From positions 1-46,325 of the forward strand of contig DVDV01000429.1 in the NCBI GenBank assembly GCA_015296075.1: 46,325 nucleotides of DNA. The letters are read 5' to 3'. A program made the position numbers and the translations under genes. Positions within the stretch are counted from its first letter, which is position 1. Each line of letters opens with the position of its first letter. Shown piece after piece: positions 1-46,325 of this stretch. The notes under the pieces were generated by a model. The model made no database searches. It saw only the letters and a program-made list of their open reading frames with translations, and had not been told where the DNA came from. This DNA is from Leptolyngbyaceae cyanobacterium M33_DOE_097 (GTDB taxonomy: Bacteria > Cyanobacteriota > Cyanobacteriia > Leptolyngbyales > Leptolyngbyaceae).

Positions 1-137
1 AAACATTTGTACTGAAGTCAGAGCCTCTAAAGGCTTGTGCGCTCAATTTTATGAACGGCAGAATGGGTATTCCAGCCATTGATAGCTGTTCAAAATGAAT
101 ATTTTTGTGAGAATTATTCTCATACTGAGAATTGCTG
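1..137. repeat. Left copy of 137-bp terminal inverted repeat
   Basis: This stretch is the exact reverse complement of 46188-46324, compared base by base; identity stops at position 138. Near its inner edge is a 7+7 bp palindrome with a 3-base spacer (116-122 and 126-132). Read outward on the minus strand, a reading frame opens at an ATG near 79 and runs off the contig, so the repeat may be the edge of a larger element. Both contig ends enter the same end of this repeat. The simplest reading is a multi-copy mobile element at which the assembly stopped. I do not recognise the family. Confidence 0.9.
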
Positions 138-324
138 GAATCGATTCCCAGATCACGGGTTCGTTTCAAGTCTGCTGAGCAATTCTAGAAGGGCTGATCT
201 TCATGCTGTGGCTCACCAGAGTCTTCTCAAGCCAGCTTACCTATCCAGTTTTGCTATCTTCTATTTGTCTGAGTGCGTTTATTAATCCCGGTCTGGTCGT
301 TTTTACCCTTCAGGATTTTAAGTT

Positions 325-1110
325 GTGCTTTCTTCTCAACTGCTTCAGTTTTATCGCCAAGCCAGCCAGCAGCAATTCACCGTCGTTGATGTTGAAACAA
401 CCGGTAGCAAACCACCGGATGCACGCGTGATTGAGGTATCTGTCTTGCAGGCCAGTTTAGAAGATGGTCTTTTAGGTCAGCAAACCTATCTAGTGAACCC
501 CCAGGTGCCTGTACCCGCTTCGATCACAAACTTTACCGGCATTACTCAGGCGATGGTTGACCAGGCTGCATCGACCGAAGAAGTTTGGCAGACGTGTCTA
601 CCCTGGTTAAGTCAGGGGATTTTGACAGCCCACAACTTAGATTTCGATTATCGGTTCATTCAGTCAGAGTACGCGGCGCTCGATGTTGACTTTGGTCGAG
701 AGACGAGTGACCAGCTATGTACCGTCATTTTGTCGCGGTTGATGTTGCCAGAGTTGCCTTCGCGCAGCCTGCCCAATTTGGTGCGACATTTTCAATTTGA
801 TGTCGGGCGATCGCACCGGGCTGAAGCCGATACCCTCGCGTGTTGGCTGTTGCTGAAACGGCTACTCACCGAGATTCTCAACGAGCCCGATGAAGTCTTG
901 CTGCCTCGCTTTGCTAAGCAATGGATTTCGTTAAAGGATGCGGCTGAGATTTTGCGTTGCACAGGCAGACAGGCGCGATCGCGGCTTGCCAAAGCAGGGG
1001 TTGAGCCAAAGTTAGTGGGGCGCTATAAAACGCCAATGTATCAACGGGGTAAGGTTGAACAGTTTTACAGGCAGCAAAGACAACCCGAACAACTCTCCTG
1101 GCTTGAGTAG
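325..1110 (+). CDS. DEDDh 3'-5' exonuclease (DNA polymerase III epsilon-like)
   Basis: A 261-residue protein with the three exonuclease motifs of the DnaQ/epsilon family. Exo I is VVDVETTG (Asp22 and Glu24, metal ligands), Exo II is TAHNLDFDYRF, and Exo III is HRAEADT, whose His marks the DEDDh subclass. Such enzymes remove 3' nucleotides from DNA or RNA using two metal ions. The catalytic domain ends near residue 185. The remaining ~75 residues (ISLKDAAEILRCTG onward) resemble a small helix-turn-helix or excisionase-like DNA-binding segment, which the epsilon subunit lacks. The start is a GTG at 325 with only a weak ribosome site. Replicative proofreading or a stand-alone repair role cannot be separated from sequence alone. 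It is the first gene after the left terminal repeat. Confidence 0.85.
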   Translation: MLSSQLLQFYRQASQQQFTVVDVETTGSKPPDARVIEVSVLQASLEDGLLGQQTYLVNPQVPVPASITNFTGITQAMVDQAASTEEVWQTCLPWLSQGILTAHNLDFDYRFIQSEYAALDVDFGRETSDQLCTVILSRLMLPELPSRSLPNLVRHFQFDVGRSHRAEADTLACWLLLKRLLTEILNEPDEVLLPRFAKQWISLKDAAEILRCTGRQARSRLAKAGVEPKLVGRYKTPMYQRGKVEQFYRQQRQPEQLSWLE

Positions 1111-1178
1111 AGGAGCATCTCCTGCCTTGCAACTGAAGCACCACAAGACTAAGCGAAGCACCTCAGAAATGAGATGAC

Positions 1179-1793
1179 CTACTCCTTGAGTTGCATCGCA
1201 CCCAAGTAGCGCGTCAGATAGGGCGAAAACACTTCGTAAATCAAGGTAAAAGGTTGTTTGTGATGCCAGAAGAGATAATGCCTTCCCCAAAAGGGGCCAG
1301 GGATGCCAAAAGCAGCTTCTAATTCGGCAGAGTGTCCGTAGTGGATGCCCTGCACATCCCGATAAAGCTCGGTTCGCATACGAGCGAGGCTAGCCCAAAC
1401 GGGAATGGAACGATTTTGCAGATAGTCATCAACGTGGCTAGCTTACCACCAGGAGGTGGCGTAGGCGAGCCGTTGACCAGATGCCGTTCGCAGCCATACT
1501 TGCCGCCGAATGCGAGGGCCGGGAACAACTTGAATCTGCTCAGGCGCATTGTCACGCTCCATCCCAATGGGAGACATATCGATCACATCGACCTCGGTTG
1601 GTTCGCCTGACAGAAGTTGCAGGTGGCGAGTTGGCGAACCATCACCGAGCAGCAGCATTTGCCAAGCAGGCGCGAGTTGGTGGTGAGGCAAACCCTGAGC
1701 GATCGCTTTTTCGTCACCCTGCCAGATTGGTTCCAGGGCGTGCCAACCTGTCTGCAGGGTCGGGTTATCGGTCGATCGGAAAACAGCTGTCAA
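1179..1793 (-). pseudogene. Chorismate lyase interrupted by one in-frame TAA
   Basis: Two reading-frame pieces on the minus strand lie in the same frame and together give about 204 residues, the usual length of cyanobacterial chorismate lyase (UbiC/DUF98 type). This enzyme releases 4-hydroxybenzoate and pyruvate from chorismate for plastoquinone synthesis. The upstream piece (1793-1443, TTG start) ends in RLAYATSWW. A TAA at 1445-1443 follows, and the frame continues directly as ASHVDDYLQNRS and then MRTELYRDVQGIHYGH to a stop at 1179. No base is gained or lost, so a single substitution (for example GAA or AAA to TAA) explains the break. It may be a real nonsense mutation, a sequencing error, or readthrough. 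The gene lies ~300 bp downstream of aroC on the same strand; I see nothing else in that gap (1794-2091). Confidence 0.8.
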
Positions 1794-2091
1794 AATTCTT
1801 CACACAACTTAACCTCTCTATTATCATAACGTGACACCGCAGCCAGCCATCGGTATCCAGAGAGAACCGCGCAAAGAATTAGAGAACTGCTTCAAAGGGC
1901 TAGGAGGTGTTGGTTAAAGTGGGGGTTAACGCCTAAAAATTCGGGTTATAGAATCCCCAGAGCCGAGAATATTTCCGGCGATCGCTCCTAATCTCCCCGT
2001 TAGTGACTCTGAGGTGACAGGTGCATCTGAAAAGGACTCAACATCAACCCCTTTTCCCTTCAGGTTTTTGTTTGTGGCTGACGCTCCTAAC

Positions 2092-3180
2092 TTAAATCAC
2101 TCCACACTGCCCTGCCTGCCGCAACAGGTGATCACATAACACGAGTGCAACCATTGCCTCCACCATTGGCACAGCCCGTGGCAACACACAGGGGTCATGC
2201 CGACCTTTTGCCGCCAGAGTCACTTCTTCACCCGCTTGTGTCACAGTGCGCTGCTCTTTACGGATCGTTGCAGTCGGCTTAAACGCCACCCGAATCAGAA
2301 TATTCTCACCGTTTGAGATGCCCCCTTGCACACCTCCAGAGCGGTTTGTGCGAGTGCGAATATTGCCTGCCTCGTCGGTGTAGAACTCATCGTTATGCTC
2401 GCTCCCTTTCATCGTTGTGCCGGCAAAGCCAGAGCCAATCTCAAAGCCTTTTGTAGCTGGCAATGACATCACAGCTTTCGCCAGATCAGCCTCTAATTTA
2501 TCGAAGACGGGCATTCCCAAACCTTTGGGTACTCGACGGGCAACGCATTCAACAACACCACCGAGAGAGTCTCCTTCGTCTCGCGCCTGCTCAACCAGGT
2601 CAATCATTCTCTCAGCCGCTCCCTGATCAGGACAGCGCACAATATTGCTTTCAACCTGGTCGAGGCTAACAATTTCTGGGTTAACGTCTCCTTCCAGGTC
2701 TTTGATCCGCTTAACATAGCCGATGATCTCAACCCCAGCTACCTGATGCAGAATTTTTTTGGCGATCGCCCCTGCTGCGACTCGACCGATGGTTTCACGC
2801 GCCGAAGATCGACCTCCCCCCTGCCAGTTGCGGATCCCGTATTTTGCATCGTAGGCTGCATCTGCATGCGAAGGGCGATAGGTCGTCACCATCTCGTTAT
2901 AGTCGTGCGATCGCTGGTCTTTGTTGCGCACCAGAATCGCGATCGGTGTGCCAAGTGTCTTGCCTTCAAACACACCAGAGAGAATCTCACACTGGTCAGC
3001 CTCTTTGCGCGGTGTGGTAATTTTGCTTTGTCCTGGACGACGACGATCCAATTCGTACTGAATCTCGGCCTCCGAAATCTCTAGGCGAGGCGGACAGCCA
3101 TCAATCACAACGCCAACACCGCCACCATGCGATTCGCCGAAGGTCGTAATCCGAAATAAGTGCCCAAAAGTATTGCCCAT
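2092..3180 (-). CDS. aroC: Chorismate synthase
   Basis: A 362-residue chorismate synthase, which converts 5-enolpyruvylshikimate-3-phosphate to chorismate with reduced FMN, the last shikimate-pathway step. The N-terminus [19 protein letters not shown] is the family signature, and further motifs include [32 protein letters not shown] and [12 protein letters not shown]. The frame stays open 46 codons upstream to 3318, but that extension does not look like the family and the ATG at 3180 fits homologues, so I start there. The next gene on the strand is the broken chorismate lyase, so product and consumer of chorismate are adjacent. cmoA lies divergently upstream. Confidence 0.96.
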
Positions 3181-3569
3181 GCGCCGCTGCCAAAAAGAGA
3201 CTGAGCCTAGATCGTAGCGGAAAAGTTGGCTGTTTAAGTAGCAAAAGCGAATTCTCCCTGCTAGCCCCGCTGCATCAGACAAGCGTTTGCGCAGCCTCAA
3301 GCCCTGAAAGGCATACATGAAAAGCGCAGCTATGCCGTCAGGCTATCGCCGCTAGGCTAGACGGACGTTTGCCCCTTCGGACGAAAAAACATCCGATTTT
3401 TATTTAATCCTTGCTTCTAAGCAAAAAAGACATCACGCCAACGACTCATCCTGCCTTCTGACTCCTGCCTTCCCCTCCCCATAAAATTCCTTGCTCTCGC
3501 AGCAATTAATGTCAGGATAGGAATAAACTCCATCATCAGCACCCTTTGGCCAGCGTAGTAGGCGTTCTT
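3181..3569. other. Divergent intergenic region between aroC and cmoA
   Basis: This 389-bp spacer must hold the promoters of two divergent genes. A short hairpin (3377-3381 pairing with 3392-3396) followed by a T run is visible but weak. The open frame upstream of aroC (to 3318) and that upstream of cmoA (TTG at 3546) appear to be unused extensions. I found no convincing conserved operator. Confidence 0.5.
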
Positions 3570-4343
3570 ATGACGACCGATTTTCCTGATAAAGACTTGT
3601 ACGAGACTGAGCTGTATCTCAGCCGCGAAACCGATACCTTATTCGAAAGTGGCGAATGGCCAAAGCCCTTTGTCTTTAATGAAGATGTGGCACGAGTATT
3701 TGACAACATGGTGAGCCGCTCAGTGCCGCTTTACCGCGAAGTGATTGCCTGCGCCGCTCAGTGGACCCGTGCTTACTACCAGCCGGATACCCGCATTGTC
3801 GATGTTGGCTGCTCGACGGGCACCTTCTTAGAGTTGCTGGGCCGTTATCTCAAACAACCTGCCACGCTAGTTGGGATTGATAACTCGCAACCCATGCTAG
3901 AGCAAGCGCGTCAAAAGCTGGCTCAAATTCCTGCGATTCACACGGTTGAGTTGGTTTGCACCAGTGCGGATCAGTTTTCGTTTACGGGCAGCAGCATTGT
4001 TGTGGTGAATTACACGTTGCAGTTTCTCCCAGTACAGCAGCGCCAGAAGGTTTTGCAGGCAATTTACGATGGGCTAGTTGAGCATGGGTTGGTGTTTGTC
4101 AGCGAAAAGGTCAAGTCGCCCCACCCGCAGTTTCAGGAGACAATTACGCAGCACTACGAAGCCTTTAAAACTCATAACGGTTACGCCAGAAACGAGATCG
4201 AACGCAAGAAAGAAGCCCTCGATAACGTTTTGGTGCCCCTAACCGAAGCAGAACAACGTCAAATTTTAATTGACTGCGGCTTTCAGCAAGTGGATACGCT
4301 GATCAAATTACACAATTTTGTTTCGATGGTCGCTTTGAAATGA
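3570..4343 (+). CDS. cmoA: Carboxy-SAM synthase CmoA-like
   Basis: A class I SAM-dependent methyltransferase fold of 257 residues with the glycine-rich motif IVDVGCSTGTFLELLG and the downstream VGIDNSQPMLEQAR. The N-terminal sequence (FVFNEDVARVFDNMVSRSVP) matches the CmoA pattern of F-D/N-E-x-V-A-x-V-F-x-x-M. CmoA converts SAM and prephenate into carboxy-SAM, the donor for wobble uridine carboxymethylation. The frame opens at a TTG at 3546, but the ATG at 3570 gives a more usual length. The stop overlaps the cmoB start by ATGA, so the two are translationally coupled. Identification rests on the motif pattern plus the adjoining cmoB. Confidence 0.85.
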   Translation: MTTDFPDKDLYETELYLSRETDTLFESGEWPKPFVFNEDVARVFDNMVSRSVPLYREVIACAAQWTRAYYQPDTRIVDVGCSTGTFLELLGRYLKQPATLVGIDNSQPMLEQARQKLAQIPAIHTVELVCTSADQFSFTGSSIVVVNYTLQFLPVQQRQKVLQAIYDGLVEHGLVFVSEKVKSPHPQFQETITQHYEAFKTHNGYARNEIERKKEALDNVLVPLTEAEQRQILIDCGFQQVDTLIKLHNFVSMVALK

Positions 4344-5332
4344 GTCACCCCCTTGAGGCTGCCGCGATCGCCTATACGGCACCCGACTATCTTGCCGAAG
4401 TTCAAGACGCACAGGCGCGAGCAGAAATTGCTACCCTGCGGCGCGATCGCCAAGCCAAACTGTTTGAACCAGTGATTCAGCCTTACCGTGAAGCGGTCTT
4501 ATCGGTATGCGATTTACAGAGTGACTGGTTTGATTTTTCTGGCTCAGTCGTCACAATCGGGCGATCGCAAGAGCTGACGCCAGCCCAGCACACCACACTC
4601 ACGCAGGCACTCCGCACCTTTTGCCCCTGGAAAAAAGGCCCCTTTGACGTGTTTGGCACCCTGATTGATGCAGAGTGGCGCTCTGACTGGAAGTGGGAAC
4701 GCATTCAACCCCACATTCAACCGCTCAAAGACCGCACAGTTGCGGATATTGGCTGCCACAACGGTTATTTTATGTTTCGCATGGTCGATCAATCGCCTGC
4801 CTGCGTGGTTGGGTTTGAACCGGTTGCCAAGCATTTTTGGAACTTTCAGCTCCTACAAAACATCACCCGGCGATCGCAACTCACTTTTGAATTGTTGGGG
4901 GTTGAGCACATGCACCTTTATCCCAATTTCTTTGACACCATTTTTTGCCTGGGGATTTTGTATCACCACCCTGACCCGATCGGCCTTTTACTCAAATTGC
5001 GGCAAGCCCTCACCCCCTCTGGCGAAATCATCATCGACTGCCAGGGCATTCCCGGTGAGATGCCCGTTGCCCTCACTCCCCGCAAACGCTACGCCAAAGC
5101 CCGTGGCATCTGGTTTCTGCCGACTCAAGCCTGTCTCGAAACCTGGCTCGCCCGTGCTGGCTTCAGCCAAATCAACACCTTTTTTGCCGAACCTCTCTCT
5201 ACTCAAGAGCAACGCCGCACCGACTGGGCCGAAATTGACAGCTTGCAAGATTTCTTAGACCCTGACGACCCCTCGCGTACCATCGAAGGCTATCCTGCAC
5301 CCTGGCGCTATTACGCGATCGCCCGCAAGTGA
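4340..5332 (+). CDS. cmoB: tRNA U34 carboxymethyltransferase CmoB
   Basis: A 330-residue methyltransferase-fold protein, close to the usual CmoB length of about 323. The N-terminal third is CmoB-specific, including the segment around GPFDVFGTLIDAEWRSDWKW. It is followed by the nucleotide-binding motif TVADIGCHNGYFMFRM and then FDTIFCLGILYHHPDPIGLL, typical of CmoB. The enzyme transfers a carboxymethyl group from carboxy-SAM to 5-hydroxyuridine at tRNA position 34, giving cmo5U and widening decoding of four-codon boxes. It is coupled to cmoA by a 4-base overlap. The proposed hydroxylation enzyme (TrhP-like) is encoded 2 kb downstream on the other strand. I see no clear terminator before the micro-ORF array, so they may share a transcript. 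Confidence 0.92.
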   Translation: MSHPLEAAAIAYTAPDYLAEVQDAQARAEIATLRRDRQAKLFEPVIQPYREAVLSVCDLQSDWFDFSGSVVTIGRSQELTPAQHTTLTQALRTFCPWKKGPFDVFGTLIDAEWRSDWKWERIQPHIQPLKDRTVADIGCHNGYFMFRMVDQSPACVVGFEPVAKHFWNFQLLQNITRRSQLTFELLGVEHMHLYPNFFDTIFCLGILYHHPDPIGLLLKLRQALTPSGEIIIDCQGIPGEMPVALTPRKRYAKARGIWFLPTQACLETWLARAGFSQINTFFAEPLSTQEQRRTDWAEIDSLQDFLDPDDPSRTIEGYPAPWRYYAIARK

Positions 5333-5489
5333 CCGCTACCCCCTGCTTTGTGACGTACAACACAAAACTTCAGTGAGACTCGTCAGCATTTCGTGAGAGA
5401 AATTTCACAACTTCAATGTGGAATCAATCACCAGGCAACCAGGGTCAAACAGGCATGATGAATCATGTAAGCCTTAGAGGAAATCAGCC

Positions 5490-5621
5490 ATGTGGTTCAT
5501 CAAACGTCAAGCGCCCTCTGAAAAAACACAGCCCCAGCAAAGCAAGATCACTGCCTCCGAAAATGGGCAAACCCACCGCAGTCGCGTTGACTTCTGGTTC
5601 AACTACGCGTCCAAAAAATAA
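5490..5621 (+). CDS. DFWxNY micro-ORF A (43 aa), unknown function
   Basis: The first of four tandem tiny genes, found by reading the sequence. It starts at ATG 5490, 9 bases after a good ribosome site (GAGG at 5477-5480). The product begins MWFIKRQAPSEKTQPQQ and ends in RSRVDFWFNYASKK. Only the C-terminal third resembles the other three copies; the N-terminal half is divergent, polar and Gln/Lys-rich. There is no signal peptide or membrane segment. The spacing to copy B is 41 bases. I do not recognise the family. Coding status is supported by the shared C-terminal motif and ribosome site, but it is the most divergent copy. Confidence 0.65.
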   Translation: MWFIKRQAPSEKTQPQQSKITASENGQTHRSRVDFWFNYASKK

Positions 5622-5662
5622 CCCTCTCAGATTAGCCCCCAACACCATCAAGAAATTTCGCC

Positions 5663-5794
5663 ATGCGCTCCACTAATCGTCAAGCCGTCATCCAAGAATT
5701 ACGCCACCAACTCCGCTACACCAACTCTCCCGCAGAACGGGAAAGCCTGCGTAACCGCATCGACTTCTGGATGAACTACACTTCCAACCACTAA
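5663..5794 (+). CDS. DFWxNY micro-ORF B (43 aa), unknown function
   Basis: Starts MRSTNRQAVIQELRHQLRY and ends RNRIDFWMNYTSNH. Two amphipathic Arg-rich helices (about residues 5-19 and 24-39) appear to be joined by a turn at NSPAE, suggesting a helical hairpin. It has the same length as copies A and C and is closely related to C along its whole length. Many of the DNA differences between B and C are at third codon positions, which argues for selection on the protein. The ribosome site is weak (AAGAAA). It lies 41 bases after A and 44 before C. Confidence 0.75.
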   Translation: MRSTNRQAVIQELRHQLRYTNSPAERESLRNRIDFWMNYTSNH

Positions 5795-5838
5795 CTCCGG
5801 CCAACTGACCCTGCCCCCTATATAGAAGGAAATACACA

Positions 5839-5970
5839 ATGCGTTCTGCTAATCGTCAAGCTGCCATTCAAGAATTACGCCACCAACTCCGCTACGCCAG
5901 CACCCCTGAAGAACGAGAAACCCTCCGCAATCGTCTCGACTTCTGGCTCAACTACTTCCCCAGACATTAA
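5839..5970 (+). CDS. DFWxNY micro-ORF C (43 aa), unknown function
   Basis: Starts MRSANRQAAIQELRHQLRY and ends RNRLDFWLNYFPRH. It has a strong ribosome site (AGAAGGAAA around 5824-5832) and the same predicted two-helix shape as B, with the turn at STPEE. Hydrophobic positions are conserved against B (Ile/Leu/Val swaps in the DFW region) while codons vary, as expected of a translated paralogue. No catalytic or metal-binding residues stand out. Its proximity to cmoB could mean a shared transcript, but that is inference. Confidence 0.78.
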   Translation: MRSANRQAAIQELRHQLRYASTPEERETLRNRLDFWLNYFPRH

Positions 5971-6001
5971 CTCTTCCCACCCCCACCCCAAGGAAAAGCT
6001 C

Positions 6002-6163
6002 ATGGGTTCCAAAGATCGTCAGGCCTACGTGAGAGCGTTACGCCAACAGATTTGCTACGTTCAAGAATTACGCCATCAACTCCGCTACGCCAACACTCCC
6101 GAAGAACGAGAAGCGATTTGCAACCGCATCGACTTCTGGCTGAACTACGTTCCCAACAAGTAA
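6002..6163 (+). CDS. DFWxNY micro-ORF D (53 aa) with internal duplication
   Basis: The last and longest copy, preceded by AAGGAAAA at 5990-5997. It starts MGSKDRQAYVRALRQQICY and ends CNRIDFWLNYVPNK. Relative to B and C it carries about ten extra residues because the helix-1 segment is doubled (LRQQICY followed by LRHQLRY). The second half matches copies B and C almost exactly. It contains two Cys residues, unlike B and C. It ends 31 bases from the stop codon of the convergent U32-family gene. Unknown family; function not inferable. Confidence 0.75.
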   Translation: MGSKDRQAYVRALRQQICYVQELRHQLRYANTPEEREAICNRIDFWLNYVPNK

Positions 6164-6194
6164 CTGATCGATCAACACCCCGCGCCAATTCTCC

Positions 6195-7352
6195 TCAATC
6201 AGTCAGCAAAAGCGTACCGGGCACCGTCTTTTTCACCCAGTCTGTAACCAGCAGTTGCTCAGTTTCAATCGTTTCAAGCGATTCGCCTGCAACAGAGCAA
6301 AAGACGACATCAGCTGGCAAGTCCATCATTTCTCCCGTTGGCAGCAGCAATCGCTTCGCTGTGGCGATCGCAAAGGCTTGAGTGGTGTAGAAAACAACAT
6401 ACTTGCCCTTTTCACTGGCAATCACTTCTGCCAGACATTGATCGCGCCATGTCTCAAACCGCTTTGATTTTAAGCGGGGGAACAGGGATGTCGTGCGGTT
6501 CGCTTTAAAGAAGGGGGCACGTGTTTCGTGGGGCCAGCTCTGCCTCAGTGCAACTGGGTTCGCCAAAATTTGTTGGCAAATCTGATCTACACTGGGCGCA
6601 GCATTGTGGCGATCGCCCAGGTGCCGTAAATCAAGCCGGACGGTGTCTAAACCTGCGGCTTTTAAGGCTTCTAACCGATCCAAAATGAACTGGTCTTTGT
6701 CTAAAAACAGAAACGTGCCATGTACCGTTTCTAATGTCCGCAAATGGCGATTGGGAGCGTCTTCAAAAGCAGCGAATGCTTTAATCACAGAAGTTTCTTC
6801 CTCGGCAGTGCCAAAGTGGGCACTCAGCAGCGATCGCGGCGAATAAAACAGCAATATTGGCCCGACACCCAAAATTTCACAAGCTATCGGAAGCACCTGG
6901 CAATACTCAATCAGCTTGTCTTCGGGCAGCTCAATCGACAAAATCAGGCGCTCTAACGCACTGCCAAAAATCGCGCACCACCCTTGCAACGCCTCAAGAT
7001 TGTGGTTGCCTGTTTCCACAATCAATTGCAGGGGAATTTCTGGTGCACGGAGCGCCAACCATCCGGCAGCTCCTAAGTCACAGACGCGAATCGCGGCGAA
7101 CGGTTGTAAATCCCAAGTTTTGAGGCGATCGCCAATCGTCTGCAAGACTCGCTCTGGCATCAAAATATCCCAGACCAAAACGGGTCGCAAACCTTGCTGC
7201 TGAGCTTGAACAGCCAGTATTTGAGCTGCTTCGTCAGAGAGATGACCTTCGCGCGCCAACAGACTCGGCTCGATCAAAACCTCAGTCAAATTGGGTGCCT
7301 GAATACACCGTTGCAAGTCATCAGTAGAGGTAACAAAGGTGTTAAATTGCAT
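6195..7352 (-). CDS. U32-family partner protein lacking the cysteine cluster motif
   Basis: A 385-residue protein that overlaps the end of the upstream U32 gene by 11 bases (ATG at 7352, stop of the partner at 7342). Its weak resemblance to U32 TIM-barrel proteins (for example VRLDLRHLGD and repeated hydrophobic strand segments) and its coupling to a TrhP-like gene suggest a partner subunit. Paired U32 proteins act together in known systems (UbiU/UbiV; Bacillus TrhP1/TrhP2). It lacks the spaced cysteines and the HGAMCxSYSGxC signature of the active U32 proteins, so it probably holds no iron-sulfur cluster itself. Identity as a true U32 member is moderate; it could be a cyanobacteria-specific protein of unknown function. 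Confidence 0.65.
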   Translation of the reverse strand: MQFNTFVTSTDDLQRCIQAPNLTEVLIEPSLLAREGHLSDEAAQILAVQAQQQGLRPVLVWDILMPERVLQTIGDRLKTWDLQPFAAIRVCDLGAAGWLALRAPEIPLQLIVETGNHNLEALQGWCAIFGSALERLILSIELPEDKLIEYCQVLPIACEILGVGPILLFYSPRSLLSAHFGTAEEETSVIKAFAAFEDAPNRHLRTLETVHGTFLFLDKDQFILDRLEALKAAGLDTVRLDLRHLGDRHNAAPSVDQICQQILANPVALRQSWPHETRAPFFKANRTTSLFPRLKSKRFETWRDQCLAEVIASEKGKYVVFYTTQAFAIATAKRLLLPTGEMMDLPADVVFCSVAGESLETIETEQLLVTDWVKKTVPGTLLLTD

Positions 7353-8592
7353 GAGCCATCTGAGGCGCAGGCTGCGCTAGTCGCACAATATTGAGTCTGG
7401 CAAGCGATCTCGCTTGCAAAGGCATTGCGGCTTTCGACAAACGCACCACACTATCCTGCCGCATCATGGTGCGTGGCTCGCCCAATACCGAAAACAGTTG
7501 CGTCACTTGCCACCGCACTGGCTCTCCCACAAACGGAATCACCTCAATTTCTTGCCCCGCCTCCAGGGGTTCTGCCAGACGCACCACGAGATCGTCTGCC
7601 GTACTATCCACCACAATGCCAACGTACTGATGGGTGCCAACGTTGACGTTTTCCGATTTTTGATAGATTGAATCGGAGCCTGCCGGAGTTTCGAGCGAAC
7701 CCGCAAAATAGTCGCGGTGGGGCATTGACTGCAACTCTTGCGCGGCCCATGCCAGTAACTCTGGGCACCACTTGCCTGCGGCGTAGGCATCAATCAGGCG
7801 ACGGTAAACTTTGCAGACGATCGCCACATAAAACGACGATTTCATGCGCCCTTCCACCTTGAGCGAGCAAATGTGCTGCTGAAAAAAGGCAGGAATTTGG
7901 TGAATGCCCCACAAATCCTGAGAGGACATAAAGGCAATCTGGTGGTCATCGGCGGCAGGGGCGATCACATCCGTCGATGGTTGTTGCGTCAGGTAGTAGG
8001 GCGATCGGCAGGACTGAATGCAGCCGCCCCGGTTGGAGTCACGTCCAGCCGTGTAGTTGGAGATGGTGCAATGCCCCGAATAAGACATGCACATCGCACC
8101 GTGGGTAAACATCTCAACCTCTAGCTGAGTCTGGGTTTGAATCTGACCTGCCTCGGCGATGCCCAACTCACGCCCGACAATCAACCGTTGAATGCCCACC
8201 TTCTGCCAGATCTGGGCAGCATACAGGTTCAGACACGATGCCTGGGTTGAGAGATGTACCGGCAGGTTGGAGCTACGCTGCACTGCTCGGATCACACCCA
8301 AATCTGAAACGATCACCGCATCAACTCCGATCGCCTCTAAAAACTGGCAGTATTCATCAAGCCCTGCAAAATCAGCATCGTGCAGAAAGGCATTGAGGGT
8401 GACGTAGACTTTTGCGTTGTGAACGTGGGCAAACGCAACGCCTTGCGCTAGCTCCGTTTGGGTGAAATTGTCGGCGCGTGCCCGCAGACCATAAGCTTGT
8501 CCCCCCAGGTACACCGCATCTGCACCGTAGGCGATCGCGACCTTGAGCCGCTCTAAGTTCTTAGCCGGAGCCAACAGTTCTGGTTTCCACAT
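7342..8592 (-). CDS. trhP: U32-family protein, TrhP-like tRNA U34 hydroxylation enzyme
   Basis: A 416-residue peptidase-U32-family protein. The N-terminus KPELLAPAKNLERLKVAI and GADAVYLGGQAYGLRARA are typical. The signature HGAMCMSYSGHC is followed by NRGGCIQSC, giving four cysteines expected to bind a 4Fe-4S cluster. LKVEGRMKS follows. The C-terminal ~90 residues form the small U32 C-terminal domain (YVGIVVDS onward) found in TrhP/YegQ and absent from UbiU. TrhP makes 5-hydroxyuridine at tRNA position 34 in a prephenate-dependent way, the step before CmoA/CmoB, whose genes lie 2 kb away. I start at ATG 8592 (MWKPELL) rather than the ATG four codons upstream. Another U32 subfamily remains possible. 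Confidence 0.8.
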   Translation of the reverse strand: MWKPELLAPAKNLERLKVAIAYGADAVYLGGQAYGLRARADNFTQTELAQGVAFAHVHNAKVYVTLNAFLHDADFAGLDEYCQFLEAIGVDAVIVSDLGVIRAVQRSSNLPVHLSTQASCLNLYAAQIWQKVGIQRLIVGRELGIAEAGQIQTQTQLEVEMFTHGAMCMSYSGHCTISNYTAGRDSNRGGCIQSCRSPYYLTQQPSTDVIAPAADDHQIAFMSSQDLWGIHQIPAFFQQHICSLKVEGRMKSSFYVAIVCKVYRRLIDAYAAGKWCPELLAWAAQELQSMPHRDYFAGSLETPAGSDSIYQKSENVNVGTHQYVGIVVDSTADDLVVRLAEPLEAGQEIEVIPFVGEPVRWQVTQLFSVLGEPRTMMRQDSVVRLSKAAMPLQARSLARLNIVRLAQPAPQMAHAI

Positions 8593-8674
8593 GATTGCAA
8601 ACAAGGCAGGAGAATGGCCCCCTCACCTACAGCGTCTCCCGCACAATGCGCTGCAACTGGAGCATTAATAATGA

Positions 8675-8732
8675 ATAGCAATCGAGCGATCGCCCTCCGA
8701 ATTATAGCAATCGAGCGATCGCCCTCCGAATT
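8675..8732. repeat. Two tandem 29-bp direct repeats with HIP1 core
   Basis: Two perfect 29-base units (8675-8703 and 8704-8732), each containing GAGCGATCGCCC, followed by five bases of a third unit (ATAGC). Each unit carries one HIP1 octamer, so the array has two HIP1 sites exactly 29 bp apart. It lies in the trhP/pyrH spacer. Confidence 0.9.
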
Positions 8733-8867
8733 ATAGCGAATCGTCTGTAGTGTTAGGTCACGGCAAACGAGACGTCAAGCCATCTCACAAAGTCTTTACG
8801 AAGTTCACGTTTTTCACCGGAAAAGTGTCAAGAACCAGCGATACTGAAGGAGAAAGACTCGATCTGG

Positions 8868-8896
8868 TTGCTGATCGTTCAACCAGAGGGTATTTT
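8868..8896 (+). promoter_or_regulatory. Candidate sigma-70-type promoter of pyrH-frr
   Basis: TTGCTG (8868-8873), a 17-base spacer, then TATTTT (8891-8896), about 45 bases before the pyrH start. Spacing and boxes fit a housekeeping promoter; not experimentally anchored. Confidence 0.4.
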
Positions 8897-8941
8897 AAAC
8901 TGGAAACAGAATACACCTAACTAATTACAACTAATCACTGC

Positions 8942-9670
8942 ATGGGATTAACATACCAGCGAGTCTTGCTGAAATTGAGTGGCGAAGCCCTAATGGGAGA
9001 ACTTTCCTACGGAATTGATCCGGCGGTGGTGCAAAGTATTGCTCAAGAAGTTGCCGATATTGCAGCAAGTGGCGTACAAGTGGCGATCGTCGTCGGTGGC
9101 GGCAACATCTTCCGAGGCGTTAAAGGTGCTGCCCTGGGGATGGATCGGGCAACGGCTGACTACATTGGTATGATTGCCACCGTCATGAATGCGATGACTT
9201 TGCAAGATGCGCTTGAGCGGGCCGATGTGCCAACTCGCGTTCAAACGGCCATTTCAATGCAAGAAGTAGCTGAACCCTACATTCGACGTCGAGCTATGCG
9301 ACATCTCGAAAAAGGCCGCGTCGTTATTTTTGGGGCTGGCTCTGGCAACCCGTTCTTTACCACGGATACCACTGCTGCCTTACGAGCCGCTGAGATCGGC
9401 GCAGACGTTTTGTTTAAGGCCACGAAGGTGGATGGCGTCTATGACTCAGACCCTGACAAAAATCCGAACGCGAAACGGTATAAGACGCTGACCTATGGGC
9501 ATATTTTGACGCAAGAATTGCGAGTGATGGACAGTACTGCCATATCCTTATGTAAGGACAATAATATTCCTATCATCGTGTTCGACTTGAATGTAAAAGG
9601 AAATATCAAGCGTGCCGTGATGGGAGAGCAGATTGGAACGCTTGTGGGAGGTTCTTGTGAAGTTAGCTGA
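8942..9670 (+). CDS. pyrH: UMP kinase
   Basis: A 242-residue amino-acid-kinase-fold UMP kinase, which phosphorylates UMP to UDP with ATP at the start of pyrimidine nucleotide synthesis. Visible motifs are [13 protein letters not shown] at the N-terminus, [11 protein letters not shown], and the C-terminal [21 protein letters not shown]. Length and start match bacterial PyrH. frr starts inside its last codons, giving the common pyrH-frr pair. Confidence 0.97.
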
Positions 9671-10205
9671 CGTTGAAGAATCGATGAGCAAGTCGGTTGA
9701 GGCGACTCAACGGGCTTTTAACACCATTCGTACAGGGCGAGCAAACCCTTCATTGCTCGATAAAGTGACAGTCGAGTACTACGGTTCACCAACGCCGCTC
9801 AAGTCTCTGGCAAGCATCAGCACTCCGGATGCCAGCACGATCGCCATTCAGCCCTTTGACAAGGGCAGCCTTAACCTGGTTGAAAAAGCCATCTCAATGT
9901 CTGATTTGGGCTTAACCCCCAATAACGATGGCACTACGATTCGTCTCAACATTCCCCCACTCACGAACGATCGCCGGAAGGAGTTGGTCAAACTAGCCTC
10001 TAAGTATGCCGAAGAGGGTAAAGTCGCGATTCGCAACATTCGCCGGGATGCGGTAGACAGTGTGCGGAAACAAGAGAAGGGGGGCGAACTGTCAGAAGAC
10101 CAGGCAAAAGACCTGCAAGATGACATTCAAAAGCTGACCGATAAGTACACTGCCAAAGTTGAAGAACTTTTGTCAGACAAAGAAAAAGACATCATGACCG
10201 TTTAA
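9657..10205 (+). CDS. frr: Ribosome recycling factor
   Basis: A 182-residue RRF, which with EF-G splits the post-termination ribosome. Motifs are [17 protein letters not shown] near the N-terminus and [18 protein letters not shown] in the middle. The start is the GTG at 9657 (VKLADVEE) behind GGGAGG, which matches homologues. The longer frame from 9633 adds eight residues not seen in the family. It overlaps the pyrH end by 14 bases, indicating coupling. A strong terminator follows. Confidence 0.96.
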
Positions 10206-10301
10206 GCGGTACATCCTCGCTTTAAATAAAATTCCCAGGATCTTCAAGATTTCGGAGAATTTTTTGCGCGTTTGAGCGGGATGTTTTTGTCTAAAGAAGG
10301 A

Positions 10302-10335
10302 TCCCTGGAATCCGAAAATTCCAGGGACCTTTTTC
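10302..10335 (+). terminator. Rho-independent terminator after frr
   Basis: A perfect 10-bp stem (10302-10311 with 10318-10327), a 6-base loop, and a T run directly after it, ~100 bp past the frr stop. Confidence 0.88.
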
Positions 10336-10349
10336 GTTTTCTTAAATGA

Positions 10350-10556
10350 CTAATGAGAAGCCAGTTGCAGCAAAGTATCGGCAGCAGGAGTGTCGCACTC
10401 ATCCTCCAGCAGTGGACAGACGAGATAGGCGACGTGTAAGGGATAGCCTTGCGCGTAAATGGCATCGACTTGCCGCAGTGCCCGTTCACGATTGTTGTAG
10501 AGTCGCAGCGATCGCCGTTGCCCATCAGGATATTGAATGCAGAGTTGCCAGGTCAT
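10350..10556 (-). CDS. Small conserved-looking hypothetical protein (68 aa)
   Basis: I start at ATG 10556 (MTWQLCIQYPDGQ), which gives 68 residues; a longer frame opens at 10592. The N-terminal half predicts beta strands (WQLCIQYPDGQRRSLRLYNN). A helix (RERALRQVDAIYAQ) follows, then a hydrophobic strand (HVAYLVCPL). No signal peptide or membrane segment is seen. It lies between two genes on the opposite strand and reads tail-to-tail into the frr terminator. The composition looks like a real small cytosolic protein, but I do not recognise the family. Confidence 0.55.
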   Translation of the reverse strand: MTWQLCIQYPDGQRRSLRLYNNRERALRQVDAIYAQGYPLHVAYLVCPLLEDECDTPAADTLLQLASH

Positions 10557-10592
10557 GCGGCGGCCTCCTAAGTAAATCACCCATCGCTTCAT

Positions 10593-11061
10593 GAAAGCTT
10601 TATGGCTTCATCCTAGGCGGCTAAAAGGAGTCTGCATACCGTAAAAATCAGGAAAACTGGATTACTGATAAGAATACGCACAACAGGCGAAAATTTGGCC
10701 TTGTCAAGGTTTATTAACCCTTACAAAAATTTCGCGAGAGTGTAAAAAACTTGCAAACATTGCACCCTTTATCTTTTGTCTATCAGCAAAGGTGAGTTTA
10801 CTAGTCTAGGGCGGTTCTGTAATTCAACCGAGGTGGATACAAGCCCAAGGTTTCTATCCTACCTTTAGTGGTTTGAGTTTCAGGGTGTTTAGGGCTTTCA
10901 GCCTATCTTCCCCTACCGACTTGTCTACTTGCAGATGTTCACCCCAGTTAGACAAAAATTGCCAGCTCAACGATTCGTTTAAGGTGAATCGATTTAAGCA
11001 ATTGTTTCATCTGCGATCGCTTGATTAGAAGCTTGACCTTTGCAGCTTAGGAGATAAACAC
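10593..11061. other. Long, possibly structured intergenic region
   Basis: A 469-bp spacer upstream of the flavoprotein gene. It contains a hairpin with one bulge (10832-10839 with 10855-10863) and a second small hairpin (10893-10896 with 10900-10903). A ribosome site (AGGAGA) precedes the ATG at 11062. It may be a long 5' leader or a small RNA gene; no known RNA family was recognised. Confidence 0.4.
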
Positions 11062-12180
11062 ATGTTTGATTGCATCATCGTGGGTGCAGGTCCAGCAGGC
11101 GCGAGTGCCGCCTATCACCTGGCAAAACGAGGACGCTCAGTGTTGTTGCTCGAAAAGTTTTCGCTGCCTCGCTATAAGCCGTGCAGTGGTGGAGTTTCAC
11201 CTGTAGTTGCGGAATGGTTTGACTTTGATTTTTCGCCGGCAATCGCCCAAACCGTCGATCAAATTCGTTATACCTGGAAACTCGACGACCCCGTTGTTGC
11301 CAAGCTTGAAACACGGGAACCGATGTGGCTGGTGCAACGGGATGTGTTTGATCACTTTTTGGTGCAGCAAGCCCAGCAGAAAGGGGCACAACTGCAAGAC
11401 AATACCGAAGTTACGGGCTTGACCTGGCAGGGTGACCACTGGCAAGTTCAAACCAATCGGGAGCCTCTCAGCGCCCGGTTTATCATCGCTGCTGATGGCG
11501 CTGAAGGCCCGATGCGAAAGCTGCTTAAGTTTAAGGCTGCGAAGCAACGGGCAGGTGCCGTAATGGAAGCCCCCATGAACGGAAATAGTGGCAGCGTTCA
11601 GTTTGAGTTTGGCATGGTCAAGAATGGCTACATCTGGAGCTTCCCCAAAGGTGAGACAAGCAGCTTAGGGATTGCGACCTTTATTGGCGGCGAACCCGCC
11701 AACGTTGCCAAGAGCCTGATCGAATATGCCAGCCAGGCAGGCGTGCAAACGAATCAACTGCCGCACACCCATCGCCTTTCCCTGTGGGATGGCAACCAAC
11801 CCCTGCACACCCAAAACGCTCTGCTAGTCGGTGAGGCGGCGAGTCTCGTCGATCCCTTTACGGCAGAAGGCATTCGCCCTGGGATGGCAAGTGGGGTGGC
11901 GGCAGCTAAGGCGATCGATGAAGCTCTGGCAGGCAATACAAACGCGCTAGAAGGGTATACTCAATCGATCAATGACACCTGGGGCGCAGACTTTGCCTGG
12001 GCGCAAAAGTTGGCTGGGTTGTTTTATCGCGTTCCTGGTGTGGCCTACCGCATGGGCATCAAGCGACCCACAGCAACCCAGCGAATTGGCAAAATTCTCT
12101 GCGGCGAAGAACGCTACGCCGATGTTGCAAACTATGCGATGAAAAAACTGAGCGGTAGTTTGATTCCTGGTCGCGGTTAA
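11062..12180 (+). CDS. Geranylgeranyl-reductase-family FAD oxidoreductase
   Basis: A 372-residue flavoprotein. The dinucleotide-binding motif IVGAGPAGASAAYHLAKRG is at the N-terminus, with PRYKPCSGGVSP, the family's substrate-side motif, next. IIAADGAEGPMRK follows, then the second FAD motif GEAASLVDPFTAEGIRPGMASG. The family reduces isoprenoid double bonds, as in chlorophyll and tocopherol side-chain synthesis. The protein is shorter than the usual ChlP (~405 residues), so I do not assign chlP; a paralogue acting on another isoprenoid is equally likely. It is monocistronic, with a terminator ~170 bp downstream. Confidence 0.85.
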   Translation: MFDCIIVGAGPAGASAAYHLAKRGRSVLLLEKFSLPRYKPCSGGVSPVVAEWFDFDFSPAIAQTVDQIRYTWKLDDPVVAKLETREPMWLVQRDVFDHFLVQQAQQKGAQLQDNTEVTGLTWQGDHWQVQTNREPLSARFIIAADGAEGPMRKLLKFKAAKQRAGAVMEAPMNGNSGSVQFEFGMVKNGYIWSFPKGETSSLGIATFIGGEPANVAKSLIEYASQAGVQTNQLPHTHRLSLWDGNQPLHTQNALLVGEAASLVDPFTAEGIRPGMASGVAAAKAIDEALAGNTNALEGYTQSINDTWGADFAWAQKLAGLFYRVPGVAYRMGIKRPTATQRIGKILCGEERYADVANYAMKKLSGSLIPGRG

Positions 12181-12348
12181 AACGCTCAAGTATAGCTGTC
12201 GCCAGGTGGCCTAGGACATTGGCAGGATGAGGAGTGGGAGCGTGGAGATGTGGGAGTGTCGGGGTTGAGACTCAGTCGAAGCCTCTGAACCCTGCCCTAA
12301 CTAAGATGACTATGGCTTTAAAGCCGTAAACCGCCTCTTCAATACGGA

Positions 12349-12390
12349 AAAGGCTGATCCAGTATTTAGGATCAGCCTTTATTTTTAAGG
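12349..12390 (+). terminator. Terminator hairpin between the flavoprotein gene and dnaK
   Basis: A 12-bp perfect stem (12349-12360 with 12369-12380) with an 8-base loop, followed by a T-rich tail on the plus strand. Between it and dnaK is another stem (12413-12421 with 12444-12452), with a 22-base loop and no clear T run, that could serve dnaK. Confidence 0.8.
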
Positions 12391-12460
12391 AGCAAATCGA
12401 ACCATGAAATTCCAGAAGAGGCTGATATAGCTAGAGGATCGAACCTCTTCTGAAAAGCCT

Positions 12461-14368
12461 TTACTTGGTTTCAGTAAAGTCAGCGTCAATCACATCATCA
12501 TCACCCGGAGGCGGAGCGCCAGCGCCAGGATCGGTTCCTGGTGCGCCATCACCTGTCGGTGCGCCACCCGCTTGCTGATAGAGATTCGTGCTAATGCTGT
12601 AGAGGGCTTGTTGTAGCTCGCTATCTAGCGTCTTGACCTTATCAAAGTCTTCTTGCGCGATCGCGTCTCTCAAGTCCTTAATCAGCCCTTCAACGCGGGT
12701 CTTGTCTGATTCAGGGATCTTGTCACCCAATTCAGCAATTTGCTTTTCTGCTTGGTAAGCGTGGGAGTCAGCATTGTTCTTCAGCTCAATCCGCTCACGC
12801 TTTTCTTTGTCAGCCGCTGCGTTGCTTTCTGCTTCACGCACCATGCGCTCAACATCATCCTTGGGCAGCGTAGATGCCCCGGTAATGCTGATCGACTGTT
12901 CTTTACCAGTGCCCTTATCCTTCGCAGTAACGTTCAGGATACCGTTGGCGTCAATGTCGAAGGTCACTTCGATTTGAGGCACGCCACGCGGTGCTGGGGG
13001 AATCCCATCTAACCGGAAGACACCGAGGCTCTTGTTGTCGTCTGCCATCTCGCGCTCACCCTGTAGAACTTTGATTTCTACATTGGTTTGCCCGTCAACA
13101 GCCGTCGAGAACACTTCAGACTTTTTGGTTGGAATGGTGGTGTTGCGTGGAATGATCTTGGTCATGACGCCACCCAGGGTTTCAACACCCAAGGAGAGGG
13201 GGCTAACGTCTAGCAACAGAATGTCTTTGACTTCACCAGCCAGAACACCCGCTTGCACAGCGGCACCGATCGCCACCACTTCATCAGGGTTCACGGTTTG
13301 GTTGGGTTCTTTGCCCATTAACCGCTTGACCAGCTCTTGAATGGCAGGAATCCGGGTAGAACCACCCACCATCACTACTTCGTCGATGCTTTCTTTGCCC
13401 AACTTGGCATCCCGCAGAGCATTCTCAACGGGAATACGACAGCGATCGATCAGGTCTGAGCAAAGCTCCTCAAACTTCGCACGGGTCAGCGTGGTGTCTA
13501 AGTGCTTAGGCCCATCTTGCGTCGCAGTGATAAAGGGCAGGTTGATTTCAGTCTGAGTCACGCTCGACAGCTCAATCTTGGCCTTTTCAGCCGCTTCGGT
13601 TAAGCGTTGCAGGGCTTGCTTGTCTTTGCGCAGGTCGATGCCTTCTTGCTTTTTAAACTCTTCGGCTAAAAAGTCAACGATCTTCTTGTCAAAGTCATCA
13701 CCACCCAGGTGTGTGTCACCCGATGTGGCCAACACTTCAAACACACCGTCGCCCACTTCTAGGATGGAAACGTCAAACGTACCACCACCCAGGTCAAAGA
13801 CCAGAATGGTTTCGTTGCTCTTCTTATCCAAACCATAGGCTAGCGAAGCCGCCGTGGGTTCGTTGATGATCCGCAGTACTTCTAGACCAGCGATCCGCCC
13901 AGCATCTTTAGTCGCTTGCCGCTGAGAGTCATTAAAGTAAGCTGGAACCGTAATCACAGCCTGGGTCACATCTTCACCCAGGTACTTGCTCGCATCTTCC
14001 TTCAGCTTGCGCAAGACCTCTGCCGAGATTTGCTCAGGGGCAAACTGCTCGCCCTTAGCAGAGCTATCGAGTTTAACGTTGCCACCAACGTTGAGAACTT
14101 TGTAAGAAACCTCGGTCAATTCATTGGTCACTTCATCAAATCGACGACCAATGAAACGCTTAACGGAGTAGAACGTGTTCTCAGGGTTCATCACCGCTTG
14201 GCGCTTGGCGATTTGACCGACGAGGCGATCGCCACCTTTGGTAAACGCCACAACGGAGGGCGTTGTCCGAAAACCTTCTGCGTTGGCAATGACAGTGGGT
14301 TTGCCACCCTCCATCACCGCGACACAGGAGTTTGTTGTTCCTAAGTCAATACCAACAACTTTTGCCAT
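12461..14368 (-). CDS. dnaK: Molecular chaperone DnaK (Hsp70)
   Basis: A 635-residue Hsp70. The ATPase domain shows [18 protein letters not shown] at the N-terminus, [19 protein letters not shown] near residue 190 and [18 protein letters not shown]. The substrate-binding domain includes [20 protein letters not shown]. The C-terminus is a Gly/Pro/Asp-rich tail ending [10 protein letters not shown], like the major cyanobacterial DnaK2. It folds and refolds proteins in an ATP cycle with DnaJ and GrpE. hspA lies upstream on the same strand, but the ~480-bp gap suggests separate transcripts. I saw no CIRCE operator upstream. The start is ATG 14368. Confidence 0.97.
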
Positions 14369-14846
14369 TTGTGCTTCGGCTCCATCTACAACTAACTAAA
14401 AGCGAATGGGGGGTAGTGGCTAGCCTGCTTTGCCTGGGCAGAGGGTCATCTTGCGATCATCCTATCTATGACAACAACCCAGTACCGCTCGGTCAGGCAT
14501 AACACGCCTTTCTATCCATCTATACTGATCTCGATTGGTGCCTCTCATGAAGGGGTATTTACCGAACCACTGAGAGGCGGTTGTGAACGGGTGGGAAAAT
14601 TAAGCAATCCTCAAGTCGATGCCATTGATTGTTTGCCTTTCTCACGCGCTGACGAAAGCTTCAAGGGAAGTTCACAGAAATCTTGAGGGGTTCAGGGTGC
14701 AGGTTGTGTTTGAGACCACTTCAGCACCACACCTGGCTACCCCAACCCCCAAGATACTTAACTGGCTAGAGATCCGTAGACTGAAGCAGACTAGCACTCC
14801 TCAATCTACGGGGTTGGCAAGGGATCTAGTCCCTCACCAATGCAAA
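14369..14846. other. Intergenic region between hspA and dnaK
   Basis: This 478-bp stretch should hold the dnaK promoter and 5' leader. The only structure seen is a 7-bp stem (14774-14780 with 14805-14811), ~36 bases past the hspA stop on the minus strand, with no following T run. The ORFs crossing it have no support. Confidence 0.45.
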
Positions 14847-15398
14847 CTAGGTGTTCTCTGTCCAAACGTCGCCTGTGTCAGGGGCAGGGGGTGCTGAATC
14901 CGTTGAGGCAGTCTCTGCTTCAGAGTGTTGGGCGATCGCCGGAGTTGTTTCAGCTGCACTCGTCAGGTTAAGCTTCACCACTTTGGGGCGCTCTGCTTCG
15001 ATGCGAGGCAAGGTTAACGTCAGAACGCCATTGCTAAAGTCAGCTTGCGCCTTATCGTTTTGCACTGCGAAAGGCAGTTTAACAACGCGGCGGAAGTTAC
15101 CATAGCGAAACTCTGAACGGAAGAATTGAGCCGATTCGGTTTTGTTTTCTTGGCGGTATTCACCAGAGATTGCAACCGTGTCGCGGCTAATTTGCACATC
15201 CAGGTCTTTAGCGTCAATGCCGGGGAGCGCAACCCGAACTGTAACGTCATTCTCAGTCGTTGCCAACTCGACAGCCGGTGCCCAAGTTGCTTGGTTGGCG
15301 GCGGGAGTGGTTACAGGGGTTAACTCATCAAACAGTTGATCAAACTGACGGCGTAACACTTCAATTTCTTGCCAGGGTTGCCAGTGAATCAGTGCCAT
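14847..15398 (-). CDS. hspA: Small heat shock protein Hsp20/alpha-crystallin
   Basis: A 183-residue Hsp20 protein. The N-terminal segment MALIHWQPWQEIEVLRRQFD is typical of cyanobacterial HspA/Hsp17. The alpha-crystallin domain spans roughly residues 40-140, with VRVALPGIDAKDLDVQI and the conserved closing motif NGVLTLTLPR. The last ~40 residues are an acidic, Ala/Thr/Pro-rich tail longer than usual; I see no standard IxI/V anchor in it. The protein holds unfolding proteins and stabilises membranes in heat or light stress. The ribosome site GGAGGA lies 8 bases before the ATG and may be masked in an RNA thermometer. Confidence 0.94.
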   Translation of the reverse strand: MALIHWQPWQEIEVLRRQFDQLFDELTPVTTPAANQATWAPAVELATTENDVTVRVALPGIDAKDLDVQISRDTVAISGEYRQENKTESAQFFRSEFRYGNFRRVVKLPFAVQNDKAQADFSNGVLTLTLPRIEAERPKVVKLNLTSAAETTPAIAQHSEAETASTDSAPPAPDTGDVWTENT

Positions 15399-15430
15399 AC
15401 GTACAGTCCTCCAGTGTTAGGAAAGCTTCT
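15399..15430 (-). promoter_or_regulatory. Candidate RNA thermometer in the hspA leader
   Basis: In the transcript, UCCU (15422-15419) can pair with AGGA of the ribosome site (15410-15407) across an 8-base loop. Two further weaker pairs lie outside a small internal loop. Synechocystis hsp17 is known to use the same UCCU/AGGA masking in its short 5' leader. The stem is short, so this is a candidate only. Confidence 0.4.
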
Positions 15431-16011
15431 AGTTAAGAAACAAACAAATAAAACTAAACTTTCTTGTTTTGAGATCCTAAAACAGAGAAACACAGGCGTT
15501 TTGTGAACCCTTGTTTTCTGATCTCTCTGATGTCTCTAGTCTAGATTTGCTAAGTCTTATTCGCATTGGGAAGAACCGTATAGTCACAGTTGTAGTTCCC
15601 GATAGAGTAAAATCTAGATATACGAAATCAACGGTTCGGTTAACTCGAAAAATGAAGTTGGGTCAACCTAAAAAAAGAGGTTTCAAACTAATAGAAATGG
15701 GATGAAAACGTTCAATTAGCACAACCCTACCGGCGAACTTCGCGCGAGGCTGGTTCACAAATGCTCTAAGCTGCTAGTGGAACGAAATCCTGTCTAAAGC
15801 AGGGAAGTATAGTTGATCGGTCAGAGTAGGCAAAAGGTGGATGCCCTCTGGATGTTTTTTCCGCCTCATGAGCGTGGGTAGCCTTTTTTGGGCTATCTTT
15901 CACCTGATTTATTCTGCATCACATATTTGGTTGCCGTTTCGCCTTACAATGCTTGGCAACCCTTTTGCTGATTGCGCGATCGCTGTTTGTCGCTGACTCT
16001 ACCTACTCCCT
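15431..16011. other. Divergent intergenic region between hspA and the GH57 gene
   Basis: About 580 bp. It contains a 7-bp perfect stem (15929-15935 with 15955-15961) ~50 bp before the GH57 start, followed by CTTTTG. This could be a leader hairpin or a weak terminator. The 64-codon ORF at 15511-15705 shows no protein-like features. No CIRCE element was found. Confidence 0.4.
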
Positions 16012-17601
16012 ATGAGCATCGGATATCTTGCCCTCGTTTTGCACGCCCATCTGCCCTTCGTTCGGCACCCAGAGAGTGACTACGTTCTGGAAGAAGAGTG
16101 GCTTTTTGAGGCAATAACAGAAACCTACATTCCCATTATTCAGGTGTTTGAGGGGTTGAAGCGCGATGGCATCGACTTCAAAATCACGATGAGTCTGACG
16201 CCCCCCCTGGTGTCGATGCTGCTTGACCCGCTCCTGCAAGACCGATACGACAAACATCTTGCCCAGTTGCAAACGCTGGCTGAAAGAGAAGTTGAGCGTA
16301 ACACTTTTAACGGGCATCTCAAGTATCTGGCTGAGTATTACGTCAACGAATTTGCTCAAGTTCGCCAGACCTGGGAGAAATATCAGGGCAACCTGGTTAA
16401 AGCATTCAAGCAATTTGCCGATAGCAACAACCTGGAGATCATTACCTGTGGGGCAACACATGGCTACCTGCCCTTGATGAAGATGTATCCCCAGGCGGTC
16501 TGGGCGCAGATTAAAGTGGCGTGCGACCACTACGAAGAAGTCTTTAACCGCCCCCCCAACGGCATTTGGTTGCCAGAGTGCGCCTATTACGATGGGCTAG
16601 AGCGGATGCTGGCAGATGTGGGTTTGCGTTATTTCTTAATTGATGGACATGGCATTCTCTACGCCCGCCCGCGTCCTCGCTTTGGCACTTATTCACCCAT
16701 CTTTACCCCGACAGGTGTGGCCGCATTTGGGCGCGATCACGAGTCTTCGCAGCAGGTCTGGTCTTCTGAGGTGGGCTACCCTGGTTCTCCTGAATATCGT
16801 GAGTTTTACCGCGATTTGGGCTGGGATGCCGAATATGAATACATCAAACCCTTTGTCATGCCCAACGGTCAGCGCAAAAACGTGGGTATCAAGTATCACA
16901 AAATTACAGGCCGCGGTTTAAGTTTGGGCGAAAAGGAACTCTACGATCCTTACTGGGCGAAGCAGAAGACAGCCGAACATGCGGGCAATTTTGTGTTTAA
17001 CCGTGAACGTCAGGTTGAGCATCTTTACGGCATCATGCAGCGTAAGCCGATCATTGTCTCACCCTATGATGCCGAGCTGTTTGGTCACTGGTGGTACGAA
17101 GGCCCCTGGTTTATTGACTACCTCTTCCGCAAGACCTGGTTTGACCAGAGTACCTTTGCAATGACCCACCTGGCCGATTATTTGCGTGAGCATACGACGC
17201 ATCAGGTGTGTTATCCCGCTCAGTCGAGTTGGGGTTACAAAGGGTTTCACGAGTACTGGCTCAACGAAACCAATGCCTGGATCTATCCCCATCTGCACAA
17301 AGCGGCTGAGCGCATGATCGAGTTGTCGGTGCGCGAACCAGCGGATGAGCTAGAGTGGCGTGCCCTGAATCAAGCCGCACGTGAGCTACTGCTGGCTCAA
17401 TCGTCTGACTGGGCCTTTATCATGCGAACGGGGACGATGGTGCCCTATGCCGTACGCCGGACTCAGTCTCACCTGATGCGTTTTCACAAAATCTATGAAG
17501 ATTTACAGCAAGAAAAGGTTGACTCTGGCTGGTTAGAAAAGGTCGAAGCGATCGACAATATCTTTCCGAATGTCAACTATCGGGTTTACCGTCCGCTTTA
17601 G
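16012..17601 (+). CDS. GH57 1,4-alpha-glucan branching enzyme
   Basis: A 529-residue family GH57 protein with the DUF1957 C-terminal region. The N-terminal LVLHAHLPFVRHPE is GH57 motif 1. Motif 3 (IWLPECAYY) gives the predicted nucleophile Glu189, and motif 4 (SPYDAELFGHWWYEG) gives the predicted acid Asp353. Both positions fit characterised branching enzymes of this family. The enzyme would create alpha-1,6 branches in glycogen. The C-terminal half (around SDWAFIMRTGTMVPYA) is the conserved helical domain of GH57 branching enzymes. The gene stands alone, with non-coding stretches of nearly 600 bp on either side. Confidence 0.92.
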   Translation: MSIGYLALVLHAHLPFVRHPESDYVLEEEWLFEAITETYIPIIQVFEGLKRDGIDFKITMSLTPPLVSMLLDPLLQDRYDKHLAQLQTLAEREVERNTFNGHLKYLAEYYVNEFAQVRQTWEKYQGNLVKAFKQFADSNNLEIITCGATHGYLPLMKMYPQAVWAQIKVACDHYEEVFNRPPNGIWLPECAYYDGLERMLADVGLRYFLIDGHGILYARPRPRFGTYSPIFTPTGVAAFGRDHESSQQVWSSEVGYPGSPEYREFYRDLGWDAEYEYIKPFVMPNGQRKNVGIKYHKITGRGLSLGEKELYDPYWAKQKTAEHAGNFVFNRERQVEHLYGIMQRKPIIVSPYDAELFGHWWYEGPWFIDYLFRKTWFDQSTFAMTHLADYLREHTTHQVCYPAQSSWGYKGFHEYWLNETNAWIYPHLHKAAERMIELSVREPADELEWRALNQAARELLLAQSSDWAFIMRTGTMVPYAVRRTQSHLMRFHKIYEDLQQEKVDSGWLEKVEAIDNIFPNVNYRVYRPL

Positions 17602-18181
17602 GCAGCTGCGCGATCGCCCGGACTTTGCTGGTGTGCAAAATTTCACTCCAAAAGGCCTATTTTCAGCTTGATCCGCTTTCAGAATCAGCTGTAGAGCGAT
17701 CGCCCTTCTCGGCAGTTTGTTTTGTTCGTTCACCGAAGGGGTACCGTGCCTTAACAAAATCGGCCCCATATCAAATCCCGTGCATCAATCATTCAAGTTG
17801 CGAAGGGGCGTGTTTTGCTTCTACACTTCTCGACTGGCTGTGTTCTGTCTGCCTGAAGTTTGGACTAATTCCCAAAACACACCATATTTAGGAGGGGCAA
17901 ACAGCCGTTCGCCCTTACATATACTGGAAAATTGCGTTTAGTCTAAAGTCCAAGTCTGCTAAACCCACACGTACAGATAGCAGCACTTAAACGGATCCGA
18001 TATCACTACTTCTGTAGAGTGAAATGAGCCATTTTGTATTTTGGCAATCTCTTTTGCAGATGAACTGTTGTCAGGATAGAGATAAATCGATAAGGTTCAA
18101 ATAACCCTTTTGCTAAAACTAATTTAGTGAAAGCTATATCATCAAACTCCCAATTGGGGGTGGGTCTGCAAACGACTATTT
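17602..18181. other. Intergenic region with a palindromic dispersed repeat
   Basis: 580 bp with no convincing ORF. It contains an imperfect palindrome (17890-17919) related to those at 42952-42983 and 45897-45927, and a 10-bp perfect palindrome (CCCAATTGGG, 18149-18158) just before the next gene. Confidence 0.45.
17890..17919. repeat. Palindromic repeat (GGGGCAAAC...GTTCGCCC type)
   Basis: GGGGCAAACAGCCGTTCGCC flanked by AGGA and CTTACA. It shares the GGGC...GCCC-CTTACA layout with the elements at 42952 and 45897. The stem is imperfect. Confidence 0.5.
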
Positions 18182-18778
18182 ATGATTGAACTGCTTGCCG
18201 TATTGTCTGCCTCAGCGGCTGCCGGGATGCGGATCGCCCTGCCGTTGTTAGTGATTGGATTGCTTTACGGAGAGAGTTTCTGGTCGCAAGTGCCCATTCT
18301 CTCGCATATTTCTCCGCCTGTTTTGTTGGGCGTGTTAACCAGTTGGTCATTGGCAGAATTAGTTCTCTCTAAAGATCGGTTGGGGCGACGGCTGATTCAG
18401 TCGGTGCAAATCATCTTTAGCCCGTTTGTGGGTGCCATTATGGGCATGGCTGTCGCTCAAGCGACCGGAATTCCAAACTGGTTGATTGGGTTGTTAGCTG
18501 CGATTGGGGGGTTGCTTGCCCTGGTATTGCAATTGGTGCAGTTGGGCTGGCTGTTTCGGCTGAAGGAAGTACCTGTCTGGGCTGTCTTTGTTCAAGATAC
18601 GCTCTGTATTTTGCTCGTCTTTTTTGCCCTCGACGCCCCTCGCCAGGGTGGTCTAATTGCTCTGATGTTGTTGTGGTTGGCGATTCGCAGCTCTAAAGAA
18701 TGGCATCGTCGATATGTAGCGCAGGCTGAAGGGGGCGATCGCCACAATCCACGTCGTTACAAACAAGACCCCGATTAG
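18182..18778 (+). CDS. DUF4126 membrane protein
   Basis: A 198-residue integral membrane protein with about five hydrophobic segments. It starts MIELLAVLSASAAAGMRIALP, the DUF4126 hallmark (small residues and Gly-Met-Arg in helix 1). A soluble, Arg/His-rich C-terminus follows residue ~175. Function is unknown for this family; the protein is predicted to sit in the plasma or thylakoid membrane. The next gene starts ~100 bp downstream on the same strand and could be co-transcribed. Confidence 0.8.
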   Translation: MIELLAVLSASAAAGMRIALPLLVIGLLYGESFWSQVPILSHISPPVLLGVLTSWSLAELVLSKDRLGRRLIQSVQIIFSPFVGAIMGMAVAQATGIPNWLIGLLAAIGGLLALVLQLVQLGWLFRLKEVPVWAVFVQDTLCILLVFFALDAPRQGGLIALMLLWLAIRSSKEWHRRYVAQAEGGDRHNPRRYKQDPD

Positions 18779-18875
18779 TGTCATAAGAATTGAGAACAAC
18801 CCTACCTTTTCTGGGGCGCGATCGCGGGGCAAATGCTAGCATCTGACTTGCAGATTATCCGCTTCATGCTCCCCC

Positions 18876-20204
18876 ATGTCACCTTCCCTTCGCGTTTATC
18901 TCCTTCTGATCGTAGGCTCTCTTGTAGGCGCGGGGATTGCGACGGTTGGCAGTGATTTGGTAAGCCCTGGGTTGCTCAGAACCGCAACACGCTTAACGCT
19001 GGCTTACGATGCCGTAATTTTGCTGTTAACGCTGATTGATTGGCGACGCTTGGCACCCCATCGCTTGACCGTTGAGCGGCAAGTCTCGCATCGCTTATCG
19101 ATTGGGCGAGAAAATCCGGTTGAGTTAGTCGTCAAAGCCGGAAAAGTCAGCGCGATCGCTCAAATCCGAGATGATTACCCACCTGCCTTCAAAGCTTCGC
19201 AAGACCAGCACATCTTGAGCTTGTCTGCCAATCAAACCCAGACGCTGAAGTATACGGTTTTTCCCGATCAGCGGGGAGAGTATGCCTGGGGCGATATCTA
19301 CGTGCGGCAGTTAGGACAATGGGGCCTGGCCTGGCATACCTGGAAGATTCCAGCGAAGCAGCCGATTGTGGTCTATCCCGACTTAATTGGCTTACGAGAA
19401 CTCTCGATTCGGCTGACGTTGCAAAACAGTGGCAACATGAAACGCTCACGATTGTTAGGCATGGGCACCGAGTTTGCTGAATTGCGCGAATATGCCACCG
19501 GAGACGACCCGCGCCTGATAGATTGGAAAGCAACCGCCCGTCGCGATCGCTTGCTCGTGCGTGTGCTTGAACCCGAACAGGAGCAAACCCTGATTATTCT
19601 GCTTGACCGGGGCCGCTTAATGACCGCTCAAGTCAAAGGGTTAAGCCGTTATGACTGGGGGTTGAACGCTGCTCTATCCTTAGCGCTAGCAGGACTCAAT
19701 CGAGGCGATCGAGTCGGCATTGGGGTCTTTGATCGGCAGATGCACGCCTGGATCCCACCTGAGCGGGGGCAAAACCATCTGACTAAACTTTTAGAGCGTC
19801 TCACTCCGATTCAACCAGAGTTGCTGGAGCCTGACTATATGGGAGCTGTGACCACAGCGGCACTTCAACAAACGCGGCGGGCTTTAGTCGTGCTAATTAC
19901 CGAAATCATTGATGCCACGGCTTCTGTCGAGCTGCTTTCAGCGATGGGGCGCTTGGCTCCGCGTCATTTGCCTTTTTGCGTCACTCTGCGGGATCCCCAA
20001 GTCGATCAGCAAGCCCACGCAAGCACAACTGATTTGGATCAATCTTATGCGCGGGCCGTTGCACTCGATTTACTGGCACAGCGGCAATTAGCACTGGCCA
20101 AACTCAAGCAAAAAGGCGTGTTAGTGCTGGACGCTCCCGCCCCTTTCATCAGTCAACAACTGGTTGACCAATACCTGCAACTCAAAGTCAGAAATCGTTT
20201 GTAA
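18876..20204 (+). CDS. DUF58 domain protein with VWA-like fold
   Basis: A 442-residue protein. Two N-terminal membrane segments (about residues 5-25 and 40-55) are followed by a beta-rich region. The DUF58 core reads GTEFAELREYATGDDPRLID, then WKATARRDRLLVRVLEPE. The C-terminal part resembles a von Willebrand A fold (LIILLDRGRLM, then GDRVGIGVFD), with LDRGR in place of a full DxSxS metal site. DUF58 proteins usually accompany MoxR ATPases and transglutaminase-like proteins, but neither is in this window. Its biochemical role is unknown. Confidence 0.88.
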   Translation: MSPSLRVYLLLIVGSLVGAGIATVGSDLVSPGLLRTATRLTLAYDAVILLLTLIDWRRLAPHRLTVERQVSHRLSIGRENPVELVVKAGKVSAIAQIRDDYPPAFKASQDQHILSLSANQTQTLKYTVFPDQRGEYAWGDIYVRQLGQWGLAWHTWKIPAKQPIVVYPDLIGLRELSIRLTLQNSGNMKRSRLLGMGTEFAELREYATGDDPRLIDWKATARRDRLLVRVLEPEQEQTLIILLDRGRLMTAQVKGLSRYDWGLNAALSLALAGLNRGDRVGIGVFDRQMHAWIPPERGQNHLTKLLERLTPIQPELLEPDYMGAVTTAALQQTRRALVVLITEIIDATASVELLSAMGRLAPRHLPFCVTLRDPQVDQQAHASTTDLDQSYARAVALDLLAQRQLALAKLKQKGVLVLDAPAPFISQQLVDQYLQLKVRNRL

Positions 20205-20229
20205 TCGGTTCCTACTAACTCATGCCGGC

Positions 20230-23067
20230 TTAATTAGCAATCCCGCTAGATAAAGCCCCCCTTGCTTCACCAATCAGCGTAAAGGCTGCCCAATCTCGTG
20301 GTTTTGGGTACCGTTTTAGGGTGGTTAACATTGCTTGCCGCAGTGCTTGGGCTTTATGTCCTGTTACTTCTAAATTTTGATAAAACTCGGTCATCAAAAA
20401 AGCGGTGGGTGAGTCTGGCACGGCCCAGAGAGAGACAACTACACTCGGTGCCCCAGCAGAAATGAGCGATCGCGATAGCCCAATCACACCGTCTCCTGTA
20501 ATTTTGCCGCGTCCAGTATCACAGGCACTCAGCACTACGAGATCGGCCTGAAGCTGCATCTCTAAAATTTCGGTGGCGGTGAGCAAACCATCGTCATTAC
20601 CAGTCGGAGTCAGAGCGATCGCACTGGCTAACCCTTGCTCATCATCAAATACCCCATGGGCCGCTAAATGAATCAGAGAAGCCTGTGGCATTTGAGTTTT
20701 GATTGCTGACTCGGTTGCCTGTCTTCCAATTAGCGCGGGTGTCTGAAACTGTTTTGACAGAGCTTCTGCCTCTGCTTCTGCACCCGGTAGCGCCGCCAGT
20801 TGGATCGGGGCTTCTCCGGCAATCAGTTTGATCGCTGGCACCATCGGATTGCCGACAATCAAAGGTTGATTCGGCTGCCCGCTCTTCTCTGCTGCTCTTT
20901 GCTGACTAGCTAGCGCCAACACTTGAATCGATGGAGCCGTCGAAATTGTGTGTCGTTCAATCAAGTAGCGGCCTTCAGCATTCTGTAAAGCTGCAAAAGG
21001 CACTAAAAATAAGGCTCCCTGAGGAATGAAAATCACTTGTTGAGTGGGGTCAGTAGGAAGCTGCTGGGCGATCGGTGCAATGAACAACTGGTGTAAGGTC
21101 TTGAGCGTAGCCGCTTGCAACGTATCAGTATTCTCAGGTGGATCTGGCTGCTTAATTCCTGAACTTCTCGCCCGCACTGCCAGGTCGTTATAGCGCGTCA
21201 CACGAACGAAGTTTTCCAGGGAAGCCGTTTTAAGAATGGGCTTCAGATCGACCCAGCGAAAAGCGAGTTTCCCCTGCGGCGGAATCACCCAAATAAAGAG
21301 GTACTGATTACGAATAATCGAGTATTGAACTAACGTTGCATTCTGCTGCTGGGCAATTTGCTGCATCTTTGCCAGGTTTAGCGGTTGCACAGGGGTGCAA
21401 GTCTCAGATGCGTCTGGTGCTTGAATTTTCTTTTGAGTCAGTAATTCAACAAAGGCGCGCGCCCGACCTCGCTCAGCAATTTCTAACGCTTCACCTACTT
21501 TCTTTTGAGCGACTAAAACCCGTTGCAGGTTCGTATAGACATTGCTCTGCGCATCAAACAGCGAAACTTTTTGGTCATCCTCTAAACCGACTCGACTACA
21601 CTCACGTAGCTCCATAGCTTTACGCAACAGGGGTTCTGCTTCTGCATATTGGCCTGTGTAAGCAAGAGTCATGCCTAGACTATTTAACGTATTGGCTTCA
21701 TTACCATTGTTCTTAACCTCATTCCGGTAGATCTGTAACGCTTCCTCGTAATATCCTCTCGCCCTAGAGTACTGCTTTGAAATGGCATAAAAAGCCCCAA
21801 GATCAACGAGGATAGCCGCTTTACCAGGAGCATCATTTAGCTCTTGAAAAATATCTAAGCTTTGCTCGTAATAGCGGCTTGCCTTGGAAAAATTAGATAG
21901 AAACAAATAACTTCTGCCTAGCATCATCAGCGCAGTGGCTTCACTCTTGCGATCGCGCTTTTGACGAAAGATCGGTAGAACTTCTTCAAAGTAAGCGATC
22001 GCTTCAGCGTATTGTTTTGTTTTTGTGTAAACAATCCCCAAGTCGCCCAAGACCTTAGCGGTATTGAGTGGGTCATTGACCTCACGCATCAAATTGAGGG
22101 ATTGCTTGAGGTAAGCAATAGCTCTATCGTTTTGCCCTAAATTTTGGTAGAGGTTTCCAAGTTCCTGAAGCGTCTGCGCTTTAGCCTTTGGCTCATTTAT
22201 CTGGTGATGCAGCAATAGAGCCTGCTCATACGCGTCCGTTGCTTTCGCATATTGAGCTTTGAACCGATAAACAATACCCAAGTTTTTAAGTGCTTCAGCT
22301 TCACCATTTTGATTGCCCAAAGAGTGGTACAAAGCGATCGCTGACTCAAGATAAAAAATTGCTTTGTCATACTTTGCCAGTTGAACATAAACACGCCCTA
22401 GCGTATCTAGTGCTTTGGCTTCACCCGCCTGATCTCGAACTTCACGATAAAGTGGTATCGCTTTTTCTAAGTGGGCGATCGCTGTGGCATAGTCCATCTG
22501 ATGACCATACCCAAGCCCCAGATTGAAAAGCAGTTTCGCTTCATCACTTTTAGTAGCCAAGGATTTTGGCTCTAGCTCGCGTAGAATTGGCAGAGCTTGA
22601 TTTAAGTAGGCGATCGCTTGAGCGTAATTTTTCTGGCTTCCAGAGATAACGCCCATATTGAGCAGTAATTTGGCGACTCTCGACCGCTCTTTACCTGAGA
22701 CATAGGCAGGCAACGTTTGCTCAATTTGCAGAGCTTGCTTGAGATAAGCAAGAGCCGTTTCAGGCTGGCTTTGCTCAACATAAGCAAGCCCAATCATTTG
22801 AAGGGTGTTGGCCTGACCCGGTAAGTTTCTTAATTCTCGGTAAATCGCTAATGCCGTTTCCCATGTTTGAATGGCAGCACTGTATTGCTTCGCTTCGTAC
22901 TGCTGTTTTCCTTGCTGCAAGAGCCGCTCTGCCTTTATCTGACGAGACTCGCGTGTCTGGGCATGAGCAATTTGCTCTGAGAGGCCAGGGAACGAGATCC
23001 GCTCTATGCCAGTTGTTAGCAACACAGATGAGATCGCCAAGGTGAATAGAGAACGTTGATAGCGCAT
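20230..23067 (-). CDS. Exported TPR-CHAT protease-like protein
   Basis: A 945-residue protein. The N-terminus (MRYQRSLFTLAISSVLLTTG) looks like a signal peptide. About ten tetratricopeptide repeats of the ~40-residue kinesin-light-chain type run from residue ~40 to ~510 (recurring pattern LGxxYxxxxxYxxAIxYxExAL). The C-terminal CHAT caspase-like domain has the dyad intact: His804 in LIHLAAHGVFDDEQG and Cys849 in VVLSACDTGRGKITGDG. CHAT proteins with TPRs are proteases or scaffolds; in CRISPR type III-E (Craspase) and separase-like proteins the dyad is active. No effector or substrate gene is adjacent. The convergent DUF58 gene ends 25 bp away. Confidence 0.88.
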   Translation of the reverse strand: MRYQRSLFTLAISSVLLTTGIERISFPGLSEQIAHAQTRESRQIKAERLLQQGKQQYEAKQYSAAIQTWETALAIYRELRNLPGQANTLQMIGLAYVEQSQPETALAYLKQALQIEQTLPAYVSGKERSRVAKLLLNMGVISGSQKNYAQAIAYLNQALPILRELEPKSLATKSDEAKLLFNLGLGYGHQMDYATAIAHLEKAIPLYREVRDQAGEAKALDTLGRVYVQLAKYDKAIFYLESAIALYHSLGNQNGEAEALKNLGIVYRFKAQYAKATDAYEQALLLHHQINEPKAKAQTLQELGNLYQNLGQNDRAIAYLKQSLNLMREVNDPLNTAKVLGDLGIVYTKTKQYAEAIAYFEEVLPIFRQKRDRKSEATALMMLGRSYLFLSNFSKASRYYEQSLDIFQELNDAPGKAAILVDLGAFYAISKQYSRARGYYEEALQIYRNEVKNNGNEANTLNSLGMTLAYTGQYAEAEPLLRKAMELRECSRVGLEDDQKVSLFDAQSNVYTNLQRVLVAQKKVGEALEIAERGRARAFVELLTQKKIQAPDASETCTPVQPLNLAKMQQIAQQQNATLVQYSIIRNQYLFIWVIPPQGKLAFRWVDLKPILKTASLENFVRVTRYNDLAVRARSSGIKQPDPPENTDTLQAATLKTLHQLFIAPIAQQLPTDPTQQVIFIPQGALFLVPFAALQNAEGRYLIERHTISTAPSIQVLALASQQRAAEKSGQPNQPLIVGNPMVPAIKLIAGEAPIQLAALPGAEAEAEALSKQFQTPALIGRQATESAIKTQMPQASLIHLAAHGVFDDEQGLASAIALTPTGNDDGLLTATEILEMQLQADLVVLSACDTGRGKITGDGVIGLSRSLISAGAPSVVVSLWAVPDSPTAFLMTEFYQNLEVTGHKAQALRQAMLTTLKRYPKPRDWAAFTLIGEARGALSSGIAN

Positions 23068-23186
23068 CGGATCACCGCCTGTAAGCTGAGAGGGCTGTAT
23101 CCTTCAAAACCGTAACACCCCTTCTAGCAATCAGCTTTGCCGAAACCAGCCATCTTAGCGTGCGAATTTCCATTTATTCAAAAGAA

Positions 23187-23212
23187 AAAAGCTCCCCAAT
23201 TGGAGAGCTTTT
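23187..23212 (-). terminator. Terminator of the transketolase gene
   Basis: An 8-bp outer stem (23187-23194 with 23205-23212) around an inner CCAATTGG. There are A runs on one side and T runs on the other in either direction. It is placed ~25 bp past the tkt stop; probably bidirectional. Confidence 0.85.
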
Positions 23213-23234
23213 CAAAAAAACAAATCAACAAAAT

Positions 23235-25250
23235 TTAGCTGAGCAAAGCTTTCGCTTGAGCCACAACGTTGTCAACGGTGAAGCCAAACTTCTCCATGCA
23301 AACGCCGCCTGGAGCCGACGCACCAAAGCGATCGATGCAGACTGTAGCACCTTCACCGCCCACGTACTTGCACCAGCCCATGCTGATTCCGGCTTCAACA
23401 GCGAGGCGCTTGGTCACAGCTTTAGGTAGCACAGACTCTTTGTAAGCCGCATCTTGAGCATCAAACAGCTCCCAAGAGGGCATCGAAACAACCCGTACTT
23501 TCACGCCATCAGCGGCCAGCTTCGCGGCTGCATCGACACAGAGAGGCACCTCGCTACCCGTACCAATCAGAATCAAGTCGGGTGTGCCTTCGCTATCAGA
23601 TAGGACATAAGCGCCCTTCGCAACAGCATCAATCGAGCTACCCTTCAATTGGGGCAGATTTTGCCGTGAGAACGCCATCAGGGTTGGGCGGTGCTGGTTG
23701 GCCAGTTCGATCGCCACCTTATAGGCACCAGAAGTCTCATTTCCATCTGCCGGGCGGATCACGGTCAACTGAGGAATGGCACGGAGTGACGCAATTGTTT
23801 CGACCGGTTGGTGAGTCGGGCCATCTTCACCCAGGGCGATCGAGTCGTGAGTCATCACCCAAATCACACCGCATTGAGACAGGGCTGATATACGAATTGC
23901 CGCTCGCATGTAGTCTGTAAAGACCAGGAAAGTTGCACCGTAAGGAATTAAACCTGAACCATGCAGCGCCATACCATTACAGATTGCACCCATGCCATGT
24001 TCGCGCACCCCAAAGCGGAGGTTGCGACCACCATAGTTGCCCTTCTGGAAGCTGTCGGATACCTTCAAGTAAGTTAGGTTGGAGTGGGTCAGGTCAGCCG
24101 AACCCCCAATCAACTCAGGAATGACAGGTGCCAAAGCATTCAAAGTTACTTCTGAAGTTTTACGGGTGGCGATCGCCTTATCTTCTGGTGTGTAAGTTGG
24201 TAGTGCTTTCTCCCAACCTTCAGGCAGCTTGCCGCTCACCATCCGCTCAAACTCAGCCGCCTCTTCGGGATACTTTGTCTTAAACTGAGCCAGCGTCTCG
24301 TTCCACTCTGCTTCGTAGCTCGCACCCCGCTCAACCGCTTTACGGAAGTGGCCGAGGGCTTCATCGGGTACTTCAAAGGAGTCATACGTCCAGCCGAGCG
24401 CTTCACGGGTGAGTTGAATCTCGTCACCACCCAGCGGCGCACCGTGAACACCCGCAGTATTTTGCTTGTTAGGCGAACCGTAGCCAATCGTCGTTGTGAC
24501 CTTAATCATGGTGGGCTTGTCGGTCACTTTCTTCGCTTCAGCGATCGCGTCAGCCAACCCTTTCAAATCGCTGTTGCCGTCTTTAACGTGCAGCACATGC
24601 CAACCATAGGCTTCAAACCGCTTGCTAACATCCTCAGTGAAGGAAACATCGGTGGAGCCATCAATCGAAATGTGGTTATCGTCATACAGAGCGATCAGCT
24701 TGCCTAAGCCGAGGTGCCCTGCCAGTGAGCAAGCTTCACCCGAAACCCCTTCCATGTTGCAGCCATCACCCAGGATGACATAGGTGTAGTGATCAACCAG
24801 AGTCAGGTCAGGCTTGTTAAACCGAGCGGCCATATGCGCTTCGGCCATCGCCAGACCCACCGCATTCGCAATGCCTTGACCGAGTGGACCTGTCGTAACC
24901 TCAACCCCTTCTGTCTCAAAGTTTTCGGGGTGACCAGGGGTTCTCGATTCCCACTGCCGGAATTGTTTGATGTCATCGAGCGTAACGCTGTCGTAGCCGG
25001 TCAGGTAAAGCAAGGCATACTGCAACATACAGCCATGCCCGGCGGACAAAACGAAGCGATCGCGGTTAAACCATTTTGGATTTTTGGGGTTAAACCGCAT
25101 AAACTGATCCCACAGCACAAATGCCATTGGAGCGGCACCCATCGGCAGACCAGGATGACCAGATTTCGCTTTTTCGACAGCATCAACTGCCAAAAAGCGA
25201 ATAGAATTGACGCAAAGTTCTTCTAAAGATGGGGTCGTTGCAACAGCCAT
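23235..25250 (-). CDS. tkt: Transketolase
   Basis: A 671-residue thiamine-diphosphate enzyme of the Calvin cycle and pentose phosphate pathway, moving two-carbon units between sugar phosphates. The N-terminus includes [20 protein letters not shown]; the cofactor motif is [16 protein letters not shown]. The catalytic Glu segment [16 protein letters not shown] and the pyrimidine-domain motif [17 protein letters not shown] are present. The length is standard. The ribosome site AGAGGAAG precedes ATG 25250. A 170-bp gap separates it from larB upstream, so it probably has its own promoter. Confidence 0.97.
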
Positions 25251-25419
25251 GACTTCCTCTACCTACAACGGCTAGCGATTTGGGTGAACGGCATAAACAG
25301 TACAGGCAAAATTTTTAGCGTGATAGGCAACTATACCTATAAGCCTTTTTCATAGTCTATAACTTAACGTACCAGGGATCTACCCTAAAAAACGCGAAGT
25401 TGAAGAGAATCTGTACTGC

Positions 25420-26229
25420 TTAATACGAATTTTGGGAACGGTTGAGCCTTGCGGCAGTCCGTAAAATTTGCCCCGCCAGAATGGCTGCGCCAAACCCATT
25501 ATCAATATTGACAACGCCAATGCCAGCCGCGCATGAATTGAGCATTGAAAGTAAGGCGGCTAACCCGTTAAAGCTGGCCCCATAACCAATGCTTGTCGGC
25601 ACTGCAATGACTGGGCAATCGACCAACCCCCCCACCACACTGGGAAGTGCGCCTTCCATGCCAGCCACGACAATCAAAACATCGGCTTGGGCGATCGCCT
25701 GTCGATTATTCAGCAGTCGGTGAATTCCGGCAACGCCCACATCCCAAAAGCGAATCACTTCAAAGCCACATAACTCAGCCGTAACGGCGGCTTCTTCTGC
25801 GACGGGTAAATCAGCGGTGCCTGCCGACAGTAACCCAATCACTCCAGCATGTTGGGGCGATCGCGGGTAAGGTTGGCGCGTTTCATTGCGGCTTTGAACG
25901 GCACAAATTTTGGCCATCTCGTAGTAATGCACACCAGGCACAAGCTGGCGCAGGCGCTCATACACGGCTGGCTCGATCCGCGTTGCCATCACAACAGGGG
26001 TATTGGGCCGCATCGTTTCCATAATTTGAGCAATTTGTTCCGGGGTTTTTCCCGGCCCCCAAATCACCTCCGGAAAACCCGTTCGTAGCGATCGGTGGTG
26101 ATCAATTCGGGCAAAGTCAGAGATCGGTTCGTAATTGAGATACTTCAGCTTTTCGAGGGCATCCTCAGGGCTAACAGATCCCTGGGCGATCGCATTCAAT
26201 AACTGTTTAAGGACGTCAGGTTGAGTCAC
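25420..26229 (-). CDS. larB: Nickel-pincer cofactor biosynthesis protein LarB
   Basis: A 269-residue protein. The N-terminal ~110 residues are LarB-specific (DHHRSLRTGFPEVIWGPGKT). The C-terminal domain resembles PurE/AIR carboxylase (VIGLLSAGTADLPVAEEAA, VPTSIGYGASFNGLAALLSM). LarB carboxylates and hydrolyses nicotinic acid adenine dinucleotide in synthesis of the nickel-pincer nucleotide used by lactate racemase. larC and larE are not in the window. The start overlaps no other gene; it lies ~100 bp after the solute-binding protein gene on the same strand. Confidence 0.93.
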   Translation of the reverse strand: MTQPDVLKQLLNAIAQGSVSPEDALEKLKYLNYEPISDFARIDHHRSLRTGFPEVIWGPGKTPEQIAQIMETMRPNTPVVMATRIEPAVYERLRQLVPGVHYYEMAKICAVQSRNETRQPYPRSPQHAGVIGLLSAGTADLPVAEEAAVTAELCGFEVIRFWDVGVAGIHRLLNNRQAIAQADVLIVVAGMEGALPSVVGGLVDCPVIAVPTSIGYGASFNGLAALLSMLNSCAAGIGVVNIDNGFGAAILAGQILRTAARLNRSQNSY

Positions 26230-26326
26230 GGTCTATCGCAAATATTTCAGAAAGGGTGGTCAGAGTAGCAGAACAGTGTTTTTAACCATCGCAAGCACGC
26301 AAACAAATCAGCCTATCCAGCCTTTT

Positions 26327-28147
26327 CTACTCTTTTATTCTAAGTTCTTGAATATTCCACAGTCCCCAACTAGGTAAGCCAGTGTAACGCAACCCCTCTA
26401 CCTTATTACGCACCGCCATCAACGCGCGATCGTTGACCAGATGAATCACAGGCAGATTTTCTTGCACCACCCGTTGAAACTCGCCATAGACCTGCTTACG
26501 TTTTTCCTCATCGAGTTCGCGGGCAGCGGCGATGTAGAGGCGATCGATGGCTTGCTCCATCGGCGTGATCTGGTAGTTTTTAATTGGCGGATGACCTGGT
26601 TGAGGCGCCAGGTTAAACGAGTGAGACGCCCCCGTGCTGACCCACAAGTTAGCGGCTTGATTGGGTTCCACGCCACCCGTAAACCCGATCATGTGAGCTT
26701 CCCAATCACGGGTAAACGAGGTTTTCTCCACCAATAGATTAAAATTGACCGGGGTAAAGTCAACCTGAATGCCAATATCCGCCAGGTCTTGCTTGATTTG
26801 TGCCCCGATCGCCACCCGCACGAGATTGTTGGAGTTAGTCAGCAGCGTAAACCGAACCCGATTACCGTCTGCATCGACTAGTTGGTTTTGGGCGTTATAG
26901 CGAAATCCGGCTTTTTGTAGTAATTCCTTAGCCTTAGTGGGATTGTACTCATAGGTTTTTAGCCCATTCTTCAAAAAATAAGGGCTTTGCACTGAGATCG
27001 GCGAATCTTGCACCACGCCCAAACCCCGAAAGATATTGGTGTTAATCCGCTCTTTGTTGATGGCGTAGGCGATCGCCTGCCGAAACTCTAACGTGTTAAA
27101 CCAGCGTGACTTGATCGGGTCAACGAACGGTCTGCCGTTCTTATCCGTTGCTTTTGTCAGGTTAAAGGTCAGGTAGAGCGTACCCGACCAGGGGCCACCA
27201 TCATAAATTTTGAAATTGCCCCGTTTCTCTTCGCGTTTGAGCAGCGAGACATACTCAGGCCGCAACGGACGCGCATCGCCCAAAACATCTAAATCACCGG
27301 AGCGAAACTTGATCAGTTGGGTATCTACGCTTTCAACGACCTGCCAGATGATGCGATCGACATAGGGCAACGGCTGACCCTGGTCATCTTTGCGCCAATA
27401 ATTAGGGTTACGGCGAAAGACGAGGCGTTGTCCTGCAAGGTAGCTCTCCATTTTGTAGGGACCATTGACCACCACTTTTTCTGGTGGCGTATCGGTGCCC
27501 CAGGTCGAGATGAATAGAGGATTGCCATCCTTATCGACCTGCTTTAATGAAGCCTCTAAAGCATGTTTTGGCTGAATCAAAATACCATCGGGGCCTGCCG
27601 TTGCTCGCAAAAATGGGGCAAAAGGTTCCGGCAAGATAAACTCAACCGTCAAGTCATCAAGCTTGCGAACTTCGGGGAGCTGCTTTTTCTCACCAATATA
27701 GATACCGTCTCGTGCATCCGTTGGGATTTTAGGGTTAGAAACGATATCGCGGTAGGTGAAGACCACGTCATCAGCAGTCAAGGGATGCCCATCTGACCAC
27801 TTCAAACCGGGACGTAGCTTGAACGTAATGCGACGGTTGTCACTCGAAAACTGCCAGGATTCCGCTAGAGCAGGTTCAATTTCACCCGTCTCGCCATTTT
27901 CGTTCGTTAGCCCCTCAGATGTCAGCAAAAAGACATTGGGGAACGTGTTTTTATTGGCGAAATTAAACGTGTTGGGATCCGTCAAAACGCTGATCGCCAG
28001 TTGCGTTCCTTGAGCGGCTGCCGTCCTAAAGTTGGAGATCTGGCAGGCACTGAGCACTAAGCAAAGCACGACCGACAGCGCCACCAACCAGCGCGATCGC
28101 CCCCATTGCCAACTCCACCGATTACGCTGTCTCGCAAACCTAATCAT
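26327..28147 (-). CDS. Family 5 ABC transporter solute-binding lipoprotein
   Basis: A 606-residue peptide/nickel-type solute-binding protein (DppA/OppA-like). The N-terminus carries a hydrophobic signal ending in the lipobox LSAC, with Cys35 as the predicted lipidated residue. The family motif appears as ITFKLRPGLKWSDGHPLTADDVVFTY. A central segment (FRQAIAYAINKERINTNIFRGLG) is also typical. It would bind an oligopeptide or similar ligand outside the membrane. No permease or ATPase genes of a Dpp/Opp system are adjacent, so it is an orphan here. It follows the TIGR03943 gene by ~50 bp. Confidence 0.92.
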   Translation of the reverse strand: MIRFARQRNRWSWQWGRSRWLVALSVVLCLVLSACQISNFRTAAAQGTQLAISVLTDPNTFNFANKNTFPNVFLLTSEGLTNENGETGEIEPALAESWQFSSDNRRITFKLRPGLKWSDGHPLTADDVVFTYRDIVSNPKIPTDARDGIYIGEKKQLPEVRKLDDLTVEFILPEPFAPFLRATAGPDGILIQPKHALEASLKQVDKDGNPLFISTWGTDTPPEKVVVNGPYKMESYLAGQRLVFRRNPNYWRKDDQGQPLPYVDRIIWQVVESVDTQLIKFRSGDLDVLGDARPLRPEYVSLLKREEKRGNFKIYDGGPWSGTLYLTFNLTKATDKNGRPFVDPIKSRWFNTLEFRQAIAYAINKERINTNIFRGLGVVQDSPISVQSPYFLKNGLKTYEYNPTKAKELLQKAGFRYNAQNQLVDADGNRVRFTLLTNSNNLVRVAIGAQIKQDLADIGIQVDFTPVNFNLLVEKTSFTRDWEAHMIGFTGGVEPNQAANLWVSTGASHSFNLAPQPGHPPIKNYQITPMEQAIDRLYIAAARELDEEKRKQVYGEFQRVVQENLPVIHLVNDRALMAVRNKVEGLRYTGLPSWGLWNIQELRIKE

Positions 28148-28196
28148 GCTTATGCATTATGCCTCAGCTCGTCTCCCACAAGCAGATTCACTCTAA

Positions 28197-28946
28197 TTAG
28201 TAATCGTAGGGATTTTTAGGTGCCTCAATTGGCTTTAACGCTGCCGCTTGAATCACCAGTTTCCGCTTATCTGCTAGCATCTCGGTGATCATTTGCCCTT
28301 CGACTTCTTGCCAGCTATCAGGTTTATAGGCACTGCGGACTTGATTTTCAGGTAGTTTAACCGGAAGACTCACGGGGTATACATCTGCGGCACAGCAGGT
28401 AATCACAAACCGAGAAATCAGGAGATAGTTGTCTGGCATTTCGGGCGGATGAATCACAAACCCCTGCACTTTGGCTTTTTGCCCCGTGTAGGCATCAGGT
28501 TCTGGATAGACAGTCAGCGTGCGGATCCAATCAACAATCGATTTATCTTCAGGTTGCACCGTTGCACGAAACGCCTGGGGTCTGACCCGCGTAGCCGCTG
28601 CACCTTCACTGACCCCCCGCGCGATCGCCGTTTGGCTGGCAAAAGGTTGTGGGGTCACAGTCAAGCCAACAATCGCAGTCAGCAGCAGCAGCGTACGACT
28701 CCAACCGGGAGAAAAAAGGCTGAGATGTTGCCCGACGGGGGCCACATTGCTTCGGAGCAGAGCGATCGCGCGCCACGCCGCTAACCCCAATAAAGCAAAG
28801 CCAGCCACAATGGTGAGCCAAAAATAATTTGGGTGAATCAAGAGGTACAGCTTATCGGTCAACCAATACTTGATGAACAGACCACCCCAGGCAGCAAGGA
28901 TGAGGATATCCAGCCAAAATTTCCAAGCGTTGCGTTGAGGAACCAT
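28197..28946 (-). CDS. TIGR03943/DUF1980-family membrane protein
   Basis: A 249-residue protein when started at ATG 28946 (MVPQRNAWKFWLDILIL). A longer frame opens at 29000 but adds a poor N-terminus. There are two or three membrane segments in the first ~110 residues. A soluble C-terminal domain follows, with the motif YTGQKAKVQGFVIHP and the stretch SRFVITCCAADVYPVSLPVK. This CC segment and domain are typical of the family, which is regularly encoded beside the DUF318-type permease, as here. The pair is proposed to move a metal or small ion; the substrate is not established. Confidence 0.82.
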   Translation of the reverse strand: MVPQRNAWKFWLDILILAAWGGLFIKYWLTDKLYLLIHPNYFWLTIVAGFALLGLAAWRAIALLRSNVAPVGQHLSLFSPGWSRTLLLLTAIVGLTVTPQPFASQTAIARGVSEGAAATRVRPQAFRATVQPEDKSIVDWIRTLTVYPEPDAYTGQKAKVQGFVIHPPEMPDNYLLISRFVITCCAADVYPVSLPVKLPENQVRSAYKPDSWQEVEGQMITEMLADKRKLVIQAAALKPIEAPKNPYDY

Positions 28947-29046
28947 AGAACAAGCCGCAGCGAAACGAACAGATAGAAGCGTAACCAGCAAAACCCACAC
29001 TTCACCAGCGGGTCTTATTTCGTGGGAGACTCCGCCCTTAGCCTGG

Positions 29047-30054
29047 TTAGCTTAAGTACAAATTCACCAGTAAGGAAACGATGAATGTCAACTGAGCCGC
29101 CAGCACAAATAAGTAAAAGATGGCGCGAGGCTTAAAGATCGAAAGCATCAGACCCACACCTTTAAGGTCAATCATCGGCCCAAACACTAAAAACGCTAGC
29201 AACGAGCCAGTTGTAAATGTGGAGGCAAACGATAGCGCAAAGAAGGAATCGACGGTTGAGCAAATTGAGACAACAGCAGCCAGCAGCATCATGGCCAAAA
29301 TCGAGGTGACAGGCCCTTGCCCCAGACTCAAAATTACCTCGCGCGGAGTAAAAACTTGAATGATCGCCGCGATCGCACTCCCCAAAACGAGAACCGCGCC
29401 AAGCTCGCGAAACTCCTGGATCATGTTCTCAACAAGGAGTTGCAACTTAATACTCAAGGGCTTTTTGGCAATGCTAGCACTGGCAGCACTGGCCATCTGC
29501 AAGTCTGCTATGTCCATCCGCATACCCGACTCACCCAACCAATAGGTACCCGGCTGCAATAACGAGTTAGAAGCTTCTTTCGCAGGAGCGGGCATACTCT
29601 TAGCCACGTTTGGCTGCAACAGTTCGCGCAAATCAGTTTGGGCACTAAAGACCCAACCAATAATGGTCGCGATCGCTAGAGAAGTCCCAATTCTGAGAAA
29701 GACCACTTCAGGTTGGTCACGAAAGGCCGTCCAAGTCGCCCAAAATACAATCGGGTTAATTGTCGGAGCCGCAAGTAAAAAACCAATCGCGACAGGCGTT
29801 GGCACCCCCTGAGAGAGTAAACGACGCGCAACTGGCACGTTGCCACACTCGCAAACAGGGAATAAAAAACCCACGCAACTCCCCGCGAGTGCCCCTAAAA
29901 AAGGATTTTTGGGCAACCAACGGATCAACAACTCCTCTTCTACAAAAAAGAGCAAGACGCTCGAAAACAGTACCCCCAATAACAGGAACGGCATTGCTTC
30001 CACAAGCAAACTCAAGAAGAGGGTAAACGCATTATTAAGCTGAGTTAGATTCAT
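29047..30054 (-). CDS. DUF318-family permease (YraQ/ArsP_1-like)
   Basis: A 335-residue membrane protein with about eight hydrophobic segments. The family motif FPVCECGNVPVARRLLSQGV carries the Cys-x-Cys pair. LLAAPTINPIVFWATW and the repeated-half motif STVDSFFALSFAST are also present. A central soluble loop (~residues 150-200) carries charged residues. It forms a two-gene permease module with the TIGR03943 protein downstream. Its start lies only 15 bases after the stop of the RodZ-like gene, implying co-transcription. Confidence 0.87.
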   Translation of the reverse strand: MNLTQLNNAFTLFLSLLVEAMPFLLLGVLFSSVLLFFVEEELLIRWLPKNPFLGALAGSCVGFLFPVCECGNVPVARRLLSQGVPTPVAIGFLLAAPTINPIVFWATWTAFRDQPEVVFLRIGTSLAIATIIGWVFSAQTDLRELLQPNVAKSMPAPAKEASNSLLQPGTYWLGESGMRMDIADLQMASAASASIAKKPLSIKLQLLVENMIQEFRELGAVLVLGSAIAAIIQVFTPREVILSLGQGPVTSILAMMLLAAVVSICSTVDSFFALSFASTFTTGSLLAFLVFGPMIDLKGVGLMLSIFKPRAIFYLFVLAAQLTFIVSLLVNLYLS

Positions 30055-30069
30055 GAGCAGGTAAATGGC

Positions 30070-30969
30070 TTACAACACTGAGGTTGTTTCTGCCTCAGAT
30101 GAGCGATTAGTTCCAGAATCAGTCGGAACTTCAGCAGACTTCGATGCCCCAAATGTTTTTTCTTCGACCGACCCTTCCCCCCCCATCGGTTGAGGAGTAC
30201 TGTCGTTGACAGAAACCATCACACCACCTGCATTTCCAGCTCGTACGGTAATTTGCCCATTAGCTTCCCAGCTTTGCTCAGTCCCTTCTTGCAAAACCCC
30301 TTCAAAAGCTGTCTTACCATCAGCCACAACCCGCACCCATGACTGACCAACCAGCCTGATTCCAACACGAATGGACTTGTTAGACTTTGGGGTAGTATCG
30401 GGTTGCACTGCATCAGGCTTAATTGCGTCTGCTGTTGGATTGGTGACGGTCGAGTTTGGTGCCACAGGTTGAGCCGAGCCAACATTAGGGGAAGGGGGAC
30501 GGCTTGCAGGCGGATTTGCCGGGGCAGGCACTGAGGCGACCCGTTTTTGATACGCTGGCTGATTAAGCAACTGTGACAACCCACTCACTGCTGCAACAAC
30601 GAGTGCAATGTAAACGAGATAAAGATGTATTGGTCGAAGTTGGGGCAAGCGCGTCAGCCCAAACCTGGCACCTACCGAGGACGGGCGATCGCTACCAGAG
30701 GCAGACGACCAGTCTAACGCGATTTCTTGGGGGGCAATGCCCAGCATTTCAGCATAACGGCGCAAAAACCCCTGAATATAGACGGGTTCGGGCAACTGCT
30801 GCAAATCCCCAAATTCGAGCGCCTTCAACGTTCTAATTGGGATGTGAGTTTTAGCCGCTACGTCTTCATAGGAAATTTGCCGCTCTTGTCGAATGGTTTG
30901 AAGGTGATAGCCGATTTCTGCCAACTGCTCAGACAAACCCTGCTTAGATTGTAAGTTTCGATTATTCAT
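30070..30969 (-). CDS. RodZ-like HTH and DUF4115 membrane protein
   Basis: A 299-residue protein starting at ATG 30969, seven bases after AGGAGA; a frame five codons longer overlaps the upstream gene further. The N-terminal helix-turn-helix of the RodZ/HTH_25 type (ISYEDVAAKTHIPIRTLKAL, then YIQGFLRRYAEMLG) is followed by one membrane segment (HLYLVYIALVVAAVSGLSQ). A Pro/Ser-rich linker leads to a C-terminal DUF4115 domain (VGIRLVGQSWVRVVADGKT). RodZ-type proteins link the cell-shape machinery to the membrane in rod-shaped bacteria; here a regulatory or envelope role is inferred. Confidence 0.85.
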   Translation of the reverse strand: MNNRNLQSKQGLSEQLAEIGYHLQTIRQERQISYEDVAAKTHIPIRTLKALEFGDLQQLPEPVYIQGFLRRYAEMLGIAPQEIALDWSSASGSDRPSSVGARFGLTRLPQLRPIHLYLVYIALVVAAVSGLSQLLNQPAYQKRVASVPAPANPPASRPPSPNVGSAQPVAPNSTVTNPTADAIKPDAVQPDTTPKSNKSIRVGIRLVGQSWVRVVADGKTAFEGVLQEGTEQSWEANGQITVRAGNAGGVMVSVNDSTPQPMGGEGSVEEKTFGASKSAEVPTDSGTNRSSEAETTSVL

Positions 30970-31753
30970 CGACAATCTCCTCATGCCCCTTCGTATCTCT
31001 CTGCTGGTAGGTTAATTTTTTTAAGGAACAAATTTCAGTTGGGTGAAGTGCCCGGTAGTTGCCACGCGCTAAAGGTGGCTGCCCTGCGGATGCGAGTCGA
31101 ATTGGCCCAATCGCAATACGGTGTAGCTTTAATACCGGATGCCCCAGCAACTCGGCCACTCGTCGAATTTGGCGATTTCGCCCTTCTTGAAGCGTGACCT
31201 CTAATAAAGTGCGGCGATCGCCCTCCTGTTTGATGATTTTTACTTGAGCTGGCAACGTTGGGTGCCCATCAAGCATAACTCCAACTTGCCACTGGCGAAT
31301 GACAGCCCGCGAGGGAACCCCCGCAACCCAGACTCGGTACGTTTTGGGAACATGATGCCGTGGGTGGGTTAAAAGAAATGTAAGCTCTCCATCGTTTGTT
31401 AGCAAGAGGGCACCCGAAGAATCACTATCGAGTCGCCCGACCGGGTGAATTCCCTGGCCCGATTGCCAACTTTCTGGCAGCAAATCGAGAACGGTGCGAC
31501 GATTCTGCGGATCGTAACAGGTTGAGAGGTAGCCAATCGGCTTATTGAGCAACAAATAAATCGGTGCAGGGCGATCATCCGGATTGACGATCTGCTGATC
31601 GACTTCAACGCGATCGCATGTTACATCGACAGTTTGCCCCAATTGAGCGATCGCCCCATTGAGCTTAACTCGACCATCAACAATCATTTGCTCTGCTTGC
31701 CGTCGGGAAGCAACCCCCCACTGTGACAAGACTTTTTGTAATCGCTCTGGCAT
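30962..31753 (-). CDS. Ribosomal large-subunit-type pseudouridine synthase (RluB/RsuA family)
   Basis: A 263-residue protein. The N-terminal S4 RNA-binding domain is MPERLQKVLSQWGVASRRQA. The catalytic domain has the motif HPVGRLDSDSSGALLLTNDG (Asp in GRLD is the catalytic residue; the family more often has a Thr after the second Asp). LQEGRNRQIRRVAELLGHPV follows. It isomerises uridine in rRNA; whether the target is 23S (RluB/E/F) or 16S (RsuA) is not decidable here. The short tail past residue ~245 is polar and variable. It overlaps the RodZ-like gene by 8 bases and heads the likely operon. Confidence 0.92.
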   Translation of the reverse strand: MPERLQKVLSQWGVASRRQAEQMIVDGRVKLNGAIAQLGQTVDVTCDRVEVDQQIVNPDDRPAPIYLLLNKPIGYLSTCYDPQNRRTVLDLLPESWQSGQGIHPVGRLDSDSSGALLLTNDGELTFLLTHPRHHVPKTYRVWVAGVPSRAVIRQWQVGVMLDGHPTLPAQVKIIKQEGDRRTLLEVTLQEGRNRQIRRVAELLGHPVLKLHRIAIGPIRLASAGQPPLARGNYRALHPTEICSLKKLTYQQRDTKGHEEIVDE

Positions 31754-31940
31754 TAGCTAAAAAGATCCAACCAAACTGATTACAACAGCAAAGAATCCGG
31801 CATTGCACCCACTGATGGGCACCAACCGCACGCCCTCCGCCTGTGAAATTTGTTTTAGCAATCGAATGTAGAACGAACAGACAAGAAAAGACTACGGGTA
31901 CCACTGTCTCAAACTAATGAGACAAATACAACCGTAAATC

Positions 31941-33254
31941 TCAGCTTAACGGATCATTTTGGGGTTTAGCTGGAAACGCAACCTCAAGCCAGGCCCCGCC
32001 GAGTTCAGGGTGATTTTTAGCCGTCACCTGGCCACCATGATTCTCAACAATTTGACGCACGATCGCCAGCCCAAGCCCGCTTCCACCTGTAAACCAGTGG
32101 GGAGAGTCATCTGCACTACCAGGTTGGCCAATCAACTCACGGGTGCGAGCTGGATCTGCCCGGTAAAACCGCTCAAAAATGTAGGGCAAATCACTCTCTA
32201 AAAATCCCTCGCCCTGGTCAACCACCTCAAGGTGAACCATTTCGTCCCCGTCTTCCTCACCTTGGGTATGAATTGCCACATGAATCAACCCCTCCCGTGG
32301 GCTGTATTTGATGCTGTTGTCTAACAGATTCAAAATCACCCGCCGAAACTGCGTTTCATCAACCTGCACCACCAAAGACTCAGCGCCCTCATAGACGATC
32401 ATCAATTCTTTATAACGGGCTAGCGGCTCTAAACTGCCCCAAACCGACTGCACCAACTTGGGTAGATCAACGCTAGTGCGGTTCAGCCGATTTTGGCTGT
32501 TCATCTCAAGCTGACTAAAATCGAGCAAGTCCTGCACTAAGTTGCTAAGGCGGATGGCTTCTTGCAGGAGGCGATCGACCCAGTTGCGCAGAGGCGGGTC
32601 AACTCTTGGTCTGAGCGTCTCAGCCACCAGACGAATCGAGGTGAGCGGCGTTTTCAGCTCATGGGCGACATCTGAAGTCCAGCGATCGCGTTGCTGAGTC
32701 AAAAGCGCCGTTTCTTGCCGATCTTCTAGAAAAACCGCAATCACCCCTTTAGCCAGAGGAACCCCACAACCACGAATCGGTCGAGACTTGAGTCGTGATA
32801 ATCGCTTCTGATCGGGTGAAACGGGAGTAAACATCCATTCAGTGCAGTAGAATTCATTCTCTGCGCGAGTCTGCTCGATCAACTGATCCAGTTCATAGGA
32901 GCGCACAACCTCCAGCAGCAACCGGGGACTGGTGATTTCAACTTGACCAATTTCTAAAAATTCGCACGCTTTTAAGTTCAGCCACAGAAGATGGTTTTCA
33001 GCATCAACCAATAAAAACCCGATTGGGGCGGCCTCCAAAATCTGACGCAAATTTTGAGTCAACGTGTCGTCGATCGCGGAATCAGGCAACTCACTCGTGA
33101 GCGCCTGATTTTGCTGGAAGAGAGAAAATGCCTCTAAACTTTCGATTTTTAAGCGTCGTTCCAGCAGCTTAAGGCGGCGATCAGCTCGGATGTAATAACC
33201 AATTAAAAGGGTAAAGCCGACGGCTAAGCCAGCTAAAAACGCGATGAGAATCAC
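31941..33254 (-). CDS. sphS: Sensor histidine kinase SphS-like (phosphate)
   Basis: A 437-residue kinase. The N-terminal hydrophobic segment (ILIAFLAGLAVGFTLLIGYY) anchors it in the membrane without a periplasmic domain, as in cyanobacterial SphS. A PAS-like region (residues ~65-180) follows. The dimerisation box DVAHELKTPLTSIRL carries the phospho-His at 198. The ATPase boxes are LNLLDNSIKYSPREG (N), VVDQGEGFLESDLPYIFERF (G1/F) and TGGSGLGLAIVRQIVENHGG (G2). The gene follows the SphR-like regulator by 166 bp on the same strand. Assignment to phosphate sensing rests on architecture and pairing. Confidence 0.85.
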   Translation of the reverse strand: MILIAFLAGLAVGFTLLIGYYIRADRRLKLLERRLKIESLEAFSLFQQNQALTSELPDSAIDDTLTQNLRQILEAAPIGFLLVDAENHLLWLNLKACEFLEIGQVEITSPRLLLEVVRSYELDQLIEQTRAENEFYCTEWMFTPVSPDQKRLSRLKSRPIRGCGVPLAKGVIAVFLEDRQETALLTQQRDRWTSDVAHELKTPLTSIRLVAETLRPRVDPPLRNWVDRLLQEAIRLSNLVQDLLDFSQLEMNSQNRLNRTSVDLPKLVQSVWGSLEPLARYKELMIVYEGAESLVVQVDETQFRRVILNLLDNSIKYSPREGLIHVAIHTQGEEDGDEMVHLEVVDQGEGFLESDLPYIFERFYRADPARTRELIGQPGSADDSPHWFTGGSGLGLAIVRQIVENHGGQVTAKNHPELGGAWLEVAFPAKPQNDPLS

Positions 33255-33420
33255 TATGTTTCGTCAGCTTTTTAGTTAGCGACTACTCCACCATGATGCA
33301 ACATAACGAAAAAATTAAGAAATCGACTTCACAGTCACTTCTCAATGAAAAACCAATGCATCCTAAGCCTGTATCGTTGGTTCCACACATTACCTTGCAG
33401 AAACATCTGGCTACAGCACT

Positions 33421-34233
33421 TTAGCCAAATCGGTAGCCAAAACCTCGAACAGTGACTAGGTACTCAGGATTGCTGGGATCCAGCTCCATCTTTTCTCGCA
33501 ACCAGCGAATATGAACATCGACGGTTTTACTATCACCAATAAAGTCAGGCCCCCAGATGCGCTCAAGCAACTGTTCCCGCGACCAGACCCGCCGGGGATA
33601 GCTCATAAACAGCTCCAGAATCTTGAACTCTTTAGGAGAAAAGTTGACCTCTTCACCGCGAATCACAACCCGACATTCTTGTGGGAACAGTGCAATGTCG
33701 CGGAATTTGAGACATTGCTGCTCAGGTTGAACCTGAAAGTTATTTTGACGACGAAGCAAGGCACGGCACCGAGCGACTAACTCACGCATCCCAAAAGGTT
33801 TTGTCAAGTAGTCATCAGCACCAACCTCTAAGCCAACCACCCGATCAGTTTCGCTGCCTTTCGCGCTGAGCATCAAGATTGGGATCGTGTTTCCTTCCCG
33901 GCGAATGAGACGGCAAAGGTCTAGCCCGTTAATGTAAGGCAACATCAGGTCTAAAATAATCAGATCAAACGGCTGCCCCGAACTCAAAGCCAGTGTCGCC
34001 GAAAAGCTAGGAGGTGGGAAAGCGCGATTACCCGAATTTGATGCGTCATCAACCCAGTGGATTAGATTGAGTGCCGTGCGGCCATCTGCAACACGAATCA
34101 CTTCAAAGCCTTCATCTTGCAATGCAAGAGCAATGGTTTCACCAATCAACTCTTCGTCTTCAACAACCAAGACTCGACCCAGCTTCAAGCTGGATACTCC
34201 CCTTGCGTCTTCCGAAATCATCGTAGTTGGCAT
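33421..34233 (-). CDS. sphR: OmpR/PhoB-family response regulator SphR-like
   Basis: A 270-residue two-domain regulator. In the receiver, Glu25/Asp26 lie in VLVVEDEE, phospho-acceptor Asp95 in DLIILDLMLPY, and the conserved Lys in DDYLTKPFGM. About 27 extra residues (62-88, Ser/Pro/Ala-rich) sit before the phospho-Asp strand; SphR-type regulators are known to be longer than PhoB for this reason. The C-terminal winged helix (VNFSPKEFKILELFMSYPRR, then SKTVDVHIRWLREKME) binds DNA. With SphS it would control phosphate-starvation genes. The ~230-bp upstream spacer likely holds its promoter; no Pho box was confirmed. Confidence 0.87.
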   Translation of the reverse strand: MPTTMISEDARGVSSLKLGRVLVVEDEELIGETIALALQDEGFEVIRVADGRTALNLIHWVDDASNSGNRAFPPPSFSATLALSSGQPFDLIILDLMLPYINGLDLCRLIRREGNTIPILMLSAKGSETDRVVGLEVGADDYLTKPFGMRELVARCRALLRRQNNFQVQPEQQCLKFRDIALFPQECRVVIRGEEVNFSPKEFKILELFMSYPRRVWSREQLLERIWGPDFIGDSKTVDVHIRWLREKMELDPSNPEYLVTVRGFGYRFG

Positions 34234-34466
34234 AAGATTGGTCGCTCGCAGCTTTCCACAAAAATTCTACCATCCCCGGCGCTTTCGTATGGATTGATAC
34301 TGTTAAAAGTTTGGATGATGTGCTGATTCACTTACACAACTGATTCAAAAAGTTGTTCCACGATCGCACCTTGTTAAGCACAATCCAACTTGGTAAATCG
34401 TCTGTTTTACTTGTTTTTAAGCCTACCGCGTGAGCTAACAATAATCACCTGTGCTTTAATCGCAAG

Positions 34467-35480
34467 TTAAAAATTGGTGACGATCGCCCCACTAAACAGA
34501 AATAACCAAAGCGGAATCGTTACGAGTAAGCTGAGGGTGCTAACTGCAATACTGCTGGCAATCAGGTTGCGATCTAGCTCATACTCTTCAGCCAGGATTA
34601 GCCCCGCAAACGCACTGGGCATGCCAGCCATCAAGACAAGCGCTAAACGTGGTTCTCCGGTGACACCCACGAGCGGACAAGCCAACCCAACCAGCAACGG
34701 CAGCAGCAAAATCTTCAGTAGACTAGGCAAAATCGCGGGTTGAAAGCTGTTCAACCCTTTGAGTTGACTGAGCCGCATCCCCATCAGCAAAAAAGCCCCC
34801 GGAATCACAAACCACAGTGCGGCGTGTAAGGTTTGCTCAATTACTTCAGGAAAGGGCAACGAGCGGGTTGCTGTCCCCACCAAAAAGGCCCATAACGAAG
34901 GCACCAGCAATAGATCACGCACCTGCGCCCAACCATTTTTTTGAACCTGTGATCGGCCAAAATAACTGGCAATCAGCACCCCCAAGCCATAGGTGCCAAT
35001 CACATTGTTGGTCACGCTATAAAACACCGCCCAGCCCACATTAGGCTCGCTGATCAGGGTTGGCACAATCCCCAAGCCAACGAAACCTGTATTGCCAATC
35101 GTAGAAGCAATCAAAAAGCTCCCGGTTCGGCCTGAGATTGATGGCTCAGGTTCAACCATAAGAGACACCCCCGTTGCTTGAGCCGCTGCATCTTTGGCAA
35201 TCTCTGGCGTAGCAAATAACTGCCTAACGCAGTACAACAAACCTGCCGACAGCAGCAAGCCAAACCCTAGCGCGGAGATCGCGACTACAGGCACCAGGGC
35301 AATGGTCTGAGCCAGATCGGCATGGCGGGCAAGCGCAAAAATCTCCCAGGGAACACCTACCCAATAAAGCGATCGGCCCAGCAAACGGGGCAGATTCGCC
35401 GGCAAAAAGCGCACCACTGCAATACCTACCGTAATCCAAACGAGTAAAGGAACGTAGGCATGCAAAAGAGTATCTGCCAT
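34467..35480 (-). CDS. AEC-family transporter
   Basis: A 337-residue membrane protein with about ten hydrophobic segments of the auxin-efflux-carrier family. I start at ATG 35480 (MADTLLHAYVPLLVWITVG). The two halves have related segments, and GNTGFVGLGIVPTLI plus MAGMPSAFAGLILAEEYELD are typical of the family's conserved crossing helices. Members export small organic acids or auxin-like compounds; the substrate is unknown here. It lies 50 bp downstream of zipN on the same strand and may be co-transcribed. Confidence 0.87.
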   Translation of the reverse strand: MADTLLHAYVPLLVWITVGIAVVRFLPANLPRLLGRSLYWVGVPWEIFALARHADLAQTIALVPVVAISALGFGLLLSAGLLYCVRQLFATPEIAKDAAAQATGVSLMVEPEPSISGRTGSFLIASTIGNTGFVGLGIVPTLISEPNVGWAVFYSVTNNVIGTYGLGVLIASYFGRSQVQKNGWAQVRDLLLVPSLWAFLVGTATRSLPFPEVIEQTLHAALWFVIPGAFLLMGMRLSQLKGLNSFQPAILPSLLKILLLPLLVGLACPLVGVTGEPRLALVLMAGMPSAFAGLILAEEYELDRNLIASSIAVSTLSLLVTIPLWLFLFSGAIVTNF

Positions 35481-35530
35481 AGATCTCGGTGAGAAGAACA
35501 ATTGGTTCTACTCTACCGTTGGTCTAGCTT

Positions 35531-37771
35531 TTAGAGAATAGACCAGCTTTGAATGGCCCACTTACCATCTTTCCGCACCAGGTTATAGCGAACCTTTAAG
35601 GTGCTGTTGGTGGTGCGGCCCTGCTTACCAGACTCAAAGTAGGTTGTGCCTTCTTGCACCTCAGCTAAGACACTTGCGCGATCGGCGTTTTCGTCTTTTT
35701 GCTTGACATCAGTAACCGTCACCTTATGGGTGTAAGTTCGATGCAGGTTTCCGGCCTTCGCTTCTTTTGACAGCCGTTCCCATTCGGTGAGCTTTTTGCC
35801 AGTCAAGACCTCTTCTAACTTGTCAGTTTCATGTTGAGGCCCCATCGCAGCAGCTTTCGCAGCCAACCACGACTCAATGATTTGCTCACCCGATGCTTTG
35901 TCGAGCATCTTTACCGTAGCGGCGGGTGTGGGAGACGGAGACGGAGAAACAGAAGGTGAAGGTTGCACTACTTGCTCAGGCTGCGGACGGCGCGACTCAG
36001 ACCGCAGTGAAGAGGCCCAGGTACGAATTAACCAGGTGCCCAAAAATCCGGCTGCCAAAAATGTGAGGACCAAACCAACAGGGAAGATCCACCGCATCCG
36101 CTCTGATCGCTTACCCCGGTTTAACCGTCGGACAACGCGACCTAAATCTCCCTCAGACCGTGACACTGTAGCGGTTGCTCCACCTGCAGGAGGCACTGGG
36201 CGATCGCCCCTGCCAGCCCCAGCATCACCTGAGCGCCCCCCCCCAGCGGGAACCCGTTCAGCTGTCGAAACACTCGCTGATGGACGCCGAGATGATGCAT
36301 TAGCATAGGTTGAGGCATTGGCACCTGCGGCAATGCGAGCGCGAGCAGCAGCAATTAAAGCGTCTGCGTCTTCTCTGGTTTGAGTCGAGAAACCTTCAAC
36401 TTCAGGATGGGCTGCGCGATCGCTGGGTGGCTCTACAACGGGCACCTGTGCCGAAGCTGCGACTGCCTTCGGTGAGGCAGCAACGGGTTCATCAATTGGC
36501 TCGGCATTCGTGCCCAGATTTTCTAAATATTCCTGAACACGCAGATCGGCAAAATAATCCTTTAAGGATGCAGGTTGCTTAGAGAGATCGGCAAAGTGTG
36601 GAAACACCTCATCTTGCAACCAGCGCTCAGCATAGAGACACAACCCCGGCAATAGATCGGGTGCACCCTGAGAGTGACTGCGAATAAACGCAATTTGCTC
36701 ATGTTCTTGGCTAAACTCAAGCGAGTGGCTCGCCATCTCAGGCTGACCCAGCAGCAAATGACAAACGGCTTGCTCAAGGTACACATCTTGCCGACTGCTC
36801 AGGCTTTGCAGCAAATTGTGCGATCGCCGAATTAGAGCGGGTTGATGCTCAGCAAAACCACGCGCCAACAACGCATAAACAGCCAGATAGGTAGCAACCG
36901 CTGACGGACGACTGGCTTCTTGCTCAAACAAGACCTGCTGCTCAGCGGCAGTCATGTAACTCCGCAACTGCTGAATAAAGCGCAAAAAGTCATCAATACT
37001 CAAACCAGAGTGGTCATTACCAGAGCCATCAATCCCACCGCGCTCCTGCAACATTTCCTGCAACAGGCGCAAGCCCTGGTGTCGCCGCTCAACATCGGTT
37101 TCCGACTGTGACAACAATTCTAGAATGCGGTAGGGTCGCAGTTTGAACAAGTCAGACTGGATCTCGCCCCGAACACCCGCAAATAAACCTTCTCTTAACA
37201 GGAGCCGCTGCCCCGTATCGAGGGCTTCAGCCGCGTTTTCATATTGCCCCTGCTGCCACTGCTCACGCCCCAACTCTAAACAGGCAAGGGCAACTGTCAA
37301 CACAATGTCGGGGTAAACCAGCGCCGGATCCCCATATTGCCCATCGCTGAGGCTAGCACTCCCTCCCGTCAAGAAAGGTCGGCCCAGACGTAACACCAAT
37401 TCATACTCGCCCAACTCTTGCAAGAGTAAAAGCGCACCGACAAACTGGTGATCATCAATTTCAATGCTGGGAGTGACTGAGTCAGCTCGGCTACTAGGCG
37501 CGAGGGCAACCGAACTGCTAGCGGCTTCATTATCAGGTTCTACCTCGTAGGCTCTCGCCAAAAACACCTCGTCATAGGTGCGGCGATCGCTCACATTCGA
37601 TAACGTTGCATATGCCTTATCTAAAAGAGAACGCCGAGCATTGATTGCAATGTCGGAATACTCTTGACGAGGCAATTGCAACGTGCGATCGCGATGCGCT
37701 TGTTGCAACTGTTCTGAGGTTGCCTGCAAAGGTAAACCCAGGATGCGGTAATAGTCGAGCGGGATGAACAC
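35531..37771 (-). CDS. zipN: Cell division protein ZipN/Ftn2 (ARC6 homologue)
   Basis: A 746-residue protein with the ARC6/Ftn2 layout. The N-terminal DnaJ-like region (DYYRILGLPLQATSEQLQQA) lacks the HPD motif. A long helical repeat region (~residues 100-420) follows, then a low-complexity Ser/Ala/Pro linker. One membrane segment (residues ~555-580, WIFPVGLVLTFLAAGFLGTW) comes next, and the C-terminal IMS domain (SGEQIIESWLAAKAAAMGPQ to the end) closes it. In cyanobacteria ZipN anchors FtsZ to the membrane and assembles the divisome. The start is a GTG at 37771. It is one of the strongest cyanobacterial markers in the window. Confidence 0.94.
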   Translation of the reverse strand: MFIPLDYYRILGLPLQATSEQLQQAHRDRTLQLPRQEYSDIAINARRSLLDKAYATLSNVSDRRTYDEVFLARAYEVEPDNEAASSSVALAPSSRADSVTPSIEIDDHQFVGALLLLQELGEYELVLRLGRPFLTGGSASLSDGQYGDPALVYPDIVLTVALACLELGREQWQQGQYENAAEALDTGQRLLLREGLFAGVRGEIQSDLFKLRPYRILELLSQSETDVERRHQGLRLLQEMLQERGGIDGSGNDHSGLSIDDFLRFIQQLRSYMTAAEQQVLFEQEASRPSAVATYLAVYALLARGFAEHQPALIRRSHNLLQSLSSRQDVYLEQAVCHLLLGQPEMASHSLEFSQEHEQIAFIRSHSQGAPDLLPGLCLYAERWLQDEVFPHFADLSKQPASLKDYFADLRVQEYLENLGTNAEPIDEPVAASPKAVAASAQVPVVEPPSDRAAHPEVEGFSTQTREDADALIAAARARIAAGANASTYANASSRRPSASVSTAERVPAGGGRSGDAGAGRGDRPVPPAGGATATVSRSEGDLGRVVRRLNRGKRSERMRWIFPVGLVLTFLAAGFLGTWLIRTWASSLRSESRRPQPEQVVQPSPSVSPSPSPTPAATVKMLDKASGEQIIESWLAAKAAAMGPQHETDKLEEVLTGKKLTEWERLSKEAKAGNLHRTYTHKVTVTDVKQKDENADRASVLAEVQEGTTYFESGKQGRTTNSTLKVRYNLVRKDGKWAIQSWSIL

Positions 37772-37971
37772 TGTACGCTTCCCTAGGGGTGAGTAATGCG
37801 GTTAAGCTATGGTAGCGGATCAATTAACAATCAGAACACCCAAATTACAATTTCTAACTCGGACATTAAGGCTAGTAGTTTAGCCTAGGTTCTCCGATCC
37901 CAATCAAGAAGTAACATTATTTCTTGATATTCTCCAGATCTCAGTCAATATCACACGCAGTAGGGCAAATC

Positions 37972-39006
37972 ATGGTTCAAGAACGCACACTCCCAGTTTT
38001 TCAAACGGCGGCGGCGCAGATTAGCCGCGAAGAAGGCTTGATGCTGTACGAAGATATGGTGCTAGGGCGTTTCTTTGAAGACAAGTGCGCCGAAATGTAT
38101 TATCGCGGCAAAATGTTTGGGTTCGTTCACCTCTACAACGGACAAGAAGCGGTTTCGACCGGGTTTATTAAGTGCTTACGGGAAAGTGAAGACTACGTTT
38201 GCAGCACCTACCGCGACCACGTTCATGCTTTAAGCTGCGGTGTGCCTGCCCGCGAAGTGATGTCAGAGCTGTTTGGTAAAGAAACAGGATGTAGCCGGGG
38301 TCGGGGCGGCTCGATGCACCTGTTTTCTCAGAAATACAACCTTTTGGGCGGGTTTGCTTTTATTGGTGAAGGGATCCCGGTTGCAACGGGGGCAGCGTTT
38401 CAAACCAAATATCGCCGCGAAGTCAACCAGGATGAATCCTCTGACCAGGTAACGATCGCTTTCTTTGGCGATGGCACCACTAACAATGGCCAATTCTTTG
38501 AGTGCCTCAACATGGCGGCTCTCTGGAAATTACCCATCATCTTTGTGGTTGAAAACAACAAGTGGGCGATCGGGATGGCCCATGAGCGTGCCTCGTCTCA
38601 GCTTGAGATTTATAAGAAGGCCAGTGTGTTTGGTATGCCCGGCTACGAAGTCGATGGCATGGATGTTTTGGCAGTTCGGTCGATTGCGCAAGAAGCAGTT
38701 GCACGGGCGCGCGCCAACGAAGGCCCCACTCTGGTTGAGTGCTTGACCTACCGGTTCCGGGGGCACTCACTGGCAGACCCCGATGAGTTGCGCTCAAAGG
38801 CTGAGAAAGATGTGTGGCTTGCCCGTGACCCAATCAAGAAGTTAGCGGCTCACATGCTAGAGCAAAACCTGGCAACTCAGGATGAACTCAAGGCGATCGA
38901 GAAGAAAATTCAAGGTGTTGTTGAAGATGCCGTCAAGTTTGCCCTCGAAAGCCCAGAACCAAATCCGAACGACCTCTACAAATATGTCTTCGCCGAAGAC
39001 GAGTAG
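37972..39006 (+). CDS. pdhA: Pyruvate dehydrogenase E1 alpha subunit
   Basis: A 344-residue E1-alpha that decarboxylates pyruvate with thiamine diphosphate in the PDH complex. The cofactor motif is [18 protein letters not shown] ending in [24 protein letters not shown] and the phosphorylation-loop-like [16 protein letters not shown] are family motifs. The frame opens 16 codons earlier at 37924, but the ATG at 37972 ([11 protein letters not shown]) matches cyanobacterial homologues. E1-beta (pdhB) is not adjacent, as is usual in cyanobacteria. A clear terminator follows. Confidence 0.95.
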
Positions 39007-39038
39007 TTTTCTCGTAGAGCAAGCTTAATTGAACAATT

Positions 39039-39076
39039 CACCACTCATTGGACTATCTAATGGGTGGTGATTTTTT
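39039..39076 (+). terminator. Rho-independent terminator after pdhA
   Basis: An 11-bp stem with one G-U pair (39039-39049 with 39059-39069), a 9-base loop and six T at 39071-39076. Confidence 0.9.
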
Positions 39077-39185
39077 GTGGAGGAGAGGAGATAAGAGGGC
39101 AGGGGAGGGACGCAAGGGAAGAAGGCAAGAATGTTTGGATGTTTCTGATAGAAAAGGCTTTTTCTTGAGTTCATTTCTTGCGAGC

Positions 39186-39258
39186 CAGCAACCCTTGGGG
39201 GCACGCCCCCAAACCCCCGCGAGGGGCCGCCCGCTTCCCCTCGCCTCCCCTCCGAAAG
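39186..39258 (-). repeat. GC-rich hairpin repeat, copy 1
   Basis: Contains a perfect 8-bp stem TTGGGGGC/GCCCCCAA (39195-39202 with 39205-39212). It is followed by a C-rich run. On the minus strand it reads CGCGGGGGTTTGGGGGCGTG, resembling copy 2 on the plus strand. Confidence 0.6.
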
Positions 39259-39563
39259 GTGTTATCCGTCCTAGTGTTTGATCAAAGGGGTTAAGGGTGA
39301 CGTGGGAACCCTGCTTCGCAGGCTTAAAATACATCTTGCACTCCTTCCAGAAAGCGATTCGGCAGTTCAAATTGCTTTTGCCATATAACCCATGACCACT
39401 GCCCCTATGATCTAAAACTGCAACATTCCCCAAACAACCTCCGCCTTGATTGCCCCTGCAACCTCCGCCTCACCCCACCCGTACTTTCTGTAAACGATCA
39501 GAGTGTTGATCTTGTTACCCTTAATGGACGGCTAGCTGACCATTCAACACCCACCGACACCAC

Positions 39564-39652
39564 CTTGCGGGGGTTGTAGGGGAGTTAGGACCCTACATAG
39601 CGGGGGTGCGGGGGGAAGTCCCCCGATCTTGCGGCTCCGCCGCCCCCAAATT
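39564..39652 (+). repeat. GC-rich hairpin repeat, copy 2
   Basis: Contains TGTAGGG/CCCTACA, then GCGGGGGTGCGGGGGGAAGT followed by CCCCCG (39609-39625 hairpin), and a GCGGC/GCCGC hairpin (39631-39643). It shares the GCGGGGGT-GGGGG core with copy 1 in the opposite orientation. Confidence 0.6.
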
Positions 39653-39809
39653 TTCGCCTTGCTCCAATCAAAAAAGCTTTCATTAGAGAAGTTTTTTCAA
39701 GCTAGCAGCTAGTAACCCTCGTTAAAGGGGATGCCAGAAGCAGAGGGATATTGATCTATCACGATCGCAAATCAAATAGTATCAGTGCCGCCTCCACTTC
39801 CCCCTTTCC

Positions 39810-41204
39810 TTACTTATTCGTTTGACTCTCCGCCTCAGCCGACTTTAATCGCCAACCGGGTTTAATCACCGGGCGAGCACGGGCAATCACCAGACAATCT
39901 TCTGGGATGTTTTCAGTCACAGTGGAGCCAGCCGCGATCGTCACATCCGAGCCAATCGTAATCGGTGCCACCAACACACTATTTGCACCTGTCTTGACCC
40001 GATCGCCCAGTGTTGTGCGGTGCTTCTTGACGCCATCGTAGTTAGCCATAATAGTGCCTGCACCGATATTGACGCGATCACCCGCAGTAGTATCGCCAAG
40101 ATAAGAGAGGTGAGCGACATTAGTGCGATCGCCGAGAGTTGTATTCTTCAACTCAACAAAGTTACCAATACGGCACTGAGTACCAACCGCAACATTACCT
40201 CGGAAATGAGTGTAGGGACCAATCTGGCAATTGTCAGCGACGCTACTATTGCTCACAACTGAATACAGCACAGTGACATTCTTACCGATCTGGCTGTTTT
40301 CAATCAGACTACCGGGGCCAATCCGACTGCCCGCTTGAATCAAAGTTTTGCCCCGTAGATGGGTTTGAGGCTCAATGATGACATCGGCTTCAAGCTGCAC
40401 GGTGTCATCGATAGTAATGCTATCAGGATCAATTAGCGTGATACCCTGTTGCATCCAATCATCTTTAATGCGCTCTTGCAAAATTCGGTAGGCATTGGCG
40501 AGCTGCTTGCGATCGTTGACACCAAGAATTTCTTGATAGTCGCCCACATCCACAACATTCACAGGTTGCAGAAAATTGACAGCATCCGTCAAGTAGTACT
40601 CTTTCTGGTCGTTTTCTGCCTTTAAATTAGGCAATACTTCGGCCAGAGCTTTCCAGTTGAAGCAGTAGACACCCGCATTAATCCGCCGATTTTGCTTCTG
40701 AGCGGCTGTGCAGTCTCGGTCTTCAACAATTTGTTGGAGCAGATTTTGGCTATCGCAAAAGACGCGCCCGTATCCTTTTGGGTCAGGCAAATGGGCCGTC
40801 AGAATCGAAGCCGGATTGCCACTGGCCTGATGCGTTTCAAGGAAACGTTTAATGGTAGTTGCCCGTAGGAGGGGTACATCCCCATTCAACACGAGCAAAT
40901 CGCCTTCAAAGTCCTTGAGGTAAGGCAAAACTTGCTGAACGGCGTGCCCCGTTCCGAGTTGCTCCGCTTGCGTGACAAACTCTAGAGCCGGAGTCAGGCT
41001 ATTGGTGGGTGATTGAGCCAACGATGCTTGTACCATTTCGCCCCGATAACCCACGATCACCAAGCGCCGAACGGGATTCACCTCATCCAGACTATCCAAA
41101 ACCCATTCGGCTAATGATTTGCCTCCAAGTTGATGCAGCACCTTTGGCAAATCCGATCTCATACGCGTGCCTTTGCCAGCCGCCAAAATTGCTACCGCAA
41201 GCAT
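39810..41204 (-). CDS. glmU: Bifunctional UDP-GlcNAc pyrophosphorylase/GlcN-1-P acetyltransferase
   Basis: A 464-residue GlmU that makes UDP-N-acetylglucosamine for peptidoglycan and lipopolysaccharide. The N-terminal uridylyltransferase domain carries [20 protein letters not shown] and [16 protein letters not shown]. The C-terminal left-handed beta-helix shows hexapeptide repeats ([36 protein letters not shown]). The acetyltransferase motif [17 protein letters not shown] is present. The length is normal, plus a short polar tail. Confidence 0.97.
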
Positions 41205-41329
41205 TGCTACTCACTTCCTTGTCGATTTCACCTCAGGAGTATATCGTGCCTTGACCACAGCAAGGGAGAGATACGAAATTTCCCATTCACAAATATTTTG
41301 AGTCTGTCAATTCGTTGATTGATATAGCT

Positions 41330-41695
41330 CTAAGGCACATCCACATAAACGTGAACAGCCGCAACGGCAATCAACATTTCGTCGTTTTTATCCGCCAGAT
41401 CAGCAATCGCTTTGCCCTGCACGACCATACCCCCGGCTTCGAGGGTGAGTGTTTTTTGCCCAAACGGCAGTACGGCCAGCACCTCATCGGCGTTGACTTG
41501 CTCCGGGTAAGGCACGGCTACCTGGACTTCAACAATCATCTCATTGGGGTGTTGCAGTCCCGCGACTTCCCAAATTCCCGGTAGAGCATTATTCGCGATC
41601 GCATTTCTCACAGCGCGAGCAGCCGCAACAGTGGGTTCCTGCCCATGCTGATCAATACCCATACCCATCTCAATCACAAAACGCTTACGTGCCAT
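41330..41695 (-). CDS. Lin0512-family protein
   Basis: A 121-residue protein starting at ATG 41695 (MARKRFVIEMGMGIDQHGQE); the open frame extends 20 codons upstream without family resemblance. The sequence matches the Lin0512 pattern: a beta strand with EMGMGxDxHGQD, the helix AAARAVRNAIANNALPG, and the C-terminal strands IAVAAVHVYVDVP. These small proteins, related in shape to ring-hydrolysing cyclic enzymes, have no settled function. It lies 125 bp upstream of glmU on the same strand and is divergent from the ammonia-lyase gene. Confidence 0.8.
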   Translation of the reverse strand: MARKRFVIEMGMGIDQHGQEPTVAAARAVRNAIANNALPGIWEVAGLQHPNEMIVEVQVAVPYPEQVNADEVLAVLPFGQKTLTLEAGGMVVQGKAIADLADKNDEMLIAVAAVHVYVDVP

Positions 41696-41881
41696 GATGG
41701 TGCTTCCAAAACAATGCAGCCTATTGTCGGCGATCGCGACCGGATTGCAGCGCAAAATTATCTGATTGGAGCCAGCCTACTTCCTTGTCGGGTTGCATCG
41801 ACTAAAAAAACTGCAAGAAAATCGCGTGACTTTTAGCCGCCTTCGCTATGCTGTAGGAACACATGAACTGATTTGCCGCTT

Positions 41882-42919
41882 ATGACTCAGTCTCCTGCGT
41901 CCGCGATTCTGGCAGTCACCGATGCTGATGTTCAGGCTGCCGCTCAACGATTGGCAGGTATTGCCCATCGTACTCCAGTGATGACTTCGACCACTGTGAA
42001 TCGGTTGACCCAATCAGAGGTGTTTTTTAAGTGCGAGAACTTTCAGCGAACAGGGGCTTTCAAGTTTCGGGGAGCGTACAACGCACTGGCTCAACTGTCG
42101 GTTGAGGCGCGAGAACGGGGTGTAATTGCGTTTTCGTCAGGCAATCATGCCCAAGCCCTCGCACTGGCGGGTCAGTTGCTCAAAGCACCAACAACAATTG
42201 TGATGCCAGACGATGCGCCCCACGTCAAACTGGAGGCCACTCGCAGTTACGGTGCCGAAGTGGTTTTGTATGATCGCGCTACCCAATCACGCGAAGCCGT
42301 AGCGCAACAACTCGCAACTGAGCGGGGCTTAACCCTGATTCCCCCGTTTGACTACCCGCCAGTGATTGCAGGTCAGGGAACCGTCGCCAAAGAGTTACTC
42401 GAAGAAGTCGGCACGTTGGATCTGCTATTGGTCTGTTGCGGTGGGGGCGGGCTGCTTTCAGGGTGCGCGATCGCCACGCGTGCCCATGCACCTCAGTGCC
42501 GCATTATTGGTGTGGAACCAAAGCAAGCCGATGATGCAACGCGATCTTTCTACAGCCGCACGTTGCAGGTAATCGACAATCCCAAAACGGTAGCGGATGG
42601 GGCACGCACAACATCGCTGGGTCAGTATACGTTTCCGCTGATTCTGCATTACGTCGATGACATGGTCACAGTATCGGAAGCGGCGATTCTCCGCAGCATG
42701 TTCTTTTTGTGGGAGCGGCTCAAAGTGGTGGTAGAGCCAACCGGCGCACTCGCCACAGCAGCCTTATTAGAAGGAATTGTGCGATCGCCCAGTCAGCGAG
42801 TTGGGGTAATTCTCAGTGGGGGGAATGTGGATCTGGCTCAGGCTGGAAAACTGTTCAGTCAGATGCAAAAAACGCCAAAGGTGCGATCGCCCCTGCCCTG
42901 GACATGGGAGTTAAGTTAG
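41882..42919 (+). CDS. PLP-dependent threonine/serine dehydratase-family enzyme
   Basis: A 345-residue fold-type II PLP enzyme. The cofactor lysine is Lys61 in RTGAFKFRGAYNAL. The Asn loop is SSGNHAQALALAG, and the phosphate-binding glycine loop CCGGGGLLSG follows. The length, without a C-terminal ACT domain, fits threo-3-hydroxyaspartate ammonia-lyase or serine racemase/dehydratase rather than biosynthetic IlvA. I start at ATG 41882; a TTG three codons upstream is possible. It stands alone between a divergent neighbour and a spacer with a dispersed palindrome. Confidence 0.87.
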   Translation: MTQSPASAILAVTDADVQAAAQRLAGIAHRTPVMTSTTVNRLTQSEVFFKCENFQRTGAFKFRGAYNALAQLSVEARERGVIAFSSGNHAQALALAGQLLKAPTTIVMPDDAPHVKLEATRSYGAEVVLYDRATQSREAVAQQLATERGLTLIPPFDYPPVIAGQGTVAKELLEEVGTLDLLLVCCGGGGLLSGCAIATRAHAPQCRIIGVEPKQADDATRSFYSRTLQVIDNPKTVADGARTTSLGQYTFPLILHYVDDMVTVSEAAILRSMFFLWERLKVVVEPTGALATAALLEGIVRSPSQRVGVILSGGNVDLAQAGKLFSQMQKTPKVRSPLPWTWELS

Positions 42920-42951
42920 GGGAGTGCGTTGAAATAATATCCCAATGGTGC

Positions 42952-42983
42952 GGTAGGTGCGAATGGTCATTCGCCCTTACAGA
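42952..42983. repeat. Palindromic dispersed repeat
   Basis: Core stem GCGAATG/CATTCGC with a 2-base loop, followed by CCTTACAGAT. It belongs to the same family as 45897-45927 and, more loosely, 17890-17919. Confidence 0.6.
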
Positions 42984-43143
42984 TTTGCGAGATTGGTACA
43001 GTATTTATCTGCAAGTCCCTTATGTGGGAAAAAGGCAGGAACATTCCTGACTCAGTTACGAAAGGTTGAGCCTTTGTTCAGAATCAGGAAAGCTGGGTAA
43101 TTTAGCTGTATCTATAGTCAAACCAAACTGTTGACGTGCAGCG

Positions 43144-43806
43144 ATGCTTTTTAGCCTTGTCAATCTGCCTTACTGGATCTGCCTAGCTGCAGGTGTGTTG
43201 TTGTACCTGATGGTCATTGTGACAGGTGGTGGAGATGACCAGTTAGACACCGATGTAGATGCAGATGTAGATGCAGACGCAGACGCAGATTCTGGAGAGT
43301 TGGGGTTCCTGGATTTTTTGGGTTGGTTTGGCTTTGGTAAAGCGCCACTCATTTTGCTGCTGGCCACCAATCTCAGTTTGCTCGGTGTCATTGGCTGGAT
43401 GCTCAATCTCGCCCTGGGCCTGCCGACAGGCTTTCAAGCGGGGTTGTTATTTGTGCTGGCAACCGCGATCGCCCTGTTGCTGGGTAGCCTGATTGCGCGT
43501 CCTCTCGGCCAGGTGTTTGCGCAGTTTGGTGAAGATGCCAGCAGCGATCGCTTGATTGGGTGTGTTGGCACCGTCAGTTCACTAATTGTTCCCACTTGTC
43601 GAGATGGGCGCATTGGTCAAGTCGATGTATTTGACACAGCACACAATTTGGTGAGTGTGCCTGCCGTCTTACCGGAATGGTCAAAAGTGCTGCCAAAACG
43701 GGGTGAAAAGGTCTTGGTAATCGACCGTCAGCCTGAGTTCTATGTCGTTGTTGCCAAAGACAGCGCAGATAGCGACTACTGGTTTAATCAATCGTCTCAA
43801 AAGTAA
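43144..43806 (+). CDS. YqiJ/DUF1449-family membrane protein
   Basis: A 220-residue protein. The N-terminal membrane helix (PYWICLAAGVLLYLMVIVTG) is followed by a short acidic stretch of alternating Asp with Val or Ala (about residues 37-49). Two more membrane segments follow (KAPLILLLATNLSLLGVIGW, GLLFVLATAIALLLGSLIA). The C-terminal ~90 residues form an NfeD-like OB fold (IGCVGTVSSLIV to the end). YqiJ-type proteins work with flotillins in membrane microdomains, and the flotillin gene starts 20 bp downstream, so the two are almost certainly one operon. Confidence 0.85.
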   Translation: MLFSLVNLPYWICLAAGVLLYLMVIVTGGGDDQLDTDVDADVDADADADSGELGFLDFLGWFGFGKAPLILLLATNLSLLGVIGWMLNLALGLPTGFQAGLLFVLATAIALLLGSLIARPLGQVFAQFGEDASSDRLIGCVGTVSSLIVPTCRDGRIGQVDVFDTAHNLVSVPAVLPEWSKVLPKRGEKVLVIDRQPEFYVVVAKDSADSDYWFNQSSQK

Positions 43807-43826
43807 TCTTCAAACGAGTAACTCTT

Positions 43827-45776
43827 ATGTTGTTCTGGCTTACATTCATTCAGTCTCTTCCCACCATTCAACTTCCAGAAGCGACAACTGCCGTTTCCGA
43901 GTTTGAAACGTCAGAGTTGGCTGAAGTCACTGCGACGGAGCAGGCGATCGCCCTGGCACCGAGTCGTTTAACATCCACCCCGGTTCTCGCCCAATTAGAT
44001 GGGGGATTGCTGTTCTTTCCCGGTGTGATTGTTGGCTTAATTGTGCTGTTGTTGATGTCGGTGTGGGCCTACACTCGCGTCTATGTCATCACCCCTAACA
44101 ACGAAGCCTTTGTCCGAACGGGTGGCGTGTTTGCAAAACGCAAAACGGTGATCCTGAATGGTGGCTGCATCGTTTTGCCAGGATTCCATGAGTTGACGCG
44201 GGTACCACTGCGGGAGATCTCGATTGACGTTGAGCGAACGGGTAAACTCGCTGTCCGGACGCAAGACTATCTCCGCGCCGATATGCGGGTGACATTCTAT
44301 GTCTGCATCAATGCCAATCAAGAAGACGTGCTGACCGCTGCCGCCCGACTTTCACAAAATAATCGTATTACCCCCGACGATATCAAAAATGCGCTTGAAA
44401 AACGGGCCGATGACGCGATTCGAGCGGCGGCCAAAACGAAGAACCTGGCAGAAATCGACTCGGATAAACTGGGTTTTGCTCAAGAAGTCCTGAACCTGGT
44501 GCAGCAAGACCTGAGCAAAGTTGGCTTGACCCTCAACAACATCGCGATCTCTGAGATTCAAGAAAGCGACACCTACGACGAAAACAACTTCTTCGACGCG
44601 CAGGGTGTGCGGTTGCGGACAGAAACGATTCAAAAGTCGATTCAGCAGAAGCGCGAAGTTGAATTAACAACGCAAGTGGCGATCGAACAAAAAGAATTGG
44701 ATGCCCAAAAGCGATCGCTCCAAATTGCCCAAGAAAAAGAAGGCGCACGTTTATCACAACAACTGCAAATTGAGTCGATGAAGGCTCAGCGAGATCGCGA
44801 GATTCAAGAAGCGAAAGCACGCGAAGCAGCAGCGGCTCAACGGGCACAAATCCTGCAGGCGAAGGAAGTCGAAGAAGAAGAAATTCGCAAACAATTGGCG
44901 ATTCAACAAAGCCAGATCGACGCGGATATTGCGTTAGAGGAGCGCAACAAACTGTTGAAGGTGACGCAAGCGCTGCAACAACAAGAGGCAGAGGTAGCCG
45001 AAATCACCCGCCAGCAGACTGTCGAAGCCAATCGCTTGCAGGCACAGGTGCAAATCGCTGAGTCCGATCGCTTGGCAAAACTGGCTCAAGAAGACGTGGC
45101 GATCGCGGTTGCTGGCAAGAAAAAAGATAGTTTCTTGGCCGAAGCCGAACGAGCTAAAGCCGAATCATCCGTCACAACAGCAGCTGAGGTCGAAAAAGCC
45201 GAGCGGAGTAAGCGTCTGGCGATTATTGCAGCAGAGCGAGAAGCCCAGGAAAAACGGGTACTCGATCAAAACGTAGTTGAAATTGATGCCTTCCGGCGTC
45301 GCAGACAGGCAGAAATCGCCCAACAAGCGGCTGAGTTAGAAGCGCAGGCGATTCGTACTCTGGCTGAAGCAAACCGCGACAAAGCCCTGGCAGATGCTGA
45401 TGGGATCCGCGCTCAACTCGATGCGAAAAATGTGATCAACAATCCGAATTTGCTGGCCAACCTGATCACCACGATCATGCCTGAGATCAGCGATCGCCTC
45501 CCCGAAATCTTGCAAGCGCTCGCACCGCAGCCCGGTGTTCTGGGTGATACGCGCATCTATGCTTTCCCCGGTGGGAATGGCAGTAATGGCAGTGCCGCTC
45601 AGGATGTCAACAAGCTGCTACTTTCGACTAGTGGCCTGTCTTTGATTAACACCCTACTCGAAGACGGTAAATTGGGCAGCTTACTCACTCAAGTCAAGAG
45701 TGTCCTGCAAGACCAAGGTTCGAGTACCGTTACCGTGGTGCCGCCCCAACCGGAAGATAATGGTACGGCGAGTTAA
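43827..45776 (+). CDS. Flotillin-family protein (YqiK-like)
   Basis: A 649-residue protein. A poorly conserved ~60-residue N-terminus leads to one membrane helix (residues ~63-82, FPGVIVGLIVLLLMSVWAYT). The SPFH/PHB domain follows (about residues 90-290), with VRTGGVFAKRKTVILNGG and VPLREISIDVERTGKLAVRT. A long Glu/Ala/Gln-rich flotillin coiled coil spans ~280-520. The C-terminal segment is INNPNLLANLITTIMPEISD. Flotillins organise ordered membrane domains. It pairs with the YqiJ-like protein directly upstream. Confidence 0.93.
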   Translation: MLFWLTFIQSLPTIQLPEATTAVSEFETSELAEVTATEQAIALAPSRLTSTPVLAQLDGGLLFFPGVIVGLIVLLLMSVWAYTRVYVITPNNEAFVRTGGVFAKRKTVILNGGCIVLPGFHELTRVPLREISIDVERTGKLAVRTQDYLRADMRVTFYVCINANQEDVLTAAARLSQNNRITPDDIKNALEKRADDAIRAAAKTKNLAEIDSDKLGFAQEVLNLVQQDLSKVGLTLNNIAISEIQESDTYDENNFFDAQGVRLRTETIQKSIQQKREVELTTQVAIEQKELDAQKRSLQIAQEKEGARLSQQLQIESMKAQRDREIQEAKAREAAAAQRAQILQAKEVEEEEIRKQLAIQQSQIDADIALEERNKLLKVTQALQQQEAEVAEITRQQTVEANRLQAQVQIAESDRLAKLAQEDVAIAVAGKKKDSFLAEAERAKAESSVTTAAEVEKAERSKRLAIIAAEREAQEKRVLDQNVVEIDAFRRRRQAEIAQQAAELEAQAIRTLAEANRDKALADADGIRAQLDAKNVINNPNLLANLITTIMPEISDRLPEILQALAPQPGVLGDTRIYAFPGGNGSNGSAAQDVNKLLLSTSGLSLINTLLEDGKLGSLLTQVKSVLQDQGSSTVTVVPPQPEDNGTAS

Positions 45777-45795
45777 TCTTTCATCGTTTGGTGTG

Positions 45796-45824
45796 CTCCC
45801 TTCTCTACGCAGAGAGGGGAGTTT
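45796..45824 (+). terminator. Terminator-like hairpin after the flotillin gene
   Basis: An 11-bp stem with one G-U pair (45796-45806 with 45811-45821), a 4-base loop ACGC, then a short TTT run. It begins 20 bp past the flotillin stop. Confidence 0.7.
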
Positions 45825-45896
45825 ATCGGTAGAAAGCAGGCACAGTCGTCAAACAGTTAGCTGTCTAATACCAATAAATCTCATTTACAGATCCTC

Positions 45897-45927
45897 GTAG
45901 GGGCGGGTTAGCGCCCCCCTTACAGAT
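45897..45927. repeat. Palindromic dispersed repeat
   Basis: GGGGCGGGTTAGCGCCCCCC with GTAG before and CTTACAGAT after; stem GGGGCG with GCGCCCC. It shares its flanks with the element at 42952-42983. Confidence 0.6.
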
Positions 45928-45957
45928 AATCGTTTTGAAGAATTGGTATAAGCCTGT

Positions 45958-46187
45958 TCACTCGCCCGAAAATCGACCGACGACCTTGACTTGTCCCGCA
46001 TCGTTTGCCTTCACCAAGACCACTTCACCCGATTGCGGAAAAATGCCAGTCAGAGCCGTGATGTTAACCTGGTGCGTCACCATCATGATCAGACCGGGAG
46101 TTGTGCGATTCTCTACGATAAAGCGCTGCAAAGCCTGAGTCTGAGAGGCTTCAGTGCGGTTGTCTCGGAAAAACGAGTTCAGTATAG
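45958..46187 (-). pseudogene. Histidine phosphatase family protein, 5' part replaced by the repeat
   Basis: About 76 residues of the C-terminal part of a SixA-like histidine phosphatase are visible. They run from SFFRDNRTEASQTQALQRFI through IMMVTHQVNITALTG, where the His is the second catalytic histidine, to the stop at 45958. Family resemblance ends exactly where the terminal repeat begins (46188). The residues upstream in frame are repeat-encoded and not phosphatase-like. The phospho-His RHG motif of the N-terminus is missing. Either an element inserted into the gene or the assembly joined it wrongly. Confidence 0.8.
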
Positions 46188-46324
46188 CAGCAATTCTCAG
46201 TATGAGAATAATTCTCACAAAAATATTCATTTTGAACAGCTATCAATGGCTGGAATACCCATTCTGCCGTTCATAAAATTGAGCGCACAAGCCTTTAGAG
46301 GCTCTGACTTCAGTACAAATGTTT
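46188..46324. repeat. Right copy of 137-bp terminal inverted repeat
   Basis: The exact reverse complement of 1-137. The subterminal palindrome is at 46193-46199 and 46203-46209. An ATG at 46246 opens a frame that runs off the contig end. See the left copy. Confidence 0.9.
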
Positions 46325-46325
46325 C

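What the first reader, a model, noticed from the sequence alone, without database searches (positions are those of the whole stretch)
5490..6163. Array of four tandem micro-ORFs sharing a DFWxNY motif, unknown family
Seen directly: four consecutive same-strand ORFs of 43, 43, 43 and 53 codons, spaced 41, 44 and 31 bases apart. Three (A, C, D) have a clear ribosome site; B has a weak one. All end in (R/C)(N/S)R(I/V/L)DFW(F/M/L)NY plus four residues. B, C and D also share an ELRHQLRY helix. Third-position variation with conserved residues points to selection on the protein. The predicted shape is an Arg-rich helical hairpin. I recall no described family with this pattern. They sit between cmoB and the U32 pair, so a role connected to tRNA modification, RNA or ribosomes is possible but only inference.
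Basis: partly seen in the sequence, partly recalled or inferred. Interest (0 to 1): 0.82.

Follow-up and report, generated by a model that had tools for sequence, protein, structure and literature searches.

The report
Cyanobacterial small-protein family, tandemly amplified
Four tiny genes in a row belong to an undescribed family of 43-residue cyanobacterial proteins that probably help adjust nitrogen metabolism, because relatives carry the binding-site pattern of the nitrogen regulator NtcA and this cluster shares a promoter pattern with other nitrogen-linked small-protein genes.

Summary
They belong to a family absent from the libraries searched, found in 44 of 388 cyanobacterial genomes (one match doubtful), usually once, with core ELRHQLRY...ERE.IR.EL[DN]FW. 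AlphaFold2 gives a two-helix hairpin. B-D are under purifying selection; A keeps only the ends.

The tRNA/ribosome link is not supported: neighbours differ elsewhere. Promoters give the lead. GTA-N8-TAC (NtcA-type) precedes 23 of 31 relatives, 8 of 212 neighbouring ORFs and 21 of 134 further control ORFs. In Nodosilinea-type genomes it ends about 18 nt before the ATG, which suits repression, as for gifA and pirA. The array and its closest paralogue (C391) lack it. They carry TCAC-N22-CATGAT, also found before 14 of 25 non-riboswitch DUF4278 genes fetched by Pfam match and 0 of 346 control ORFs. DUF4278 is the N-terminal domain of the glutamine synthetase inhibitor IF17.

Best reading: a new family of small basic regulators controlled by nitrogen status, duplicated in this genome and moved to a second promoter class. 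Family and promoter patterns are shown; regulator, target and function are inferred.

The parts
5350..5363 (+). GTG-N8-CAC, CRP-like site 1 upstream of copy A
   Evidence: a GTG-N8-CAC also lies at the matching position upstream of the C391 paralogue; function not shown
5418..5431 (+). GTG-N8-CAC, CRP-like site 2; its right end TCAC (5428-5431) is the first half of the promoter module
5428..5459 (+). promoter module TCAC-N22-CATGAT (hexamer 5454-5459) shared with the C391 paralogue, many DUF4278 genes and one 90-aa ORF
   Evidence: 0 of 346 control upstreams; only + strand occurrence in the 46-kb window (one on the - strand at 5058; 0.35 expected)
5452..5473 (+). leader element GGCATGATGAATCATGTAAGCC
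   Evidence: four exact matches to the degenerate form in the genome, each 15-23 nt before a short ORF; five more only at 3 mismatches, where the reversed control gives four
5490..5621 (+). ORF A, 43 aa; divergent copy, keeps the RQA start and the RVDFWFNY end, middle unlike the family
5663..5794 (+). ORF B, 43 aa, canonical hairpin sequence
5839..5970 (+). ORF C, 43 aa, canonical hairpin; AlphaFold2 model, helices 2-19 and 23-38
6002..6163 (+). ORF D, 53 aa, canonical hairpin sequence with a 10-codon insertion in helix 1

Best explanation
The array is a lineage-specific tandem amplification of a small-protein family that is normally single copy in Leptolyngbya/Nodosilinea-type cyanobacteria. 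The protein is a basic two-helix hairpin of about 43 residues. I think it works as the known NtcA-controlled small regulators do: it is made according to nitrogen status and acts by binding a target protein (an enzyme of nitrogen or carbon assimilation, or a regulator such as PII) through its arginine-rich face and the conserved [DN]FW end. In Nodosilinea-type genomes the NtcA-type box lies in a position fit for repression, so the protein should accumulate when nitrogen is plentiful. In this genome a duplicated branch (C391 plus the array) has no such box, carries a TCAC-N22-CATGAT promoter pattern shared with DUF4278 genes, and was amplified to four ORFs. A member of the same branch in G014 still has a GTA-N8-TAC, so the change of promoter probably came later. 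Shown: family, selection on B-D, predicted hairpin, promoter sequence patterns. Inferred: which regulator binds, the direction of control, a single transcript, the target and the function.
For: Family and distribution: 42 of 388 and 44 of 388 genomes. Selection. Hairpin. NtcA-type box: 23 of 31 relatives' upstreams against 8 of 212 neighbouring ORFs; strict TGTA-N8-TACA 20 of 31 against 3 of 212; resampled sequences give a mean of 0.7 and a maximum of 5. Further controls: 1 of 36 window ORFs, 1 of 14 in other loci of the genome, 19 of 84 in loci of the same order, many of which hold DUF4278 genes (strict 0, 0 and 4). After merging similar upstreams 22 of 34 clusters have it, three of the 34 being array ORFs B-D. 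The genome's own IF7 gene, whose homologues are NtcA-repressed (PMC6316151, passages), carries GTAACATTAGATAC. Promoter module: of 25 DUF4278 upstreams fetched by Pfam match and free of a riboswitch text motif, 14 carry TCAC-N22-[CG]AT[GT]AT; of all 31 such upstreams 19 do; 0 of 346 control ORFs. DUF4278 covers the N-terminal part of IF17, and glutamine riboswitches are mainly found before DUF4278 genes (PMC6316151, passages); I find them on 3 of this genome's 15. In G014 a decayed member lies directly before a DUF4278 gene. B-D have pI 9.2-10.7.
Against: No expression, binding or knock-out data. 8 of 31 relatives, C391 among them, have no GTA-N8-TAC in 160 nt, and neither has the array. One control set (84 upstreams of the same order) has it in 19, though the strict form in only 4. 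The box's distance to the ATG varies (-18 to -140), so the repressive position holds mainly for the Nodosilinea group. The regulator behind TCAC-N22-CATGAT is unknown; 11 of the 25 DUF4278 upstreams lack the module, as does the G014 paralogue. There is no sequence kinship with IF7 (hhalign 0.3%). PirA could not be compared. Copy A looks degraded or repurposed. Nodosilinea promoters are related by descent, so the 23 of 31 are not independent.
Confidence: 0.5

Rival explanations
1. An NblA-like adaptor: a small two-helix protein induced in nitrogen starvation that binds a phycobilisome part or another protein and hands it to a protease.
For: Two-helix hairpin of the right size class with NtcA-type boxes in the family; in members where the box lies 76-115 nt before the ATG (for instance L016, L017, L021, L030) activation is possible. 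That NblA is a helical, nitrogen-controlled adaptor is recalled, not from a call.
Against: No NblA entry among the Pfam matches of 25 members at E up to 0.1; in Nodosilinea-type genomes the box ends about 18 nt before the ATG, which leaves no room for a promoter downstream of it.
Confidence: 0.15
2. An RNA- or ribosome-associated basic peptide.
For: Arg-rich, pI 9.2-10.7; weak S21 matches for 5 of 25 members, best E 0.0036; a queC-like ORF near the Nodosilinea form (my reading).
Against: Profile comparison with S21 gives 0.1% although the two halves of the family find each other at 99.5%; the genome has four S21 matches of its own; the window's tRNA-related neighbours are not kept at the relatives looked at.
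Confidence: 0.12
3. A photosystem- or stress-related small protein whose control by nitrogen is incidental; the TCAC-N22-CATGAT promoter would answer to another signal, such as cAMP.
For: The array and C391 carry GTG-N8-CAC pairs like CRP sites, and a 90-aa ORF with an apparent membrane segment shares the module.
Against: No hydrophobic stretch in the family (highest 15-residue Kyte-Doolittle mean 0.12 over 27 members); the other genes found with the module are DUF4278 genes, which the literature ties to glutamine signalling.
Confidence: 0.15
4. A decaying repeat: the array is a by-product of tandem duplication with little function left.
For: Copy A has lost the core; the G014 paralogue has a frame break; B against D gives dN/dS 0.66.
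Against: B and D against the C391 paralogue give dN/dS 0.04 and 0.08, and C against it saturated synonymous change with dN 0.11; the core is intact in all three.
Confidence: 0.08

Closest known systems
GS inactivating factors IF7/IF17 (gifA, gifB)
   Same: Small basic cyanobacterial proteins whose genes have NtcA sites near the core promoter (passages); the DUF4278 part of IF17 links to the array through the promoter module shared with other DUF4278 genes.
   Different: No sequence kinship (hhalign 0.3%); 43 against 65/149 residues (lengths); the genome has separate IF7-like and IF17-like genes.
PirA (ssr0692)
   Same: 51-residue positively charged protein, NtcA-repressed, with two NtcA sites upstream (PMC8092223, passages); four of the clusters here also have two boxes.
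   Different: Its sequence was not at hand, so homology was not tested; PirA homologues are reported as frequent in cyanobacterial genomes, while this family was found in 14 of 160 genera.
DUF4278 (PF14105) small genes
   Same: 14 of 25 non-riboswitch ones share the TCAC-N22-CATGAT module; one in this genome also has the exact GGCATKATNARTNNTGTAAGCC leader.
   Different: Unrelated protein sequence by its YRG motif and Pfam.
NblA
   Same: Small helical, nitrogen-controlled cyanobacterial protein (recalled).
   Different: No Pfam match.

Membership tests
GS inactivating factor IF7/IF17 | sequence homology to IF7 | tested here: not met
   hhalign against 20 IF7 homologues, probability 0.3%; family split in two as positive control 99.5%
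GS inactivating factor IF7/IF17 | NtcA-type box near the promoter | tested here: inconclusive
   met by pattern in 23 of 31 relatives against 8 of 212 controls; not met by the window array; start sites unknown
GS inactivating factor IF7/IF17 | binds and inactivates glutamine synthetase | not testable with these tools
   needs protein work
PirA | sequence homology to Ssr0692 | not tested
PirA | binds PII | not testable with these tools
   needs protein work
NblA | Pfam NblA profile match | tested here: not met
   no such match at E up to 0.1 in 25 members
Ribosomal protein bS21 | profile match over the curated cut-off | tested here: not met
   5 of 25 members match only weakly, best E 0.0036 in NCBIfam and 0.026 in Pfam; hhalign 0.1%
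Effector-associated domain EAD9 | Pfam match over the cut-off | tested here: not met
   one member, 16.5 bits against 25
Phage or anti-phage defence small protein | match in PHROGs, PADLOC, phage records, plasmids or viral contigs | tested here: not met
   PHROGs only weak single matches, best E 0.047

The most novel reading that the evidence does not exclude
Leptolyngbya-type cyanobacteria run an undescribed regulon of tiny proteins (stand-alone DUF4278 proteins plus this hairpin family) from one promoter class, TCAC-N22-CATGAT, beside the known glutamine-riboswitch class. The hairpin family is a new group of small inhibitors in nitrogen or carbon assimilation, and in this genome it was moved from NtcA control to the new promoter class and amplified in tandem to raise the dose and vary the binding surface (A and D being altered copies).
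Probability: 0.3. Interest if true: 0.75.

Novelty: new member of a known kind. Interest (0 to 1): 0.56.

Why it matters
Small proteins set the flux through nitrogen assimilation in cyanobacteria, and those in the papers I saw come from a few model strains. This gives a new family with a clear motif, a defined set of genomes, and promoter evidence for where to look for its signal. It also gives a promoter module that joins it to the expanded DUF4278 genes, whose function beyond IF17 is open as far as I saw. The duplication with a change of promoter type is a traceable case of a small protein moving between regulatory circuits. All of this can be tested in one culturable Nodosilinea or Leptolyngbya strain.

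Tried and rejected
tRNA-modification/ribosome link: neighbours are not conserved, S21 rejected. IF7 kinship: rejected. Riboswitch in the array leader: Rfam finds none; the glutamine riboswitch occurs on other DUF4278 genes. RNA hairpin for the leader element: considered by eye; in two of the four copies a pair is broken, so I prefer a DNA promoter element; not computed. Frameshift as the origin of copy A's odd middle: the other frames, read by eye, do not give the motif (and sequence). sigma-70-type promoter before A: none found. Fold search: no hit at E 0.001 or below, best E 1.0, as expected for a two-helix hairpin. A first genome-contig scan with the four window proteins alone found no relative. 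Literature: searches gave 0 papers; a search for the motif ELRHQL gave 3 papers whose titles are unrelated; in the listings no title or abstract start names this family. Of six papers I read passages only; that the family is not in print rests on these searches alone.

Weak or dropped rows: G010 and G349 (two stops inside) are probably chance. L007 (frame break) and L011 (weak) were left out of the 31 relatives, and of 48 matches only the best ones were given loci. One of the 17 rows of the S21 alignment (L218) was not S21. The upstream set holds six rows found through the element or by family (L095, L096, L109, L114, copy A, C391). The other 37 are a hand choice out of 120 DUF4278 matches (all of G002 and G025, all of the window genome but two, a few of others), 12 of them set aside for a GGAAGTA text motif; that leaves the 25. 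The C336 match had no start that I could place.

Full report
What is there. The four ORFs are at the stated coordinates with the stated lengths, gaps and motifs, as four copies of a 148-nt repeat. The flanks are a Methyltransf_9 gene (cmoB-like; E 4.6e-99) before and two U32 peptidase genes on the other strand after. No Rfam family reaches its cut-off in the window.

Family. In the same genome there are two further copies: C391:13981-14109 (81% identical to B) and C69:3982-4104, the ordinary form. Across the class, 42 of 388 genomes match the first broad profile (E 0.001 or less) and 44 of 388 the second (E 0.01 or less, one of them doubtful), in 14 of 160 genera. In one search, 42 of the 44 have one match; the window's genome has six and G014 two. 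Named records (28 loci) are labelled Leptolyngbya, Leptolyngbyaceae, Nodosilinea, Phormidium, Halomicronema, Tildeniella and Shackletoniella, or filamentous cyanobacterium without a genus. Members begin with ATG and the forms I chose are 39-48 residues long. Nothing over a curated cut-off is found in Pfam or NCBIfam, only weak single matches in PHROGs, nothing in PADLOC (97), no PDB sequence below E 0.57 (33), and no relative in phages (searched with C), plasmids (searched with the G002 copy) or viral contigs (searched with the alignment) (23, 24, 99).

Selection and descent. Against the C391 paralogue, B differs by 20 synonymous and 10 non-synonymous changes (dN/dS 0.04), D by 19.5 and 15.5 (0.08), and C has saturated synonymous change. 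Among themselves B-C, B-D and C-D give 0.21, 0.66 and 0.28. By codon position B, C and D differ from C391 at 6/3/21, 6/4/23 and 9/3/23 bases. A is different: 19/14/28, with 19 of 22 residues changed in the middle, and dN/dS of 0.41 to 0.85 against B-D. A tree puts A-D, C391 and a decayed G014 copy in one clade (99/95) apart from the ordinary form, with the warning that there are few columns and that A is a very long branch.

Structure. AlphaFold2 on copy C with 27 sequences gives helices 2-19 and 23-38, mean pLDDT 86.6, pTM 0.59. A Foldseek search of PDB gives no significant hit.

Promoters of the ordinary form. Within 160 nt upstream, GTA-N8-TAC occurs in 23 of 31 relatives (C391 included; L007 and L011 left out) against 8 of 212 upstreams of ORFs of 90 aa or more in 32 loci, mostly Nodosilinea-type; strict TGTA-N8-TACA in 20 of 31 against 3 of 212. 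Further controls: window ORFs 1 of 36 (strict 0), other loci of the genome 1 of 14 (0), loci of the same order 19 of 84 (4); the last set is high, and many of its loci hold DUF4278 or IF17-like genes, so it is not a clean control. Merging upstreams of similar sequence leaves 22 of 34 clusters, where the 34 include array copies B-D. The genome's own ordinary copy has TGTAACAAAAACTACA at -78. In Nodosilinea-type genomes the box begins about 32 nt before the ATG and often sits in a longer palindrome. Activation by NtcA needs the box near -41.5 of the start site (PMC8092223, passages), which here would put the start site inside the gene, so repression is the better reading. Some members have two boxes (four clusters), as reported for Anabaena gifA and for pirA. 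This reading is inference; no binding was measured.

Promoter of the array. Copy A and the C391 gene share an upstream region without that box. It has two GTG-N8-CAC sites at matching places (-141/-140 and -73/-72; controls 2 of 212; 1 of 36, 0 of 14, 1 of 84). It also has a leader element with four exact genome matches to GGCATKATNARTNNTGTAAGCC, each 15-23 nt before a short ORF: A, C391, a DUF4278 gene and a 90-aa ORF; at 3 mismatches five more appear, against four for the reversed control. With up to one mismatch to a looser form in the order, 11 relatives have a match; two of these (G032, G012) precede DUF4278 genes and the other nine do not. I then fetched upstreams of DUF4278 genes found by Pfam (38 of 42 genomes have them, 120 matches, 15 in this genome). 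In 31 upstreams without a riboswitch text motif, TCAC lies exactly 22 nt before [CG]AT[GT]AT for 18 of 22 hexamers in the last 80 nt, at 21 nt for two, and at five other spacings once each; in 212 controls none of 17 hexamers has TCAC at 8-40 nt. The module is in 19 of the 31, in 14 of the 25 that were not brought in by the element itself, and in 0 of 346 control upstreams (36 window, 14 other loci of the genome, 84 same order, 212 others). In this genome 8 of 15 DUF4278 genes have the module, 3 have the glutamine riboswitch by Rfam, and 4 have neither. The spacing equals that of a class II CRP/NtcA-type activator site (established knowledge, recalled), but the regulator is unknown. The G014 copy of the same branch has GTATCGTCTGTTAC and no module, so the module was probably gained after the branch arose.

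Meaning. DUF4278 covers the N-terminal domain of IF17, and glutamine riboswitches lie mainly before DUF4278 genes (PMC6316151, passages). PirA and IF7 show the working model: small basic proteins, NtcA-repressed, acting by protein binding (PMC8092223, PMC6316151, PMC7760959, PMC9196836; passages only). The family here is not IF7. By reported distribution it is unlikely to be PirA (41, 80), but that was not tested by sequence. I therefore hold it to be a new group of the same working kind, at about even odds.

Limits. There are no expression data; related promoters are not independent; part of the promoter set was found through the motif (the separate count is given) and the rest is a hand choice of 37 of 120 matches; and the whole-genome count of the module could not be made.

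Noticed in passing
G000 (window genome): C216, C195, C154, C326, C52, C380, C435, C11, C88, C116, C393, C336, C283: Fifteen DUF4278 matches in one genome, split into riboswitch, TCAC-N22-CATGAT and other upstream types.
   Followed up: partly
L095 (G000:C16), ORF 308-580 (+): 90-aa ORF of no Pfam family with an apparent membrane segment, behind the same leader element and promoter module as the array.
   Followed up: partly
L007 / L162 (G014:C1:5591660-5592020, - strand): A paralogue of the array clade whose ATG is out of frame with its conserved part, directly before a DUF4278 gene; it has an NtcA-type box and not the module.
   Followed up: partly
L071, L072: A branch of the family (Halomicronema, Leptolyngbya SIOISBB) that keeps ELRHQLRYAN but ends in QIDAMRRHG/QIDAIRRHG, without the FW pair.
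   Followed up: no
L148 (G000:C195) and L160 (G000:C104): Further weak IF7-like matches in this genome, the first with a stop inside and next to a DUF4278 gene.
   Followed up: no
L060 8292-8439: A c-di-AMP riboswitch near the Nodosilinea-type locus, apparently unrelated to the family.
   Followed up: no
window 6002-6163: ORF D carries a 10-codon insertion in helix 1 (RALRQQICYVQELRHQLRY) that looks like a tandem duplication, a possible change of the binding surface.
   Followed up: no
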